From a virus, in IMG/VR virus record IMGVR_UViG_3300035670_011573, positions 62,001-126,000 of that record: DNA of 64,000 nucleotides. One strand, given 5' to 3'. Made by a program: the position numbers and the translations under genes. Shown piece after piece: positions 1 to 64,000 of this stretch (positions are counted from its first letter, which is position 1; the number at the start of each line of letters is the position of its first letter). The notes beneath the pieces were generated by a model, which saw only the letters and a list, made by a program, of their open reading frames with translations, made no database searches and was not told where the DNA came from.

Positions 1-421
1 TGCTACTAGCAGACCACTTCTTTCCATCTTGATCACCTATACTAGCGCCCTGAAGTTCAAGGCATCCGGTATCTGGATCAAGCCTAAAATCAAATTGACC
101 ATCAAATGGTAGTCCATCTAATTCTGCTTCAATACCTCTAAGTGAGGAACCGTTTAAAAATACTTCGGTTCTTCCGCTTATAATTGGTGAAAATTGTAAG
201 CTAAAGAATCTACCTGCTGGATTTCCATCGGGACTGCAATCTGGATTGCCATCTCGACCATTACCTATAGCTGCTTCAACGACAGTCTCTTCTCTAAGAC
301 CTTCACCCATAATGCAGGGAATTCTTAATCCGCCCGGGATTGTTACGCCCCGAGAGATTACTCGATCCCTAGCAAATACGCCAGGTTGTACATATCCTGA
401 TATTCCTGGGATGTTAGCCAT
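1..421 (-). CDS. Tail sheath-like protein, N-terminal part (runs off window)
   Basis: The first 140 residues of a minus-strand gene start at ATG 421 behind a strong ribosome site (TTGGAGG, 7 bases upstream) and stay open to the window edge. The N-terminus reads IPGISGYVQPGVFARDR, then a stretch with RGVTIPGG and CIMGEG. The PGVF element followed by a hydrophobic strand and a G-rich turn resembles the N-terminal arm of contractile-tail sheath proteins, and the downstream order (sheath edge, then fibre/baseplate genes) fits. The family call is inference from this short stretch; another large virion protein is possible. The catalytic or structural core lies outside the window. Confidence 0.5.
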   Translation of the reverse strand, partial: MANIPGISGYVQPGVFARDRVISRGVTIPGGLRIPCIMGEGLREETVVEAAIGNGRDGNPDCSPDGNPAGRFFSLQFSPIISGRTEVFLNGSSLRGIEAELDGLPFDGQFDFRLDPDTGCLELQGASIGDQDGKKWSASS

Positions 422-484
422 TTAATTCCTCCAAAAACCTATATAATAAACAATCATCTCAAACCTTTATATTAGTAGTTAAAT

Positions 485-1300
485 TTAAAGTTTTATTTCC
501 GCAATTTCTATTACATCTTCGAATTTCAAAGATTGTACATCCGATATTGTATTTTTTCCAGGAATTGGTGTTCTTGATACATCAAAATAAAATACAATTT
601 TTTCAACTACATTTTCTAATGGAATCTCAACCCGCCATTCGGATCTGGTAGAGATTGATATCGTGTGACTAAACACAAAATCATTAGCATATGGTTCCGC
701 ATTTTCAGCGCTAACATTTAAACTTTTTATAAATAAACCATTTGCTCTTAATTCATTCCAAGATACATATTGCAAAATTAATTTGGTTATTTCTGTTATT
801 TCCTCTAACTCACTATGACTTTCAGAATAAATTGATATATCAAAATTAACTTCCCAGGCTCCAGCATAAACACGATGTGTCGGTGTTAAAATTTCTTTGA
901 CTGCACCAAATTCGTCTTCGACCAAATCTTTTCTATACTTAGTAGAATAATTCTGATTAAAACCTAAAGCGACAGAAGTTCCGCTGGAAGTCTTTACCGT
1001 TATAGCAGGGTAAAACTTAATTTCATATCTATAAACATCTGTTATCAAAATCTTGGTTGTAGATGGATCGTCAATCGTCAAACCCGTTAAGTCAGGTGTG
1101 GCTGGATAACCATATTCGTCATGCCTATATGTATAAATATTGTCCTTGCTAAAGTGCTTTCTTAAAGTATCTATCAGCAAGTTCTTGGGCTGAACAATAG
1201 AAACGTTTTGAACTATATAGTTATCAGCAAAAAAATTAGAATATACTCTGTGATCTCCGCTAAATCCTGTTCCTGGAAGATTTTGAGTATCAATTCCCAT
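485..1300 (-). CDS. Putative virion (tail/baseplate-type) protein, 271 aa
   Basis: I do not recognise the family. The protein is 271 residues, soluble, without signal peptide or membrane helix, and rich in beta-strand patterns with Tyr/Asn, as is common in tail-tube, tail-terminator and baseplate proteins. The start ATG 1300 has TGAGGT upstream. It lies between the sheath-like gene and a run of fibre-type genes in the same direction, so a structural role in the tail is the likely reading, from position only. An 8-base gap separates it from the preceding gene. Confidence 0.55.
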   Translation of the reverse strand: MGIDTQNLPGTGFSGDHRVYSNFFADNYIVQNVSIVQPKNLLIDTLRKHFSKDNIYTYRHDEYGYPATPDLTGLTIDDPSTTKILITDVYRYEIKFYPAITVKTSSGTSVALGFNQNYSTKYRKDLVEDEFGAVKEILTPTHRVYAGAWEVNFDISIYSESHSELEEITEITKLILQYVSWNELRANGLFIKSLNVSAENAEPYANDFVFSHTISISTRSEWRVEIPLENVVEKIVFYFDVSRTPIPGKNTISDVQSLKFEDVIEIAEIKL

Positions 1301-1307
1301 CTGTTAA

Positions 1308-1646
1308 TTACCTCATGTTAATAGGTGTATATCTTATTTCTTCAATAGTCTTTGCTTTTTCACAAAAGTTTTTTATTTTAGATAGGTGACGATCTAAAAT
1401 CTCCCTATCTTTAAAATCTGAATTATTAATAATAATATGTTTCCTTATTAATAATTCTACCACAATCTCATCTTCCCTTGGGAATGGTTCTTTCCCAGTA
1501 ACTATTTCGGTACAGTTATTACTAGAAGTAATTCTAGGCCCTTCTTTACCTAGCTTATCATATATAAAATTTACTATATTATTAACTGTTTTTTCCAGCT
1601 CAAAATTATATTCTGAGTTATTATTAAAAATTTTTACAGAAAACAC
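1308..1646 (-). CDS. Hypothetical protein, 112 aa, GTG start
   Basis: The family is not recognised. This small mixed alpha/beta protein begins at GTG 1646, with GAGGTGAAATA directly upstream as ribosome site. The start overlaps the TAG stop of the preceding gene by one base (TAGTG), which suggests translational coupling. The segment around residues 20-30 looks like an amphipathic helix and the C-terminus is basic. Neighbours are virion-type genes, so a small tail or baseplate component is plausible but unproven. Confidence 0.5.
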   Translation of the reverse strand: MFSVKIFNNNSEYNFELEKTVNNIVNFIYDKLGKEGPRITSSNNCTEIVTGKEPFPREDEIVVELLIRKHIIINNSDFKDREILDRHLSKIKNFCEKAKTIEEIRYTPINMR

Positions 1647-2149
1647 TATTTCACCTCATATTCCAGCATATTTTCTAAAACTTCTATATTAACATTCTTG
1701 GTCAAAAACTTCTTATTAATACCTGTTGGGTCAAGTTCAATTACATATTGCCCAGGTAAAACCCTAGCCTCCCAATAACCTTCCGTATCTGTTTCCCTAC
1801 TTTTAATAAGTATACCCTTAGGGTCGTAAACTTTAATATACACACCCTTCAATGGTTTTCTGGCCTGATTCTTTACCCTACCAAATAACTTTACCGTATG
1901 GGCAGCCTCTGATGTAGGCTTGCTTGGAGGCACCACGGCAGTTGCAGTAGGCATTGCTGGAACTGTTGCAGTGGGTACTGGTAGACTTGCTGCAACAGTC
2001 GGTACTGGTACGGTTGCCATTTTAGATATTTTATTGTTTAATAATTTTATATTGCTATCAATATTTACAATTTCTTTTCTTAACTCTTTAACTTCATCAA
2101 GAAGCTCATAAATAACATCTATAGCAGATTGTTCACGATTCTTGCTCAT
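1646..2149 (-). CDS. Virion-type protein: coiled coil, Pro/Ala/Thr/Val linker, carboxypeptidase-regulatory-like domain
   Basis: The 167 residues have three parts. Residues 1-43 form a charged coiled coil with heptad Leu/Ile. Residues 44-83 are a low-complexity linker of Pro, Ala, Val and Thr (PVPTVAASLPVPTATVP). Residues 84-167 look like a transthyretin/carboxypeptidase-regulatory-like beta-sandwich: VKLFGRVKNQ, PLKGVYIKVYD, TDTEGYW and LPGQYVIEL are its typical strands. Such domains decorate phage tails and bind surfaces. The start ATG 2149 overlaps the stop of the upstream fibre gene as ATGA, so translation is probably coupled. A small tail-tip or fibre-attachment protein is inferred. Confidence 0.6.
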   Translation of the reverse strand: MSKNREQSAIDVIYELLDEVKELRKEIVNIDSNIKLLNNKISKMATVPVPTVAASLPVPTATVPAMPTATAVVPPSKPTSEAAHTVKLFGRVKNQARKPLKGVYIKVYDPKGILIKSRETDTEGYWEARVLPGQYVIELDPTGINKKFLTKNVNIEVLENMLEYEVK

Positions 2150-5100
2150 GGTGTAATAAACCCAGTTCTATATGTATTCGATGCTTCCACTATATTATTA
2201 GTGGTTAAAGTTGGTGAATAGGAAAGCAAAACCACATTGCTATAATTTGTATTTGGTGCGGAATTAATTACAATATTGTTACTAATTATAACATTTCTTG
2301 TCTCTGATGCTGCTGACTCTGTAAACATGATGGCCCCCTTCTCCACGCCCATTCTATTTACCAGGCAGTTTGTAAAAAGTATGTTCCCCATTATTAAATT
2401 TGAAATAGTGTTTAATGTTGCCGAATCTTGCTGGCCACAAAAAATAACAAATTCACCAACTTTATTTGGGTCTGGTATAGAGCCATCTATTGAAGTCGGA
2501 CCATCAAAATTAATATTTGAAAACTTATACATGGCGTTTGGCGATACACCAAGTCCGTCCTTAAACAAAGGTTGTGTTAAAGCAAAAACGCATCCAACCG
2601 CAACAAGAAAGTCACTGGTCTTATATGTGAAATCAGAAAAAGATACCCCATGCTCAATAAAATCTGATTCTGTACTAGAACTTGAACCAATTAAAAATAA
2701 GGCAGTTGACATATCTACAGCCCTATCTACTAAGGACTCACCCACCCCTAATGTAGAACCCTTCTTCAAAATGGTGCCAGGACCAGAGCCCTTGATAGAA
2801 ACATCAAAGTCGATAACAATAGTCTCATCAATAACGTAAGTTCCATTTTCAATTAAAATAGTCGGTGGACTTATATTTGGAAACATTCTAGAAAATCTTT
2901 TGGAATATTGAACAGCAGAATATAAATCTGTAAAATGAGAGTGTGCTATATTGTTAGATACCTTAATATCGCCCAAAACCTTTAAATCTAAATTATCAAT
3001 AAATAATCTAAGATCAATATTGGTCGTATTGATTGTATCATTTGATATCTCTGCAAGATAAGCAACATCTTCTTGGAAGAATGGTGAAATTGCATTTCCT
3101 GGATTTGCAGGATCATTTATATATGAACCTACTACAACACATCCTTGCTTGTTAATTGCAACAATATATGTATAAGAAGAATTTACCCTAACATCTTCTA
3201 TACCAGGAAACTCATACCTAATTCCATTAACGACTACCACTCCAGATGTAACGCTAAATATTTGATGGCCATCGTTAATATAAGCTTCATTAACTACCTT
3301 ACATCCCCTGATAATTCCGCTAGCCCTCAGCTCATTTCTAGGGCCTTCAATATATCTCTCTATAAAGGTAGTCCCTATAACTTTATGATCTACGGTACCT
3401 GTTACCTTCTTATCAACCAAAGAAGGTATCCCTGGATCATTGGAAGTTCCTAAAATTCTACCTAGACCAGTTGAAAAAGCACCACGACATAACATATAGT
3501 TATTGCTACTTACTTCACCAAATCCATAAATAGTTGTAGATATTGATGTAGTAGGTAATGTACTGGCAGATACACTCAATGTTATAAAAGAAAATCCGTC
3601 ATTTGCTAAAATATTATAGATTCCACTTGTTCCAACAAAAACTGGTTGGCCTGGCTGTAAGCTAAGATCAGTTAATGTTGCGTATCCTGCGGTATCTATA
3701 TTAAGTGTTGCTGTCTCATCAGATAAGATAAATCCTTTTGAAACATCTGAAATAACTGCATAAAAAGAACCAGAAATAATACTGCCTTCTATTTCCAACC
3801 TTTTTGATTGAAAAATGTTTTTATTTTCATCCATAAAAACATCAAATAAGATGGTTCCATCAGCAGTTCCAATTTCTTCAAAAGTAAATTCATCTATTGG
3901 TGCCGTAACTCTAAGGATATGAAATACACTAGCATCATCTAGCTCTCCAAGGAATTGGGAACCTGCCAAATCAAAATAAACAATATCATTTGAAATAGAT
4001 TTTATTCTATAAGTTCCATCATCCGAAATTTCACTAGAACCAGCTATGGCCACCAAGTCACCTACCCTGGCTCCTAATTCAACAAATTTACCACTAAATA
4101 ATTGTGCAGACAAACCACCTACTGTTAACTTTACATCTGCACCAGTTAAAGTTTTTACTACTCCAAAATTTTTAAGAATTGAGCCATTTAAAAATAAAGA
4201 AGCACCAGAAGTTCCTTCGTAAGTAACGTCTAATATATCTGTAAATCCCAAGTCAGAAGTTCCATCATTAGATGGTGCTGCTGAAATCTTTATTGTTCTA
4301 AGCTTTACATCAGAAGATATGTTGGGGATATTATGAGAGATTGCCAGTTCTTGACAATTACTTATCTTAACTGGAAAAGCTGTAATGTTAAGATGCTGAT
4401 CTACTGACTGGTCATTTATTTTTTGAACAATAGAATCCAGTGATTGCTCTGCAATAGTTGAATTATAAGTTTCTAATGTAAAAGGTACTTCATCAATTTC
4501 AATTATAAAATTATGATTTGTTGCAGTTATATTGCTGGGCTTTATATTTTTAGATATTATTGTTGCACAATCTGGATTTAAAATCTGAACATCTGGTGTA
4601 TTTGTTTTGTTAGCACGTGGTCTAGTTACGGTAGCAAACCCTGCTGGATTATAACTAGTATATCCATTTTTATTTACTTTAATTGTTAAACCAGAAGTAG
4701 AAATATATTTGGGACCACCATAAACTTCAACTTCTTGTAAAAGTAGTCCAGACAACTTAACTGACTTTATTTGATAAGTTATATTATCTTCTTCATTACT
4801 GGAGCCAGATAAAGTTAACAAATCGTATTGGTTAATTTCGGCAATTGGTTCTTTTGGTGTTGATAAAATAAAGGTAGTTGTAGAACTGCCAGATGAATAT
4901 AGATAAGTTACAGATGTGATATCCAATAATAATTTAGAAAAGGTATTTGATTCAAATGCACTATTTACCTTACCATTTCTAACACGACCGTTGGATGCTA
5001 AATTTGTTAGGGTGTCTTTAAATGAAAAGTCTTCTAGATTGGCCAGGACCTCTACTGCACTTTGTAAATCATTAACAGTAGATAGCGGTGGTGTATTTGC

Positions 5101-5730
5101 ATTATCAAAAAATATTTGTGATGCTACATGTGAATTATTTATACTGGAGATATTAGCGCCGCTGTAATTAATATGAGAATTATAAATCTCTTGTAAAGTA
5201 TTTTGTAGGGTATTAGATTCCAAATCTAATGTAGCAATATCAGATGGTATTGAATCAGCAGCATCAACTTTTATTGAATTTGCTTTGTGGCTATTTAAAG
5301 CATTTGGTTCTAAGTGTATAGCTAATCTAACAGAAAGATCCTCTATAGCTTGTTTTATAGAATCTATTTCTGAATCGAGTATAGATATTTCACTTTGTAG
5401 TAATTGCGTTGGAAAATCTAATCTTAACTTGGACTCACGTATAGCAGCAACCTTGGAAACATCGGAATCAATAATTGGACCAGCCAGGACGTTTGCCCTA
5501 TCCAGTGCTTCTTTTAGCAAGTTACCATTAGAATCTAGCGAAGTAGCTAACCTGTTAGAAAGCGTATTGCCAGTAGCACCCTGAGGATTTATGCCTAAAG
5601 TTTTTTCAATATTGAATATAGCAGAACGAAGGCTGTTGATAACATCAGAGCCTATTTCTGTAATATTATCTCTGACCGGTGGGATTTCTGTTGATGTATC
5701 TAGTTTTTGTGGATACTTAGAAGATGGCAT
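2146..5730 (-). CDS. Fibre-like virion protein with C-terminal beta-helix, paralogue A, 1194 aa
   Basis: This is a long beta-rich protein. The first 135 residues nearly match those of the next upstream gene (SKYPQ.LDTS, SDVINSLRSAIFNIEKTLG, LDFPTQLLQ), so the two are paralogues sharing an attachment-type N-terminus. From about residue 925 both share a segment with FSRMFP/FSSLFP, then ENGTY or KSGTH and SIKGSGPGT, typical of a pectate-lyase-like right-handed beta-helix as used by tail spikes. No catalytic residues were identified. It is 240 residues shorter than its partner and lacks the partner's C-terminal domain. Start ATG 5730 overlaps the preceding stop as TAATG. A fibre or baseplate spike role is inferred. 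Confidence 0.65.
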   Translation of the reverse strand: MPSSKYPQKLDTSTEIPPVRDNITEIGSDVINSLRSAIFNIEKTLGINPQGATGNTLSNRLATSLDSNGNLLKEALDRANVLAGPIIDSDVSKVAAIRESKLRLDFPTQLLQSEISILDSEIDSIKQAIEDLSVRLAIHLEPNALNSHKANSIKVDAADSIPSDIATLDLESNTLQNTLQEIYNSHINYSGANISSINNSHVASQIFFDNANTPPLSTVNDLQSAVEVLANLEDFSFKDTLTNLASNGRVRNGKVNSAFESNTFSKLLLDITSVTYLYSSGSSTTTFILSTPKEPIAEINQYDLLTLSGSSNEEDNITYQIKSVKLSGLLLQEVEVYGGPKYISTSGLTIKVNKNGYTSYNPAGFATVTRPRANKTNTPDVQILNPDCATIISKNIKPSNITATNHNFIIEIDEVPFTLETYNSTIAEQSLDSIVQKINDQSVDQHLNITAFPVKISNCQELAISHNIPNISSDVKLRTIKISAAPSNDGTSDLGFTDILDVTYEGTSGASLFLNGSILKNFGVVKTLTGADVKLTVGGLSAQLFSGKFVELGARVGDLVAIAGSSEISDDGTYRIKSISNDIVYFDLAGSQFLGELDDASVFHILRVTAPIDEFTFEEIGTADGTILFDVFMDENKNIFQSKRLEIEGSIISGSFYAVISDVSKGFILSDETATLNIDTAGYATLTDLSLQPGQPVFVGTSGIYNILANDGFSFITLSVSASTLPTTSISTTIYGFGEVSSNNYMLCRGAFSTGLGRILGTSNDPGIPSLVDKKVTGTVDHKVIGTTFIERYIEGPRNELRASGIIRGCKVVNEAYINDGHQIFSVTSGVVVVNGIRYEFPGIEDVRVNSSYTYIVAINKQGCVVVGSYINDPANPGNAISPFFQEDVAYLAEISNDTINTTNIDLRLFIDNLDLKVLGDIKVSNNIAHSHFTDLYSAVQYSKRFSRMFPNISPPTILIENGTYVIDETIVIDFDVSIKGSGPGTILKKGSTLGVGESLVDRAVDMSTALFLIGSSSSTESDFIEHGVSFSDFTYKTSDFLVAVGCVFALTQPLFKDGLGVSPNAMYKFSNINFDGPTSIDGSIPDPNKVGEFVIFCGQQDSATLNTISNLIMGNILFTNCLVNRMGVEKGAIMFTESAASETRNVIISNNIVINSAPNTNYSNVVLLSYSPTLTTNNIVEASNTYRTGFITP

Positions 5731-8700
5731 TATAATAGTCCTAAAGCTTCTGAAATATTGTTAAATTCAAAGTAAGCCTTTATATAAAAGAAGTCTATGT
5801 AGCTTAAATCATTGTGACTTAACTCTATGAAATAAAAGCTGTCGTCTGAAATAATCTCGTCAACCCCGGTGAAGTTGACGATGTTTAAAGCACCACTAAC
5901 TACAGCACCTGTGCTAATAGTATTTGTGTAATGGTTTACTTTGATGTTTATGGGTGGTAATGAAGGCGAAGTCTTAAAAATACTGCTTAATGTTGCTGTT
6001 ATTAAAGTATTTGGACTTAGCTTGAGTCCTACCATGAAATTAGTTAATTTACATCCAGCAGGTAGACGATCTAAGATTAGAGAAGTAGATTGACCTACTG
6101 GTGTCCTAGATGCTGTTAGTGTATAAGAGTAAGCGCCGACCGACAGAGATGACTGAGCGTGTGTTGCGGTAGATGAAGTTAAACCATCAGTAACACTTAC
6201 ACAATTTGAGAATCTATATGTTTGTGAGAATGACTTCGTTGTTAGATAACTAAAATCATCCTCTGTTCTAACCAACCCCTTAGCATAAAGGTTTGAGTTT
6301 GCATGTATAATTCCACCAACACGTAAGTCTTTACTAATCCTATCGGACCAAGAACCCAAACCAGAATAAATTGAAGGTCTAGAACCATCTGCCGTCGCCA
6401 CAGTTCCTGTTGCTGTATTTCCTGAAATGGTAATATTTGAACCAGAATCTGCGCTGTTAAAAGTAACTATATCGATATTTATTAATGATGTTGTACTGGA
6501 CTCTGCAACAAATCTGTTGTTTGTTATAGATATGTTTTTGGTTTCATTTGCAGATGAAAAGATGATTGCAGAGCCAGATGTATCTGCAGGATCTGTTATA
6601 AAGCTACAATTACTGATTGATAAATTACCCTTGCTTGTAGTTGTATCATCAAATTCTACTGACAATATAGAACTAAATTTAAATGATGCATCTATAGGAT
6701 TTGGTGATTCAAAGTTTTGATGATCAAAAGTAATGTTGTCTATTGATATTAAAAATGGCAAATTGTCTGAACCATCTTTTATGTTTAAGTCAAAGCAAGT
6801 AATCTTTGAGTTATTCATTTTGAAGTTACTAAAGGTATAATTTCCCTTGTCTATTTTTTCAATAGGTACCGTATGCGATGCAAAACCTTTTCCGCACAAT
6901 ATAAAGGTTCCCTTGTATGTATAGGTTACATCTGTATAGATGTATTTGTTTCTTAACACAACCTCGGTAGAATCACCCTCGCCATATATAGAAACAGGAA
7001 AGTCTATTACCAGGCCGGCCTTTGCTAGGGCATCTACCAGCTCAGTGGTTGTTGTTATTGATGATTGCGAGGCCCAATCCGCATAAGATAGGTTTGGTTC
7101 AAAAACTACCTCTACATTATGGGTTCCTGATTTTAGATGAATAGCAGGAACACCAGCCTTGGGAAATAAAGATGAAAATCTTTTTGCATATTTAACAGCT
7201 TCGCCTAATTCTGAAAAATGACCCATTCCTATTTGCGGACTAACTGTTATTGAGTTTAGTAATTTTAAGTCCAAGTTATCAACAAATAACCTGAGGTCTA
7301 TATTATAGATACTAGTTCCATCCCACTCCAAAGTGGCTAATGGACAAGCTTCTAGATATTCTAACGGACTTAAACAACTTGGGGTTGATGATTCTACAAT
7401 TATTTGGCCATCTTCATTTACATAAATAAATATTTTGTCAATAACAGCAGAATCTATATGTGTTATAAAATTTGTAGTCTTTGGAATTTTTATTCTTTTT
7501 CCTCTAACATAGCAAGTTCCGCTTTCTATGTTGAATGTAAAGTATCCAGAAGTTAAAACCGGGCTTGTTATTTCCAAACCATTAACTACACCATTAGATC
7601 TTAACTCAGCCCTTGGTTTATTTAAAAGGTTTTCCTTAGCACTGGTAGATAAATCATTTTCACTGATCAAACCAAAATCTGTTTTCTTAATTGCTCTTGA
7701 AGAATATTCATAACCAACAATGCTTCCATTGCCAGTATAGTTGTTGTATGGAAACCTAGCTATTTTTAAATTACTATCCGTGTTTAATCCATCAAAACCA
7801 TACAACGTCATATTTATTTCTGTTGACAACATAGATGTTATTTTAGAGACAACATCTGCAACGCTAGGTATATAAAATTTAAACCTTAGATCTTTTATTC
7901 CAGAAGTAATCCAAAAGTAATTATTGTCACCATAAACATCTACTTCTTTACCACCATCAAGTGAAAGTGTAATGAAGTCTATATTATTCTTTATGTTTAA
8001 AGTAAAGTTTTCTTCAGTAAGTTCACCATCAAAATCTAACAAGGTAATCAAGGACTTTATTCCAAATAATAAAACCGTATACTCTACCCTTTTATCTGCA
8101 ACTAAGTCCCGGTCTTCGTTTAAGAAGATGTCAAATAGCGAACCACCAAAGGTGCTGGATACTTTATCAAAAGTATAATTATCTAGATTATAGGTGTTAG
8201 AAAATACCTTAAAGTTTGTTAAATCATCTGAGGAGCCCAAGAACCCTGATGGTAGCTGGGCAGCAGAAATAGTTAACTGGTTACTAGATACTGATTGTAT
8301 AACATAAGTTCCATTATCATTACTATTAGTTGCGTTGGTAATGATCAAAAGATCTTGATTTTTAATACCTCTTTTTAAGAAGTCAACTTGTTGATCTGTA
8401 TTGGTCACAATATTAGATAGTGATAAAAAGATGAGTGAATTACTATCTAGCTTGGACTTTAATCCAGTAAAAGGTTTACCACCAATATAATATTGCGTTC
8501 CAAATTTAGAATAGACAGGTAAATCTTCAACATGAGAAAATCCGCAAGAATCAATAGCATCATCTGAACCTCTAGATATTGTAATGTAATGACTTACAGT
8601 GTCTGTATCTGGCAAGTTATATACTATTGCTATTTCTGGCTGTAAATCTTCATAAAAAACCTTATAAGCCAAAAAATCATAAGCACCTTCTGCACATTGC

Positions 8701-10034
8701 TCGTTGATCCGACTAATGATAGATTCTAGTGTTTGTGTAGTTACTGAATTATTGTACAGATCTAGAATAATTGTTGTGCCACCATCAATTGAAATATTTA
8801 TATATCTATTTGATACCGAAATATTGTATGGATTAATTCCCTTTGTAATTACGCTGACAGCATTTGGATTAGCTAACTGTACAGTTCTGGCAGAAGTAAG
8901 TGTTGCTTCTTCTCTAGCGGTAGCCAATAGTGCTGCTTCGTTTGTTTTGACTTTTGTATTTTTAGTGATTTTAATTACAGTATTGGCAGTTGAGTTTTCA
9001 GAAAAATTACCAATTACAGTTACTGTATTTAATATGTTAGATGTTTTTGAAAATCTTATTATTTCAAAACTTCCAATATATGATGCACCACTATTTGAAG
9101 TATCAGATATAGTAACAATGTCTGATTTTTCTAGATAAAAATTAGATATATCTACTGTATCATTTAAAGTTATTAAAACTTCATTATATTCATTGTTTAA
9201 AGATTTAGAGAAAGAAGCAGAGGCAGATTCTACTAGAACCTTACCAATAGATGCATTTAATGGTGTGTTTATATTTCCAACTCTAAGAATTCCATTAGAA
9301 TGCATTAAATCCTGATGCTCTATGACCGAGGCATCAAGGTTAGAAGCTAAGTCTTCTATGGCATCTTGAACATTTATATTTTTTATAACGCTAGAGACGT
9401 TAGTATTATCAAAATAAACTTGAGATGCTAAGTGAGAATTATTTTCTGAAGATATATTGAGACCGGTATAATTAATGTGGGCATCGATAATATCTTCAAA
9501 AGCAGATTGCACGGTCCCAGATGCCAAATTTTTTATAGCAACATCATCACCATTAGCAATGTAACTTGAAATGCTTATTGATTTAGCGGGGTGTCTATTT
9601 AAAGAACCTGGATATATGTGTAAAGATAGTTCTGTTGATAGTGTAGAAATTTGTGAAATAATATCATCAAGTGTACTATTTAAAATAGAAATTTCATTTT
9701 GAAGAAGCTGGGTAGGAAAATCTAGTTTAAGTTTAGATTCTTGAATAGCTGCAACTTTGGAAACATCGGCATCAATAATTGGGCCAGTTAGAATATTTGC
9801 ATTAGATAATGCTTCTGACTTTATATTACCGTTTGAGTCCAGTGACTTATTTAATCTTTCAGAAAGTGTATTGCCAACAGCTCCCTGTGGATTTATACCT
9901 AAAGTTTTTTCAATGTTGAATATAGCAGACCGAAGGCTATTAATAACATCAGAACCCACTTCAAGTATATTATCCCTAACAGGCTGTATTTCAATAGAAG
10001 TATCTAGCTGTTGCGGATATTTTGATTTTGGCAT
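5730..10034 (-). CDS. Fibre-like virion protein with beta-helix and extra C-terminal domain, paralogue B, 1434 aa
   Basis: This is the longer member of the tandem pair. Residues 1-135 match paralogue A closely. The middle is repetitive beta-structure with many Ser/Asn/Thr. About residues 930-1230 form a beta-helix-like segment (VSIYGEGDSTEV, ITNNRF and ISNCSF turn repeats). After it comes a domain absent from paralogue A, beginning near ISKDLRVGGIIHANSN, which looks like the terminal collar seen after fibre shafts. Start ATG 10034 has AGAGGAAATA upstream. Receptor binding or baseplate decoration is the inferred role. The duplication suggests two spikes built on one common attachment module. 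Confidence 0.65.
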   Translation of the reverse strand: MPKSKYPQQLDTSIEIQPVRDNILEVGSDVINSLRSAIFNIEKTLGINPQGAVGNTLSERLNKSLDSNGNIKSEALSNANILTGPIIDADVSKVAAIQESKLKLDFPTQLLQNEISILNSTLDDIISQISTLSTELSLHIYPGSLNRHPAKSISISSYIANGDDVAIKNLASGTVQSAFEDIIDAHINYTGLNISSENNSHLASQVYFDNTNVSSVIKNINVQDAIEDLASNLDASVIEHQDLMHSNGILRVGNINTPLNASIGKVLVESASASFSKSLNNEYNEVLITLNDTVDISNFYLEKSDIVTISDTSNSGASYIGSFEIIRFSKTSNILNTVTVIGNFSENSTANTVIKITKNTKVKTNEAALLATAREEATLTSARTVQLANPNAVSVITKGINPYNISVSNRYINISIDGGTTIILDLYNNSVTTQTLESIISRINEQCAEGAYDFLAYKVFYEDLQPEIAIVYNLPDTDTVSHYITISRGSDDAIDSCGFSHVEDLPVYSKFGTQYYIGGKPFTGLKSKLDSNSLIFLSLSNIVTNTDQQVDFLKRGIKNQDLLIITNATNSNDNGTYVIQSVSSNQLTISAAQLPSGFLGSSDDLTNFKVFSNTYNLDNYTFDKVSSTFGGSLFDIFLNEDRDLVADKRVEYTVLLFGIKSLITLLDFDGELTEENFTLNIKNNIDFITLSLDGGKEVDVYGDNNYFWITSGIKDLRFKFYIPSVADVVSKITSMLSTEINMTLYGFDGLNTDSNLKIARFPYNNYTGNGSIVGYEYSSRAIKKTDFGLISENDLSTSAKENLLNKPRAELRSNGVVNGLEITSPVLTSGYFTFNIESGTCYVRGKRIKIPKTTNFITHIDSAVIDKIFIYVNEDGQIIVESSTPSCLSPLEYLEACPLATLEWDGTSIYNIDLRLFVDNLDLKLLNSITVSPQIGMGHFSELGEAVKYAKRFSSLFPKAGVPAIHLKSGTHNVEVVFEPNLSYADWASQSSITTTTELVDALAKAGLVIDFPVSIYGEGDSTEVVLRNKYIYTDVTYTYKGTFILCGKGFASHTVPIEKIDKGNYTFSNFKMNNSKITCFDLNIKDGSDNLPFLISIDNITFDHQNFESPNPIDASFKFSSILSVEFDDTTTSKGNLSISNCSFITDPADTSGSAIIFSSANETKNISITNNRFVAESSTTSLINIDIVTFNSADSGSNITISGNTATGTVATADGSRPSIYSGLGSWSDRISKDLRVGGIIHANSNLYAKGLVRTEDDFSYLTTKSFSQTYRFSNCVSVTDGLTSSTATHAQSSLSVGAYSYTLTASRTPVGQSTSLILDRLPAGCKLTNFMVGLKLSPNTLITATLSSIFKTSPSLPPINIKVNHYTNTISTGAVVSGALNIVNFTGVDEIISDDSFYFIELSHNDLSYIDFFYIKAYFEFNNISEALGLL

Positions 10035-10066
10035 TATTTCCTCTAAAACTATCTTTAACTTTAGTA

Positions 10067-10369
10067 TTAATTATTCTTATTCTTTGGTATCGCCACAGTT
10101 TCGTCCAACATGTTTTTTTGACCTGCCGAATCTTCATTAGTAAGGAGTGACTTAATTCTTTCTTTATCTAACTCTATGGTTTGCTCTTTACAATCTTCAA
10201 ACTCTAAATATTGTTCATGATTGCTTTTGCTATTTTTAATAATATTTAAGGCCTCACTAATTGTCTGCCTATCATCTGAATAATTTAAGCTTAGATTGGC
10301 AACTTTTTTAAGTAATTTTGTATTACCTACCTTTAGGTAATCCATAAGCCAGATTAATTGTTTGGACAT
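10067..10369 (-). CDS. Hypothetical protein, 100 aa
   Basis: The family is not recognised. It is small, charged and predicted mostly helical, with Lys/Asn-rich N-terminus and an acidic second half. ATG 10369 has AAGG seven bases upstream. It sits between the membrane protein gene and the fibre pair in the same direction, with about 10 bases to each upstream neighbour, so it is probably part of the same transcript. A chaperone or assembly role for the fibres is only a guess from position. Confidence 0.45.
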   Translation of the reverse strand: MSKQLIWLMDYLKVGNTKLLKKVANLSLNYSDDRQTISEALNIIKNSKSNHEQYLEFEDCKEQTIELDKERIKSLLTNEDSAGQKNMLDETVAIPKNKNN

Positions 10370-10378
10370 TTTTAAACC

Positions 10379-10966
10379 TTATTGAAATTTTTCCATTTGA
10401 GGTATTCTTTTTCTAGTACGGGATACTTTCTTGGTACCCTCTAGTAGAGATTGTGCATTAACTTGAACTGGCTTTAATGCTTCGCTAACAACTTCCTCTA
10501 CCTTAGAACCAGTAGACTTAGCAACATCTTTAACCACATCCTTAATTACATCTTGGGCCATATCAGAAACTACTTCAGATACCAAGCTTTGAATAGGTTG
10601 TGGTGAGCTTTCTTCCATAACTGCAGCAGGGATTGATTCTAAGCTTGATAGTGGTTTTTCAAATTCATCAGTTTTTTCCAAATCTGATTCGCTAGATGGG
10701 ACGGTTAGTTGCCTTTGTAACACCGTATTTTCTGCATCTGTTTTGTATTTTCTATCAGTCCATCTTCTAGAAACATAAGCTGTAAAAGTAGAGCCAAGAT
10801 AAATTGCCATAATGGAGCCATCTAAGGCTTGAAAAGTTACAGAATAATTATCAACAGCGACGGTCCCGAATGTTGATAAAAATACATTCAAAGTTACAAT
10901 TAAAAAAGAGAAAGCTGCAAATGTTAACATTGCATCTTTTTTACCGTTTGTATTTTTTAACCACAT
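10379..10966 (-). CDS. Two-helix membrane protein, possible holin-like or virion membrane protein
   Basis: I chose ATG 10966 because AGGAG lies five bases upstream; the GTG two codons earlier is too close to that site. Two hydrophobic segments are visible: one beginning about residue 11 (LTFAAFSFLIVTLNVF) and one near residue 44 (GSIMAIYLGSTFTAYV), followed by a basic RRWTDRK stretch. The remaining 120 residues are hydrophilic, with acidic and helical segments. Two N-terminal membrane helices and a charged tail fit several holin classes, but no lysozyme-like gene is adjacent, so lysis is only a hypothesis. It could equally be a phage-encoded inner-membrane factor. Confidence 0.55.
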   Translation of the reverse strand: MWLKNTNGKKDAMLTFAAFSFLIVTLNVFLSTFGTVAVDNYSVTFQALDGSIMAIYLGSTFTAYVSRRWTDRKYKTDAENTVLQRQLTVPSSESDLEKTDEFEKPLSSLESIPAAVMEESSPQPIQSLVSEVVSDMAQDVIKDVVKDVAKSTGSKVEEVVSEALKPVQVNAQSLLEGTKKVSRTRKRIPQMEKFQ

Positions 10967-10974
10967 AATCACTC

Positions 10975-13011
10975 CTATTTATCAATATTAATTTTTTGCA
11001 AATCTAATGGATAAGTATAAATTATATCAGTCTTATCCATTCTCTTTAAAGATACTTTCTGTCTACCAAATTTTCTGTTAAATATTTTTTCTCTAGAAAC
11101 ATTTAATACTTCATATATAAATTCAATATCATTTGTAAAATCGAACCTGACTATTAAATCTCTATCTCGTATGGTTGGTGTAGCCAAAGTCCAAATGTGC
11201 GGATCGAAATTTTGACTTAAGTTATCTTTATCACCATACTTAACATTTTCAGGTGATTCATCAAATGATACTAAAATCCTTCTATCATTTCTTCTTGGAT
11301 ACATATATTGAAGATAACCACCCTCGTAACCGGTGCCATAACAATCCTGACAAGATCTAATTTTAGGGCTAACTTTTCTAGCATTCATGCAACTACAAGT
11401 GACCCCGTCCCAGATTCTCTTCAAAAGAACAACTGGTTCACCCGTAGTTTGTAGCAAAACTTCTTCACGACCCAACATTCTATCGTATAAATTAAAACCT
11501 CTAAATCCGTTATATTCTCCGCCTAAATAGCTTCCACAGTCACGCTTTCCAGTTAATGTATTAATAGGTTGCTCATCACGCCAACTACAATAATCAAAAC
11601 CCTCAAAGCTTTCTTTATCTACATCGTTATAATCTGTGACCACCACACCAATACCTTTAATAAACCTATCAATCTTTTCATCACCTTGGTGGGTTGGTGT
11701 TCCGGCGATTATAACAGTATTTCTATCAGTACATTCTAAAAATAATTTAACACTATCACCAACAACATAAGGTACTGGCTTACTACCCAATAAAGCCCGA
11801 CCATTAGAAGGAATATTGAAAATATTGTTTGTACGATCTATTGAAGTATATCTAATTGCTTCTTTGCCAATCAATATTATTCCAGCATTTGGATAACCTG
11901 TTGTAGAATTTACCTTAATTTTTAAACTACCAGGATTGACGGCCTCTACCACTTCAACCGAAGATGGGATTCTATAAAAATCAGGTGAGACAATCTCCAT
12001 ACCCGTAGGGTCTAAGATGCCAATTGGAAACTCTAATGCTCTAGCGCCAAAAGAAAGTGTATCGCCAGTTTTTAAACCAGGAACTTTGCTTTCTAAAACA
12101 TCTGAAGTAGAGATGTAAGTTGGAGAATCAAACACCTTTAATCTATAATCACTTTGGTAAACAAGAACATAGGCTTGATTTTGATAGGTTCTTTTTATAG
12201 GCTTATTCCATCTTAACTCAAGCGTAGAGCCATCACCAATATCAGTTACCTTCTGAATACCTTGGAAAAAGCCAAGGAACTCTATCTGGGGAAAGGTTAA
12301 TGGTAAAACCTCTTCTTTTTTATTTACTTCAAAATCTATGAATGAGGATAAAGTATTTCCTAACAAATCTGAAGCTTTAAAAGATAATTTATATTTTCCA
12401 TTTTTAAGTGCTTCCAAGGGATCCACCCTGGCGGTTACAGTAGTACCGCTAGTAACCACCTCTGAAAAGCCACCATTATAATTGGTAACAATAACACCAT
12501 TATCAATGTATTTTAATCCATTTATCAATACAGTGATGGAGCTAGGATCTACACCCTCCACAATATCTTCAAATTCTAAAGATAAAATTTGTGGTGTTGT
12601 CAAAATATCTTTGTTTTTTGGACTGCTATCTAGAAGGATGGGTTCTTTTGGTACCGTCTTGAAGGCATAGTTAAAGTTGAAAAATTTAGGATTTATACCT
12701 TGTTGTATTTCTATGTCTTCTAACTTTTCTTTGCACTGTACTTTTACTTCATACACACCACCTAATGAAAGTGGCAAAACTGGCTCTATTATGATAGTAT
12801 ATGTATTATCAGCATAAGTAAGGGAGGAGCTTGGACCATTATAAGCTTGACTAAATATAGAGTTTTTAATTGCTTCAACACCAGAAATAAGAACTGTAAT
12901 ACTATTTGGGTCAACTATTGTTTCATCTTCTAAAATAGATAACTCTATTAATGTATTAGGTGAAACTAATTTCTCTCCTGGTGATGGTGACTGACCGGTT
13001 AAGGTAATCAT
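10975..13011 (-). CDS. Virion protein with tandem Ig-like domains and a C-terminal Cys motif, 678 aa
   Basis: Two related Ig-like repeats occupy roughly residues 1-110 and 110-235. Both begin with a SP-x-N/D-x-L element and carry DPxSITVLI(S/N)G. They resemble bacterial Ig-like (SbsA-type) domains that act as spacers on surfaces and virions. Around residues 537-560 there is a CSC ... CQDC cluster followed by GTGYEGGY, a likely structural zinc site. Start ATG 13011 has GAGGAGC upstream. Its place in the tail gene block suggests a baseplate or tail-decoration protein. The fold calls are from pattern only; the Cys motif is directly visible. Confidence 0.6.
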   Translation of the reverse strand: MITLTGQSPSPGEKLVSPNTLIELSILEDETIVDPNSITVLISGVEAIKNSIFSQAYNGPSSSLTYADNTYTIIIEPVLPLSLGGVYEVKVQCKEKLEDIEIQQGINPKFFNFNYAFKTVPKEPILLDSSPKNKDILTTPQILSLEFEDIVEGVDPSSITVLINGLKYIDNGVIVTNYNGGFSEVVTSGTTVTARVDPLEALKNGKYKLSFKASDLLGNTLSSFIDFEVNKKEEVLPLTFPQIEFLGFFQGIQKVTDIGDGSTLELRWNKPIKRTYQNQAYVLVYQSDYRLKVFDSPTYISTSDVLESKVPGLKTGDTLSFGARALEFPIGILDPTGMEIVSPDFYRIPSSVEVVEAVNPGSLKIKVNSTTGYPNAGIILIGKEAIRYTSIDRTNNIFNIPSNGRALLGSKPVPYVVGDSVKLFLECTDRNTVIIAGTPTHQGDEKIDRFIKGIGVVVTDYNDVDKESFEGFDYCSWRDEQPINTLTGKRDCGSYLGGEYNGFRGFNLYDRMLGREEVLLQTTGEPVVLLKRIWDGVTCSCMNARKVSPKIRSCQDCYGTGYEGGYLQYMYPRRNDRRILVSFDESPENVKYGDKDNLSQNFDPHIWTLATPTIRDRDLIVRFDFTNDIEFIYEVLNVSREKIFNRKFGRQKVSLKRMDKTDIIYTYPLDLQKINIDK

Positions 13012-13047
13012 ATTAGCTCCTCTATGTTATAGAAAAACTAATAATAG

Positions 13048-13548
13048 TTAATCTACCTTTTCCATTAATTCCTGTTTCTTATCCTCTACTTCTTTCTTTG
13101 GAATTTCATGGAATTCTACTAGGTGCTCTGCATAATCTTCTGCTTCTTCTAAACCAATGTTATCTGCTTCATATTTTATTTGGTATTGAAAAGCTTCCAA
13201 CTCATCACCACGATCTAGGTACTCTTCGTCCTCCATCTCTTCTCGTCCAATATCTCTCATGTGTTGTAAGGCATGTACCAACTCATGGATGGCATATCTC
13301 ATGATGATATCAAAATCTTCATCCAAAAGGCTTCTGTTTAATATAATTCTAGAGTCCACCGTCTTGGCAGAAGCTTCTAAATCTTCTTCGAAGTCTATGG
13401 GAATTCCCATAATAATATCGGTTTCAAAATCATATTCTTTACAAATTTGTTTTGCAATTTCATCTTCAATTAAGCTAGCTCTTACTTTTGATAAAATTGT
13501 TAATTCATTTATAAGTCTTTTTTCTTTATTAGCTATTACTATGATCAT
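13048..13548 (-). CDS. Putative zinc metallopeptidase (HELVH motif), 166 aa
   Basis: The protein contains HELVH at residues 88-92 within an amphipathic helix (YAIHELVHALQHM), the zinc-binding signature of zincin metallopeptidases. A later Glu-rich helix (DELEAFQYQ, about 115-123) could give the third ligand, as in gluzincins. The N-terminal 80 residues carry IILNRSLLDED, a strand-helix arrangement typical before the active helix. No signal peptide is present. Start ATG 13548 overlaps the upstream small gene by 20 bases. The substrate is unknown; virion protein processing, a host target or an ImmA-like role are all possible. Peptidase activity is inferred from the motif. Confidence 0.6.
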   Translation of the reverse strand: MIIVIANKEKRLINELTILSKVRASLIEDEIAKQICKEYDFETDIIMGIPIDFEEDLEASAKTVDSRIILNRSLLDEDFDIIMRYAIHELVHALQHMRDIGREEMEDEEYLDRGDELEAFQYQIKYEADNIGLEEAEDYAEHLVEFHEIPKKEVEDKKQELMEKVD

Positions 13549-13738
13549 TTTCTTTCTCGGATAATTTTATTTTTACTAAATAACTGGTTTGTTCTAAAGT
13601 AGAAATTCTTTTTTGTGCTTCAGAAATTACCGTTTTAAGACCTAAAATTTCAAATTCTAGTTCTTCGGGGCTTCTTGGCTCTATAAAACCACAATACTCA
13701 ATGGAGCATAATTCAGGTTCTCTCAACTGGTTCTCCAA
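13529..13738 (-). CDS. Small coiled-coil protein, about 65-69 aa, TTG start
   Basis: The family is not recognised. No ATG is available in the frame: the two candidate starts are TTG 13738 and TTG 13726, and the latter has GGAG six bases upstream, so it is the better choice. Residues 25-60 form a Leu/Ile heptad helix (EELEFEILGLKTVISEAQ), and the N-terminus has two Cys (CSIEYC). It overlaps the end of the methyltransferase gene and the start of the metallopeptidase gene, so all three are probably translationally linked. The gene is short and may be spurious. Confidence 0.35.
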   Translation of the reverse strand: MENQLREPELCSIEYCGFIEPRSPEELEFEILGLKTVISEAQKRISTLEQTSYLVKIKLSEKENDHSNS

Positions 13739-14462
13739 ATAGTCTTTTTTTAATTACAGGTATATAGCTCAAATCTTTTTCTATTAGAATAAATTTTCTA
13801 TCAGAATTTTGACAGGCTAACCCTGTGGTCCCACTTCCTGCACAATTATCTAAGACCAACTCGCCAGGATTGGTGTAAGTTTTAATTAGCCACTCTAAAC
13901 ATTCAACAGACTTTTCCGTTCTATGAAGTGCCACAGATGGATGCGGCTTTTGTTTAGAAATTATAGAGGTTGGATATTTTTTATTTGTTAAATTGGCATC
14001 TAATGATTTATATTTTCCATAATTTTGATTAGTTGGGTCTTTTAATAAGTGATTGCTTCCTTTTGAATGTGATTGTGGGCCTTCAGAAAATTGTGGGTTA
14101 TAAGTTGGCAACTTTTTATAAAAGACAGCAATTTGTTCGTGAATTCTAAGCGGCATTTTATTTGCATTTAAAAAGCCGGTTGGTAACTTTTTATCCCAAA
14201 CTAAATCATACTTAAATAATTTTCTATTGGAGATAACTAAGTCTATATAAAAAAGACCTTGGGCAAAAAGTAGAATCGCACCATTGTCTTTGATGATTCT
14301 TTCGTACTCTTCCCAAAGTGGTTTAAAAGGGATAATCTTATCTTTTTCGTTTTGCGTAACTGCATAAGGTAAGTCTGCTAAAATCATATCGATGCTTTTA
14401 TCATCTATTTTTTTCATAACATCTAAGCAATCACCATGATACACTCGATTAGATTCTAGCAA
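13713..14462 (-). CDS. Beta-class DNA methyltransferase (N6-adenine or N4-cytosine), 249 aa
   Basis: The catalytic motif IV appears as DLPY near residues 31-34 (DMILADLPYAVTQ) and the SAM-binding motif I as CAGSGTTG near residue 210, so motif IV precedes I: the beta-class order. That class methylates the exocyclic amine of adenine or cytosine in DNA; the target sequence is in the middle region and cannot be read from here. The start is TTG 14462, supported by AAGGTG eight bases upstream and by alignment with the other methyltransferase in the window, which starts at ATG in the same place (MLE.N..Y.GDCL). It is a solitary phage methyltransferase without a restriction partner, probably for self-protection or regulation. 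Confidence 0.85.
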   Translation of the reverse strand: MLESNRVYHGDCLDVMKKIDDKSIDMILADLPYAVTQNEKDKIIPFKPLWEEYERIIKDNGAILLFAQGLFYIDLVISNRKLFKYDLVWDKKLPTGFLNANKMPLRIHEQIAVFYKKLPTYNPQFSEGPQSHSKGSNHLLKDPTNQNYGKYKSLDANLTNKKYPTSIISKQKPHPSVALHRTEKSVECLEWLIKTYTNPGELVLDNCAGSGTTGLACQNSDRKFILIEKDLSYIPVIKKRLFGEPVERT

Positions 14463-14471
14463 GACGCACCT

Positions 14472-14657
14472 TCACTTTTCTACTTTTGTTTTTCTCAGCC
14501 TTTTATACTGAACGAAACCATCAATTTCTTGTTTTTCTAGTTCCTTTAAAATGTCTTTCATCACCTCGGATACTTTATCCTCTAGGTTATTGCATAGACC
14601 TTTTAAATTTTCTAGCTCTTCTTCTTTTTTACACTTCTTTAAATTGGAAGGATTCAT
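14472..14657 (-). CDS. Small helical hypothetical protein, 61 aa
   Basis: I chose ATG 14657 rather than ATG 14669: GGAG lies six bases before it, and this start just clears the end of the upstream gene. The product is lysine- and glutamate-rich with a coiled-coil pattern (LENLKGLCNNLEDKVSEV). The family is not recognised. Its neighbours are the membrane-anchored coiled-coil protein upstream and the methyltransferase downstream. Confidence 0.4.
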   Translation of the reverse strand: MNPSNLKKCKKEEELENLKGLCNNLEDKVSEVMKDILKELEKQEIDGFVQYKRLRKTKVEK

Positions 14658-14658
14658 G

Positions 14659-15303
14659 TTAATCTCCATCTTCTTTAGATTTCAATAAAAATTTAATTTT
14701 TTCAAGCGCCAATACTAAATCTGTTACAGTCTTATTATAACTTTCCAATAATTTTTTTAATTCACTTACTCTTTCATCATTTACTTTTTGCAATCTCTCA
14801 TCTAAATCTACGAAAATTTCTTTTCCAACATGATTAAAGTTTTTATCAAATTGTTCAAAAGAATCTTTTAATTTTGACAAAGAATCTTCCAAAGATCTTC
14901 TTACATACCAAACAGGTATTCCATCAGAATCTTTGACTGAATGCCAGTTCCAAAGATCTACTGTTTTCTTTTCAATGTCATTAATCTTAGGGTCTACTGA
15001 AGAATTAAAATTAATTATCTTATCTAATTTGGATAATTCATTTTTTTCCATACTGTGAATTTGTTCAATAATCGGTGAAAAAACATCAATTTTTTTAAAA
15101 GCGGCATCTTGGTTAGTCTTAATATCATCTAATAACGAGATAATTTTATCAATATTTTTTTCGGCCTCTTCTTTTTCATCATCTTCTTTATCAGGCTTAC
15201 CAAGTAAATTTTTTTCACGATATACTATCCAGGCCAAAGATATAGCAAACAAAGCACCAAAGATGCCGCCTTTTTGTAGTAAATATTCTATGATAAGATC
15301 CAT
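14659..15303 (-). CDS. Membrane-anchored coiled-coil protein, holin-like candidate, 214 aa
   Basis: An N-terminal hydrophobic helix at about residues 12-28 (GGIFGALFAISLAWIVY) is followed by charged residues and long heptad helices to the C-terminus, broken by a Trp-rich patch near residue 107 (VDLWNWH). One N-terminal membrane anchor plus a cytoplasmic or periplasmic coiled coil fits a small holin-like or spanin-like protein, or a virion-associated membrane protein. No endolysin is visible nearby. Start ATG 15303 has AGGAG upstream. The family is not assigned. Confidence 0.5.
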   Translation of the reverse strand: MDLIIEYLLQKGGIFGALFAISLAWIVYREKNLLGKPDKEDDEKEEAEKNIDKIISLLDDIKTNQDAAFKKIDVFSPIIEQIHSMEKNELSKLDKIINFNSSVDPKINDIEKKTVDLWNWHSVKDSDGIPVWYVRRSLEDSLSKLKDSFEQFDKNFNHVGKEIFVDLDERLQKVNDERVSELKKLLESYNKTVTDLVLALEKIKFLLKSKEDGD

Positions 15304-15361
15304 AGCCTACTCCTGGGTGGATGGTTAGTGCTTTAAATATTAACCTTGTTTAACTATATAA

Positions 15362-16288
15362 TTAATATATTCTTCTAGATTTTAAGTGCCTTAATCTAGT
15401 CCAGCTTGGAGCAGCACCGGTTAAATTGGTATGAGTTCCATAACTCATTGGTCCGGGCCTAATATTATTTTTGATGAATTTTAATCTATCTCGATAGCTG
15501 GTCAACCAAGTACCATAGTGCGTCTGAACGAAGTCGCCTAGTTGTGGTGGCTGATAATTAATACCTCCATCAGAAATTGTAAAATCACGACCCTTTTCTA
15601 ATAAGGCTTGAGAAGCCAGTGCAAAAACATAAGCCGCCTCAACAATGATTTGTGAGAATAGATTTTGAATTAATGGATCAGCAAAACTATAAGAAGTAAA
15701 AAATGGCATAGAGTTAAATTCAGATAGTGATTGACATAAAAGTGTAACTAAAACATTATTGTCGAAGACATCACACTCTTCAGTAACTATCTCACCATAT
15801 CCATCTAAAATAAAAGCACCAAACTCATCACGCATTGGCTTTAGACCAACAGAGCGTAGTCTGGCCTTTAGAAATTTTAACAGTATATTTATACCCTTGA
15901 TTTCTTCTGGAGAAAAGTCAAAAACAACATCATCTGCAATTTTAATCTTTCCAGGTCCACTATCTGCAGATAATCCAATTTCGGGAGTTACCACTTTAAA
16001 GAAGAATGAGATATCTAGTACTGCACCACCAATATTTGCAGACCATTCATCTCGCCAAGAACCAGAATCACCATCCACTGGAACCTTATAAATAAACTCA
16101 TATAGCCCATCGCCTAGATGAACTACTTCATTTTTTTTACTTGTTACTAAAAGATTATTATCTAAATCATATATCTTTACAATAGGTGCTTCATCCGCAG
16201 CAACTTTTGCTCCACAAGAATCAAAGTATTGAATTTGTAGAGCAACCTCTTGACCTTGAACGGCTAAGTCTCTTGGGTTGCACGGCAT
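15362..16288 (-). CDS. Putative virion protein with N-terminal Ig-like fold, 308 aa
   Basis: Residues 1-100 have the strand pattern of a beta-sandwich (VALQIQYFDS, PIVKIYDLD, LYEFIYKVPVDG), similar to surface-display Ig-like domains. The remainder is a mixed region ending in a basic tail (RLRHLKSRRIY). No catalytic motif is visible. ATG 16288 has TAGGAG upstream. It lies in the tail/baseplate gene run and is separated from the next gene downstream by about 60 AT-rich bases. A tail or neck component is inferred from context. Confidence 0.55.
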   Translation of the reverse strand: MPCNPRDLAVQGQEVALQIQYFDSCGAKVAADEAPIVKIYDLDNNLLVTSKKNEVVHLGDGLYEFIYKVPVDGDSGSWRDEWSANIGGAVLDISFFFKVVTPEIGLSADSGPGKIKIADDVVFDFSPEEIKGINILLKFLKARLRSVGLKPMRDEFGAFILDGYGEIVTEECDVFDNNVLVTLLCQSLSEFNSMPFFTSYSFADPLIQNLFSQIIVEAAYVFALASQALLEKGRDFTISDGGINYQPPQLGDFVQTHYGTWLTSYRDRLKFIKNNIRPGPMSYGTHTNLTGAAPSWTRLRHLKSRRIY

Positions 16289-16297
16289 TTGTATCTC

Positions 16298-16525
16298 CTA
16301 CTTGGTATAAAGAACCTTTTTGATTGATCTAATAGTATTGTCAAACTTACAAAAATCACTGTTAATGTATTCAATTGCATAACTCTCGGCTACTTCTTCT
16401 GGGTCATCTAAAATAAATTCAAATTTTCCACCAGATATTTTCTTAGCCTTTTGAATTTGCAATCCTTTAATTACTAAATATGCCGCAAGTGGCAAGTCAG
16501 AGGTTACAAAGACTTTTTCTTCCAT
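16298..16525 (-). CDS. DUF5659-like small protein, 75 aa
   Basis: The start ATG 16525 is preferred because GGAG lies six bases upstream; the TTG four codons earlier has no such site. The order FVTSDLPLAAYLVIKG, then GKFEFILDDPEEV and a C-terminal helix resembles the DUF5659 family, small proteins found in phages and mobile elements (strand, helix, strand, helix). The function of that family is unknown. The resemblance is from memory of the pattern and should be taken as tentative. Confidence 0.5.
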   Translation of the reverse strand: MEEKVFVTSDLPLAAYLVIKGLQIQKAKKISGGKFEFILDDPEEVAESYAIEYINSDFCKFDNTIRSIKKVLYTK

Positions 16526-16562
16526 TAATAACTCCAATTGTTTGTTTTTTTATTAATAGTCC

Positions 16563-17165
16563 TTAACCTTGTTTTAACAAAACTTTTCTATGTACACTAC
16601 AATAATCAGAATCTTTTGGAGCCTGTCTTTTGCAACAAATACCATCTGATTTTATAAACATACAATTTTTAAAAGATAAGTCCTTTTCAATAACAAATAT
16701 TTCTTCTTCTGGTTTATTTATCTGATTACTATCTTCTTCTTTTATAGTAGTTGAATTAATACTATCTGCAACTGGCAATTCTTCTGGTTGGTGATGGTTT
16801 TTATTTTCATTATCATGTTCATTATTATCTTCCGATTCTTGAAAAATAAAAAAGCTATCTTCATGTCCAGACTTTGACTCAAGAAGCGGATCTTCATCTA
16901 TCATTAGAAAACTATCTTCAACGATATCTTTAGTTATACTTACATTATTCAACTGACCTAGCTTTTCTAATTGAACTCTTGCAGATTCTAATTCACCAAT
17001 ATCTTTTTCAAATTCAAAAAAGCTATCAAACTCATTTAATTCATACTCAGGTTTGATTTCTGTTTGGTTTAGTTCTCTTCTTAAGTTGTCGCGCCCCTCT
17101 ACTTTAACTTTGAGTGGGGTTGCTTCTATTTTAATTAATCTTTTATATAATTCATCTTTGGTCAT
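16563..17165 (-). CDS. Acidic protein with C-terminal Cys/His zinc-like motif, 200 aa
   Basis: The family is not recognised. Most of the protein is acidic and probably disordered (Glu, Asp, Ser, Asn rich, residues 60-150). The last 35 residues contain a Cys/His cluster, NCMF ... GICCKRQ ... YCSVH, that could bind one zinc. ATG 17165 overlaps the end of the preceding gene. Such architecture suggests a flexible adaptor or regulatory protein. It follows the gene behind the capsid terminator, in a block that ends with tail genes. Confidence 0.45.
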   Translation of the reverse strand: MTKDELYKRLIKIEATPLKVKVEGRDNLRRELNQTEIKPEYELNEFDSFFEFEKDIGELESARVQLEKLGQLNNVSITKDIVEDSFLMIDEDPLLESKSGHEDSFFIFQESEDNNEHDNENKNHHQPEELPVADSINSTTIKEEDSNQINKPEEEIFVIEKDLSFKNCMFIKSDGICCKRQAPKDSDYCSVHRKVLLKQG

Positions 17166-17400
17166 CTGTATAATCCGTATTATTAATTATATCTATAACT
17201 TCTTCTTTCCAACTTTTATAAATTTTAAAAATTTTTTTTATTTTGTTTTTTGCCCATTTTTCATTTGCAGTTTCTGTTGTAACACGACTCCATAATTTTA
17301 AAACATCAGGGTGTAAGGTTTCTAATTTTTTATTCTTCATGTCCATCTTACCATACTTTAATAGCTCATCATTGCTTGGAATAATGATTTTATTAGCCAT
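17152..17400 (-). CDS. Hypothetical protein, 82 aa, first gene after the capsid terminator
   Basis: The family is not recognised. It is small, lysine-rich and helical, with two Trp. ATG 17400 has AAGGGG nine bases upstream. It is the first gene of the tail-side block: the capsid terminator and a promoter candidate lie directly upstream. Its stop overlaps the next gene. Confidence 0.45.
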   Translation of the reverse strand: MANKIIIPSNDELLKYGKMDMKNKKLETLHPDVLKLWSRVTTETANEKWAKNKIKKIFKIYKSWKEEVIDIINNTDYTDDQR

Positions 17401-17441
17401 TATAATACCCCTTATTCAGATAGGGAATAATTAATATTTAT

Positions 17442-17469
17442 AGAATATAAAAAATAGTGTAAAGGTCAA
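17442..17469 (-). promoter_or_regulatory. Candidate promoter of the tail-side operon
   Basis: Just past the capsid terminator, the minus strand reads TTGACC, 16 bases, TATTCT: a fair sigma70-type match. TATAAATA, identical to the T4 late promoter consensus, overlaps it at 17435-17442, 34 bases before the ATG. Either would start the tail-side transcript. AT-rich background makes chance matches common. Confidence 0.4.
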
Positions 17470-17497
17470 GCAGGATATAATTTTTAATATTAAAAAT

Positions 17498-17524
17498 AAA
17501 AAACCCCAGCCAAAAAAGCCGGGG
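17498..17524 (-). terminator. Intrinsic terminator after the major capsid gene
   Basis: On the minus strand a CCCCGGC / GCTGGGG stem (one mismatch) with a T-rich loop is followed by TTTTTT. It lies about 27 bases past the capsid stop codon. The T run on the other side makes it possibly bidirectional. It separates head transcripts from the tail-side block. Confidence 0.85.
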
Positions 17525-17550
17525 TTTTTATTTTAGATCAACTAGTAAAG

Positions 17551-18573
17551 TTATTCAGAAACGAAACCGCTAGCGACACCGCGTGGGTTGACGATAGCAA
17601 TACCGATGATTTCTGAAACAACCCAGCCAAGCTTGAGTTGCTTTGGCTCGTCAGCAGGTAGAACTTCGATGTCCTGACGGACTGGCATTACGCCTACGAA
17701 CTCTGGCTCGGCGCAAGCAAATACTTGCTTTGGTGGGACGATCTTGGAGACGATGATATCGGCGCCGAAGATGTGACCATAGAGGCCGGTTTGTAGAAGT
17801 TCACGTTGGGTGACTGGATCAACCTGTGAAGCACCTTGAGCACCAGCAGATTCCCAATTGAGAATATCGGTGAATTGATTGATGTTCATGAAGTACTTAG
17901 CAGTAACGTTATCCCAACGATCAATTTGGCGCTTGAGGTTAAGTAGACCAACCTTGGCTAGTTCAGTTGGGGTGTGGGTATTGTCTAGAACCTGAAGGGT
18001 GTTTTCACCACCGCGTGCAGAGTCAGATGCGAAGTCCATGGCTGCGAAAACGTTGGCGTCTTCTTGTGCCTGGATTTCCTGACGTGCCTTTTGCTGGGCG
18101 CGGTCGATTACGTTGAAACGACGACGCTTGACTTCGGCAATGCGGACGGTTGGGTTTGAAACAACTTAAAACTCTGGGACTGATACGCGGTCACCGAATA
18201 CGCGTGATTCTGGTACTGAACCATTGCTTGAAATAACAACGGCTGCTACGTCGATATCACGGTCGTAGACTGGGAGTGCGCCTTGTGGTAGAGGATCTAC
18301 AACAAGAGCCTTACGGCCAACACCCTGATAGTCTAAGTTTCTACGGATTGGGTTTGCCATAGCTTGACCGAGGGCGATCTTGCCTTCCTGGGTTGAAAGA
18401 GCCTGGTGAATCATCTCATCTCTCTGGGTTTCAGAGAAGGATGGTGAATCAGTTAAAGATGAACTTGAAGGACTTAGTTCATCAATAATTGAGGCGTACT
18501 TGACGATTTTAGCAAGGGCTTCTTTTACAGAACCTGCGCTAAGTTCGCCTTGTTGATTAAAGATATTTGACAT
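17551..18573 (-). CDS. Major capsid protein, HK97-like, interrupted by in-frame TAA at codon 136
   Basis: One 340-codon reading frame runs from ATG 18573 (AAAAGGAG upstream) to the stop at 17551, but codon 136 (18166-18168) is TAA. Residues 1-135 and the part after the stop are the two halves of one capsid-type protein: N-terminal helix, then LDYQGVGRKALVVDPLPQ, then after the stop VVSNPTVRIAEVKRRRFNV and a C-terminal part with INQFTDILN and the I-V-N-P strand. The frame is continuous across the stop. No ribosome site precedes the first ATG of the second part (18039), so separate translation is unlikely. GAA-to-TAA is the simplest change. The coding sequence is visibly richer in GC, with a biased codon choice typical of highly expressed phage genes. 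Neighbours (decoration-type protein upstream, terminator downstream) fit a capsid operon. Confidence 0.8.
18166..18168 (-). other. In-frame TAA inside the capsid gene
   Basis: The context is GAG TTT TAA GTT GTT on the minus strand. The 42 codons between it and the next ATG are all open and read as capsid sequence. TAA ends many other genes here, so it is a normal stop in this genome. A sequencing or assembly error, a real nonsense mutation, or programmed readthrough are all possible. Confidence 0.9.
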
Positions 18574-18597
18574 GATATTCTCCTTTTAATCCTTTAA

Positions 18598-19269
18598 TTA
18601 GGCGCAACCAACTAGGTAAAGAGCGCAGAATTCTGAAACAGTTGAAGTAGATCCTGCATAGTATGGTGGGGTTGAAACAAATGACGAATCAGTTGAGGTA
18701 CCGAGTGAGTAAGCAACGTGATCAGCTTTAATTACGCCAGTTAGCTTACCACGGTCATCACCATCAGAGGTGAGTGATCCATAGACTTTGGCATTTACTG
18801 CTGGGGCGTATTCACCAGAAACCCAAGCATCCTGGGTTACGCCATATAGACCTGGTTTGGTCCAGAGGGTGGCCTTGCCAGAACCACGAATGGTGGAAGG
18901 ACCGACAACAACGGTACCTACTGATGGTGCTCCACCAATGCCAGTACCTTGACCTACGGTTGCGCCAATGATTTGACCAAACATAGTGCCGTAACCACGG
19001 CCACCGAGACCGCCAGATGAACCTTCATCAACAAGACCCCATATTGGGCGGGCACCAATTGCTGGTGGACCACCAGACATAGTATCATCTGCTTCACCTA
19101 GCATTAGGTAAACTTGTGGACCTGGCACCTTAACATCTGCGGCGTAGCCGTCAGTAATATCTAATGCTTCAAAGGCAGCAACCTCACCGCCAACGACTAG
19201 ATCAACATCATCATCTTCTAGGTCGAATTGGCCGAGGGGCTGAATTCCTGGTTGTAGTATAATTAACAT
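18598..19269 (-). CDS. Putative capsid decoration/head protein, 223 aa
   Basis: Glycine-rich, beta-type protein without charge clusters, containing GLGGRGYGT, GTGIGGAPSVG and a mainly small-residue composition. It lies directly upstream of the major capsid gene in the same transcript, 24 bases away, with a similar GC-rich codon choice, as decoration proteins (lambda gpD type) do. ATG 19269 has GGAG upstream. The position and expression-like codon use support a high-copy head protein, but no known family motif was recognised. It could also be a minor capsid or vertex protein. Confidence 0.55.
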   Translation of the reverse strand: MLIILQPGIQPLGQFDLEDDDVDLVVGGEVAAFEALDITDGYAADVKVPGPQVYLMLGEADDTMSGGPPAIGARPIWGLVDEGSSGGLGGRGYGTMFGQIIGATVGQGTGIGGAPSVGTVVVGPSTIRGSGKATLWTKPGLYGVTQDAWVSGEYAPAVNAKVYGSLTSDGDDRGKLTGVIKADHVAYSLGTSTDSSFVSTPPYYAGSTSTVSEFCALYLVGCA

Positions 19270-19329
19270 ATTCAGACTCCATTAATTTAATTTAAATTTA
19301 AATGCACCAAACAATTTGATAACATTATT

Positions 19330-22300
19330 TTATAACTTTATTATTTCGCTCAATGCAGAATCAATAAGATCAGATTCTTGAATCAAACCTTTATCATCTG
19401 CGATTTCTGCTAACTTAACTAGATTTTGAATAACCCAGGCGTATCTTCCTCTGAAGTTGCCTGAAGGTACGCTTTGAGCCACACCTATATTATGTCTTTG
19501 TTGCTCGATTTGATTTTCTACAACACCACCCCTACCCATTGCATCTGCAATGTCTATGGTCTTAGGATGTGCTTTTCCAATCAATTCTGGGCCAGTCTCA
19601 TCATGTAGTTCGTATAGCATTTTATAATCAGCTTTAGTTTTGCTAGGTTTCTCATTATACATGCCCTTTAGCCCTGTAAAATAAGATTTAGCATAAGGAT
19701 CTTTTTCGAGACCTGATATAGCATCCCTATAATATTGCTTTGAAAACTCGTCCGCTTTCTTTTGCATATTAAATTCTATTCCCATGTCACGGATGACACT
19801 TGATATTTCAGAATTAGCAGTTTTTTCAAAATTTTGTGTAAAATTTTCTGCGCTCTTTCCTCTTCTCATTCTTCTTCTTTCACGCCTAGTCAATATGTCG
19901 GCAGAAAAATATTGCTGTTTGCTTCTTAATAAGTCGCTGCCCCACCTATTTCTAAACGTTGAATCTTTATATTTTTTAATTTTTCCAACAATCAAACTTT
20001 TTTTAGTTAAATCATTTTCTAATTTTGATTTAATAAACTCAATAACATCTTTATTATTTCTGGCTCCAGACATATAAATTTGTCTTATTATAGCAAAATA
20101 ATTATCGCCATCTTCTCCAGCGATACCTACGTTGCCTGGTTGTTCTGGATTTAATAAAGCCAAAGCGGCAGGTGTTTGTAAGACTCCAGAAAGTAAATCT
20201 GGTAGGGCATTTTTAAAATCAACACTCAAATTAGAAACATCATAATATTTATCAAAAATTCTAAGTGATCCTGCTGTATCTGGAGCAACTTCTGGTACCT
20301 CTGCTTCCACAGAACCACCGCCTCTACCACCACCACCTTCATCACTTTCGGCAGCTTGACCGCCAATACCACCACCACGACCACCAGCACCACCACCAGC
20401 AAGTCCTGTTGCAGCAGGGCCTCTTTCCAAGGGTGTCTCTGATAGGCCTATTATAATTTGTGCTTTTATTCCGGATATTGTTGCTAGCAACCTTCCTATG
20501 CTTCTAACTGCCTCGTCAAAGTCGGGCTCGGTAGCTGGGTCTTCTAAGTCTTGAATTAATCCTGATTTATTATTTGCATCAACTTCTGGATACTTAGGAA
20601 TTGCTTCCATCAAATCATCAATGATTTCTAAAGCTGCTCTAACTTCTTGATCGGTTGGATTTTCTTTATTAATTTTTGTTATTGCATCTCTAGCATTATC
20701 AATTTTCTGAATTAACTCTCTAGTTTTTGTCTCACCATTAGAGCCTGCTTTAAATTTTAACTTATCTAGCGCAGCACGTGCATTATTTAAGTCTATCACT
20801 AATTTATCATAAAATAAGTCTTTTAAAAATGGGTCTTCTTTAAATAGATTCCAAATACCATATACAGTTGCGGCAGAAACAATTAATTTAAATCCAACAA
20901 CTAAAAGTGCAGCAATACCAGTAATAGCAACCCCAGCCTTAGCTGTAAAGAATGCAAAGGCTTTCACTGTTGAAGGAGATGTGTTTTTAATATCTTGTTT
21001 AGCTGATTGATCTACGAAGCTATTGAACCAACGATTTAAAAAACCTGATGGTTGGGCAACCATACCAGTATCAGTCACGTCAAGTCCGCTAGTAGCGTTA
21101 CGCCTAGTTAAACGAAAAACTCTGGCTCCCTGACCTGTGGTTAAAAATGTATCACCTTGATTTAAAACTTCAGTTACATTTGCACCAGCGGGTAGTTCAA
21201 CCATATTATAAGTTCTATTAAACCTTGCCTCAATTCCACGTTCATTTAGCATTCTTACTACATCTCTTGGCGATGTGTTTGGTGGAATTGGCCCGGAGGC
21301 TCCAGGGGCTGCTGGTACATCTGAACTTCCTGGTGGTCTTGTGGCTGGTGGTGTCGTGTTTGGATCGCTTGATGGTCTTGGGGCTGGTGGACCACCTGCA
21401 TCGCTTGGTGATCTTGGGGCTGGTGCTGGTGGCCTTGACTCTGGTAAATCTTTTGCAGCTGGAAGAGCAGTGTCGGCTGAGGGTTTACTCACAATCTGAC
21501 GAACTGAGTCGGTTGAAAGCGTAGCTGCGTTTGGCAGCACCGGTGCTGGAGTTACACTATTCTTAGATAACTCCAACCATCTTGTAAAAAACCCATTATC
21601 CATTGCAAACTTTGCAATGACACGTTCATGTGTTTGTATAGGTGATTCAAATGCTGTATTTAAAAAATCTTTATTTGGATGGTTATTAATTTCCTGAAAA
21701 AGTTTCTTGTATTCAGTAAAATACTCAGAAAATAAAGTTTTATGCTGTTGTATTAAAGTTTTTATCTCAGCCTCTTCTGCATCCGTAATAGTTTTCCCAG
21801 CATTAATTATTCCTTGAATTTTGGTGGCAATTTGACCTTCAAGGTTAGAAATTCTACGATAGTGATCTTGATTATTCAGGTATCTAAAATAACCATCAAA
21901 TTCATTTCGTAAAGCTGTTGCAGCCGCAACATCCATACTTTGAGGCAATCTCAATAAGCTTCTTACTTCATCTAAACTTTTACCTGTTACATTTGCAATT
22001 TGATCTAATGGGACATTATTTTTTCCTGCAAGCCTAATAAATTCATCTACTTGATTATTATTTTTATATATTGTATGAATTGCCGCTAAGTCTAATCCAG
22101 TAATATCTTTTATTTCATCAATATTTTTGGAACTATTCTTAAATAACTCTATAGCAAGGTCATCTAAGTTTTTTCCGGTTCCAACCAAAGCTTGTTCCGC
22201 TAGTTCTTTTAATGTTTTGCCCGCAGCTTGAGCCAGCTCAGGCGTAACCTGTTTTAACATGTTGAAAAGAAAAGTATATGATTTTTTATAAAACTTATTA

Positions 22301-22371
22301 TTATATTTATTGATAACTTTTGAATAAGCATCAAAAACTTCAGAATTATCAGATAATTTATGAATTTTCAT
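19330..22371 (-). CDS. Large virion-type protein with membrane-like segment and Pro/Gly-rich linkers, about 1013 aa
   Basis: I chose ATG 22371 (TTTGAGG seven bases upstream) over the TTG nine codons earlier. The N-terminal 290 residues are helical with repeated hydrophobic patches (AAGKTLKELAEQALVG, ITGLDLAAIHT). Residues about 307-367 are a Pro/Ser/Ala-rich linker, residues 470-508 a hydrophobic stretch (AITGIAALLVVGFKLIVSAA), and residues 650-690 a Gly/Arg-rich linker. The C-terminus is helical. A hydrophobic span in a large internal protein is seen in phage ejection or tape-measure-like proteins, but here it precedes the capsid genes. The function is not recognised; it may be an internal head or pilot protein. 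Confidence 0.55.
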   Translation of the reverse strand: MKIHKLSDNSEVFDAYSKVINKYNNKFYKKSYTFLFNMLKQVTPELAQAAGKTLKELAEQALVGTGKNLDDLAIELFKNSSKNIDEIKDITGLDLAAIHTIYKNNNQVDEFIRLAGKNNVPLDQIANVTGKSLDEVRSLLRLPQSMDVAAATALRNEFDGYFRYLNNQDHYRRISNLEGQIATKIQGIINAGKTITDAEEAEIKTLIQQHKTLFSEYFTEYKKLFQEINNHPNKDFLNTAFESPIQTHERVIAKFAMDNGFFTRWLELSKNSVTPAPVLPNAATLSTDSVRQIVSKPSADTALPAAKDLPESRPPAPAPRSPSDAGGPPAPRPSSDPNTTPPATRPPGSSDVPAAPGASGPIPPNTSPRDVVRMLNERGIEARFNRTYNMVELPAGANVTEVLNQGDTFLTTGQGARVFRLTRRNATSGLDVTDTGMVAQPSGFLNRWFNSFVDQSAKQDIKNTSPSTVKAFAFFTAKAGVAITGIAALLVVGFKLIVSAATVYGIWNLFKEDPFLKDLFYDKLVIDLNNARAALDKLKFKAGSNGETKTRELIQKIDNARDAITKINKENPTDQEVRAALEIIDDLMEAIPKYPEVDANNKSGLIQDLEDPATEPDFDEAVRSIGRLLATISGIKAQIIIGLSETPLERGPAATGLAGGGAGGRGGGIGGQAAESDEGGGGRGGGSVEAEVPEVAPDTAGSLRIFDKYYDVSNLSVDFKNALPDLLSGVLQTPAALALLNPEQPGNVGIAGEDGDNYFAIIRQIYMSGARNNKDVIEFIKSKLENDLTKKSLIVGKIKKYKDSTFRNRWGSDLLRSKQQYFSADILTRRERRRMRRGKSAENFTQNFEKTANSEISSVIRDMGIEFNMQKKADEFSKQYYRDAISGLEKDPYAKSYFTGLKGMYNEKPSKTKADYKMLYELHDETGPELIGKAHPKTIDIADAMGRGGVVENQIEQQRHNIGVAQSVPSGNFRGRYAWVIQNLVKLAEIADDKGLIQESDLIDSALSEIIKL

Positions 22372-22372
22372 A

Positions 22373-22777
22373 TTATTCCTCAAATAGTATAGAATCAATA
22401 GTTCTTTCTATTTTGTATGCCAATTTATAATCTTTCTTATTAGCAGCATCTTCAGCTAAGGCAATTAATTCATCCAATAATTCTTTTTTTGCTTTGGCTT
22501 CCATATCTTGAACTTTTTTGGCTTCTGCTAAAGGCTTAGGGCTATCTTTTGGCTGGTCTTTTGCCTCATCATCTTCTGATAAGTTTTGAACTTGATTATG
22601 TATTTTATTTAAGCCTTTTTCAACTTTTTCAATATTATCACTCATACCTTTAAGCTTGTTGAATGAATCTTGGGCAACCTTATTAAAATCAGAAGCTCTT
22701 CTTACCAAAGATTCTAGCTCGCACATTACTTCGCTCTTTTTCCATGACTTTCTATCCATGCTATCCCATTGAGACAT
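22373..22777 (-). CDS. Coiled-coil protein, 134 aa
   Basis: The family is not recognised. Residues 14-100 show a heptad helix (NKLKGMSDNIEKVEKGLNKI) and a Lys/Ala/Asp-rich middle that looks disordered. The C-terminal 35 residues (DELIALAEDAANKKDYKLAY) are helical. ATG 22777 has AAAGGAG upstream. It sits directly before the large membrane-like virion protein, whose ribosome site lies inside its last codons. A scaffold- or assembly-associated protein is possible. Confidence 0.45.
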   Translation of the reverse strand: MSQWDSMDRKSWKKSEVMCELESLVRRASDFNKVAQDSFNKLKGMSDNIEKVEKGLNKIHNQVQNLSEDDEAKDQPKDSPKPLAEAKKVQDMEAKAKKELLDELIALAEDAANKKDYKLAYKIERTIDSILFEE

Positions 22778-22838
22778 TTAATTCTCCTTTACATTTTAAA
22801 GAATAATAATTAGTAATTTAAAAAATATATTAAAATTA

Positions 22839-23531
22839 CTATAACCATAAAAGTTCAAGGGTAGAGTTGGTTGAGGCAGGTGGACCAGTCACAACAGCCA
22901 CGCCAGGATGGTTTTGCGTTGGTTGTTTGGTAGTAAATTTTCCATCAAGACCCACATATAGGGTGGCATTTAAAGCATAATTTTGTCTGGTGTCAAACTG
23001 ATCGGTAGCATAAAAGCCTCTATTATAATGAACAGTAACTCTTCCAGTACCAACAGTAGAATCATCACCTGGCTGATTTGCTATACGATATGTGTAATTT
23101 ACAACAACTTTAAAGCCATCCATAATCCCATCATTATTGCTATCATAATTTAAGGGTGTGCCAGGAGGAATAATAACTACACCATTCACTGTATTTAAAA
23201 TAACAGAAATAGTTGAGGTAAAGCTACTTTGAATTATATTTGAAAATTGCAAAAATCCATAGCACTCACTTTTATTAACAACTTGACCATTTTCATCTAG
23301 TTCTGTGCTTGGGGCATTTATTTCAACAACTTCGTCTATTTGATTTTTTGTAAAGGCCTTTGTTCTAACATCATCAATCATTCCAATTGGTGCGGTTCCA
23401 TCACTAACACCACAAACAATGTCATTACCAATAATTTTAAGTTGTGCAATCATCCCTGGTTCAAATTCTGCAGTAGGGTCTAATGGAAAGCTAACAGGTA
23501 AGGAAGTTCCAGTATGTACGATTCTTAACAT
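22839..23531 (-). CDS. Putative virion protein, 230 aa
   Basis: Beta-rich protein with no membrane helix or charge cluster. Asn/Asp/Gly-rich turns are frequent (NYDSNNDGIMDG). The residue pattern and the place within the head gene block suggest a head decoration or vertex protein. ATG 23531 has AGAGGATTAA upstream, and a strong terminator precedes it, so it probably opens a separate transcript. The family is not recognised. Confidence 0.5.
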   Translation of the reverse strand: MLRIVHTGTSLPVSFPLDPTAEFEPGMIAQLKIIGNDIVCGVSDGTAPIGMIDDVRTKAFTKNQIDEVVEINAPSTELDENGQVVNKSECYGFLQFSNIIQSSFTSTISVILNTVNGVVIIPPGTPLNYDSNNDGIMDGFKVVVNYTYRIANQPGDDSTVGTGRVTVHYNRGFYATDQFDTRQNYALNATLYVGLDGKFTTKQPTQNHPGVAVVTGPPASTNSTLELLWL

Positions 23532-23556
23532 TTAATCCTCTTATATATAATTAATT

Positions 23557-23580
23557 AAAAGGGGGAGCTTTTACTCCCCC
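23557..23580 (-). terminator. Intrinsic terminator after the Cys-repeat protein gene
   Basis: Minus strand: perfect 7-bp stem GGGGGAG / CTCCCCC with a 6-base loop, followed by TTTT and AT-rich sequence. It lies 29 bases past the stop of the gene ending at 23609. Confidence 0.9.
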
Positions 23581-23608
23581 TTCTTTATACGTAAATTATA
23601 TTAGACAA

Positions 23609-24274
23609 TTAGCCTTTTTTGATATTTCTTATGGTGGCTAGAATAACGTCTCCAGTCATTCTGTCGCCTTCTGCATAAGATTCTTTGGCCATCTTTTTAA
23701 GTCCAACAATAACTTGCTCTTGCTGCGCAGCTTTAAAAATTGCTTCCTCTTTGATTTCTTTTGCGGTTGCCAATACCATATCGGCAGCAAAACCTTTTCC
23801 ATCAACTCTGAGGTCTTTTGCAATTTTTGAAAGTTCAGCTAAGACATAAGATGATTTTGCATCTAGTGCTGGGGACATAGGATGTGCAGGCATGTTTGGT
23901 TTGGCATCTTTTGCATAAGAACCATCACCGCAGTTGGAGCAACCATCTTTAGCCTTACAGTCATAAGCCATATCATGAACTTTATTACAATTTGGACAAG
24001 ATTTTTCGTCCTTGGCCATACAATCATAAGCCATGTCATGGACTTTATTGCACTTAGCGCATTTATCATCTTTGATATAAGACTTAAGCTGATCTAATAC
24101 CTGGTCCATACTTCTATTTACGTCTGGACCAGTATCCTTATTGTCTTTGACCAAAAAGTCACTGGCTTTAAAGTCTTTAGCTTCCGATGCTTTTTTCTTT
24201 AGGCTGTTGAGTTGTTCCATAGTTTTTTTAAAACTTTTGGCCAACTCATCACCAGCGTATTTGTTTCCAAACAT
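23609..24274 (-). CDS. Protein with tandem CxxC zinc-knuckle-like repeats, 221 aa
   Basis: Residues 72-85 and 93-106 are near-identical repeats, CxxCNKVHDMAYDC, followed by a shorter CSNCGDG at 112-118. Each has the CxxC...H...C arrangement that could bind zinc. The N-terminus is a Lys-rich coiled coil and the C-terminal 90 residues are helical (SYVLAELSKIAKDLRVDGKG). It lies between the protease/scaffold-like gene and the next head gene, so a head-assembly role such as scaffold or capsid-linked chaperone is inferred. ATG 24274 has AAGGAG upstream. The family is not recognised. Confidence 0.55.
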   Translation of the reverse strand: MFGNKYAGDELAKSFKKTMEQLNSLKKKASEAKDFKASDFLVKDNKDTGPDVNRSMDQVLDQLKSYIKDDKCAKCNKVHDMAYDCMAKDEKSCPNCNKVHDMAYDCKAKDGCSNCGDGSYAKDAKPNMPAHPMSPALDAKSSYVLAELSKIAKDLRVDGKGFAADMVLATAKEIKEEAIFKAAQQEQVIVGLKKMAKESYAEGDRMTGDVILATIRNIKKG

Positions 24275-24283
24275 TGTAACTCC

Positions 24284-27200
24284 TTATTCCCAAAGAGAAG
24301 CTAAAGTTTTTGCATCAAGTTTGCCACTCTTCTGGCTTGACTGTTCACCATCTTCAGTTAATCCAATATTTAGACCAGAAACATCTGCGGCAACCTTTAC
24401 CTGTGAAGAACCCTGGAAATTTGCAACGCTTCTTTTGAAAGCTTCGAAGGCTTTATCATCAAACTCCATCATAACATCAACTTGTCTATCAAGAGCTGGT
24501 CTGGATGGGGCAAGCATTCCTTTTCTCTGCATTTCCATGGCAACATTGTAAGCTCTACGTAGCTTGATTCTGTAAGCCTCTCTTTCTTCTTCGGCTTTCT
24601 TATTCATGAAAGCTTCGGACATTCTAGCTTCTACCTTGCTAACCATACTGTGTGGATCTTTTGAATCTTTTGCTTCATTCATTTTTCCATGTGATTCACC
24701 TTCAGCAACGTGTCTTGCTGCGCTGGAATAATCATCGTGTAGTGAAACTTCTTCATTTCCTACACTTGGTGAAGATAGGTTACCAGTAGGTGCTTTTTCT
24801 GCAATGGCTCTTGCATCGGTCTTGGTTACGCCAGAGATTGGAGCATTTTCCATCATGCCTTCGCCATCATGTGCTTCATTTTCTGCGGAAGCTTTCTTGC
24901 CCTTAGCCTTTGGCTCTGGTTCAGACTTGGATTTTGCCTTTGCTTTTGGCTTGACATCTTCCTCTGCTTCTTCCATTTTCTTGCCTTTGGCCTTGGACTT
25001 ACCCTTCATTTCTTTTTCAACCATTTTCTTGCGAGCTTCTTTCAAGATTGCAAAGCGGCGTTGTTGTCTTAGCTCTAAGGCGCTAGCAACTAGTTCTGAT
25101 TCTTCAGTGGCTACTGTGGCAGTCTTTTCTACTTGTGCTGAAGCAACCTTCTGTGATGAATCTTTTTGGCTTGATGATTTCTTTACCATAGCATCTGATA
25201 AAGTGTTAGCCATGCTAACAAGTGAACGGGCTTGTCCAACGATGGTGCTATAATCATTTAAAGCATCAGAAGCAAGAACGTGAAGTTCTTTCTTTTGAGT
25301 TGGGGTTAGAACAGAATATCTGTCGTAAGTTTCACTTAGAAGTGCAAGCTCATCAGCAGACTCTTGTGATTCTGCAAGTGCAATCTTTAATTCGTTAACA
25401 AGTTTTCTTGATAAAGAAACCATCTTATCAGCGCTTTCTGATTCCTTGCTCTCGCCAAGGCTTTCACCGACGTTAACATTGACATCAACCTTGTCACCCT
25501 TGCCAACAAGCTTCTGTACTGCATCTCTGATCTCAGATGATTTTTCTTCAATATCATCTAGAGCATCATTGATAACTTGCTGTGGTGAGGTTTCTTCTTC
25601 CTCGGCACTTGGCTCGCCGCCTGCTTCACCGCCGAGTCCAAGGTCGTCCATGCCCATTCCCATGCCCATATCACCGGCTGGTGGTGGCAGTGGGGCACCT
25701 GCGGGGGCTGGTGGTGCTGGAGGTGGAGGAGGTGCTGCCTGTGCAGTCTTGGTTAGTAGCTTGCCAACGTACTCAAGGCCATTTTGACGAATCTGGGCTA
25801 CAACTTCGCGTGCATAATCTTTGCTGGTAATCCAATCCCAATTTTCATTTAGCTTAGGACCGAAAATATCTTTTGCGGTGGCGGCAATAACTAGCTTGTT
25901 ACCAGAGTAAACTTCAAAACAAGAAGCGGCTTTGTTAATGCTTCCATCAGCGGCTACCTTTTGCTTAAACTTGGTAGAAAGTGTTGGGCCATTGTACTTG
26001 GCTCTCTTGAGGTGTTCTTTTACTTTTTCATCACCTGGGAACATACCCTTCTCACCACCCATTGACTTGGTTTGGTGCATTTGCTTATCATTTTCCCAGA
26101 ACTTGTGATAGTCTTGTGATTTGAAGGTTGATGGTTCTGGAGCAGAATCAGAACCGCCTTGGAAGTAAGCAATCTTCTTTCCATCAAGATTGGATTGAGC
26201 TCTAAGTAACTTTTCTTTTAGCTCTTTATCTTTTGGAAACATTCCTTTGTCGCCGCCCATGGAAGCATCTTGCTCCATCTGCTTGTCATGTTCACGGACT
26301 TGCTTATAATCCTGTGACTTAAAGGTTGCTGGTTCGATTTCTTTGCCTTCGCCGCCCTGTGGATAGGCTAAGCGGCGGCGAAGTGCTGCACGTTTACGTA
26401 GTCTAGACTCGTTCATTATTTCCTCCATTATGGAATTTATTTTATCTAAGTTATTTAATTTCGAAGTTACAGCTGGAAGTGGACTCACACCAAGTAAATC
26501 ATCTGTATTATTAAAAGGATCTTCTGTTTCATTATTACCAGCAATTAATGCACCTGCTGCGCCATTGCTAGCAAAATCTAAGCCTGGCTTTACTTCTGGA
26601 ATAGATTCGCCGCTAGTAGCAGATTCTTGCTGTGGTGGTTTTTCACCTGCTCCAGCCAAGATATCTTTAATTGCTTTTTTAAGTGCAGGATCATCTATAT
26701 TTTCTGCAACAGCCCTTGCCGCATCAGGATTTTGTGAAATATCTCCTATTGCTTCTGCAACATTTCTAAGATCAGTTGGGTTTACAGAAGGCACATCTAC
26801 CCTAGCTACCTTTGTAAAACCATTGGTGTTGAGATATCCACGAATAATTCTTTCGCGCTGATCTAAAGAACAACCATTAGGTCCACAAACAGAGTTTAAT
26901 AAAATATCTAAATCATTTGCAGTTTCTACAGAAAGATCTTTTAACATAGTATTGGTATCAAAACCATAAGACTTAAGTTCTTCATCATGCTTTTTAATTG
27001 AAGCAAAGCAGCGCAATAAAATAGCGCCAGGTTCTGCTGGCTGAACTACCAAGCTGTATTCGATAGGATTTAAGCCAACGTTAATTTCACCCCAAGCCTG
27101 TTTGTTGGTAATATGATTGCAATATTCCTTAGGTGTAGTGGCTTTTTGACCGCATTCTGTACAGATAGAAGTAGAAACTGCGGTACCCATAGAGCCATAA

Positions 27201-27730
27201 CGTACAATTCCAGTCATTACTTTTCTAGCAAGATCAGGATAATTTACCTTATCTAAGGCACACAATCCAACTACTTGCTTTCTTCTTTCATCATAATAAG
27301 TATCTAAAATAATTCCACGAACTCCATCCACGGAGTCAGATTTATGATCTACACAGAGTGGTCTACCAATCCAACTTCTCGCTGCCTTCTTTAATTCAGA
27401 CTCTGGAAAAATATCGGAATTATTATTTTTATGTGGTTTGACATTTCCATGCCATTTCCATTTTTCATCAAAGTATCCCCAGGCATTTTCTTTACCAACC
27501 TTCTTTAAATTTCCATAATCATCAATGGTTGCAGCTTCAGCAGCCTTTAAAAAGATAATTGAAAAATAAAGAAAGTCATCAGAGCGTGGAGCTATTGCCC
27601 TAACAGTTTGTGCAAACTTATTGAGCCTTTCAGTTATTTCTGGACTGGCAAGATTTTCAAATTCGTGTTGTTCAAGTTTTTTAACAACACTCTCGTCAGC
27701 ATAGCCTATTTTAATAAAATTTTGTGACAT
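24284..27730 (-). CDS. Prohead protease-like domain fused to a long scaffold-like region, about 1148 aa
   Basis: ATG 27730 (AAGG upstream) is preferred over TTG 27748. Residues 90-260 look like an assemblin-fold head protease: His129 in GRPLCVDHKSD and Ser180/Ser188 in YGSMGTAVSTS are candidate catalytic residues, with a CxxC...CNH zinc-like element at 190-206. The remainder is low-complexity, acidic and Ala/Lys/Gly-rich, with a tandem 60-residue duplication (about 26000-26180 and 26190-26375, both carrying FKSQDY and MGG.KGMFP) and a Pro/Gly run near residue 680. Fusion of protease and scaffold is known in other phages. The enzyme call is inference; it could be a different hydrolase. The neighbouring capsid genes support head maturation. 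Confidence 0.55.
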   Translation of the reverse strand: MSQNFIKIGYADESVVKKLEQHEFENLASPEITERLNKFAQTVRAIAPRSDDFLYFSIIFLKAAEAATIDDYGNLKKVGKENAWGYFDEKWKWHGNVKPHKNNNSDIFPESELKKAARSWIGRPLCVDHKSDSVDGVRGIILDTYYDERRKQVVGLCALDKVNYPDLARKVMTGIVRYGSMGTAVSTSICTECGQKATTPKEYCNHITNKQAWGEINVGLNPIEYSLVVQPAEPGAILLRCFASIKKHDEELKSYGFDTNTMLKDLSVETANDLDILLNSVCGPNGCSLDQRERIIRGYLNTNGFTKVARVDVPSVNPTDLRNVAEAIGDISQNPDAARAVAENIDDPALKKAIKDILAGAGEKPPQQESATSGESIPEVKPGLDFASNGAAGALIAGNNETEDPFNNTDDLLGVSPLPAVTSKLNNLDKINSIMEEIMNESRLRKRAALRRRLAYPQGGEGKEIEPATFKSQDYKQVREHDKQMEQDASMGGDKGMFPKDKELKEKLLRAQSNLDGKKIAYFQGGSDSAPEPSTFKSQDYHKFWENDKQMHQTKSMGGEKGMFPGDEKVKEHLKRAKYNGPTLSTKFKQKVAADGSINKAASCFEVYSGNKLVIAATAKDIFGPKLNENWDWITSKDYAREVVAQIRQNGLEYVGKLLTKTAQAAPPPPPAPPAPAGAPLPPPAGDMGMGMGMDDLGLGGEAGGEPSAEEEETSPQQVINDALDDIEEKSSEIRDAVQKLVGKGDKVDVNVNVGESLGESKESESADKMVSLSRKLVNELKIALAESQESADELALLSETYDRYSVLTPTQKKELHVLASDALNDYSTIVGQARSLVSMANTLSDAMVKKSSSQKDSSQKVASAQVEKTATVATEESELVASALELRQQRRFAILKEARKKMVEKEMKGKSKAKGKKMEEAEEDVKPKAKAKSKSEPEPKAKGKKASAENEAHDGEGMMENAPISGVTKTDARAIAEKAPTGNLSSPSVGNEEVSLHDDYSSAARHVAEGESHGKMNEAKDSKDPHSMVSKVEARMSEAFMNKKAEEEREAYRIKLRRAYNVAMEMQRKGMLAPSRPALDRQVDVMMEFDDKAFEAFKRSVANFQGSSQVKVAADVSGLNIGLTEDGEQSSQKSGKLDAKTLASLWE

Positions 27731-27792
27731 TATATACCTTAAATTCAAAATATTATTTTCTTATTAGTTGTTTTAAAATTTTGTGTAAAAAA

Positions 27793-29634
27793 TTAATTAA
27801 TCAAAGTATCTAAACCTAAAATTTCTTTATTAATATACTGAATAGTATTTTTAATAGAAGTATCTAGGTCTTGAGATGAATTTTCATATTTACCCATTAG
27901 ATCAGTTAGTTTTTGCAAAAATTCAGGTTCCGCAGTTGATAATTTAAATATATCATTTACAATATCATTGTTTGATTTTAAAGAACCAAGAATAGATTGA
28001 ATTTTTGGTTCAGTAGTGGAGACATCTTTAATATCTCTACTTGATAATAATTCTAAAGTTTTTTGAAGATTAGTAATCATATCATACAATCTTTTACTAT
28101 TTCTTTCTACAGACTCTGTATACTGACCACCAGTATTCTTTATTACGCCTGGATCTTGAATCTTTTTATACTCTTCTAAATTCTGAGTTAAAAATTCTTT
28201 AAATTTATTAAAATTATGAATAGATTTTTTAAGATTATCACGAATTTCTTCTGCGGTCTGGGTCACCTTGTTAGAAACTGGCGAGGTTGTAGAGCTGTAA
28301 GCCCTTTTGAGTAAACTTTCATCAGAAAAAATTTTAATATTTTTATTTCCATATTTTGCTCTAATTATTTTAACAATATTATACTCATCAGAGTCGTTAG
28401 GCAAATTAATTAATTCAAAATTAAAATCATCACCAGTTTGCATCTTAAACCTGCTGGCGATTAATTTCTTAAATAAATCAGTATTTTTAAACCTTGTAGC
28501 AACAACAACCTTGCAGTCTTTTTCATAATTAGCCCTTCTAACCTCATTAAACATCTTAAAGCAATCTTCCTTAACTTCATCTGAGTTTAAAAAATTAACA
28601 AAGCTTCTATTAAAGCTGGGAAAAATTGACTCATTGTCTTGGATGTTTTTTAAATCTTTGATATGAAAATCTCTATAAATTTCTTTTCCAAAAGCAGATT
28701 TTAAAATTGAAGTGGCTGTTCCATCCAAATTTACATAAGGTGTATTAAAATCATTAGATTCGATTGTTTTATAAACTCTAATCATTGGAGACTTTTCTAT
28801 CAAGCCATCAAAATCAAAGGCATATATATTTTTAATATATTCTGGTTTGTTATTTAAAACAATCTTTGAGATATAGTTAGACTTTTTTGCAGTCTTGTGT
28901 AATTTGTTTGATATATTTAAAATTATAAAATTATTCCATTTATAAATGTTATCAGGAAGTATGGAAGAATATTTAACAATGATATCCTTATCATTACCTA
29001 TATGTTTGGATACTTTATTTAATTTATTTACTCCAGGAATATGTGATTCCTCACCCTTTTTAATATCAACAATGCATCCCGTACTAATCCCAAGTCTTTG
29101 AGATAATCCACCACAAATCTCCAAAACATTTTTGACGCCAGAGCAAGAAAATGTGCCTAAAGTATTGGGCTGAATATTCTTGCAAATTTTTTTAATTTTA
29201 TTATCTTCATCAACAAAGATAATGTCAATTGCAAACTTTACAGTCCCCATATGATAAATTACATCTTCTGGACGTGTATACTCAAATAATAGTCCAGCAC
29301 TTTCTTGCAACGAATCATATCTTTGTAGTCCGGCCACTTTATCTTGAAAATCTTTGGCTATATCACAAGAAAAATTTGCTATTAAATCTTCATCGTTAAT
29401 AATTTCAATGCTAGCCTTATTTTTTTTGTCTTTAGAATAAGATATATTTTCCACCGGACTTGTTACTCCATTTTCATGCTTAATTGGCTCAACTTCTTCG
29501 CTTAAATATTTGTAAGGCGTTAAGCTATCTAGCCGCTCTTGCGTATTTATTTCTTTTGTTGGTTCCTTGTAGCTAGAATTATTTCCCATCTCATATTCAG
29601 TAGATAAGATCCACGGCCATGCTTTTTTATCCAT
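27793..29634 (-). CDS. DUF192 domain fused to a HAD-like domain, 613 aa
   Basis: Residues about 100-190 fit DUF192: L-x-SLQESAGLLFEY, then MGTVKFAIDIIFVDED, then NVLEICGGLSQRLGI. Residues about 268-440 look HAD-like: IYAFDFDGLIE gives the DxD of motif I (Asp274, Asp276), VVATRF gives the Thr of motif II (380), and NIKIFSDES gives the acidic motif IV. The C-terminal 150 residues are coiled coil. DUF192 proteins are small, usually exported; HAD enzymes are phosphatases or phosphotransferases. The pair in one phage head-block protein is odd. ATG 29634 overlaps the preceding stop as TAATG. Activity is inferred from motifs only. Confidence 0.6.
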   Translation of the reverse strand: MDKKAWPWILSTEYEMGNNSSYKEPTKEINTQERLDSLTPYKYLSEEVEPIKHENGVTSPVENISYSKDKKNKASIEIINDEDLIANFSCDIAKDFQDKVAGLQRYDSLQESAGLLFEYTRPEDVIYHMGTVKFAIDIIFVDEDNKIKKICKNIQPNTLGTFSCSGVKNVLEICGGLSQRLGISTGCIVDIKKGEESHIPGVNKLNKVSKHIGNDKDIIVKYSSILPDNIYKWNNFIILNISNKLHKTAKKSNYISKIVLNNKPEYIKNIYAFDFDGLIEKSPMIRVYKTIESNDFNTPYVNLDGTATSILKSAFGKEIYRDFHIKDLKNIQDNESIFPSFNRSFVNFLNSDEVKEDCFKMFNEVRRANYEKDCKVVVATRFKNTDLFKKLIASRFKMQTGDDFNFELINLPNDSDEYNIVKIIRAKYGNKNIKIFSDESLLKRAYSSTTSPVSNKVTQTAEEIRDNLKKSIHNFNKFKEFLTQNLEEYKKIQDPGVIKNTGGQYTESVERNSKRLYDMITNLQKTLELLSSRDIKDVSTTEPKIQSILGSLKSNNDIVNDIFKLSTAEPEFLQKLTDLMGKYENSSQDLDTSIKNTIQYINKEILGLDTLIN

Positions 29635-29921
29635 TAAAGCACCTTTAATAATTCATTTATTACTGATTTAATAAAAAATGGATCACGACCATTTAATATG
29701 TTTTTAATCAAGCTGATACTAACACCAATAGATGAACCGCCTGGTTGTTTTTTGCTAGACATCTCTGTAACTGGTAGTCGATTAATTTTATTTCTCAAAT
29801 TAGGGTAGGCTCTCTGCCTTGATTCTAAAGACATTCTACCTACCATTACGTCTATAATGTCCCTAATTTGCTCTGCAACAAACTTAGGATTTTCTGGAAA
29901 TCCTCTAGCTTCTTTTTTCAT
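29634..29921 (-). CDS. Hypothetical protein, 95 aa
   Basis: The family is not recognised. Small basic protein with a helical core (VAEQIRDIIDVMVGRM) and a short Ser/Gly-rich linker. The ATG at 29921 directly follows the TAA of the upstream gene in the same frame (TAAATG), but GGAG lies seven bases before it, so this is a true gene start rather than a broken gene. Its own stop overlaps the next gene. Confidence 0.45.
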   Translation of the reverse strand: MKKEARGFPENPKFVAEQIRDIIDVMVGRMSLESRQRAYPNLRNKINRLPVTEMSSKKQPGGSSIGVSISLIKNILNGRDPFFIKSVINELLKVL

Positions 29922-30446
29922 TTACAACTCCGAAAGATACTGACCGGCTCTATGTAATGCTTTTTTATAAGCTGATTCTTTGGAAAGATTAAGATCTTTA
30001 TTCTTGTTATATTCTAGAACAATAGTTCTGGAATATATCTTGGATAATTTTTTAATAATATCATTGGTGTTTGGAACATCAGATAACTTTACTTTTAAAA
30101 TTAAGGAATTAAAAAGTACGGTAGGATCTTCATCACGAACTTGGGCAAATTTTTTAATTAAAACATCTGCAAAATCAGCTAAATAATATTCACCAGAATT
30201 ATCTAATTCATTGCCAATAACAACTAGCGCATCAAAAAGCCTATTTACTGATGTTTTATCTAATAGATTTTTTTCTGCGTCTAATTCATCTGGATTGACT
30301 GCATCAAATTCTTCCACCATCTCTACACCAGTTATAAAGCCCCTGGCACCTTTTTCTGAACCAACACCTTCCACCAAATCATTAGAAGGGCCTGTCTCCA
30401 CAGGCTCTTCGCCTACTGGCGCATTGCTGTAGGCAATCCGCCTCAT
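29922..30446 (-). CDS. Hypothetical protein, 174 aa
   Basis: The family is not recognised. The first 50 residues are acidic and probably flexible; the rest is helical with a Lys-rich C-terminus (AYKKALHRAGQYLSEL). It overlaps the upstream short gene as ATGA, so translational coupling is likely, and has only a weak ribosome site of its own. It lies just downstream of the portal gene. Confidence 0.45.
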   Translation of the reverse strand: MRRIAYSNAPVGEEPVETGPSNDLVEGVGSEKGARGFITGVEMVEEFDAVNPDELDAEKNLLDKTSVNRLFDALVVIGNELDNSGEYYLADFADVLIKKFAQVRDEDPTVLFNSLILKVKLSDVPNTNDIIKKLSKIYSRTIVLEYNKNKDLNLSKESAYKKALHRAGQYLSEL

Positions 30447-30631
30447 TTTTTCTTACCAAAATTAGGATCAGAAACAATATCTGACACAGAAGCCGGTTTA
30501 TATCCTTTTTCTAACTTCTTTTTTCCGCTTACAATATCAGAAGAAGTAACGGTTTCACCACTAGGATTTCTATATAATGGCTGTACGGAAGAAACTTGTG
30601 CTTGCTTTTTTATTTTATATTTTGTGGACAT
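30443..30631 (-). CDS. Small basic hypothetical protein, 62 aa
   Basis: The family is not recognised. Short Lys/Ser-rich protein, probably disordered, with AGGGG upstream of ATG 30631. It lies between the portal gene and the 174-residue gene. Confidence 0.4.
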   Translation of the reverse strand: MSTKYKIKKQAQVSSVQPLYRNPSGETVTSSDIVSGKKKLEKGYKPASVSDIVSDPNFGKKK

Positions 30632-30670
30632 AAAAACCCCTAAAATAAGATTTTAAAATTACCAGATTCT

Positions 30671-32398
30671 TTATCCCGGTGGTCCACCGGGAGGCCCGCC
30701 AGGCCCGCCAGGGCCACCGCCTGGAGGCCCAGGCATCTCTAGGCCCGGTAGGCCACCACCGCCGCCTGGAGGCCCGCCGCCGCCATCCCCGCCGCCCACA
30801 GCGGTATCTGCCGCTTCGGGTATGACGCTATCAATGTTTAGACCCTCAAGCTCTCGAAGGCGCATGGCTTGTAGTGCCTCCAATTCCTTCATCTTAATAA
30901 CATCATGAATGGCTTCTTCTTTTAATCTTCTTCTTTCTTCATCATAGCTTAAACCAAGACTTCGATACAAGGTTTGCAATGAAACTTGCTTATTAGATAC
31001 GAAATTACCAATATTTTGAATATAGTCATTCATATCATATAAGTTCATATGGTTAAAGTCTACAGTGGGAACTTGTAAAACTTTTTGACCATCTTTATAA
31101 TTAAAGAAATCTTGAATCTCTGCAATTGGAGCAAAGATTTTTTGTTCCAACCATTTCTTAATCATGTTTCTAAAAATATCATATCTCTGTCTTAAAACTT
31201 CTAAACCAATAGACGAGTTTGAATAAGTTACAGATTCTTGATCCATTAAGGATTTTGGAACCATTAAGCCAGTATAGATATTGCTTAAAATATGTTCAAT
31301 ATCAGTATTTATTTCTAGAATAGATCCGCTAAAACCAATCCTTTCAATGGTTACGCCATCGTGTGTTACAATCTTAAAGTCTTTATCATACTGCGCTTCT
31401 TCTAGTGCAATACGCATGGCTTCAATGTCAGATTGTGTTGGTCTATACTCATTGCCGCCTAACTTGACTAATGTTAATGGATTAACCATGCCGTCAGCCT
31501 GAGCAAACTTTGACTCACGTAATTTATCATAAAGCATTAAGTCCTTATAGGTAGATACAATAACGGAAGTACCTCTAGTATCATAGGGTGAACTTAAAAG
31601 CTTTAAGTGTGAAACGTTTATATTGTCTAAGGGTATAGTTTGACCTTTCTTGACAGCATCTATAATATGTGGTGGAAGTCTTTTCTTTAATGCAATATCA
31701 GTTGGAGAATTAGAATTAACCAATCTTTGCAAGGTTGCATCTGGCTTTAAAGAAATAATAACCTGATCGCCAATAGCGGCCTTTTTAACATGTACATAAT
31801 CTGGATTTAAAATAGTGACCCTTTTCCAGGTTCCGGTTTCACGATCTAATTCTGCATAGGGGAAAACCTCCCCCAACTTCCAGAACTCCAATGAGACACC
31901 ATAGACAATGGAGTATAGATCTATTTTTTCTGCCATCTGAAGGAAAAATTCTTGAATTTCCTTTACAGGATGAACAATATTAATTTTGCTGATAGGATAG
32001 CTAGCATGTAAGTTAATTGCATTTCTGACTAGTGGGTGAGTATCGTAGAAAATTCTATTCCAAGCATTCATAGTTACCCTATCTCTGGGTAAGTTTAAGT
32101 TTGCCAGCTGGAATAAGGGTGAATAAACTTCTGGACCCATCATATCTGTAAGGCCACGTGTGGTAGGTAAAGTAGCCGGGCCAACGGTTGCTCGCTTAGT
32201 CATTGCCATTTTGTAAGCAGAGCTATGAAGAATAGAAGCGGTGGGCTTACTATCTTCCTCGCCAGTCATTTTTTTGCTTTCTGCATCTTGTATCTGCGCT
32301 CTTCGTACATCAGAAAGCTTCTTTAATCCACCGTTGGAAAGTGAATTTTGTACGGCTTCCGCAGTAAGGTTTTGCGGACGATTTACTCTTATACTCAT
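30671..32398 (-). CDS. Portal protein, 575 aa
   Basis: The portal forms the dodecameric DNA channel at one capsid vertex and docks the terminase. The call rests on position directly after the large terminase, the usual length of about 500-570 residues and the N-terminal pattern FYDTHPLVRNAINLHASYP followed by NGxEY/RPT-type stem sequences (GGNEYRPTQSDIE) and a long helical crown (EERRRLKEEAIHDVIKM). The last 40 residues are a Gly/Pro run, GGGDGGGGPPGGGGG-like, encoded by GC-rich DNA unlike the rest. ATG 32398 has GTGAGG upstream. I am fairly sure of the family, less so of details. Confidence 0.75.
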   Translation of the reverse strand: MSIRVNRPQNLTAEAVQNSLSNGGLKKLSDVRRAQIQDAESKKMTGEEDSKPTASILHSSAYKMAMTKRATVGPATLPTTRGLTDMMGPEVYSPLFQLANLNLPRDRVTMNAWNRIFYDTHPLVRNAINLHASYPISKINIVHPVKEIQEFFLQMAEKIDLYSIVYGVSLEFWKLGEVFPYAELDRETGTWKRVTILNPDYVHVKKAAIGDQVIISLKPDATLQRLVNSNSPTDIALKKRLPPHIIDAVKKGQTIPLDNINVSHLKLLSSPYDTRGTSVIVSTYKDLMLYDKLRESKFAQADGMVNPLTLVKLGGNEYRPTQSDIEAMRIALEEAQYDKDFKIVTHDGVTIERIGFSGSILEINTDIEHILSNIYTGLMVPKSLMDQESVTYSNSSIGLEVLRQRYDIFRNMIKKWLEQKIFAPIAEIQDFFNYKDGQKVLQVPTVDFNHMNLYDMNDYIQNIGNFVSNKQVSLQTLYRSLGLSYDEERRRLKEEAIHDVIKMKELEALQAMRLRELEGLNIDSVIPEAADTAVGGGDGGGGPPGGGGGLPGLEMPGPPGGGPGGPGGPPGGPPG

Positions 32399-32406
32399 TT
32401 ATAACC

Positions 32407-35262
32407 TCACATTCTTAGTCTAGGTGCAAATGCTAGCGTTGGCTTTGGCATGTTAGATTTTTCTTTTGTACCAGGTTTAACTGTAAAACCCTGTGTAGAA
32501 TCAAACTTCCAAGCCATATAGGCATACATTAAAGCCATCAACCCATCGTTAGGCGTTGAGCCTTTAATATAAGTTTTTACTTCTTGACCACCTTTATTTC
32601 TAATGGCAACACCCATTGATGTACAATGATCTATTAACCATTCGATATATTCATAGCTTTTCCAAGGGAACCTAATCTTACCCTTTTTCATTTTTTCAAA
32701 GATCTCCTCAATCATAAGATCTTTATTATAAGTAATCATCAATTCATCTTCACGATATTTAATTGGATTTAAAAGAGCGGCACTACCTTGTGCTCCTAAA
32801 AATCTATCACCAAATCCATCATTCATCTGCAATTCTCTAACAACATCTTGTCCGAAGAAAAAGTCGGAGACCCCGCGCTTGACAGAAAATCTTTTGAATA
32901 ACTCATTAACTGTGGCTTTCTTATATCCGAAAGTTCTTTCTCTTAAAATGTGCGCATGCTCTATTTGAAGTGTTCCATCACCAATGTCAGATAAGATTAC
33001 TGCACAAGAATAAGATTGACCCTTAGATTCTTCGTCAGTTTTATCTCCCCAGTCTATTCCTAGGTAGGCAGGTCTTTCATTCGCTAATATTTTCTTTGCA
33101 AAGAATCTTTCAGAATCTTTACAGAATGCTTCTATATGGGTTCTGGTCAATGGCATTCCACCACTAGAGAAAAATTCTCCAACAACTTCATTATTCCAAA
33201 CACGGTCTGATTGATTTGGATTATTTTCTGGCATCAAAGAGTTTATATATTCACGATTAAGGTATGGAATATATAACTGATTAATGTGAAATCCTACATA
33301 CTTAGACTCTTCTTCATTTCTGGAGGGTGCCCAGCAACCTCTTTCAATAGCATCAATCTTGTGCTGAATAAAACCGCAAATAGGACATTTGATATTAAAA
33401 CCGCTAATCCAAATTTCTTTCCAAGCATCACTACCTGGCTGATAAAATGGAAAAGTTTTTTCACAATTTTTACAGCCAAGATGATAAAACCTTTGGTCTG
33501 ACATTTCCCAGGTAAGTTCAAACCAGCTACCTTTTTCTTTTGGTGTTCCAAAGTAGACCTGGACACCACGACCTACTGGACCATATTTTGCGGCGGTCAG
33601 AGTCTTGGTAGAGTTACCTATTGCAAGTCCCATCATATCTTGACAATTATGGACAACAGGACCGCCAGCATATTTGCTATTTTTAGTTGGAGACAATATA
33701 AAATTATGATTTTCTTCGACCTCTATATCATATACAACTTCTTGCTTTTCTAATTTTTTTATTTTATCTACAATTAATATAGAATAATTTTTAAAATTAT
33801 TATCCCAAGTATAATTGTCAAATTCATTTAAGAAAAGATTTCCAAACTTATAAGTCATTGTGGGATGAATATATTTTTTAATTAAGTTATATAGATTAAA
33901 AAATCCTGCTTTGTTAAAATAAATATAAAAATATCCATCAGACTGTTTTTTATAATGACAATCTATACCTAGACTTTTAAATTTATTTACAAATCTAATC
34001 TGAGAGTCTTCATCAAAAGAACATGTTGATAAATATGCAGCTCCAGATGTAGGACCCCAAGATTTTATTAGAGAACCATCATCCATAAACCATATTGCAA
34101 GACCTCTCTCATCAATTTCATCGAGAACCCATTGTGGACAACTATATTTAGTTTTAGGAAAATTATTGTTAATGGCAAATAATTTTGATGCAAAGCTAAC
34201 CGCTTCTTTCTTTGAAAAACCATTTTGTTTGATATATTTAATTTGAGAATTAAACATATCAGATTTCCAATTACAATATTCTTTTTGCTTTATGCCATGT
34301 ACAACCTGTAGTCTATATACATTGTCTTTATATCTACTAAGATGACCATCTCCTAAAAATGAACCTAGAGCGATTTGCTTTTGGTCATCATTAATTGCTC
34401 TAATTTTCAAATCAGAATCTACAGAGGATATAATCAAATCATTATTGCTTAAGTTACATGCTTCTTTCCAACCACCAGTTGTTAAAAACTTATGATTTGG
34501 AGTACATTTTATCTCTCTATTACCAATATATAGCTTCAATAGTTCCCTTGGACTTCTCTTCCAGGCGTTAGTTATTTTTTTATATTCAAAACGTTCCATT
34601 TTTTCATTATAAGATTTAACCATAGGAAGTTGATTTCCACTTTTAAATTCTTGATATAGTTTTCCAATTTTAACTTTACCGCCATCCGTCTCTATAAATT
34701 GATGGTATGGAAAACATTCGTCATAAAAGGCAACGTCCAATGTCATACCACGAACCCTGTCTGCATCTGCACCGATACTTTCAACCCATAACGTACCAGT
34801 GTTAAATTGCTTCATGGTTAAATTATCAACAGCATTTATTGTTCTTAATTTATTTTTATTGACGAAATCATCTTTTGCACTTCTAACAAGATTTTCTAAT
34901 TTATCTTGTGTAAATCTTTTTACTTGCGCTAATGCAGGAAATAAATGCGCTACACGAATTGGTGGCGTTGTAAAAAGACCACTATTAGTAAAGTAAAGGT
35001 CTAAGGCACCAGCCATCATAGTTGCACCAACCTGACGGCCTTTCTTAATAATTACAGGCTTACCCTCCTTCTTTGGAGCTTGAAGGGCAACATAACGATA
35101 GATATCAGCCATAAATTTCCAGCCATTGCCCACAATACGAAAAGGCTCACCATCCAAGGTAAGATTATTTTGGATGAAATGAGCCGGATCGTAATCTAAG
35201 AATGTTGTTTTTAGCTGCGAAAATATTTTATTTTGTTCTTGCTTAAAATCACTTCCTGCCAT
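32407..35262 (-). CDS. Terminase large subunit with an in-frame intein, 951 aa precursor
   Basis: The terminase cuts and pumps phage DNA into the prohead. Walker A is GRQVGAT (residues 75-81) and Walker B is VAFYDE (177-182); the C-terminal nuclease part starts at GIDWGDKTDEES. An intein of 357 residues lies between Glu182 and Cys540, directly after the Walker B Glu, in the ATPase centre. The spliced protein would be 594 residues, a normal size for this family. A zinc-like CxxC...CPIC cluster follows the second extein part (CKNCEKTF, CPICGF). ATG 35262 has AGGAAAG upstream. It precedes the portal gene, as usual. Confidence 0.9.
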   Translation of the reverse strand: MAGSDFKQEQNKIFSQLKTTFLDYDPAHFIQNNLTLDGEPFRIVGNGWKFMADIYRYVALQAPKKEGKPVIIKKGRQVGATMMAGALDLYFTNSGLFTTPPIRVAHLFPALAQVKRFTQDKLENLVRSAKDDFVNKNKLRTINAVDNLTMKQFNTGTLWVESIGADADRVRGMTLDVAFYDECFPYHQFIETDGGKVKIGKLYQEFKSGNQLPMVKSYNEKMERFEYKKITNAWKRSPRELLKLYIGNREIKCTPNHKFLTTGGWKEACNLSNNDLIISSVDSDLKIRAINDDQKQIALGSFLGDGHLSRYKDNVYRLQVVHGIKQKEYCNWKSDMFNSQIKYIKQNGFSKKEAVSFASKLFAINNNFPKTKYSCPQWVLDEIDERGLAIWFMDDGSLIKSWGPTSGAAYLSTCSFDEDSQIRFVNKFKSLGIDCHYKKQSDGYFYIYFNKAGFFNLYNLIKKYIHPTMTYKFGNLFLNEFDNYTWDNNFKNYSILIVDKIKKLEKQEVVYDIEVEENHNFILSPTKNSKYAGGPVVHNCQDMMGLAIGNSTKTLTAAKYGPVGRGVQVYFGTPKEKGSWFELTWEMSDQRFYHLGCKNCEKTFPFYQPGSDAWKEIWISGFNIKCPICGFIQHKIDAIERGCWAPSRNEEESKYVGFHINQLYIPYLNREYINSLMPENNPNQSDRVWNNEVVGEFFSSGGMPLTRTHIEAFCKDSERFFAKKILANERPAYLGIDWGDKTDEESKGQSYSCAVILSDIGDGTLQIEHAHILRERTFGYKKATVNELFKRFSVKRGVSDFFFGQDVVRELQMNDGFGDRFLGAQGSAALLNPIKYREDELMITYNKDLMIEEIFEKMKKGKIRFPWKSYEYIEWLIDHCTSMGVAIRNKGGQEVKTYIKGSTPNDGLMALMYAYMAWKFDSTQGFTVKPGTKEKSNMPKPTLAFAPRLRM
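33646..34716 (-). other. Terminase intein with LAGLIDADG-type endonuclease, 357 aa
   Basis: Precursor residues 183-539. Block A begins with Cys183 (CFPYHQFIETD), block B contains KCTPNHKFL, and the C-terminus ends VVYDIEVEENHNF ... GPVVHN followed by extein Cys540. The two dodecapeptide-like motifs are LGSFLGDGHLSR and LAIWFMDDGSL, both with the acidic residues of a LAGLIDADG homing endonuclease, so it may still be able to home. Splicing residues Cys1, His-Asn at the end and Cys+1 are all present, so the intein looks functional. Confidence 0.88.
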
Positions 35263-35274
35263 AATCTTTCCTAA

Positions 35275-35985
35275 TTAGGAAAGGCTTGTTCTTCCATGCG
35301 AATAATAATCTGCAACCTGATCTTCTGGGTTGGGATTATAGGTATCTACCATTGGAATATAAGATTCTTTCCTGGGTTCATCAGATTTCTTATACTTATT
35401 AATTTCATAATTTATGAATTCTTTTAATATTCCTTCGTCAATATTTACTGATTCAAATCCTAAGGCATTATTAGACTTACAGGCTCGAATAATAATTATC
35501 TCATTAACATCTAATTTTCTGCTTACATAATCTTTTATCATTTCCTTGATATAGTCCATGATAACCTGCATCTTCTCTTCACGTCTTTTGAAGGCTTCAT
35601 CATTATGATCATGATCATGGCTAGCGGTCTTTTTGTTGCAACCACAATCTGTCTTGGTAACTTTGCACTTACAATCTTCCTTGCACTTGCAGGGCTTTTT
35701 ACAACCACAAGATTCTTCATTAGCAGTTTTTTCTTCTTGGGCAGTATTACTTTTCTTTTCTAATTCATTAATAATTTTTTTGGCAACATCAAAGCCAACA
35801 CGGTCTCGAATATCTGCAAGCTTTTCTTCGATAGTGTTAAATTTTTTCTTTTTATAAGTCTTATCAAGATATTCTTTAAGATAATCAATCTGATTGGCCT
35901 TCTTATCTAAATCGTGTGCAAATTCATAAAGCCAAAACGGACTGCTTGAATTAATACCTGTATTATCTACCCTGTTGACTTTCAT
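35275..35985 (-). CDS. Protein with four CxC pairs and a His/Asp motif, 236 aa
   Basis: The family is not recognised. Residues 93-116 hold eight Cys in four CxC pairs (CGC, CKC, CKC, CGC) with many Lys between, followed by SHDHDHND at 122-129. This looks like a metallothionein-style metal-binding patch within an otherwise helical, charged protein. ATG 35985 has AGGAT upstream. It precedes the terminase gene by 12 bases in the same transcript. Metal storage, folding of a packaging component, or redox sensing are all possible; none is shown. Confidence 0.5.
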   Translation of the reverse strand: MKVNRVDNTGINSSSPFWLYEFAHDLDKKANQIDYLKEYLDKTYKKKKFNTIEEKLADIRDRVGFDVAKKIINELEKKSNTAQEEKTANEESCGCKKPCKCKEDCKCKVTKTDCGCNKKTASHDHDHNDEAFKRREEKMQVIMDYIKEMIKDYVSRKLDVNEIIIIRACKSNNALGFESVNIDEGILKEFINYEINKYKKSDEPRKESYIPMVDTYNPNPEDQVADYYSHGRTSLS

Positions 35986-35994
35986 ATTTTTATC

Positions 35995-37155
35995 CTATGC
36001 CAAATAGTTTTTAATAAACTCAACGCCTTGCGATTTACCATCTTCTTTCTTTTTGGTGGTGGAAATAGTTCCACGGTCAATAAAGATTGGGTGACCCATG
36101 TCTTTTAGAATTTGAAAAATTGCAAGTTCTTCCCTGCTATCAAGCTTATATTCTTTCTTTAAAAATTCATAAACCTCTTCAAATGGCTTGCCAGAAGAAA
36201 CAACTGAATTAACTAAAATACCACTAATGGCTCTTTCAAAAGGTGTCATTACCAATTGGATAATTGGTGTGCTGGCCTGCTTCTCTATTTCTGCTTCTTT
36301 TACCAAAGACAATGTTTCTTCTGCTTTTTTGCTTTTTTCATTTAACTTCTTAATATGCTTCTTTAGTTTAGTAATGCCTTGTAGAATCTCTACGCGAACT
36401 TCTTCTAACTTTGCGATATCTAGACAATTATCTTCATCACGCCTTAGTGCTTCCGAAATCTCTTTGTTTAGCTTTGTAAGGAATTGAATAGCTCTCTCAC
36501 AACCAAGTGTAGAGGAACCATCGTGCTTAGGAATTTCTGCTGGATATATCTTAAGTATATAGGCCATAAATTGCTTGGGGTCTCTGTCTTTTTGCCAATC
36601 AGTAACCACTGCTTCTTCTTCTGGCTCTTCATGTAGATCAGATTCTATAACCCCATCTACGCCAGGTAGCATTAATTCAATTGTATCTTCACCACCTCCC
36701 AAACCAAGAACAGACTCATCGTGAATCATAATTTCTGGGTCTTGAAGATCCACAACCTCTAATCCACCTACAAGTTCTTGACCCATGTCTGGATGATGAT
36801 GATGTTCCATCTCATGGGAATGATCCTGCTCATGTTCATGCTCATGAAATTGAATTGGCATTTCTGAATGCATCATAGGCTGACCAAGCATAGGGGGTGG
36901 TAAGGCTGCATCCAAGGACTGGAGTAGATCCATCTTGTGTGCTTCTGGTTCACCATCTTCTTCATGGATATGATATAGTTCACCAATTTGACTTGGGTCA
37001 CCAGAAAGGTAGACGAAGGTTTCGGAATCTCCATCTTCATCCTCGCTAAAATCAAAACCATCAAGCACTTCTTCAACAATGTTAGAATGCATATCTTGTG
37101 CTTTCTTAATATTGCGAGCGTCCTCTATATATTCTGTTACAATAAACTTTGACAT
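35995..37155 (-). CDS. Acidic protein with a His-rich metal-binding stretch, 386 aa
   Basis: The family is not recognised. A His/Glu-rich run, HEHEHEQDHSHEMEHHHHPD, lies near residues 103-122. The rest is acidic with a coiled-coil segment about residues 215-300 and a structured C-terminus with GTISTTKKKEDG. ATG 37155 has AGGAG upstream. It sits next to the CxC protein, so both may handle divalent metals, but that is inference. No membrane segment is visible. Confidence 0.5.
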   Translation of the reverse strand: MSKFIVTEYIEDARNIKKAQDMHSNIVEEVLDGFDFSEDEDGDSETFVYLSGDPSQIGELYHIHEEDGEPEAHKMDLLQSLDAALPPPMLGQPMMHSEMPIQFHEHEHEQDHSHEMEHHHHPDMGQELVGGLEVVDLQDPEIMIHDESVLGLGGGEDTIELMLPGVDGVIESDLHEEPEEEAVVTDWQKDRDPKQFMAYILKIYPAEIPKHDGSSTLGCERAIQFLTKLNKEISEALRRDEDNCLDIAKLEEVRVEILQGITKLKKHIKKLNEKSKKAEETLSLVKEAEIEKQASTPIIQLVMTPFERAISGILVNSVVSSGKPFEEVYEFLKKEYKLDSREELAIFQILKDMGHPIFIDRGTISTTKKKEDGKSQGVEFIKNYLA

Positions 37156-37164
37156 TAAGCTCTC

Positions 37165-38235
37165 CTATCCATAAAAACTCATTAAACCTTTATTAGATTC
37201 AGATATTGCATTATTATCTACACTCTCTGATGTATTAAATTGTCCCTGTAGCGGTCTAGCAGAATCACCAGTATATATTCTTGGATATAGTGGACTCGAG
37301 GGAACTGGCATATTAATAGACGTTTTTTCCTCAACCACTTCTTCCAGATCTGTATCTAGCGAATCCTCCTCGGTATCCTTCTTTATTTCAGAAAGTTTAA
37401 ACATCCTCTCTTTTCTACTACTTATATTAGCAAGTGTTTTAATTTTTTGTTTTGAATCATCTAAAAAATAATCTAAGGTTGGATTTTCTAAGTAATCTGC
37501 TAAGTATTTTTTTCTGATTAAAGCATCCTTAAACCTTCCTGATAACGGGACTTTTTTAAATAAATTTAATTCTTTTAATAATGAGATTGTTAATTCTTCA
37601 TTAATATAAAGAGACTTTGAAATTTTACTAGAAATATATCTATCCTTAATGTTTTTAAAATCAAAAATTTCAGGACTATCTAAAACAAACTCTTTAATCT
37701 TTGGATCTATTGTAAAATTATAACGAACAGCTAAATTGATAGCCCGATAAATTCTTCTTGGATCATCAGTTAGAGTAATTTCTGGAGGAACTGGTGTTTT
37801 AATTATTTTATTTTTAATATCCTCAAAACCCATCTCGGTTGGATCAGAAATTTCTGCTGTAACTAAATCTTGATGCAAAGTATTTATTGTAAAATCTCTG
37901 CTGAATGCTTCTTCCAGACCAGCAAACTTTCCATTTAAATATTCCTTTACACCTTCAGAAACAAAGTGGCTAGAAAAATCAAGATCCATTTCTGGCGAAT
38001 AAACTGTAACATGATAGTCGTCTGCTACTTCAAATGTGGAATCAATCTTTTCAGCAACCAAGACACCAAGTCTAAGAGAATCTGGGGAGTTTGTAGTGAT
38101 ATCTATATCTGTGGTTTTTACATTTGGAATCTTTAAATAGATATCCCTAGGAATTCCACCGACAATATACGGCTTCTTAATCAAGTAAGTATCCGCAGTT
38201 TCTTGTGTTAATCTTAGGATTTCTCTAAGAGACAT
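37165..38235 (-). CDS. Class II CCA-adding enzyme / poly(A)-polymerase-type nucleotidyltransferase, 356 aa
   Basis: The motif order fits the class II tRNA nucleotidyltransferase/poly(A) polymerase family: GG at 26-27 in IVGGIPRD, DIDITT (Asp43, Asp45) for the two catalytic carboxylates, RDFTINTL (113-120) and DDPRRIYRA (157-165) in the neck. These enzymes add CCA or A residues to RNA 3' ends. The domain ends about residue 210 and the rest is unrecognised, with an acidic, probably disordered C-terminal tail. ATG 38235 has AGTAGGA upstream. No tRNA gene is in the window, so the substrate might be host or phage RNA. CCA versus poly(A) specificity cannot be told from the sequence. Confidence 0.8.
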   Translation of the reverse strand: MSLREILRLTQETADTYLIKKPYIVGGIPRDIYLKIPNVKTTDIDITTNSPDSLRLGVLVAEKIDSTFEVADDYHVTVYSPEMDLDFSSHFVSEGVKEYLNGKFAGLEEAFSRDFTINTLHQDLVTAEISDPTEMGFEDIKNKIIKTPVPPEITLTDDPRRIYRAINLAVRYNFTIDPKIKEFVLDSPEIFDFKNIKDRYISSKISKSLYINEELTISLLKELNLFKKVPLSGRFKDALIRKKYLADYLENPTLDYFLDDSKQKIKTLANISSRKERMFKLSEIKKDTEEDSLDTDLEEVVEEKTSINMPVPSSPLYPRIYTGDSARPLQGQFNTSESVDNNAISESNKGLMSFYG

Positions 38236-38240
38236 AATTC

Positions 38241-39836
38241 CTACTTAGTTGGTGGTGCGGCTGGTGCGCCACTTGTTAGTCCGGAATCTTGAATCCCTTG
38301 CTGGATTGAGGTCTGTGCTTCTGCATCAGACTTCTCAGCGGGCCCAGCAGCTTCACCTGACTCTTCCATTGGCTCTGCTTCCAGAACCTTATTAACTTCC
38401 TTATTGGTCTTGTTAATAAGATCATTCTTTTTGGCGTCAGAAATTTCTACCAGACTCTTGCCGCTTGATAACATGCCTAACATCTTGGTAACGCGTGTAA
38501 GTGCGTAAGAATAAGCATCAATAAGCTTACTCTGTGCTTCTGCTAACTCAGGGAACATTGGGGCAATACCAATCTTGTCAAGGATAATATCGAATTCGGC
38601 CAACTGTCTAATGGTACGACGGTCTGACAATCTTCCTGCAATTTCCTCTAGCTTCTCTACTGCATCACCTAATCCTACGTCACCAGCCAAAGACTCATAC
38701 TCTTCTTCTTTTGCTTCCGTAATTGGCTCTAGTGCTTTTTCCAGAGAAGACTTTGGTTCTGCAGACTCTGTAACGGGGGCTGCTTCGCCAGCAGGTGGTG
38801 TTGTGGCTGGAGCCTGTTTAGTTACTTCTGGCGGTGGAGTTGTTGCCACGGGTGCTGCCGGTGCCGTTGGTGCCGTTGGTGGCTCACCAGTTAACTCCTG
38901 TGCGTATTTAACCAGCTCATTGTAACCATTATTAAATCCAAGTTTTTTAAACTTATTAGCATACTTATAAGCAACATCTGAAGCTGTAATGTTGGTTTGC
39001 AAACCACGCATTTCTTTGTCAAAATTAAAAAGATGTTCGGCTAACTTTTGAGCATCAGAAGCCTTAATGTTAGGATTGTGTGCCCTAATCAATCTATCCA
39101 ACCTTCTTATGGCAGTATCTACTTTATTTTTCCAATCATAAAATTGTTCAAAGCTCTCTTGCTTATTAGAAGATTCTGTTTGGCTGGCGGAAGCCTGCTG
39201 TTGTTGCTGTTGCTGTTGTTTTGATTCCTGGTAGTTGTTGTATTCTTGCTTTAGATTTTGAATATCATTATAAACACTATCTGGGATGGCTGCATTTTCT
39301 AAACCATAATTACCTGGCGAAACAACTGGGAATTGCCAAGCAGACTTGACTAGGCCAGGCTGCTTGCTATTGTATTTAAGATGCTCACCATTTTGATAGT
39401 ATTTAATCCATTGCTTAAAAGAAATATCTTCTGCACTGGCCTTATCAAGTGTATTAGAATAATAATCAATTGCAGAACTAACAGTCATATCTTTACTTCT
39501 AACAGCATCATATATTTTAGAAACCATATCTGCCCATTTGTTTAAATCAAACTCACCATATTCTTCGACCATGCCATCAGAGTTTGAGTAGGCAATCTTA
39601 TTTAGTCTAGAAAAATTTGTAAAAAATAAATAAAAATTATAGTTGGGGACGTCTATTTTTTGGAACAGACTTGCATCTTCAAAAGTTCTTTTTACAATAT
39701 CACCATCATAATCTTGGCCAAAAGTAATTTGGGCAATCTTATGCAACTCTATTAGATTTTTATATCCATCTGCATTTTTTACTAGAACATCAGGATATAA
39801 AATCATAACTTCTTTAATATTATCTCTATAATTCAT
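38241..39836 (-). CDS. Putative virion protein with poly-Gln and Pro/Ala-rich regions, 531 aa
   Basis: The start ATG 39836 has AGGGG upstream; the one five codons earlier does not. Residue order: helical N-terminus of about 190 residues, then eight Gln in a row (39195-39218, CAA/CAG mix), a helical segment, an Ala/Pro/Thr linker (TAPAAPVATTPPPEVTK) around residues 320-350 and an acidic helical C-terminus. No enzyme motif is visible. It sits between the nucleotidyltransferase and a small gene in the head-side block. Function unknown; a head or tail scaffold-like protein is possible. Confidence 0.5.
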   Translation of the reverse strand: MNYRDNIKEVMILYPDVLVKNADGYKNLIELHKIAQITFGQDYDGDIVKRTFEDASLFQKIDVPNYNFYLFFTNFSRLNKIAYSNSDGMVEEYGEFDLNKWADMVSKIYDAVRSKDMTVSSAIDYYSNTLDKASAEDISFKQWIKYYQNGEHLKYNSKQPGLVKSAWQFPVVSPGNYGLENAAIPDSVYNDIQNLKQEYNNYQESKQQQQQQQQASASQTESSNKQESFEQFYDWKNKVDTAIRRLDRLIRAHNPNIKASDAQKLAEHLFNFDKEMRGLQTNITASDVAYKYANKFKKLGFNNGYNELVKYAQELTGEPPTAPTAPAAPVATTPPPEVTKQAPATTPPAGEAAPVTESAEPKSSLEKALEPITEAKEEEYESLAGDVGLGDAVEKLEEIAGRLSDRRTIRQLAEFDIILDKIGIAPMFPELAEAQSKLIDAYSYALTRVTKMLGMLSSGKSLVEISDAKKNDLINKTNKEVNKVLEAEPMEESGEAAGPAEKSDAEAQTSIQQGIQDSGLTSGAPAAPPTK

Positions 39837-39851
39837 TATTATCCCCTGCAA

Positions 39852-40088
39852 TTATAATTTGTCTGTAATATTTCCAATTGCTATATACCAGGTGCTTTTA
39901 TTTAATTTGGTTTCTTCTAAAACCTTTGAATCAGATACAACATTATATATATGTTTTAATACAATTTTTAATTGTTCATTATTTGGTTCCTTAACATTAA
40001 AATACTCTTTAAAGCTTTCGGCAAACCAATTTTTAAAAGATTCCAGCGTTCTTAAATTTTCTAGTTTAATTTCTAATTTATTCGACAT
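39852..40088 (-). CDS. Hypothetical protein, 78 aa
   Basis: The family is not recognised. Small mixed helix/strand protein; ATG 40088 overlaps the end of the preceding gene by 11 bases, suggesting coupling, with no strong ribosome site. It may belong to the same functional unit as the HTH protein upstream. Confidence 0.4.
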   Translation of the reverse strand: MSNKLEIKLENLRTLESFKNWFAESFKEYFNVKEPNNEQLKIVLKHIYNVVSDSKVLEETKLNKSTWYIAIGNITDKL

Positions 40089-40800
40089 CGATTATATCCA
40101 ATTGTGGAAATGATTGAGTTTGTTGATACTGCTGATATTGACTAGAACCGTATTGCATATTATTTAACCTTGAGTTTATTTTTTCTATAAAAATAGGAAT
40201 GAATTTTGGATCTAATTCTTGCAATATTTCAAAAACAATATTTTTTAAAACATTGACTTGTTCATTAACAACATTAATATTAATATTATGTTCCACTCTT
40301 TTATCTGCAACACCATCAACATATTTTTTCCAATCTTGAACTAAACCACGTTGTGTATTTAGTAACTCAACAAACATCTTATCTTCCCTAATAGAACCAC
40401 CGGATTGTAGCATATTAAAATAATACTCTAATCTGGATCCAACCAAAGTCATCATTTCTAAGATCTTTCTATTTCCATCCAACTCATTTGAAACAATCTC
40501 GTTTATCTTTTGCTGATAAGCAGAAGAAGAAGCTAGAATTACTTTAGCTTCTAATTCTTTCGAGGTCAAGTCTTGTTCTTTTCTAACAGCCTTAATATTT
40601 TCTAAAATCTCTCCATCAAGATGTAAATGATCTTTTCTAAATTTCTGTAATGTTGCGTAAGAAATCCAGAGGCTTTTCTTCTTGGGATGTTTTTTCTTCA
40701 ACCAAGCCTCTACAATCTTTACCGACTCACCATTTAGAAGTCTTTTAATAATTTCTTCTTTTTCTGGATGTTTAAAGACTTTATTTTGCTGATCATTCAT
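40078..40800 (-). CDS. HTH protein, possible small terminase subunit, 240 aa
   Basis: Residues 15-58 have a helix-turn-helix pattern (VKIVEAWLKKKH, SYATLQKFRKDHL), the N-terminal arrangement of many small terminase subunits that recognise phage DNA. The middle contains helices compatible with an oligomerisation domain, and the C-terminus is Gln-rich (QYGSSQYQQYQQTQ). The family call is a guess from HTH plus head-block location; it could be another DNA-binding regulator. ATG 40800 has AGAGG upstream. It is separated from the next upstream gene by a terminator. Confidence 0.45.
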   Translation of the reverse strand: MNDQQNKVFKHPEKEEIIKRLLNGESVKIVEAWLKKKHPKKKSLWISYATLQKFRKDHLHLDGEILENIKAVRKEQDLTSKELEAKVILASSSAYQQKINEIVSNELDGNRKILEMMTLVGSRLEYYFNMLQSGGSIREDKMFVELLNTQRGLVQDWKKYVDGVADKRVEHNININVVNEQVNVLKNIVFEILQELDPKFIPIFIEKINSRLNNMQYGSSQYQQYQQTQSFPQLDIIDVE

Positions 40801-40810
40801 AACTACCTCT

Positions 40811-40841
40811 AAAGAAAATAGCCCGCTAAAATAGCAGGCTA
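40811..40841 (-). terminator. Intrinsic terminator after the 155-aa gene
   Basis: On the minus strand TAGCCTGC / GCGGGCTA (eight pairs with a T-G wobble) has a 7-base loop, followed by TTTTCTTT. It ends the transcript of the 40875-43441 block. Confidence 0.75.
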
Positions 40842-40874
40842 AATTTTCAATTTATTATACCAATTTTTTTAAGA

Positions 40875-41342
40875 TTAGAGATACATTATATCTGTTTGTA
40901 GCTCTACACTTCCGCCTGGAAACTTTTTACCATCTTCTGTGGTAAATCCCTCATTCCAATCATAAGTCTTGTTGGTGATAGGATCTTGATATACGCCATC
41001 AGAAATTCTGCGAGCCTGAACGCCAATTCTGTCTGGTGAATATCTAGTTGATAAGGAACGGCTTACATATTCTACGTCTATTATAGACTTCTCGTGAACT
41101 GGACCAATATCATATAACTTTTTGGTTCGCTGGCCACCCCTTTCTGACAAGAAATGGTCGCGTGTTTCATAAGTCATTGGTTTGCCGAAAGGAGTCTGTA
41201 AGATACCATAGTCTTGTGAATGTTTTACTATTGAATCTTCGAGTATACTTTCTAATGCAGAAACTCTAAGTTCTCTAGCTAATTTTTTATCTTCGGTTTG
41301 TTTTGCTACTTTTATTATTCTTAGAACCTTGGTGTCGTTCAT
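40875..41342 (-). CDS. Hypothetical protein, 155 aa
   Basis: The family is not recognised. Mixed helix and strand, no membrane segment. The last third carries SDGVYQDPITNKTYDW. ATG 41342 has ATAGGA upstream. It is last in a three-gene block with the two proteins upstream and ends before a terminator. Location suggests a virion-associated or assembly protein. Confidence 0.45.
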   Translation of the reverse strand: MNDTKVLRIIKVAKQTEDKKLARELRVSALESILEDSIVKHSQDYGILQTPFGKPMTYETRDHFLSERGGQRTKKLYDIGPVHEKSIIDVEYVSRSLSTRYSPDRIGVQARRISDGVYQDPITNKTYDWNEGFTTEDGKKFPGGSVELQTDIMYL

Positions 41343-41350
41343 TTTATTTC

Positions 41351-42928
41351 CTATGTAAAAATAATTCTGTTGGTAGACATCATGGCATCTTGAACATGAT
41401 TCTCTGCTTTATTTCTACGTGCAGCAGGGATAACACGACCTTTCTCGTCAAAGGTAACCTTGCTAACTGGTAGTCCTAATTTTGGACAATATAGTTCAAC
41501 AGAAGTTGGAACTTTAATTAAGTCACCACGATCATAAGCTTCTTTTATCATTTGCTTGCGAATAGATGTATCAGAAGAGTGTTTTAGTAATTGTGTAAAT
41601 TGTTCAAATGCTACGGCAAACTTGTCAGAACCAAATCTTTTTCCAATTACATCAAGAACGTCTTCTGCAATCTTATAGTCCTTGGTTGCTACACCATCAA
41701 TCATCTTGTCCATTAGCTGCTGATAACTCATTGAACCAAGTGGACCTTCATCTCTAGCAATCTTTACAGACTGATGTGTTGATGATAATGAGTCAGCAAA
41801 TCTTTCAAAGCCTTCCTTGGAAAAGTCAAAGATAACTTCTTCTTTTGAAGTGGCTTTGGTTGCAAACTTTCTAGGCAACATAATGGCGGGGCCCTTTATT
41901 TCTACTGGTACTTCTATCCTGCTTTTACCTAATCTAGTAGGAATATCAGCAGAAAGAATTAAACCACGTTCATTAGAGCTTGCAACTTTAATATCTGCTC
42001 TGGGAATATTAAAACTGGAAAGTTCTGCTGATAAAGTATTTATTGCCATATTGACTTGGCTTGTGCTGAATTTAGAAGCAGCGGCAACCAAGGAGCTTTC
42101 TAGTCTTTCCAGGTCTTCAAAGCCGGCAGGTAGGGCGACTTGCTTTTCTTCTAGGATGCTTTCGCCGGTACCACGCTCTGAGGCAAACTTTCTATTAGCT
42201 CTATCATTGCCATCTTTTTCTGATTCTCTGATTGCAGTATACAAAGAAGTAGAATCTAGATTGACGGTTTCACCACCTAAGATAATTAGGTTAGGCTCCT
42301 TGGTTACGCCATCGCTAATTTGAACTGGGATTAAGGCTGAAGCCTTCTTCATTCCGGTGGTCTTATAATTGGCAGAACAGAGTGCAAAGTGTTCGTTTGC
42401 ATGAACAACGTCAACTCCCTCTGGTGTATGACCCAAGCCACTTAGCTTTGCCATTACAGCCTTTTGAATTGACTTATCTTTACCAGGCTTAAAAGTTCCA
42501 AAAGAAGAATCGCCGCCCAAAGAAAATAAAACAGAGAATGCATTAGACAATTCTGATTCTTTGTGGAGGGGCTGCACATTCTTTTCTTCCATAGTTCTTA
42601 GATTAGAACCAGGGTAGGCAACCTTGGCGAACTGACGGCTATCAGGAAGCAAATCACCTAAGGATTCGCGGAATCCAGTATGTCCACCAGATAATCCATA
42701 CATCCTGTCATATAGGCTGCCAATTTCTTTTTGATTAATAAATTCTTTATTGCTAGCAACTTTGGATAGAACATCACGCATGTTGCCAATTAATTGATCG
42801 GTAGGATGTTTTTCCGCAGCTTTTTCAAGTCTTGCAACGACATAATTAATTGGGTAACTCTGGCCTTCTTCAAGCCTATTTATTATTGAGCTAGCTTCTT
42901 TGAGTATATTTTTAATTTCTTTGCTCAT
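41351..42928 (-). CDS. Putative virion-associated protein, 525 aa
   Basis: The family is not recognised. It is a soluble mixed alpha/beta protein with no recognised enzyme motif. The region near residue 210 (LIILGGETVNLDS) and near residue 325 (ILSADIPTRLGKSRIEVPVE) has the strand pattern of a virion protein. ATG 42928 has AAGGG upstream. It is the middle of a three-gene block with the 169- and 155-residue genes. Confidence 0.45.
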   Translation of the reverse strand: MSKEIKNILKEASSIINRLEEGQSYPINYVVARLEKAAEKHPTDQLIGNMRDVLSKVASNKEFINQKEIGSLYDRMYGLSGGHTGFRESLGDLLPDSRQFAKVAYPGSNLRTMEEKNVQPLHKESELSNAFSVLFSLGGDSSFGTFKPGKDKSIQKAVMAKLSGLGHTPEGVDVVHANEHFALCSANYKTTGMKKASALIPVQISDGVTKEPNLIILGGETVNLDSTSLYTAIRESEKDGNDRANRKFASERGTGESILEEKQVALPAGFEDLERLESSLVAAASKFSTSQVNMAINTLSAELSSFNIPRADIKVASSNERGLILSADIPTRLGKSRIEVPVEIKGPAIMLPRKFATKATSKEEVIFDFSKEGFERFADSLSSTHQSVKIARDEGPLGSMSYQQLMDKMIDGVATKDYKIAEDVLDVIGKRFGSDKFAVAFEQFTQLLKHSSDTSIRKQMIKEAYDRGDLIKVPTSVELYCPKLGLPVSKVTFDEKGRVIPAARRNKAENHVQDAMMSTNRIIFT

Positions 42929-42931
42929 TTT

Positions 42932-43441
42932 TTACCCTTTTATAATCTTTCTTAATTCTGGAAACTCACTCATTAGAGCCAAACGCTTTGACTCCGGTTG
43001 TTCCATTAATACATCCTTAACGAAAGTTTCATCATTAACATTTTCAAGTAAAGCAGTTTTGAAAGTAAAAATACTTTCTTTGTCAAATCCGAAGTTATCA
43101 GATGAGAATCTGGCAATAGGCACCTTCTTATAAGAAAGTGTGATATCGCTTTTGTCATAGCTGCTAACTACCGTCCAGTCTCCACGACCTTCGCTTTCAT
43201 ACTGGGGGTCAGAAGCTCTGATGAGGTAGGGCTTTCCTTCTACTTCAGAAACGGCCCATAATCCATTGTAAGGATCATCACTATGACGATAGACATCAAA
43301 GGCTACCTTCTTAATAACACCGTCATCTTCTAAGCTCTTAGAATAAGCAATCTTGTCTTGGTCGCCCAAACTAGGTGCATTTCTTTTTACTACTTCTTCC
43401 AAGACTTTATCTATGTTTGCCAAATATTTTTCTTTAGACAT
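42932..43441 (-). CDS. Hypothetical protein, 169 aa
   Basis: The family is not recognised. It carries a beta-rich centre (GKPYLIRASDPQYE, GRGDWTVVSSY) and helical ends. ATG 43441 has GTAGAGG upstream. First of the three-gene block. Confidence 0.45.
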   Translation of the reverse strand: MSKEKYLANIDKVLEEVVKRNAPSLGDQDKIAYSKSLEDDGVIKKVAFDVYRHSDDPYNGLWAVSEVEGKPYLIRASDPQYESEGRGDWTVVSSYDKSDITLSYKKVPIARFSSDNFGFDKESIFTFKTALLENVNDETFVKDVLMEQPESKRLALMSEFPELRKIIKG

Positions 43442-43492
43442 TATACGCCTCTACTTAAATTTTCAATGTTATTAATAGAAATTTGCCCCGTT

Positions 43493-43927
43493 TCATTCCC
43501 CAGAGCCAACTTTGCTTTCTTCAATTCTTTTCAAAATATCCTTAATCTTCTTATTGTTTCTGCAAGCCTTTCTTAATTTTTTAATAATTCCGCCATATCT
43601 TTTTTTATCATTTTTATAGTCAATATTCCCGTGCATGGCTTTATGAACAGCAGATTGTGTAATACCAAGATGATCAGCTATTTCATTTTGTGTCTTACCC
43701 ATAAGCCTCATAAGTAATATTTTTTTCTGATGTTCTGTTAAAAAATCACCATGCACAACATCATAAATTTCTTCTAGCAAATTTTCCTTTAAATCTTCAA
43801 TCCTTTCGTCTACTTCATTTTCTGACAAAATATGGTGAATTCCCCTTTCGACAGGAAAATTGTTTAATTTATTTTGCTCAAAAGAGATCTCTACAATCTT
43901 ATATTGATATAGTTTGCTTTTATTCAT
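43493..43927 (-). CDS. Sigma-region-4-like HTH regulator, 144 aa
   Basis: Residues 63-99 read as a sigma-70 region 4 or LuxR-like helix-turn-helix: LTEHQKKILLMRLMGKTQ, then NEIADHLGITQSAVHKAM. The N-terminal 60 residues are helical. A small phage protein with only this region could be a late-gene sigma-like factor (T4 gp55 role) or a general regulator. ATG 43927 directly follows the TAA of the primase gene, with GGAAGG upstream. The DNA target is not known; TATAAATA-like boxes in this window are one candidate, but nothing links them directly. Confidence 0.6.
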   Translation of the reverse strand: MNKSKLYQYKIVEISFEQNKLNNFPVERGIHHILSENEVDERIEDLKENLLEEIYDVVHGDFLTEHQKKILLMRLMGKTQNEIADHLGITQSAVHKAMHGNIDYKNDKKRYGGIIKKLRKACRNNKKIKDILKRIEESKVGSGE

Positions 43928-44695
43928 TTAGCCTTCCCAATTAGGTATATAAGGTTCTAAGTCACTTAAGAATGACTTCTGGGTGCCGCCATTAGCAAAA
44001 TATTCATCAACATCTTTGCAGCCCTTGGGTAATAATAAAAATCTTAACTTTATACCGTTATTGGAATATTTGGTAGCAATTCTTTTCATTGAATTTTGAC
44101 CACCATCATCCCGGTCTAGTATGAAAGTTATCTTGGAAGTATATCGTGCTAGTTTTAAGAAATGATTCTTAGAAAAAGCAGTTCCACAAATGGCAACGGA
44201 ATTCTTAATACCATTAGAATCTAACGCTATATGATCAAAATATCCCTCTACAACAAAAGCATTTTGTTCTTTTAATAAAGATGCCCTAGAGTTATTAAGC
44301 CCATAAAGAAAGTTAGCCTTTTTAAAGCTACTGTTTTTATACTTTGGTAACTCTAGGACACTCCGTTGTGTGTCTGGTAAAAGCGTTCTACCACCAATAC
44401 CAACTGGATCTCCATATTCAGAATAAATTGGAAATATTAAATAAAAAAATTCTGAGAACCGACTGGTCTCAGAATAGTCTATAATATTAAGCTTCTGCAT
44501 TACACTAGGTGATACAAACCTGGTAAGCTTAGAAGTGTTCTGTGGAAAGTAACCTAGGCCATATTTTATAATAGCCTCATCAGCAAGGCCCCTTTTATTT
44601 TTTAAATAATTAGCGCATTCTTCTGAATTTTTTAGGTTATCTTGGCAGATCTTTACTAACTTCTTTAGTTCATCAGTTACATCATTTGAAGTCAT
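43928..44695 (-). CDS. DnaG-type primase TOPRIM core without zinc domain, 255 aa
   Basis: Residues 1-120 resemble the N-terminal part of the DnaG RNA-polymerase domain (FLYGL, LPKYKNSSFKK), and residues 145-200 the TOPRIM core: FVVEGYFDHIAL with Glu150 and FILDRDDGGQ with Asp194/196/197. These are the metal-binding residues of primer synthesis. The N-terminal CHC2 zinc domain and the C-terminal helicase-binding domain are missing, so the protein is shorter than usual (about 600 residues). The upstream gene encodes a Cys-rich protein that might supply zinc. It sits in the replication block with RecA and DnaE. Confidence 0.8.
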   Translation of the reverse strand: MTSNDVTDELKKLVKICQDNLKNSEECANYLKNKRGLADEAIIKYGLGYFPQNTSKLTRFVSPSVMQKLNIIDYSETSRFSEFFYLIFPIYSEYGDPVGIGGRTLLPDTQRSVLELPKYKNSSFKKANFLYGLNNSRASLLKEQNAFVVEGYFDHIALDSNGIKNSVAICGTAFSKNHFLKLARYTSKITFILDRDDGGQNSMKRIATKYSNNGIKLRFLLLPKGCKDVDEYFANGGTQKSFLSDLEPYIPNWEG

Positions 44696-44698
44696 TAA

Positions 44699-45073
44699 TT
44701 ACTCCAATTCTTCTTGGTAAGTTTCTGTTTCTTCAAGATTAGATTCTTTTAGCTTATTAAGATCTTTCATAGCTGAAATAATAAACTTAGATACATTAAA
44801 ATTGCAATCTTGATCACAATTTAATCCAGAAAGTTTGTTTTCTTCCAGGCAGGTTTCTACCTTTTTATTACAAGTTGTACAATCAAACTGAAAAGGCTTT
44901 CTCTTATCTAGACGAACAATATCGCCACGCTGTTTCATGCTTAATTTTACAAATTTTGATACTGGAACTATTTTTGAACAAAATTCACAAATTACTTCAT
45001 CCAAATCGACATCTAATGAGGCATTTGTTGTAATTCTTTTTCCAGGACAACCAGGTAGACAATTAATAAGCAT
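44699..45073 (-). CDS. Cys-rich zinc-ribbon-like protein, 124 aa
   Basis: ATG 45073 is preferred (GGGAG upstream); the GTG two codons earlier is less well placed. Cysteine pairs are visible: CLPGC near the N-terminus, CEFC, CTTC and a C-terminal pair around CDQDC. At least two zinc sites are possible. The gene precedes the primase core gene by three bases. It might act as the detached zinc-binding part of the primase or as a transcription/replication cofactor. The Cys spacing does not match CHC2 fingers. The family is not recognised. Confidence 0.5.
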   Translation of the reverse strand: MLINCLPGCPGKRITTNASLDVDLDEVICEFCSKIVPVSKFVKLSMKQRGDIVRLDKRKPFQFDCTTCNKKVETCLEENKLSGLNCDQDCNFNVSKFIISAMKDLNKLKESNLEETETYQEELE

Positions 45074-45097
45074 TATCACTCTCCCATATTAATAGAA

Positions 45098-46261
45098 TTA
45101 AAAAATCTCTTCCGCAGTTTCTGGAAATTTTTCTTCACGACCTTCGCCATCAATAGTTACATCGCCGCCATCCATATAAGCAGACCTTACCTTTTCTTCA
45201 ATTAAAGAAAGGTTGCTATTGACAAAATCTAAAGCAAGCTCTCTAGAAGATAGCTTTTCGCCCTCTACAACGTAAGTTCTATTATTGGGACGTTCGATAA
45301 TTCCGTACATACATCCAAGATCCAAAAGCTGTTCGTTCTTATATGCAACACCAGATGTGAAGTTGATGAAAAATTCTGCATTCTTAAATGGTTTACCCAT
45401 CTTATTTTTTTCTACCTTAATACGAATCTTGTGACCATACTTCTCTTCATTCTTATCTTCTAGAACATTTTCTGCACCAGACATTGGAGCAACCATCAAC
45501 ATAACACTGCAAGCGTGCTTCCAAGCTGCACCGCCTGGTGTGGTTTCTGGATTTCCAAACATAACCCCTACTTGTGTCTTAACATGGTTGATTGCAATAA
45601 AGCAAACATTGGAATCAGCAACAGCAGGAGTCAACTTACGCAACTCTACAGTAAGGAATCTTGAAAGTGGTGCTACTTGCATCTTTCCAACCTCAGAAGA
45701 TACTTCAGCAGGTGCTGCCATAGCAGCCACAGAGTCTAATACAACAACACCCATCTTACCTAGGTTTAGCTTAACACTTTTGTTATTAACCTTGTGTGTA
45801 ATAACTGCACCCTCCCTAACCATCTCCAACAGTCCAGGGGTTGTGGTCATCTTACCAGTCGCCTTATTAACCTTTGGACGACCTACCAACCCCTCAAAAA
45901 TCTTTTGTGCTTCATTGGTTTTAATCAACAAAACTCTTTCATTATCTACTCCCAATTTTGCAGCCCAATCAGAATCATAAGTATATTCTGCATCAATAAA
46001 GCAACAGCAATTCTCTGGGTCTTTTGACTGCCACTCTGCCATAGCAATTAAAGCCATGAATGTTTTGCCAGAGGATGGTTTGCCAGCCATCTGATAGATT
46101 CTACCCCTAGCCCAACCACCAATCTGTAAAGCACGGTCTAGAGCAGGTGCCCGGGTTGTAAATACAGAAACTTTTTCAATCTCATCTGGATGGCGTACAG
46201 TTCCGCCAAACATTTCATTGATGTGATCCCAGGCTTGTGCTTCAGTCATTTCTTTCGACAT
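45098..46261 (-). CDS. recA: RecA-type recombinase, 387 aa
   Basis: The RecA/UvsX family forms filaments on ssDNA and pairs strands. Walker A is GKPSSGKT (residues 60-67), Walker B is VVVLDSVAA (around 167-175), and the L2-like region NHVKTQVGVMFGNPETTPGG precedes the final strand; the GGAAWKH element matches RecA. Length is close to RecA (about 350). ATG 46261 has AAGGAG upstream. A symbol of uvsX is also possible in phages. It forms a replication/recombination group with SSB and the RuvC-like gene downstream of DnaE. GroEL is the immediately upstream gene. Confidence 0.93.
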   Translation of the reverse strand: MSKEMTEAQAWDHINEMFGGTVRHPDEIEKVSVFTTRAPALDRALQIGGWARGRIYQMAGKPSSGKTFMALIAMAEWQSKDPENCCCFIDAEYTYDSDWAAKLGVDNERVLLIKTNEAQKIFEGLVGRPKVNKATGKMTTTPGLLEMVREGAVITHKVNNKSVKLNLGKMGVVVLDSVAAMAAPAEVSSEVGKMQVAPLSRFLTVELRKLTPAVADSNVCFIAINHVKTQVGVMFGNPETTPGGAAWKHACSVMLMVAPMSGAENVLEDKNEEKYGHKIRIKVEKNKMGKPFKNAEFFINFTSGVAYKNEQLLDLGCMYGIIERPNNRTYVVEGEKLSSRELALDFVNSNLSLIEEKVRSAYMDGGDVTIDGEGREEKFPETAEEIF

Positions 46262-46277
46262 ATATCAACTCCTTAAT

Positions 46278-47933
46278 TTAGTGTTTGTGATTTAGGCCAG
46301 TTTCATTTGGTAAGCGATACCCCGCAACTGGTTGCCAGCCAGATTGCTTAAAAGGATCATCTGCAATAACAGCATCTGTGGTTAGAAGTAGATGCGCAAT
46401 GCTAATGGCATTTTCTAGTGCAGTTCTGGTTACCTTCTTTGGATCAATGACGCCCATTTCAATAAGGTCACCAAAATTCTCAGTAGCAGTATTATACCCA
46501 TAATCTACTGTGCCAACTTCTAGTTCACTTAAAATTTCTTGTGGATCCAAACCTGCATTAAGGATAATCTGAGCAGCAGGCGCCCGACAAGCATCAATTA
46601 AAACCTCTGCGGCTGGATGCAAAGCGAATGGTAATGATTGACGCATTTTAATTCTAGTCTCTTCTGCAGCGTGCCAAAGAGCATGGCCACCACCAACAAC
46701 ATAACCCTCATCAATGGCTGCTTTGACAGCAAAAACTGCATCTTCTACGCGGTCACCCTTCTCCCTTAGCTCTAGCTCTGTTGCATAACCCACGGTAATA
46801 ACAGCAACCTTGCTACTTAGGAAACCAAGGCGATCCCTAATATCCTTATGCTCTGTATCGCCCAATGGATGCTTTAACCATTCACGATAGTGAGAAACCT
46901 TCTTATTAACCAATCCTTCATTTTTATTTGGGCCAATAATTTTAGTTTTGTAACTTTCTACAATAACTCTATTAGCATGACCAAAATGTGAAAGATCAAA
47001 GTCGGAAAGTGGAATGCCAAAATCACCACCAACAATAGTTGACCCAGTAAGTGCAGCAAAGTCTTCCAACCATTCCTTACGGTTTTTGCCGAAGTTAGGA
47101 ATTTTGATAGCACAAACATTTAATCTACCTGCTTGAAAATTGGTGGTAAAAAATCCAAGCCCTTCCTTTTTAAGATCCTTGCAAAGAAGTAGGATTTCAC
47201 CCTGAGTTCCTGCGATCTTCTTCATAGCATTTTGAAAATCTGTTTCTGCGTGCGTAGTGATTTCATAATCAAAGATTAGAATTCTTACATCATTGAGTTC
47301 CCGCTTCGACTCATCCTTGTTAAGGAAGCTTTGTGAAATGTAGCCAGAGTCTAATTCAATACCATCAATAACCCGAACTGAATTAGGTACGCCTGGCATT
47401 GCCTCTGCGGTAATCAAGCCTTCCCTATTTACTGCAATATAAGCTTCTGCAATAACACGACCTAAATCAGGATCATTATTGGTAGAAATAGTTGCAATAT
47501 GGTGCAGCGATTGATCATCACTTAGTGGCTTTGACATCTTGGAAAGCTCATCCAAGATAGAAGTTTTGGCCCAATCCATACCTTTTCTAAAGTTTAAAGG
47601 ACTGTAGCCTGAATTCATTAGCTGTAATCCTTGCTTAAAGATAGCATGTGTTAAAACTGTTGCAGTAGTGGTTCCATCACCTGCAACTGCCGCTGTACGA
47701 CCCGCGGCTTCCTTTACTAACTGACAGCCAAGCTCTTCGATGGGATCATCTAAGACCACCTCTCTGGCTACTGAAACACCATCCTTGGTAATGGTTGGCG
47801 CCCCAATCGTTCTACCAATAATTACATTCTTGCCACGAGGCCCCATAGTTACTTGAACAGTTCTGGTTAGTTTTTCAACACCAGTGAGTACTTTTTGTCT
47901 AGCGTCATTTCCATATTCTAATAGTTTTGCCAT
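46278..47933 (-). CDS. groEL: GroEL-type chaperonin, 551 aa
   Basis: Hsp60 family. GDGTTT at residues 85-90 matches the E. coli GroEL nucleotide loop, GPRGKN near residue 31 and RVEDA (catalytic Asp398 equivalent) are conserved, and GGGHALW replaces the usual GGGVALI. The C-terminus ends GLNHKH, without the GGM repeats. The apical-domain region is divergent. Phage GroELs are known in several giant phages (EL, OBP) and assist folding of phage proteins, some without GroES. No groES lies nearby. ATG 47933 overlaps the preceding stop as TAATG, with TAGGAAG upstream. Confidence 0.95.
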   Translation of the reverse strand: MAKLLEYGNDARQKVLTGVEKLTRTVQVTMGPRGKNVIIGRTIGAPTITKDGVSVAREVVLDDPIEELGCQLVKEAAGRTAAVAGDGTTTATVLTHAIFKQGLQLMNSGYSPLNFRKGMDWAKTSILDELSKMSKPLSDDQSLHHIATISTNNDPDLGRVIAEAYIAVNREGLITAEAMPGVPNSVRVIDGIELDSGYISQSFLNKDESKRELNDVRILIFDYEITTHAETDFQNAMKKIAGTQGEILLLCKDLKKEGLGFFTTNFQAGRLNVCAIKIPNFGKNRKEWLEDFAALTGSTIVGGDFGIPLSDFDLSHFGHANRVIVESYKTKIIGPNKNEGLVNKKVSHYREWLKHPLGDTEHKDIRDRLGFLSSKVAVITVGYATELELREKGDRVEDAVFAVKAAIDEGYVVGGGHALWHAAEETRIKMRQSLPFALHPAAEVLIDACRAPAAQIILNAGLDPQEILSELEVGTVDYGYNTATENFGDLIEMGVIDPKKVTRTALENAISIAHLLLTTDAVIADDPFKQSGWQPVAGYRLPNETGLNHKH

Positions 47934-48202
47934 TATATCTTCCTAAATATTTCTAGGTTAAAAAATATTACCTCTTGAAGAGGAATGGGTAATTTATCAA
48001 TTAATTCTTCTAGTGATACATAATAATTGTTATTATAAATCCAATCACCAGAATAGTTGTTAAGAATTGTTCCTTCCGAAAAAGTTATCTTGGTATGAAA
48101 CTTAAGATATACGCTTCCGGAAGTATTTGTAATAATCTTCTTTGGATAGTTTGGATAAGCCTGCGGAATTATTTCTATTTGAAATGTAATCGCTTCTTTC
48201 AA
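47933..48202 (-). CDS. Hypothetical protein, 89 aa, TTG start
   Basis: The family is not recognised. The start TTG 48202 overlaps the ruvC-like stop as TTGA, so translation is coupled; there is no strong ribosome site. The strand pattern (FQIEIIPQAYPNYPK, VYLKFHTKITF) suggests a small beta-type protein, as in some chaperonin-linked or recombination-linked factors. It lies between the resolvase and groEL. Confidence 0.45.
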   Translation of the reverse strand: MKEAITFQIEIIPQAYPNYPKKIITNTSGSVYLKFHTKITFSEGTILNNYSGDWIYNNNYYVSLEELIDKLPIPLQEVIFFNLEIFRKI

Positions 48203-48753
48203 GGTTTACTCAATTTGCTATGCTCCAGATAATATCCCAGAGCCACGATTATAGAGTCTGCTTCGTCGTAGCACTCTTTTTTAATATTACCTGCACGATT
48301 ATTCTGCGTCAAAAAATTATTAAACGTTTTCTTACAGAAGTTTAAAACATCTTCTTTATCATCAATATTGCAACTATATTTTGTTTTAACCAATTTTCTA
48401 AGTGAAGTCACTGGCATCCTAATTGGCTTAGACTTAAGAACACGGTATGTTGCCAGCCCGCAGACCTCATTGAAAGAAGATAATATTAAGATAGTATTTG
48501 CCGAGCTTTTACCTTTTGAAAATTTCTTCGCATAATCTTCGATGGCTACAACATCTGGTTTTTCTTTTTGAACTAAATTTGTTATAGCATCAAAAGCGTA
48601 ATTTAGCCTAAAAGAAAAATTATCATCAGATTTTTTCTTTGAAGTAGGTTTGATGTGACCATAAGTTTTTAATCTAATATCCTGACCTACTTCCACTTCT
48701 AATATTGACCAACCTATCGTAGCGGAAGATATATCTAAACCTAATATCAACAT
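48199..48753 (-). CDS. ruvC: RuvC-type Holliday junction resolvase, 184 aa
   Basis: The RuvC/RNase-H fold residues are visible: GLDISSATIGW with Asp7, VVAIEDYA with Glu72 and a late DEADSIIVALGYY with acidic residues (about 164-167) for metal binding. This family cuts four-way junctions arising in replication and recombination and could trim branched DNA before packaging. Length matches RuvC (about 170). ATG 48753 lies inside a perfect hairpin that also contains the AGGAG ribosome site, so translation is probably regulated. It follows the SSB terminator. Confidence 0.85.
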   Translation of the reverse strand: MLILGLDISSATIGWSILEVEVGQDIRLKTYGHIKPTSKKKSDDNFSFRLNYAFDAITNLVQKEKPDVVAIEDYAKKFSKGKSSANTILILSSFNEVCGLATYRVLKSKPIRMPVTSLRKLVKTKYSCNIDDKEDVLNFCKKTFNNFLTQNNRAGNIKKECYDEADSIIVALGYYLEHSKLSKP

Positions 48754-48775
48754 AAAGACTCCTAGAGTCTTTATG
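48751..48775 (-). promoter_or_regulatory. Hairpin covering ruvC-like ribosome site and start codon
   Basis: Perfect 11-bp stem (CATAAAGACTC / GAGTCTTTATG) with a 3-base loop. On the transcript the ATG start and most of the AGGAG site lie in the stem. Such structures block initiation until another transcript or factor opens them, as in T4 gene 49, also a resolvase. Confidence 0.65.
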
Positions 48776-48783
48776 TTACCAAA

Positions 48784-48831
48784 TAAAAAAACCTAATTCA
48801 CACGTGCGTGTGCGTGCGCGTGTGAATTAGG
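48784..48831 (-). terminator. Strong intrinsic terminator after the SSB gene
   Basis: A 40-base hairpin with 13 perfect pairs (CCTAATTCACACG / CGTGTGAATTAGG), further partial pairing in the GC-rich centre, and TTTTTTT following on the minus strand. It lies 18 bases past the SSB stop. Confidence 0.92.
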
Positions 48832-48849
48832 CTTGGTTCAAATTAACTA

Positions 48850-49515
48850 TCAGCTCTCGAAATTGAAGAAATCATCATCATCATTGGATTGCTGCTTTGA
48901 CTTAGCACCACCCTTAGAATCAGCCTTGGGCTTGGTGGACTCGCCTTCACCCCAACCCATGATTTCACGAACAGATTCTGGTGAAGTAGGTTGTGTTAGC
49001 TTTAGCATATCGACACGATCATTAAACTTGTTAAAATCTTCACGGAAGGATGATTCCAGTGGTGATTTTGGTCGTGGAGTTACACGATAAAGTGGCTGTG
49101 TTCCAGGAGTTCCTCGTTCAATGGTAATATCGTAACCGGTTACTGGACCCCAATCTTCATCAAGATAAAGAGTCTTAATTCCGTTATAAATTTGGCTACC
49201 AATTTCAAGAAGTTTGAATTCGTTATTGGCACGATCCAAAACTTTGATCATCCAGCGTGGACGACGCTTAAAACCAGCATCCTCTAGTTTTCTAACTAAC
49301 TTAGCATCACCAATTGGTGAGTTTACCTTACGCTTTTTACCATCTGGTGTATCGAGCCAGTGAATATAGAATTGAACTGGATTACCCATAATACGAACAC
49401 GAGACTTACCAACATCTAACTTCATAAAGTCATTCTTCATGCCAGAGGCTGCAGAACCTTCGCTAACATCACCTGAATTCCAATCAATTTCACCAAATAC
49501 TACATCTGAACCCAT
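48850..49515 (-). CDS. Single-stranded DNA-binding protein, gp32-like, 221 aa
   Basis: The protein has an OB-like beta region in residues 30-160 (LDVGKSRVRIMG, YDITIERGTPG) and an acidic C-terminal tip DDDDFFNFES after a flexible Ser/Lys/Gly stretch, the arrangement used by SSBs to dock recombination proteins. It sits in the recombination block with RecA and the resolvase, supporting a phage gp32-type role. ATG 49515 has AAAGGAG upstream, in a leader of repeated CAA units, and a strong terminator follows the gene, so it probably is one transcript. Confidence 0.75.
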   Translation of the reverse strand: MGSDVVFGEIDWNSGDVSEGSAASGMKNDFMKLDVGKSRVRIMGNPVQFYIHWLDTPDGKKRKVNSPIGDAKLVRKLEDAGFKRRPRWMIKVLDRANNEFKLLEIGSQIYNGIKTLYLDEDWGPVTGYDITIERGTPGTQPLYRVTPRPKSPLESSFREDFNKFNDRVDMLKLTQPTSPESVREIMGWGEGESTKPKADSKGGAKSKQQSNDDDDFFNFES

Positions 49516-49597
49516 GTTTCTCTCCTTTGTTGTTGTTGTTTTGTGCTTGACTATTTAAGGCTTAATGCCATTGACGTCTTTGCTATTGTGTTATTGG

Positions 49598-50185
49598 CTA
49601 TTCCTGCCATTTAATTTCGCCACAAATGTCATCCTCGTCTCTTTCTTTTTCATCATCATAACCAGGAGGACCATAACCCGACTGGCGACGTGCCGAGCTA
49701 ACCTCTTCTTTATACCCACCCGCCTGGAAATTTCCAAGCGTCTCTAGTGAGTAATCTCTCTTTAAGAAAGTCTTGAAGGCGTAATGCCATCCCAAAAAAT
49801 AATCTGCTTTATTTTCTAACCATTTCTTTGCTGCCTTAGCAATAGCAACTTCATTACAAGCATCAATATAGTCATCATCAGCCTGAGCAAACCATTCTTT
49901 ATTTTTCACTACCTTATGACCTGCCGAATTAGCCTTCACTAGTGCGGCATTAGTCCAAGCTTTAGATCTGGCACCCTCCTTTATAGAAATCAACCTATCA
50001 ACTTTTGCAATCAACTCTTGACAAATATTTTGCGCATGAAGCGTCATCACCAAGCCACGCTCTGCGATATTTAGATCCATCACACCGTTTCTTGGAAGCC
50101 AATCTGATACATTATCAATTTCTGTTGTATCAATATCTTCGACGGAAAAATTATCAATCCTGATTTTTTCTCTAAAAGTACCCAT
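49598..50185 (-). CDS. Recombination-block protein, possible UvsY-like mediator, 195 aa
   Basis: Helical protein: FSVEDIDTTEIDNVSD at the start, then amphipathic helices with a conserved-looking KNKEWFAQADDDYIDACNE and WHYAFKTFLKRDYS, and a disordered acidic C-terminus. It is adjacent to SSB and in the same direction, and T4-type phages place the mediator UvsY near such genes. The UvsY idea rests on context and the helical W-x-K-x-A pattern, and is tentative. ATG 50185 has GGTGAGG upstream. Confidence 0.45.
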   Translation of the reverse strand: MGTFREKIRIDNFSVEDIDTTEIDNVSDWLPRNGVMDLNIAERGLVMTLHAQNICQELIAKVDRLISIKEGARSKAWTNAALVKANSAGHKVVKNKEWFAQADDDYIDACNEVAIAKAAKKWLENKADYFLGWHYAFKTFLKRDYSLETLGNFQAGGYKEEVSSARRQSGYGPPGYDDEKERDEDDICGEIKWQE

Positions 50186-50193
50186 TTAAAACC

Positions 50194-50487
50194 TCACCTA
50201 TCTTTCATTTCAAGTTTTGCAACCTTGGCTTCGAGCATGGCAATCTTTTCTACCCAGGAATCCAACTTTCGCAACTTTTGATTGTACATTAAGTTTAATA
50301 AAAAGAAGATTAAAATCATTGCAGTAGGTTGGTTAGCCGGTGGTGTAACAGAAATAATATCACCATCCTGATCTGTTACGAATAATCCAACAAACGCTTC
50401 CTTTCCAAAACTTTTCTCTAACTCTAGATAGTATTCAAATTCTTCTTTTGTAAGATTTAACTTTTGATTGGCAATTGCCTTAATCAT
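50194..50487 (-). CDS. Small protein with one hydrophobic segment, 97 aa
   Basis: The family is not recognised. Residues about 54-69 form a hydrophobic helix (PTAMILIFFLLNLMYN), flanked by a charged N-terminal part and a coiled-coil C-terminus (VEKIAMLEAKVAKLEMK). It may be membrane-associated. ATG 50487 overlaps the preceding stop as TGATG and has AGGAG upstream. Confidence 0.45.
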   Translation of the reverse strand: MIKAIANQKLNLTKEEFEYYLELEKSFGKEAFVGLFVTDQDGDIISVTPPANQPTAMILIFFLLNLMYNQKLRKLDSWVEKIAMLEAKVAKLEMKDR

Positions 50488-51017
50488 CAGGTACTCCTAT
50501 TGATACCCTTGAACCCACCACGCTTAGAATGAATCGGTGCCTCTTTTCCAAGATTAGGGTTGGTTAAAACCCTCTGTTGATGTAACTTTCTTAGTCGCTC
50601 AGCCTTGTTAGATAAATCTTCTGGTAGAACATTACCATCATCATCTAACTGATCTAAGTGTTCTGCGTATTCTTTTTCAATCTCACTACGAATATCATCC
50701 TCTTCAACATAGTCAGATTCTTCAGAAGTGGCAATCACCTGACGGGCTGGTTTAGCACTTAAAGAGATATCTTCTAAAATCTGCTTCCCGATCCCACCCT
50801 TTAATTCATTAAAGAAGAATAAAGAAATGTCATAAATCTGTGATTCGGTGAAAGAAGAAGAAAAACGTTCGGCACTAATTTTGTTCTGAATTAAAGTAAT
50901 AATATTGGTGTCACGATTTGAAAAAAGGCTAGAACCACAAGAAGGGCATAAATTCTTCATCAAGGCAAATCGCATTGATTCGTTAACGCCAAAACCACAT
51001 TCATTACAGTGCATCAT
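50487..51017 (-). CDS. Zinc-ribbon protein, 176 aa
   Basis: The N-terminus has CNECG (Cys4, Cys7) and CPSCG (around 24-27), a classic two-CxxC zinc ribbon, followed by helical and acidic regions (SDYVEEDDIRSEIEKEY) and a basic C-terminus. Such ribbons are common in phage replication/transcription cofactors. ATG 51017 overlaps the end of the DnaE C-terminal half. Its precise role is unknown. Confidence 0.55.
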   Translation of the reverse strand: MMHCNECGFGVNESMRFALMKNLCPSCGSSLFSNRDTNIITLIQNKISAERFSSSFTESQIYDISLFFFNELKGGIGKQILEDISLSAKPARQVIATSEESDYVEEDDIRSEIEKEYAEHLDQLDDDGNVLPEDLSNKAERLRKLHQQRVLTNPNLGKEAPIHSKRGGFKGINRST

Positions 51018-52048
51018 ACTTTTTTTCCTAAGGCACTTTCAAGTAGGGAAAGTGACAAACCCTTTTGTTCCATATATTCATCTACCTTACAAATAGCCCT
51101 GATTGGTAAGCCGTCAGTTAGAACCGTCATATATTTATCATAATCATCTTGCCAAACGGTTAATTCGGCGGTGGAACCTTCTGCATCCTCGACTAAATAC
51201 TTGGCAAATTTTCTACCTATATTTTTACCACGTTTAATTTTAAATTCCTTAACCATAGCCTTGATAATTACTTCAATCTTAACCTTAGTTCCAGAAGGAA
51301 TCTGGGGGATCTTTCTCAATGGCGTAACATTAGAATCCTGCCGAAAGAAACCTTTGAAAACCTCATGGAGAGAACCGCTGATTGTTCTGCCCAAAACCTC
51401 TCTCTCGTTGGTGAGCAGATCCTTGCGCTCCCATTCTTCATGGTACGTAGGGAATACAATGTCATCAATAGTTTTTCCTTTCTTTTTTTCTTTATTGATC
51501 AAATCACGATAATGTGAGTGGTTTTCAAAAATATCCTTTCTGGTTCTTCCAAAAGAAGTAAAAGCACCAGCCTTAGACATTGACTCCATGACTCTTTTAT
51601 TTACTACCCTTGCATTTGTTCTAAAGAAAAAATCCTCAATCGAAGCAAAGGGTTGCAATGAGATGATTTCTTGAATTGCAGTATCGCCAACACCCTTAAT
51701 CGCTGTTAAGCCTGTAACAATAGTTCCATCTTCCTTGGTAACATAACTGCCGGTGCTTTTGTTAACATCTGGTGGGGTAATGGAAATGCCCATCTTGGAG
51801 CATTCGGAAATATATTCTAAGGTTTTATCAGAGTTAGGATCCTCGCTGTTAAGCAATGCACACATAAATTGTGTAGGATAATGACATCTCAACCAAGCAG
51901 TATAATAAGAAATATGTGAATAAGAAACTGAGTGAGAATTAGAAGTAAGCATACCGTTAGATAAATAATATTGGTGATCAGGATGCTCTACTTCTAGATC
52001 ATAAGTATCCATCATCCCAACTTCTTTTACTGATTTAATTTTAGCCAA
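51014..52048 (-). CDS. dnaE: DNA polymerase III alpha, C-terminal half with split-intein C part
   Basis: TTG 52048 is the start, with AGGAGG directly upstream. Residues 1-37 are the intein C part (see separate entry); residues 38-344 are the C-extein, beginning SHSVSYSHISYYTAWLRCHY, which matches the C-family polymerase element that normally follows GFN(K/R). The remainder carries a helix-hairpin-helix segment (LTAIKGVGDTAI) and an OB-like fold near the C-terminus (GTKVKIEVIIKAMV). On its own it lacks the palm domain. Joined to the N half it gives a DnaE of about 1089 residues. The preceding gene is the second methyltransferase. Confidence 0.9.
   Translation of the reverse strand: MAKIKSVKEVGMMDTYDLEVEHPDHQYYLSNGMLTSNSHSVSYSHISYYTAWLRCHYPTQFMCALLNSEDPNSDKTLEYISECSKMGISITPPDVNKSTGSYVTKEDGTIVTGLTAIKGVGDTAIQEIISLQPFASIEDFFFRTNARVVNKRVMESMSKAGAFTSFGRTRKDIFENHSHYRDLINKEKKKGKTIDDIVFPTYHEEWERKDLLTNEREVLGRTISGSLHEVFKGFFRQDSNVTPLRKIPQIPSGTKVKIEVIIKAMVKEFKIKRGKNIGRKFAKYLVEDAEGSTAELTVWQDDYDKYMTVLTDGLPIRAICKVDEYMEQKGLSLSLLESALGKKV
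51938..52048 (-). other. Split intein, C-terminal part (Int-C)
   Basis: 37 residues: MAKIKSVKEVG, then TYDLEVEHPDHQYYL, then NGMLTSN before extein Ser. The length (about 36) matches known split-DnaE Int-C. Block F is TYDLEVE, block G ends with LTSN rather than HN; penultimate His is replaced by Ser. Confidence 0.85.
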
Positions 52049-52056
52049 AAAACCTC

Positions 52057-52863
52057 CTAGTTTGGTTCTGGTGTCCCATTTATTTCTAGATTCAGAAATT
52101 CATCCATCTCTTCTGAACTAGTACTGGGTCCAAAAATTCTTTCGTTAGCTATTTTAATATACTTCTCTTCTTGTTCAATTAAGATAAAATCTCTATCTAA
52201 ATTCTTGCAGGCTACACCCGTCGTTCCACTTCCCGCGCAATTATCTAAAACTATTTCCCCAGGGTTGGTATAAGTCTTTATTAAATATTCAAATAAAGAA
52301 ACCGGCTTCACCGTAGGATGAGAACCGCTAGTATCGGTATTAAATTTCTGCCAAGAAGACGGGACCCTTAATTCTGGAACTTCGACAATACCACGGCCTT
52401 TGAATTTTCTATAGTTTTCAGACCTGGTGTTATGATCTTTACGATATCGCTTTGTATGCTTCTTACCAGTGGCAGATGTTCTTTCCTGCATCTGCTTGTT
52501 ATAAGTCCATTTTCCTCTTGAAAAAATTAGAACCTGCTCATGCTCTTTGAAAGGTTCTCTGACTGTATTTGCAAAATTACTTCCACGATTTTTAATCCAA
52601 ATCCATTCGTGACGAAACATCTTTGGGTTAGACATAACTAAAGCACTAGAAAAAGGTTGGGAAGCAGTCAGGGCTATAACTGCATTAGGTTTTGTAATTC
52701 TTTTATATTGTTCCCAAAGTTTATCAAAAGGGATTACTGTATCCCATTTGTTTTGGGTAATTCCATAAGGTAAATCACAAAGAATCATATCTATGGAACC
52801 ATCATCTATCTTCTTCATTACTTCTAAGCAATCACCCTGATATATCTTGTTTTTTTCTAGCAT
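52057..52863 (-). CDS. Beta-class DNA methyltransferase, second copy, 268 aa
   Basis: Motif IV is DLPYG (about residues 31-35) in DMILCDLPYGITQ, and motif I is CAGSGTTG (about 212), so the order is beta-class as in the other copy. The two copies share N-terminal MLE.N..Y.GDCLEVMKKIDD and the motif I region, but differ between, where target recognition sits, so they may recognise different sites. It lies between TadG-like gene and the DnaE C half. ATG 52863; the ribosome site is weak (GGGA). Unaccompanied by a restriction enzyme. Confidence 0.85.
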   Translation of the reverse strand: MLEKNKIYQGDCLEVMKKIDDGSIDMILCDLPYGITQNKWDTVIPFDKLWEQYKRITKPNAVIALTASQPFSSALVMSNPKMFRHEWIWIKNRGSNFANTVREPFKEHEQVLIFSRGKWTYNKQMQERTSATGKKHTKRYRKDHNTRSENYRKFKGRGIVEVPELRVPSSWQKFNTDTSGSHPTVKPVSLFEYLIKTYTNPGEIVLDNCAGSGTTGVACKNLDRDFILIEQEEKYIKIANERIFGPSTSSEEMDEFLNLEINGTPEPN

Positions 52864-52880
52864 TTCAAAATCCCGTAGGT

Positions 52881-52901
52881 TAGGTATAGCTAGTATACCT
52901 A
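52881..52901. promoter_or_regulatory. Dyad-symmetric operator-like site upstream of the second methyltransferase
   Basis: TAGGTATA (5-base centre) TATACCTA, perfect 8-bp arms, about 20 bases from the methyltransferase start. Possible regulator binding site or a short hairpin; no partner identified. Confidence 0.35.
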
Positions 52902-52982
52902 GAGCAATCCTAATATTACTCTATTTTTAGAACCAAGTTTGGAAAACTTAAACCAACTTCATTTATACTCAAAAATATATTT

Positions 52983-54236
52983 TTATTGAACTATTCTTAG
53001 CTTAGTTGTGCTGACGTTAGTTATTTCACAATCTTGTTCTTCATCACCACGAGGTACCTGGCTTGATAATCCAGAAGCTAAAGTAATGTTGTGATTGCCA
53101 TTAGCGTTAATAACATCAGCAACTATAGAACCATAAAAAGAAGCATTGCCATTTGGGTAGACTGTTGATTCTGGTGCATAAATGGTTCCATTAAAAGTGC
53201 TAGAGCCATTTATTCTAACTACTCTTTCACCAATAACCCTTATCTCAAAACACTCCGGATGATCTGCATTGCCAGTAACACCACCATTTAAATTTACATT
53301 ACCATTAACATATAAAATGGTTGGACTAGTACATCCATCAGATGTGCCAGAAATATTAATCATTTCTCTTGCCGTTCTTTGCTCCAAATCACCATCAACA
53401 TAATAAACTTCACCTTCTTGAAGTGTAGTGACTATAGTTGTATTAGAACCCCTACCCACACGAACACCATTAGGTAGGGCATGATAACTTTCAGGATAAT
53501 CCACTGGACTGATTGGAATTTCCATACCCATAGGTGTAGAGTCGCCTGTGAAGTTATAAGCAGAACCCCTAGAGTCTATGCAAGGGGTTCCTACATCATA
53601 TTCACAATCTGGACCCATATGAATATCTATTCCGTTTTGTACATTAAGACTACCGCCCAAAGTTATCCCACCGGAGTTAGTACAAGCAGATGCGCCGGCA
53701 GTTACCTCATCTATTCTTAGATCAAAATTTCCACTTAGTTCCAATTGAGAATTGGCAAAGATTAAGCAGGGCCAATCACCATCGTTAGTAGGGACACACT
53801 CTTCTTCTAAGGTAGCAACCTTACCAGCAATAGAAGTTGCATGAACATGGTAAGTATAGTATCCAAACATTCCACCAAATATAGATGGAATATTGGATTC
53901 TGTAGTTATTTTTACATAATCACCATTATCCATATCTAAGATCCACTCACCACCTTGATTAAAGGTACCAATTTCAGTGGTAACATTTTCAGAGGTTATA
54001 GTGGCTCCATAGACGGTATGGCTTGTAGCAATAGAGGTTGCTTCTTCAGATACAGTAGTAGTGTTATTACTACCATCATCTTCACTGCCAAGATAGGCGG
54101 CGGAAGAAATTGCGGAAGTATCTGCGGCAGTTTGCAACTGCGCCTTAGAATAAGTCATAAGACCATAATCTATGGAAAGCGCTGCAAATCCAATAAATAT
54201 GGGAAGTGAAATACTAAAATAAGTAGCAGTAGACAT
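52983..54236 (-). CDS. TadE/TadG-like pilus-assembly protein, 417 aa
   Basis: The N-terminal segment YFSISLPIFIGFAALSIDYG is a membrane helix with the pilin-like pattern, followed by KAQLQTAADTSAIS, matching the Tad putative Flp pilus-assembly domain (RAQLQNAADAAAL in many bacteria). The rest is a beta-rich extracytoplasmic region with repeated Gly/Asn (NGNVNLNGG, NGSSTFNG) and several Cys, similar to polymer-forming adhesin-like domains. This is a bacterial secretion/pilus-type protein and unusual in a phage. A box TATAAATA lies 20 bases before ATG 54236. Host-surface modification or superinfection exclusion is speculation. Confidence 0.7.
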   Translation of the reverse strand: MSTATYFSISLPIFIGFAALSIDYGLMTYSKAQLQTAADTSAISSAAYLGSEDDGSNNTTTVSEEATSIATSHTVYGATITSENVTTEIGTFNQGGEWILDMDNGDYVKITTESNIPSIFGGMFGYYTYHVHATSIAGKVATLEEECVPTNDGDWPCLIFANSQLELSGNFDLRIDEVTAGASACTNSGGITLGGSLNVQNGIDIHMGPDCEYDVGTPCIDSRGSAYNFTGDSTPMGMEIPISPVDYPESYHALPNGVRVGRGSNTTIVTTLQEGEVYYVDGDLEQRTAREMINISGTSDGCTSPTILYVNGNVNLNGGVTGNADHPECFEIRVIGERVVRINGSSTFNGTIYAPESTVYPNGNASFYGSIVADVINANGNHNITLASGLSSQVPRGDEEQDCEITNVSTTKLRIVQ

Positions 54237-54256
54237 TTTGTATACCTAGAATTTGT

Positions 54257-54264
54257 TATTTATA
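54257..54264 (-). promoter_or_regulatory. TATAAATA box upstream of the TadG-like gene
   Basis: Matches the T4 late promoter consensus on the minus strand, in the short intergenic gap, with 20 bases to the ATG. Chance occurrence in AT-rich DNA is possible. Confidence 0.35.
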
Positions 54265-54277
54265 GTTACAATAAATA

Positions 54278-54298
54278 TTGAAAAATATTCTTTTTCAA
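54278..54298 (-). terminator. Weak hairpin at the end of tnpB
   Basis: Perfect 8-bp stem TTGAAAAA / TTTTTCAA with a 5-base loop; it overlaps the TGA stop of tnpB and is followed by TATTTAT. Could terminate tnpB or be part of an element end. Confidence 0.4.
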
Positions 54299-55509
54299 GA
54301 TTTAATCTCTGTTTTCTGGGCAACAGGGACTATACACTCCTGTTCTAAAGGTAACCAATAAAATCCTGTTCTATTAATCCCCTTTAATCGTTGTTCCCTG
54401 CTAATTGCAGGCAACTGAAGGGCAATATTCTGGGATGCATTTAAATCCGAGTTTCCTGTGTATCCACAGGATCTGCATTTAAATAACAATCCTTTCCTAT
54501 TCCCCTTACGAACCCAACCGCACTGGAAACACCTTTGACTTGTGTAAGTAGGGCTAACCTTAATAATCTGGACACCAGCATCTTTAAGTTTAGAATCCAA
54601 CTTTTCAAATAGTTCCCTGTAATTCCAATGAGAAAGGTTGCGGCTTGACTTTCTTCCCTTTCTCATATTTCTAATGTTCTCCCTTCTAACTACCTTTATA
54701 TTCTGTATATTCAGTCTGTTTACAGACCAATTTATGTAGTTAGTACGGTGTGCTTCTGCTCTCCTAAATCCCTTGGAACCCTTTTTCTTCCTTGCTAATT
54801 TTTGACAAATAGCTTTGTAATTGTGACCATGGTTATCCTTGTCAACTACTTGACCATTTGAACAAGACAAAATAGAATTTTGCCCTATATCTATCCCTAG
54901 GGTTTCCCCAGATTCCCTTTCTCTAGGTTCCTCCAATTCAAAACCAAACGTTATGGAATCTTTTGATAACCTAACTCCTGCTTTTAGTGTTCCTGAGGCT
55001 AACATTTTATTGAAGTGCTTTGTTTTCTTAAAAGGTATCTTTATAGTTAGCTTATTACCAAGAGAAGATAGGGTTACCCAACCATCGAAGATGGTATCAT
55101 TATCCAAGTCTATTTTAACAAACCTAGAATCTAACTCTGGTTTAATATCTCCAACTAAAGGCTTTGAAGCAATATTTTTGTTATAGATTTGCTGAATTTT
55201 TCTGGCTTTCTTAAACATACCTTGAGCATTGAACTTATTTATTTGCCAAAGCCTTCGGCTTTGTTTAGCTTTAGTTCCACGGACAATAGCAGAAGCCTGT
55301 TTACCAGCAGCTTGCAATGCTCTTGCAGATAACCAAGTTTGAATCTGGGAAGTTATTCTCTTATCAAGCAGGGCAGGAATTTTATCCATATCCCAAAGGG
55401 GATCTATGAAAAGGGTAGTAACCCTCTGGTATTCTGCAATAAAAAGGGAAAGGTTTTCCATTTTAACCTTTCTGCAGAATTTGGTAGTTACTTTAGTTGA
55501 CTTTACCAT
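54295..55509 (-). CDS. tnpB: TnpB (IS200/IS605 OrfB-type RNA-guided nuclease), 404 aa
   Basis: The RuvC-like triad is visible as GIDIGQN (Asp207), RRENIRNM (Glu277) and DLNASQN (Asp355), and the zinc ribbon as CFQC (327, 330) and CRSC (345, 348). Length is normal for TnpB (about 400). TnpB uses a short RNA from its own 3' end to cut DNA beside a target motif. No tnpA and no clear element ends are visible, so it is probably a solo copy. ATG 55509 keeps the usual N-terminal strand; an internal ATG 55461 has a better ribosome site (AAAGG). It lies between the DnaE halves. Confidence 0.9.
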   Translation of the reverse strand: MVKSTKVTTKFCRKVKMENLSLFIAEYQRVTTLFIDPLWDMDKIPALLDKRITSQIQTWLSARALQAAGKQASAIVRGTKAKQSRRLWQINKFNAQGMFKKARKIQQIYNKNIASKPLVGDIKPELDSRFVKIDLDNDTIFDGWVTLSSLGNKLTIKIPFKKTKHFNKMLASGTLKAGVRLSKDSITFGFELEEPRERESGETLGIDIGQNSILSCSNGQVVDKDNHGHNYKAICQKLARKKKGSKGFRRAEAHRTNYINWSVNRLNIQNIKVVRRENIRNMRKGRKSSRNLSHWNYRELFEKLDSKLKDAGVQIIKVSPTYTSQRCFQCGWVRKGNRKGLLFKCRSCGYTGNSDLNASQNIALQLPAISREQRLKGINRTGFYWLPLEQECIVPVAQKTEIKS

Positions 55510-55568
55510 GATTTATATAGAAATATTACTATAATTTTAAATTTATTTTAATAAATAATATAAAGGAA

Positions 55569-56027
55569 TCAAATACATTCTTCAGAGCAGAAGTTACCCT
55601 CTTCACCACATACTATAAAAGTATTAGGAATTACACCTTTACATTTATAAGTCTTCATTTTTTTAGTCCATTCCTCTTTGGTTTGGCATTCTTCTAAGGA
55701 AATTAATAAAGCCTCCACTTCGTTGGTTTCTTTTAAAATAAAAGTCATCCAGCCTTGGAAGTTACCAACCCGCCAAACATTTGCACCGAAATGGTAAGCA
55801 TACAAATCTTCTTTTTGAAAGTGTTCCCTATTTAATTTTATTAAGCCACCTAATGTAGCATGGTCACTGAAGTCTGGAATGGCACCATCCGGTGGCAACA
55901 AGCCTTCATCATTAATCCTACCACAAATATTTATATCAAGTGGAAAAAACCAACGCATACCTGGCAACCACTTCCAATTCTTACAGATTAAAGTTTTGAG
56001 TCCTAAATCTATTTTGTCTTGCAGCAT
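55569..56027 (-). CDS. Hypothetical protein, 152 aa
   Basis: The family is not recognised. Trp/Tyr-rich globular protein with KNWKWLPGMRW near the start and a Cys-containing end (CGEEGNFCSEEC). No membrane helix. It sits in the island between the two DnaE halves. The start ATG 56027 has only a weak ribosome site. Confidence 0.5.
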   Translation of the reverse strand: MLQDKIDLGLKTLICKNWKWLPGMRWFFPLDINICGRINDEGLLPPDGAIPDFSDHATLGGLIKLNREHFQKEDLYAYHFGANVWRVGNFQGWMTFILKETNEVEALLISLEECQTKEEWTKKMKTYKCKGVIPNTFIVCGEEGNFCSEECI

Positions 56028-56053
56028 GTTATTTATCTTTTGTCCAAATTATT

Positions 56054-56374
56054 TTAGTTACTATCTAATGCTGCTCTAACTGCTGCATCTTTAGATTCTA
56101 GCAATTTTCTAAGTGCAACTTCTGTTTCAGGGCTATAAGGCGCTCGTCTAGCAACTTGTTCGGCCAACTCAGCAAATGGTCTTGAAACCTCTTGTAACTT
56201 TGGTGGTAAATGATCAAATTTGAAATATTTTAAAGTTGGTGATAATTGGTATTGACTATAAACAACCAAATCATTTAAAGTCGGTACTGGCATAGAAACC
56301 ATAACCTCACCAGAACGAACCTTGGCACATCCATTTGCCATACAATCTGGATTTGCACAACAGCATGTAATCAT
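56054..56374 (-). CDS. Small protein: Cys-rich N-terminus plus helical hairpin, 106 aa
   Basis: N-terminal CCCANPDC...C may bind metal. Residues 54-104 form two helices (HLPPKLQEVSRPFAELAEQ, then VALRKLLESKDAAVRA). The HLPP...LRKLLE.KDAAVRA pattern is common in small proteins of many phages. It recalls the helical-hairpin family that includes anti-CBASS Acb2, though with a different sequence; this is speculative. ATG 56374 has GGGAGG upstream. Confidence 0.5.
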   Translation of the reverse strand: MITCCCANPDCMANGCAKVRSGEVMVSMPVPTLNDLVVYSQYQLSPTLKYFKFDHLPPKLQEVSRPFAELAEQVARRAPYSPETEVALRKLLESKDAAVRAALDSN

Positions 56375-56419
56375 ATAAACTCCTCCCTTTAAATTGTTTT
56401 ACAAATTAAACTAAGATTT

Positions 56420-56716
56420 TCATCCATAATGTTCGCTATTTTTAATTGCTGTAATTATATCTTCATAAGCAGCAGCGCACAGCGGAATGTCAGCAGATTC
56501 CATTCTTTTGTTGAGAAATTCTAAGATTAATTTTCTCTCTCGCATTTCTCCCAAAACCTCACTGGCTTCTGGTGGTGGCCAAGACGATCTTGCTTCATAA
56601 TCCTGAATTATATTATCTGCTTTGCTTACTAGTTGCCAGACCCATTCTGCTGCAAACTCTTTATCCTCCAGCCTAAGAAAAAACTCCTCAATAAAATCAT
56701 CTTTTGTGTACAGCAT
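56420..56716 (-). CDS. Hypothetical protein, 98 aa
   Basis: The start ATG 56716 has GAGG upstream and lies just past the stop of the DnaE N half; an earlier start would overlap it. Helical, acidic, with FLRLEDKEFAAEWVWQL near the N-terminus. Not recognised. Confidence 0.45.
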   Translation of the reverse strand: MLYTKDDFIEEFFLRLEDKEFAAEWVWQLVSKADNIIQDYEARSSWPPPEASEVLGEMRERKLILEFLNKRMESADIPLCAAAYEDIITAIKNSEHYG

Positions 56717-56723
56717 AACACCC

Positions 56724-59378
56724 TCACTTATTAACAACTATTTCTAATTTATCTTCTAAAATTTTCCAGAGCGGCAACATTTCGCCTGTATTAGTTCTAA
56801 ATTTATGATTGATTGTACAAACTGTTTTTGAGCCATCGTCTAATTCTACTTCAAATACTTTTAATTTTCCGTGATAATGATTATCCTTGACAGGGATCAT
56901 AATATCTTGTCCCGTTTCTTCATTTCTGCTACGAACCCAACAGCCTGGTTCAACATTTCTGATTGGAATATCTTTCCACTCTCTAGCATCAGAATCTCTG
57001 TATACCCGGATTAATTCATCAAACTTCAAGGAGCGATTAAAGCCATATAATCCGAATGGTTCGATTTGCTCATCCCAAATTCTTTTGGCTTCTTCATATT
57101 TCATACCAGATACTTTCATGCAGTCAGCAATAAAGTTAGCCTCTGTTTTTAAAACTAGATCTGGATCTTTACCTTTTAATTTTGTAATTTTCCTTAGTGC
57201 ATCTGCTTGGTTAAGATCCCAACCTGCACAATCCTTGGCAATGGTCATCATGCCTTCTTCATAAAGAGAAACACCATAAGTCTTCTTTAATGAATTTTCC
57301 ATTTTAGGATGGATGTATTCGATTTCTTCTACTCCAAGTTTTCTGTTGATATAATCGTTCCTCTGTTCTGGTGAACAAGAAGGTCTGCCTAGTGCATTAA
57401 TGTCAGAAATTTCTTCAATATTTTTTGGCTTAATCTTCATACAAAGTGGGGTAAGTGATGACTCCAATTGAAAGACGCCGGCAGTTTCACCACGTCCAAT
57501 CATTTTAAAAGTTTCTGTATCACCTAAGGGAATATCTTCAATAGTTATTTTTTTACTTTTGGTTTCTTGAATTATATTAAAGGTATCAGTAATTACGTTT
57601 AATGTATTTAGACCAAGAAGATCCATTTTAACTAGACCGAAATCTTCGCACCTAGTTTTCTCCCATTGGGTAACCACCAAGCCGGTTTCTGCATCAATTC
57701 TAAGGGGGACAATCTCGTATAGTGGACGATCACTAATTACAACCCCAGCGGCATGAACACTCCAATTCCTTGTCAGTCCTTGAAGCTTGCAGGCATTTTC
57801 ATATAGTTCTGGATATTTCTTCATATATGAAGCAAACTCTTTACTTTCTTTCATTGCCTGTTCTACTGTCTCTGTATCTGGCATGATAGAAGTTAAATGA
57901 TTTGCAATTTTAAAGGCTTCTGATTTATCACCACCTAGCTCTAGACTTCTAGCTACGTCTTTAATAATCACCTTTGGTGACAGTGTAGACCAATTGCTGA
58001 TGGAAGCGACTTTATCTTCCCCATATTTTTCTTTCAGATATTCTTTCACCTTGGCCGGGTCTGCGAAGTCTGAGTCAATATCTGGAAAGCTTTTCTTTTC
58101 TTTATTCTGAAATCTTTCAAACAGGAGGTCGTACTTAATGGGGTCAACTGTAGTGATGCCAGTTAAAAATGCAACAATAGAGCCGGCACAACTTCCTCTT
58201 GCAGGCGAGCAAGGCATTCCTTGTGACTTAGCCCAATTTACGAAGTCTGCCACAATAAGCATATAAGAAGAAAAGTTTTTCTCTTCCATTACACTTAATT
58301 CTTTTTTAACCCTATCCCAGTATTCTTTCTTCTGTTCATCTTCTAGATGGCCTAATTTTTCTTTAAATCCGGCCATACATTTATATCTCAAATAGGACTT
58401 ATCTTCTTCTATATCAGGACAAACCTTGGAAGACCAACCCTTAAATTTTTGATATTCGTTTTCTTTTTGAACTGGAAACTTAGGAAGAATCGCACCCTTT
58501 GGTTCAATATAGGTAGGATTATCACAGGCGTTTAAAATCTTGATAGAATTCTCCATGCCTTTCTTGGCAACATCTGGACCAAAGAAGGATGTAATTTCTT
58601 CATATGTTTTAAGGTACATATCTTGCACGCCATAACGAAATCTATCAGGATCGTTGATTGGCTTTTTGTCTTTAATAGCTAACATAAAATCGTGATACTT
58701 GGCATGGTCTTTATCTCGATAGTGGGCATCACAAGTAATAACATAGGGGATGCTCTTATCATGCGATAGTCGAATCATTGCTTCATTTAGCTTTCTCTGG
58801 CTAACTTCCTTGCCAGTTTTGCCTGTAGCCTGGAGGTCATGTGGCTGGATTTCAAGAAAGAATCTATCTTTAAAAATAGCATTAAATCGATCAAGATAAC
58901 AAAGAGCTTCTTGCTCATTTCCTTCTGTAATTAAAGTTTTGGCAATCAAACCATTAGAACAAGCGGTAAGGGCAATAACACCCTGGTTGAACTGCTCGAT
59001 ATGTTCCCAAGAAATTCTGGGCGTTTGTTTACCCATATACCCAGAGACTTGGTTGCGGTAAGCCTCATAATTTAGTCGTAGAATATTTCGATAACCTACT
59101 TCATTTTGTGCAAGTAGAACAAGGTGATAATTCTTCTTATCAGATAGATCTGGTGCGAAGTACGCCTCCATACCTGGAATTAACTTAACGCCATGCTTCT
59201 TACTTGCTTTCCAAGCATCAAAAATAGCTGTCATAGTACCATGATCTGTGACTGCTACGCCTGGATGATCTACTTCTTTAGCGCGAATAAAAAGGTCTTC
59301 CACATCATTCATACCATCCAAAGGTGAACCCAATTCAGTATGGTTGTGCAAAGACACAAATGGTCCTGAAATACCCAT
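56724..59378 (-). CDS. dnaE: DNA polymerase III alpha, N-terminal half with split-intein N part, 884 aa
   Basis: The N-terminal PHP domain carries HNHTE and DHGTM. The catalytic region has PARGSCAGSIVAFLTG (residues 392-407), PDIDSDF (432-438) with the paired Asp and KMDLLGL (584-590) with the third, so the polymerase active site appears intact. The protein ends in the split-intein N part from Ser783. Alone it lacks the C-terminal HhH/OB domains. The other half is encoded about 4.7 kb away on the same strand, so the enzyme must be built by trans-splicing: GFNR joined to SHSVSY. ATG 59378 has CTGGAGG upstream. No separate epsilon proofreader is visible. Confidence 0.95.
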   Translation of the reverse strand: MGISGPFVSLHNHTELGSPLDGMNDVEDLFIRAKEVDHPGVAVTDHGTMTAIFDAWKASKKHGVKLIPGMEAYFAPDLSDKKNYHLVLLAQNEVGYRNILRLNYEAYRNQVSGYMGKQTPRISWEHIEQFNQGVIALTACSNGLIAKTLITEGNEQEALCYLDRFNAIFKDRFFLEIQPHDLQATGKTGKEVSQRKLNEAMIRLSHDKSIPYVITCDAHYRDKDHAKYHDFMLAIKDKKPINDPDRFRYGVQDMYLKTYEEITSFFGPDVAKKGMENSIKILNACDNPTYIEPKGAILPKFPVQKENEYQKFKGWSSKVCPDIEEDKSYLRYKCMAGFKEKLGHLEDEQKKEYWDRVKKELSVMEEKNFSSYMLIVADFVNWAKSQGMPCSPARGSCAGSIVAFLTGITTVDPIKYDLLFERFQNKEKKSFPDIDSDFADPAKVKEYLKEKYGEDKVASISNWSTLSPKVIIKDVARSLELGGDKSEAFKIANHLTSIMPDTETVEQAMKESKEFASYMKKYPELYENACKLQGLTRNWSVHAAGVVISDRPLYEIVPLRIDAETGLVVTQWEKTRCEDFGLVKMDLLGLNTLNVITDTFNIIQETKSKKITIEDIPLGDTETFKMIGRGETAGVFQLESSLTPLCMKIKPKNIEEISDINALGRPSCSPEQRNDYINRKLGVEEIEYIHPKMENSLKKTYGVSLYEEGMMTIAKDCAGWDLNQADALRKITKLKGKDPDLVLKTEANFIADCMKVSGMKYEEAKRIWDEQIEPFGLYGFNRSLKFDELIRVYRDSDAREWKDIPIRNVEPGCWVRSRNEETGQDIMIPVKDNHYHGKLKVFEVELDDGSKTVCTINHKFRTNTGEMLPLWKILEDKLEIVVNK
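56727..57032 (-). other. Split intein, N-terminal part (Int-N)
   Basis: 102 residues from Ser783 to the stop. Block A is SLKFDELIRV with Ser rather than Cys as first residue; block B contains VCTINHKFRTNTGE with the TxxH pattern. No endonuclease domain. Length matches split-DnaE Int-N (about 100-123). Confidence 0.85.
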
Positions 59379-59430
59379 ATTTCCTCCAGAATATTCTTTT
59401 GAAATTATTGCAATATTCTCTTTTGTTTAG

Positions 59431-59463
59431 AAACAAATGGGCCGCCTTATTTTGGCGGCCCAT
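59431..59463 (-). terminator. Intrinsic terminator after the 138-aa gene
   Basis: Ten-bp stem ATGGGCCGCC / GGCGGCCCAT with a 7-base loop, followed by TTTGTTT on the minus strand. It separates the coiled-coil gene from dnaE. Confidence 0.85.
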
Positions 59464-59475
59464 ATTTTATTTGTT

Positions 59476-59892
59476 TTAATCTACCAGATCGGCAATGTTA
59501 GTGTATACTTCTGTAGTAATTTTAGGATCGATATCCTGTTTTAGCATCTTAATGGCTGCATCAATTTCTTTCTTTGGAACACCATTTTGCTTTGCATCAG
59601 AAATTAGCTGACGCTTTTCATCTACCGCCTCTTCAACTTGTTCTACATAACTTTGGATGGTGGTGCTATTTTGGATTAAGGCTTTTCTCTCTTCCTTTAA
59701 GGATTTGATTTGCTCATCAATATTTTCAATCTCACTGTTGGAAAGGATAGCCTCGCGCAAATCTGCTTTAGCATCACGAATTTTATCTCCCAATTCAGAA
59801 AGACTCTTTACAAACTGTCTAACGGTTTCCTTGTCTGCTACCTTGGGCTCGGTAGCCAATGGATTAAAACTAGCCACAAATTCACTTGACAT
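59476..59892 (-). CDS. Coiled-coil protein, 138 aa, monocistronic
   Basis: The family is not recognised. A long heptad region spans residues 20-105 (SLSELGDKIRDAKADLREAI, then LKEERKALIQNSTTI), acidic and probably dimeric. Own terminator downstream and a TATAAATG box 14 bases before the ATG (59907-59914) suggest a separate transcript, though the box may be too near to be the promoter. ATG 59892 has GAGGAGG upstream. It lies directly before dnaE. Confidence 0.5.
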   Translation of the reverse strand: MSSEFVASFNPLATEPKVADKETVRQFVKSLSELGDKIRDAKADLREAILSNSEIENIDEQIKSLKEERKALIQNSTTIQSYVEQVEEAVDEKRQLISDAKQNGVPKKEIDAAIKMLKQDIDPKITTEVYTNIADLVD

Positions 59893-59914
59893 TCAGCCTC
59901 CTCAAACATTTATA

Positions 59915-62900
59915 TTACAGAAAATTGGGGTTGATCCTCACATCTTCGAGTCCGGGCAGCCCCAACGATATTATCATACAAAGTAGCTCTTTCTTCCTCA
60001 AATTTACTTTATTAAAATCTTCGCTGTAGCCTAAGAAGTCATTTGCTTCATTTTCATTATCTTCATCGTCTAGGGTAGCAATTATATAATCAATATATGC
60101 TCTTAAGTTTTTTCCCATAGTAGTGTAAAAGGTACCTACCGTTTTTAAAAGACTACCCGGTTTGGTGGGTGAGGTACTTCTTCCAGCATTAGCAAAGTCA
60201 TTTATATTAGCAATACGACCCCCTGAACCGGCTGGATTAACATATCTTATCACTGTGCCGGCATCATTATCATCATTTTGGATAATATCAAAATATTTTC
60301 CTGGTGATCTAAACCATTTTTTAAGTCTATCACTTACAGAGCTCAACTCTGGCGGGGTTCTTTCTGCAAAGATTGAATTTACTGTATTTTGTATATAAAA
60401 CTTTCCTTCTGGAACACCACCCTCTGCTTCGGAACGTGGAACCATTTTTTCAAACAGATCTTCAACTGTTAATCCGGTACTGGATCTTTTTTCTTTTACA
60501 CTTGGAATCTCGCTAAAAATACCAGCAAGTTCATCTAGTCCAAATACAGAAACAATAAATCTTAGCAATCTTTGTTTTTCATCATCATCTAGTTCTGCTC
60601 CACGAATAATTGGATTTTTGATTATCTTATAACAAGTAATCGGATCCTCTAGTGTAACTCTTACATGTGGATATTTTATTTTGGGATCTTCTTTCTTAAA
60701 GAAAGATTCGCCACTAATGATGCTGGCAGGCATATTTTTGATAAAACTTACTGTTTTATCAAGCTCACTTTTAATTTCTTTATATAAATCAGTCTCTGCT
60801 GCTTTCTTATCCCTTTGAAGCATCTCCTCTAATTGTTCAGAATGCTCTATAATTAGATCTTCTAGGTCGGCAACAGAATAAGAATATAGGCTTTGCTCAC
60901 CTGAACTTCTACCTATTCTGATCAAAATAGAAATATCCAGTGGTTTATCTTCAAAATTCACTACAATACGCCTGCCTGTTAGAATGACACCCTTGGAATC
61001 GCCAAGATTAGTCTCTTTCTTTTGTACATCTAAGGGTATATTAAAACCTACCCAATTCCAAGTTGTTTCACTGCGAGTAGGTGGCCAAGCAATTTGTGTT
61101 GATGCCCTAGGTGTTCTTGTACCAATTTGATGTCGGCTGGTATTTAGCCCAGTCATTGGGGAATCTGGTGATTCCTTATTAGTATAAAAGTTTAGTTTTT
61201 TAAACTTATACTTCAGGCCTTCGGCTGTAAAGTTATCATTAATAAATTTTAAATAGTTCAAGTCCTCGGAGTTAGTGTCAAGTTGATTGTACAGACCAAT
61301 AAAATTATCTATTTTAGTTTTAAATATACTATCTATAAGTCCCTTTAATTTTGTAGAAAGATCATCAAGTATAATATCATGATAACGTTTTATTTCAGCA
61401 TTATCGCTAGTATTCATATAATTTATTAATTCTGAAAATGATTCTTCCCCACCTTTTTCAAATAATTCAAACACTTTCTCTTTAAATGCTTCTGTAAAAA
61501 TAATATTCTCATCAGCAAGTAATTTTTTAATAGCAAAATCAAGCAAATTATTATCTTCATCCTCTTCCAAACCCAGGGCCAATATTAGCTTTTTTTGATG
61601 TGATGGATTTTGAGAGATTGCCATTAAACATTCAAAAATATTATTTTTATGTGCTGCTACATCTTTTTCTTCACTAGAATCATCAAGCTTCATATAATGT
61701 TCTATTAGCTTTGACCATCCTACCGAGGTAACGCCAAGCTCATTGTTTAGATGATAGTCAATAGCGCTTCTGCGATCCTCAAATATTTGATATTTTCCTT
61801 CTGAGCCGTAAACAGTAAAGCGCTCCTCTTGCTTTAGATAATCCAATATACTTGACGGATTTTCTCTGTCTACAAAAGGAATCCAATCCCAACCAAAGAC
61901 TGTTTCGCTATATTCGCCTGGAATAAAATTCAACGTTGTAACTGGCATTATGCTATTAACGGTATTTAAGGCGGTTGATACCAGTGCGCTTTGTGGAGCC
62001 TCAGAATTCATCGCCCTTAATCTTCCCAAAATATATTCTTTTGCAGCAAGCAAATTATCAGTATCAAATATCTCTGTATTGATAACATCCACTATGTTGT
62101 TAGTCGTTTCAGTAGGAGGTGATATTGATTTGCTTAGCTCAAAATAAGCCATATCTAGGTTAGTGCAATATTTTCTATATTTATTGGTTAATTTTCTTAA
62201 TTTAGAATTATCTTTTTTCTTTTCATTAATAAGCTCATTATGTTGATTTCTCAATTCATTAATAGCAAGCTCTAGCTCTCCCTTAATATTCTCGAGCGAT
62301 TCCTTAACAAGAGTCTCTATTTCTTGTGATGTTTTATCACCACTTAAAACAGTTAAAATATCATTAACATAATCATCTGGAATACTTATTCCACAATAAT
62401 AATTCGACTCCTCATCGTATCCAAAATACTTAGAGATAATTTCATTTAGTTTCTTAATTATATTTATGACATAGACAACAGAAAGTATGGCATTGTTTTG
62501 TCTAGCAGTCTTAATCGCAGGCAATGCCTTGGCTTTATCATGTGTACCTTGTAAGAATTTTGTGAATTTATTCTTATCTAAATTTAAAGTTGTCAATAAC
62601 AAGGAGGTTGCTTCTTGTAACACATTAGAAGACTCTATTTCTTGTATACTTATCTGTTCTAAAAAGGTAACCCAAGACCTATTTGGGTCACCCTCATCAT
62701 TGGTAACAGAGTCAATATTTTGTATGACCTCATTGACTGCAATAATTGCTTTTTTAATTGCAGTAGTCAAAATTAACTTTGACATAGATTCATCAAAGGT
62801 AAAGCTACTGATATCAAAAATATTTTGCTTTATCCAGATTCCAATCTCACCAGTTATTTTTTCAATCTCTTCTATAATTTTATTACCAAAGAATTGATTG

Positions 62901-64000
62901 TAAAAATCAACCTTTGATTTTTGAGGCATTCCTTCTTTAAATTTAAAGACCTTACCATCAAAAGCCCTTCTTAAAGTTTGCTTTAGTGAGATCTTTATTT
63001 CATCGGGAATGGAGCTATTGACAGAAAAGCCTTCAATAAGTTCATCTAGTAAGTTTGTTGATAATGCTGAGCGACTGTACGCTTCAAAAACATGAATTAC
63101 AGCAGACATTACTTTACTAAAATTTTCTAATTTTTCAAAATAAATGGGTCCTGTAACAGGAGAGGTGGATTTTATCGTACTTTTAGTACCAGGGACTGCA
63201 ACATTACTCTCTTGGAGTTTCTGCGCGGCTTTTGCATAGACATCCAGTCTTCCAGTTTCCTCCCTGTCCCCTTCCCCTGATGGTGCCGCACCAAATATAT
63301 CACCTCCGCCATAGTCATCAGGGCTGCCCATACTTCCCATACTTTCCGCACTCTCTAAGGCTTTACGCATGGTTATGTCACCACGACCGCCACCACCATC
63401 CTCATCTTGTTCTTCACCGCCATCTATACTTAGAGTTGCTGCGCTTGCCTCCGTTGCAAAGTAAGTATATTCTTCATGGGTGCTGGGATGCTCATAGCTA
63501 AATCCTGAAGGCCAAATACTTGCTAACGAGCCGGGCGGATACTTAATAAAGATATATGGCTGATTTGTATCATCAATAAAAAACTTTAAGAGATATTTTA
63601 CTTGGTTGTTTTTAACATTTGGAAAAACAGTACGCTCTCTTGGATCTTTACTAACCCATTCGCTATACAAAAGTCTATTTTCCATCGGAAATTTTTCCAT
63701 TAATGCAGTGGTATCCGCAAGAGCCAACCAGCCTTGATTTAACACTTCCTGACTGTTTTGCTTACCAGACTTCTGTGTCAAAAGAATATTGTTTGAATCG
63801 TTAGTCTCATATGCAGCATTTCCCTCACCAAACTTAAGGCTATGACCTACATTAAAAATATGTCCAAATGGGCACTTTAGATTTAGGCTTTGTAATATGC
63901 TACCTTGTGCTATCTGTCCAGCCGCAGTTTTGAGAAGCATTTCTTTAATCTTCTGAATTCGAATTTTATTAAAGCTAGTCTTTGCTAACTCTAACTCACT
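59915..64000 (-). CDS. Very large unrecognised protein, 5' end beyond window
   Basis: The frame is open to the window edge: the 20 codons upstream of ATG 63940 contain no stop and read as continued protein (FNKIRIQKIKEM), and ATG 63940 lacks a good ribosome site. The true start is likely outside. At least 1341 residues, mostly helical with charged coiled coils, an N-terminal LNLKCPFGHIF Cys/His element and an acidic Gly-rich linker near residue 180 (EEQDEDGGGGRGD). No enzyme motif was recognised. A virion-internal or injected protein is possible, but the function is unknown. Confidence 0.6.
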   Translation of the reverse strand, partial: SELELAKTSFNKIRIQKIKEMLLKTAAGQIAQGSILQSLNLKCPFGHIFNVGHSLKFGEGNAAYETNDSNNILLTQKSGKQNSQEVLNQGWLALADTTALMEKFPMENRLLYSEWVSKDPRERTVFPNVKNNQVKYLLKFFIDDTNQPYIFIKYPPGSLASIWPSGFSYEHPSTHEEYTYFATEASAATLSIDGGEEQDEDGGGGRGDITMRKALESAESMGSMGSPDDYGGGDIFGAAPSGEGDREETGRLDVYAKAAQKLQESNVAVPGTKSTIKSTSPVTGPIYFEKLENFSKVMSAVIHVFEAYSRSALSTNLLDELIEGFSVNSSIPDEIKISLKQTLRRAFDGKVFKFKEGMPQKSKVDFYNQFFGNKIIEEIEKITGEIGIWIKQNIFDISSFTFDESMSKLILTTAIKKAIIAVNEVIQNIDSVTNDEGDPNRSWVTFLEQISIQEIESSNVLQEATSLLLTTLNLDKNKFTKFLQGTHDKAKALPAIKTARQNNAILSVVYVINIIKKLNEIISKYFGYDEESNYYCGISIPDDYVNDILTVLSGDKTSQEIETLVKESLENIKGELELAINELRNQHNELINEKKKDNSKLRKLTNKYRKYCTNLDMAYFELSKSISPPTETTNNIVDVINTEIFDTDNLLAAKEYILGRLRAMNSEAPQSALVSTALNTVNSIMPVTTLNFIPGEYSETVFGWDWIPFVDRENPSSILDYLKQEERFTVYGSEGKYQIFEDRRSAIDYHLNNELGVTSVGWSKLIEHYMKLDDSSEEKDVAAHKNNIFECLMAISQNPSHQKKLILALGLEEDEDNNLLDFAIKKLLADENIIFTEAFKEKVFELFEKGGEESFSELINYMNTSDNAEIKRYHDIILDDLSTKLKGLIDSIFKTKIDNFIGLYNQLDTNSEDLNYLKFINDNFTAEGLKYKFKKLNFYTNKESPDSPMTGLNTSRHQIGTRTPRASTQIAWPPTRSETTWNWVGFNIPLDVQKKETNLGDSKGVILTGRRIVVNFEDKPLDISILIRIGRSSGEQSLYSYSVADLEDLIIEHSEQLEEMLQRDKKAAETDLYKEIKSELDKTVSFIKNMPASIISGESFFKKEDPKIKYPHVRVTLEDPITCYKIIKNPIIRGAELDDDEKQRLLRFIVSVFGLDELAGIFSEIPSVKEKRSSTGLTVEDLFEKMVPRSEAEGGVPEGKFYIQNTVNSIFAERTPPELSSVSDRLKKWFRSPGKYFDIIQNDDNDAGTVIRYVNPAGSGGRIANINDFANAGRSTSPTKPGSLLKTVGTFYTTMGKNLRAYIDYIIATLDDEDNENEANDFLGYSEDFNKVNLRKKELLCMIISLGLPGLEDVRINPNFL

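Follow-up and report, generated by a model that had tools for sequence, protein, structure and literature searches.

A dnaE gene divided by a split intein in a large phage: probable trans-splicing and loss of a homing nuclease

The divided dnaE and the genes between its halves

The DNA examined in the present study, hereafter the window, is a stretch of 64,000 nucleotides spanning positions 62001-126000 of a virus record of 177,932 bases. The first-pass annotation had recognised in it two minus-strand genes encoding the halves of a DnaE polymerase, one ending in a 102-residue intein N part (IntN) and the other beginning with a 37-residue intein C part (IntC), and both open reading frames (ORFs) are present as described (Table 1). 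The upstream ORF (56724-59378) encodes 884 residues, of which 782 belong to a bacterial-type DnaE and the remainder to the IntN, with a stop codon at 56724-56726. The downstream ORF (51014-52048) encodes the IntC followed by 307 DnaE residues, the end of the intein and the start of the extein reading TSN|S. Domain matches on the N-half comprised PHP, DNA_pol3_alpha and DNA_pol3_finger, while the C-half matched HHH_6, an OB-fold below threshold and the intein_Cterm model, the latter at 16.9 bits against a cut-off of 15.6.

The alignment to full-length DnaE that had been suggested as a check revealed neither gap nor overlap between the halves. The junction falls at 815|816 of the solved Taq DnaE and at 758|759 of the solved E. 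coli DnaE, and is equally seamless in comparison with uninterrupted relatives, such that DnaE resumes exactly at SHSVSY after GFNR and the predicted ligated length is, as claimed, 782 + 307 = 1089 residues. No second DnaE, and no other polymerase of the C or A family, turned up in the 177.9-kb record; the absence of another complete copy holds for this record, which may be incomplete. With dnaE in two, an intein part on each half and continuous exteins, the proposed kinship to the class of fractured genes is borne out.

Table 1 Features of the divided dnaE locus, in window coordinates
Feature	Position	Strand	Remarks
C-extein, 307 aa from Ser+1 (SHSVSY...)	51014..51937	-	Remaining finger, HhH, OB-fold
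IntC, 37 aa	51938..52048	-	TTG start 4 nt after AGGAGG; TYDLEVEHPDHQYYLSNGMLTSN; terminal Asn
N6/N4 DNA methyltransferase	52057..52863	-	TAG stop just 5' of the IntC ribosome-binding site
TadE/G-like pilin with ice-binding-like adhesive domain	52983..54236	-	Homologue in the L002 gap
TnpB/Cas12f-like nuclease	54295..55509	-	Missing from the L002 gap
152-aa protein, no assigned function	55569..56027	-	L002 homologue, position swapped
106-aa phrog_1761 protein, no assigned function	56054..56374	-	L002 homologue
98-aa protein, no assigned function	56420..56716	-	ATG shortly after the IntN stop; L002 homologue
IntN, 102 aa	56727..57032	-	Ser1 start SLKFDELI...; block B TVCTINHKFRT; block GEMLPLWKILEDKLEIV
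N-extein, DnaE residues 1-782	57033..59378	-	PHP, polymerase NTPase/palm, most of the finger domain; ends ...YGFNR

The two halves are separated by 4.7 kb of other genes. The same arrangement is found in L002, a clearly distinct phage with an N-extein 93% identical to that of the window, where the gap measures 3.5 kb. Several cargo genes are common to both phages in a different order, with the TnpB-like nuclease and the methyltransferase present in the window only. The TnpB-like gene has no adjoining TnpA and its RuvC-type residues are seemingly intact; it was considered as a replacement for the homing nuclease of related phages (see below) and rejected, there being no evidence for such a role and the gene being missing from L002. 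The presence of TnpB, methyltransferase and pilin genes between the halves could also indicate a misassembly, or a pseudogene that decayed after foreign genes were inserted. Against this, each half has a start site and an intact frame, and the arrangement recurs with differing gap contents in L002, L003 and 19 further independent contigs, to which the near-identical L017, derived from essentially the window phage, can be added; it is therefore no assembly accident, and we regard this explanation as scarcely credible.

A Rfam scan of the region returned no RNA elements, no tRNAs were found in the window, and matches to the portal and GroEL proteins pointed to no host. The phage GroEL (46278-47933, minus strand) shares ~40% or less identity with known phage GroEL, and the terminase large subunit (32407-35262, minus strand) contains a contiguous LAGLIDADG intein extending from YDE|CFPY... 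to ...VVHN|CQDM. The window phage also carries a fractured IMPDH within bases 146000-156000 of the record (L196), with the N-half at 5663-6505 and the C-half at 3888-4562 in L196 coordinates, both on the minus strand. Its split-intein borders are GGG|CLMPTT... and ...FLHN|SICKTR, and a nuclease-like ORF (4522-5616, minus strand) lies between the halves.

Phage relatives, the gap nuclease and splicing competence

Relatives were gathered by scanning viral contigs for the same polymerase. At the exact window site, FNR|SHS, 22 phage loci are split, two phages have contiguous mini-inteins (L040, 145 aa, and L053, 147 aa) and approximately 30 distinct contigs are empty, reading seamlessly FNK|SHS. 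Contiguous inteins occupy the same site in three bacterial MAGs, two of them Pirellulaceae and one Bacteroidota. Among 50,697 GenBank phages no record carried the window intein family; the single match, in MT835601, was to a distant contiguous intein occupying this site. Another intein site, PARG|SAAGS, was observed in related phage DnaE (L032, L036, L038, L040, L033 and L059), where the intein is variously split, a mini-intein or of LAGLIDADG type; in L032 both sites are split, and DnaE is apparently in three pieces.

In ten of the split relatives the gap contains an intact ORF of 322-430 aa, whose product has ROS/MUCR-like zinc fingers and, at its C-terminus, a nuclease in which E-x-D, H and D are invariant; the EDxHD homing endonucleases (PMC3943268) have this motif. 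The gap nuclease of L041 matched the homing endonuclease phrog_9084 (E=2e-11), and a weak match of the gap nuclease to DUF559 was also obtained; comparison of the gap nuclease with solved EDxHD chains in the PDB gave no significant match. In 11 of the 12 loci that keep its start (L006, L032, L036, L037, L041, L049, L051, L060, L075, L078 and L085) the start codon has the same position within IntN, over block B and in the +2 frame. The overlap of IntN and nuclease is an overlapping-gene arrangement kept across divergent phages. The nuclease is broken or reduced to a stub in L036 and L051 and gone from L038, L058, L082 and L087. A free-standing homing endonuclease is likewise absent between the halves of the window and L002, and no homologue of the relatives' gap nuclease was found anywhere in the window's own record.

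The intein is patchily distributed: the extein tree requires at least eight changes (gains or losses) of intein presence, with the empty L004 placed among the split L006 and L032, and the empty L039 sister to the split L036-L038 and L051. L060, L078, L081 and L085 have IntC sequences 62-70% identical and exteins only ~25% identical. Of the contiguous forms, L053 is sister to the split L049, with an N-extein 95% identical, and L040 falls among the split L041, L006 and L032 in the intein trees and still has, in mid-sequence, the Met-Ala-Lys-Ile with which IntC begins. Re-fusion of L040 and L053 from split ancestors after loss of the nuclease would be the simplest interpretation.

The window intein has Ser1, CTINH and SN|S, with the required nucleophiles, block B His and terminal Asn all present. 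Conserved across 24 divergent phage inteins are Ser at position 1 (Cys or Thr in some), the block B His, the terminal TSN and Ser+1. The dN/dS of IntN was approximately 0.14 (window versus L002) and 0.23 (L006 versus L032), rough values with synonymous sites near saturation; going by these ratios, the intein is under constraint. When IntN and IntC were joined as a query, the Npu DnaE intein was recovered (E=2e-13). An AlphaFold model, made for the contiguous homologue L040 and not for the window halves, adopts a HINT fold (pLDDT 93, pTM 0.85) with confidence lowest only at the split/fusion junction, and its best matches among solved structures are the Npu and Ssp DnaE inteins. Trans-splicing of the window halves would be the natural conclusion. 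Alternatively, the intein pieces could be dead or act as a dimerisation clamp, with the DnaE halves associating non-covalently, a scheme to which the polymerase lends itself in that its catalytic aspartates (PDIDSD and KMD motifs, read from the sequence) are all in the N-half. A mere clamp, however, would have no need of Asn and Ser+1, the splicing residues are conserved throughout the 24 inteins under apparent constraint, and the two contiguous mini-intein relatives must splice or else interrupt the finger domain, making non-covalent association very improbable.

Relationship to the cyanobacterial DnaE split inteins

Four intein trees were constructed, each from 55-59 splicing domains and ~137-140 aligned columns. 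Three of them include gp41-type, UvsX (one tree), DnaB-type and GyrB inteins together with the same-site bacterial DnaE inteins. The gp41 and NrdJ sequences (and IMPDH in one tree) served as outgroups only. The phage intein family formed one clade in all four trees (99-100 bootstrap), which joined the cyanobacterial DnaE split inteins with supports of 98/92, 99/94, 89/86 and 97/90. The window intein is sister to, and not inside, the cyanobacterial clade, and is not of gp41 or NrdJ type. It also differs in its insertion point, as the cyanobacterial intein lies before the Cys of CFNKSHS (Y|CFNK) and the window intein at FNR|SHS, with the Arg before the break aligned to the Lys of CFNK; the offset is four residues, and not three as initially annotated. 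The separate insertion at a neighbouring site that had been proposed is thus upheld with respect to the site, but to read it as the arrival of an unrelated intein would be wrong because it groups as the sister of its cyanobacterial DnaE counterpart.

Convergence of two unrelated split inteins on a similar sequence and an equal split point would be compatible with insertion sites four residues apart, with the small number of aligned columns and the one tree at 89/86, and with a split point located where nucleases are usually inserted in inteins. The same split point occurs in the T4-like UvsX split inteins, which rules it out as proof of cyanobacterial kinship. Common ancestry is nevertheless indicated by the other three trees, which include the inteins listed above, and by the Npu and Ssp DnaE inteins being the best PDB matches in both sequence and fold, and we consider convergence unlikely. 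The contiguous bacterial inteins at the window site group with DnaB-type inteins, which rules them out as the source of the phage intein; counting the MT835601 type, three lineages have therefore taken one site.

No cyanobacterial-site IntN was detected in 294 Planctomycetota genomes at E<=1e-8, in a search run without a positive control, and 291 cyanobacterial genomes yielded only weak matches to the phage-type intein (27-48% identity), many of which lay in frames as long as a DnaE N-half. A scan of viral contigs with the cyanobacterial IntC identified 21 viral loci. Most of those examined have a free-standing C-half at the cyanobacterial site, and in several there are phage tail/structural-type genes upstream or between the halves. 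In L179 (2305-4029 and 4001-5239; identical in L182) IntN is fused to a LAGLIDADG nuclease and IntC lies in an overlapping frame, possibly representing a transitional form of the DnaE split intein. L178 (3959-6103) combines two inteins, of which one, split and of cyanobacterial type, precedes CFNK and the other, contiguous and HNH-like, lies four residues further along at the window site. An HNH-like ORF (L179, 1490-2305) was also seen to interrupt DnaE, with flanks reminiscent of a group I intron. In the trees the cyanobacterial inteins fall within the viral ones, and L179 is their sister, with support of 98/82 and 83/84 in two of the trees.

In the usual account (e.g. PMC7765530), the split intein of cyanobacterial DnaE arose when a contiguous intein was broken once. 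Because viruses hold both DnaE sites, the cyanobacterial sequences nest among viral ones and L179/L182 look transitional, the cyanobacterial intein, from which the Npu and Ssp tools derive, may instead have descended from a virus-borne mobile split intein. We regard this as a real but tentative possibility, based on thin sampling of contiguous bacterial DnaE inteins.

Proposed origin and comparison with known systems

The sequences very likely represent a trans-spliced fractured dnaE of a large phage, whose intein descends from a mobile split form that has lost its EDxHD-like nuclease. The two intein pieces would fold into one HINT domain and be excised by an N-O shift at Ser1, transfer to Ser+1, Asn cyclisation and an O-N shift, ligating GFNR to SHSVSY in the full-length DnaE. 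In the ancestor, a mobile split intein, an EDxHD-like homing endonuclease would have stood as a separate gene between the halves; in the window phage the nuclease would have been lost and unrelated genes taken its place. With the nuclease gone and the gap filled, the window allele is therefore probably immobile, and presumably kept because the polymerase needs the intein. Splicing and homing activity, essentiality and this order of events are what we infer from the comparison of relatives.

The phage family appears to span the full cycle of empty site, split with nuclease, nuclease broken, nuclease lost with cargo, and apparent re-fusion. With this unusually complete set of intermediates in living sequences, how split genes arise and whether they can revert can be tested, and the family offers natural Ser1 split inteins, kin of Npu DnaE, for protein ligation.

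The class to which the locus belongs is already known, while its host site and intein family are apparently undescribed in what was searchable. The site is not exclusive to the window phage: it is split in other phages too, and contiguous inteins occupy it in further phages and in Planctomycetota and Bacteroidota. The closest known system is the cyanobacterial DnaE split intein (Ssp, Npu), which resembles that of the window in host gene, fold, intein split point, lack of a nuclease and its sister position in the trees. In contrast, the window intein is inserted four residues downstream and has Ser1/Ser+1 where the cyanobacterial inteins have Cys1/Cys+1, and its halves, in the same orientation, are separated by 4.7 kb in a phage with relatives that still carry the homing nuclease. 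Fractured phage genes with split inteins (gp41-1, IMPDH-1, NrdJ-1) were reportedly described by Dassa et al. in 2009, as cited in PMC6892783. These are alike in that a split intein interrupts a phage gene of DNA metabolism and that relatives have a nuclease standing free between the halves, and the window genome itself contains a fractured IMPDH; here, however, the host gene is dnaE, the nuclease has been lost with cargo in its stead, and the nuclease frame of the relatives overlaps IntN. The fractured uvsX of the T4-like PspYZU05, vB_YenM_TG1 and vB_KpnM_Lion_ER11 shows the order N-half, homing endonuclease, C-half in isolated phages, and the UvsX IntC starts (MKIKSV...) at the same place as that of the window family, but host gene and intein lineage differ. 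The nuclease of the relatives resembles EDxHD endonucleases such as I-Bth0305I (PMC3943268) in its invariant E-x-D, H and D and its DNA-binding zinc fingers, but it gave no significant match to a solved EDxHD chain and is missing from the window itself. Finally, in Pseudomonas phage MIJ3 an intein divides PolB, and a nuclease ORF separates the two parts (PMC6892783), which gives an intein-split phage DNA polymerase like those of the window family, but of the B family and with an HNH nuclease and another intein.
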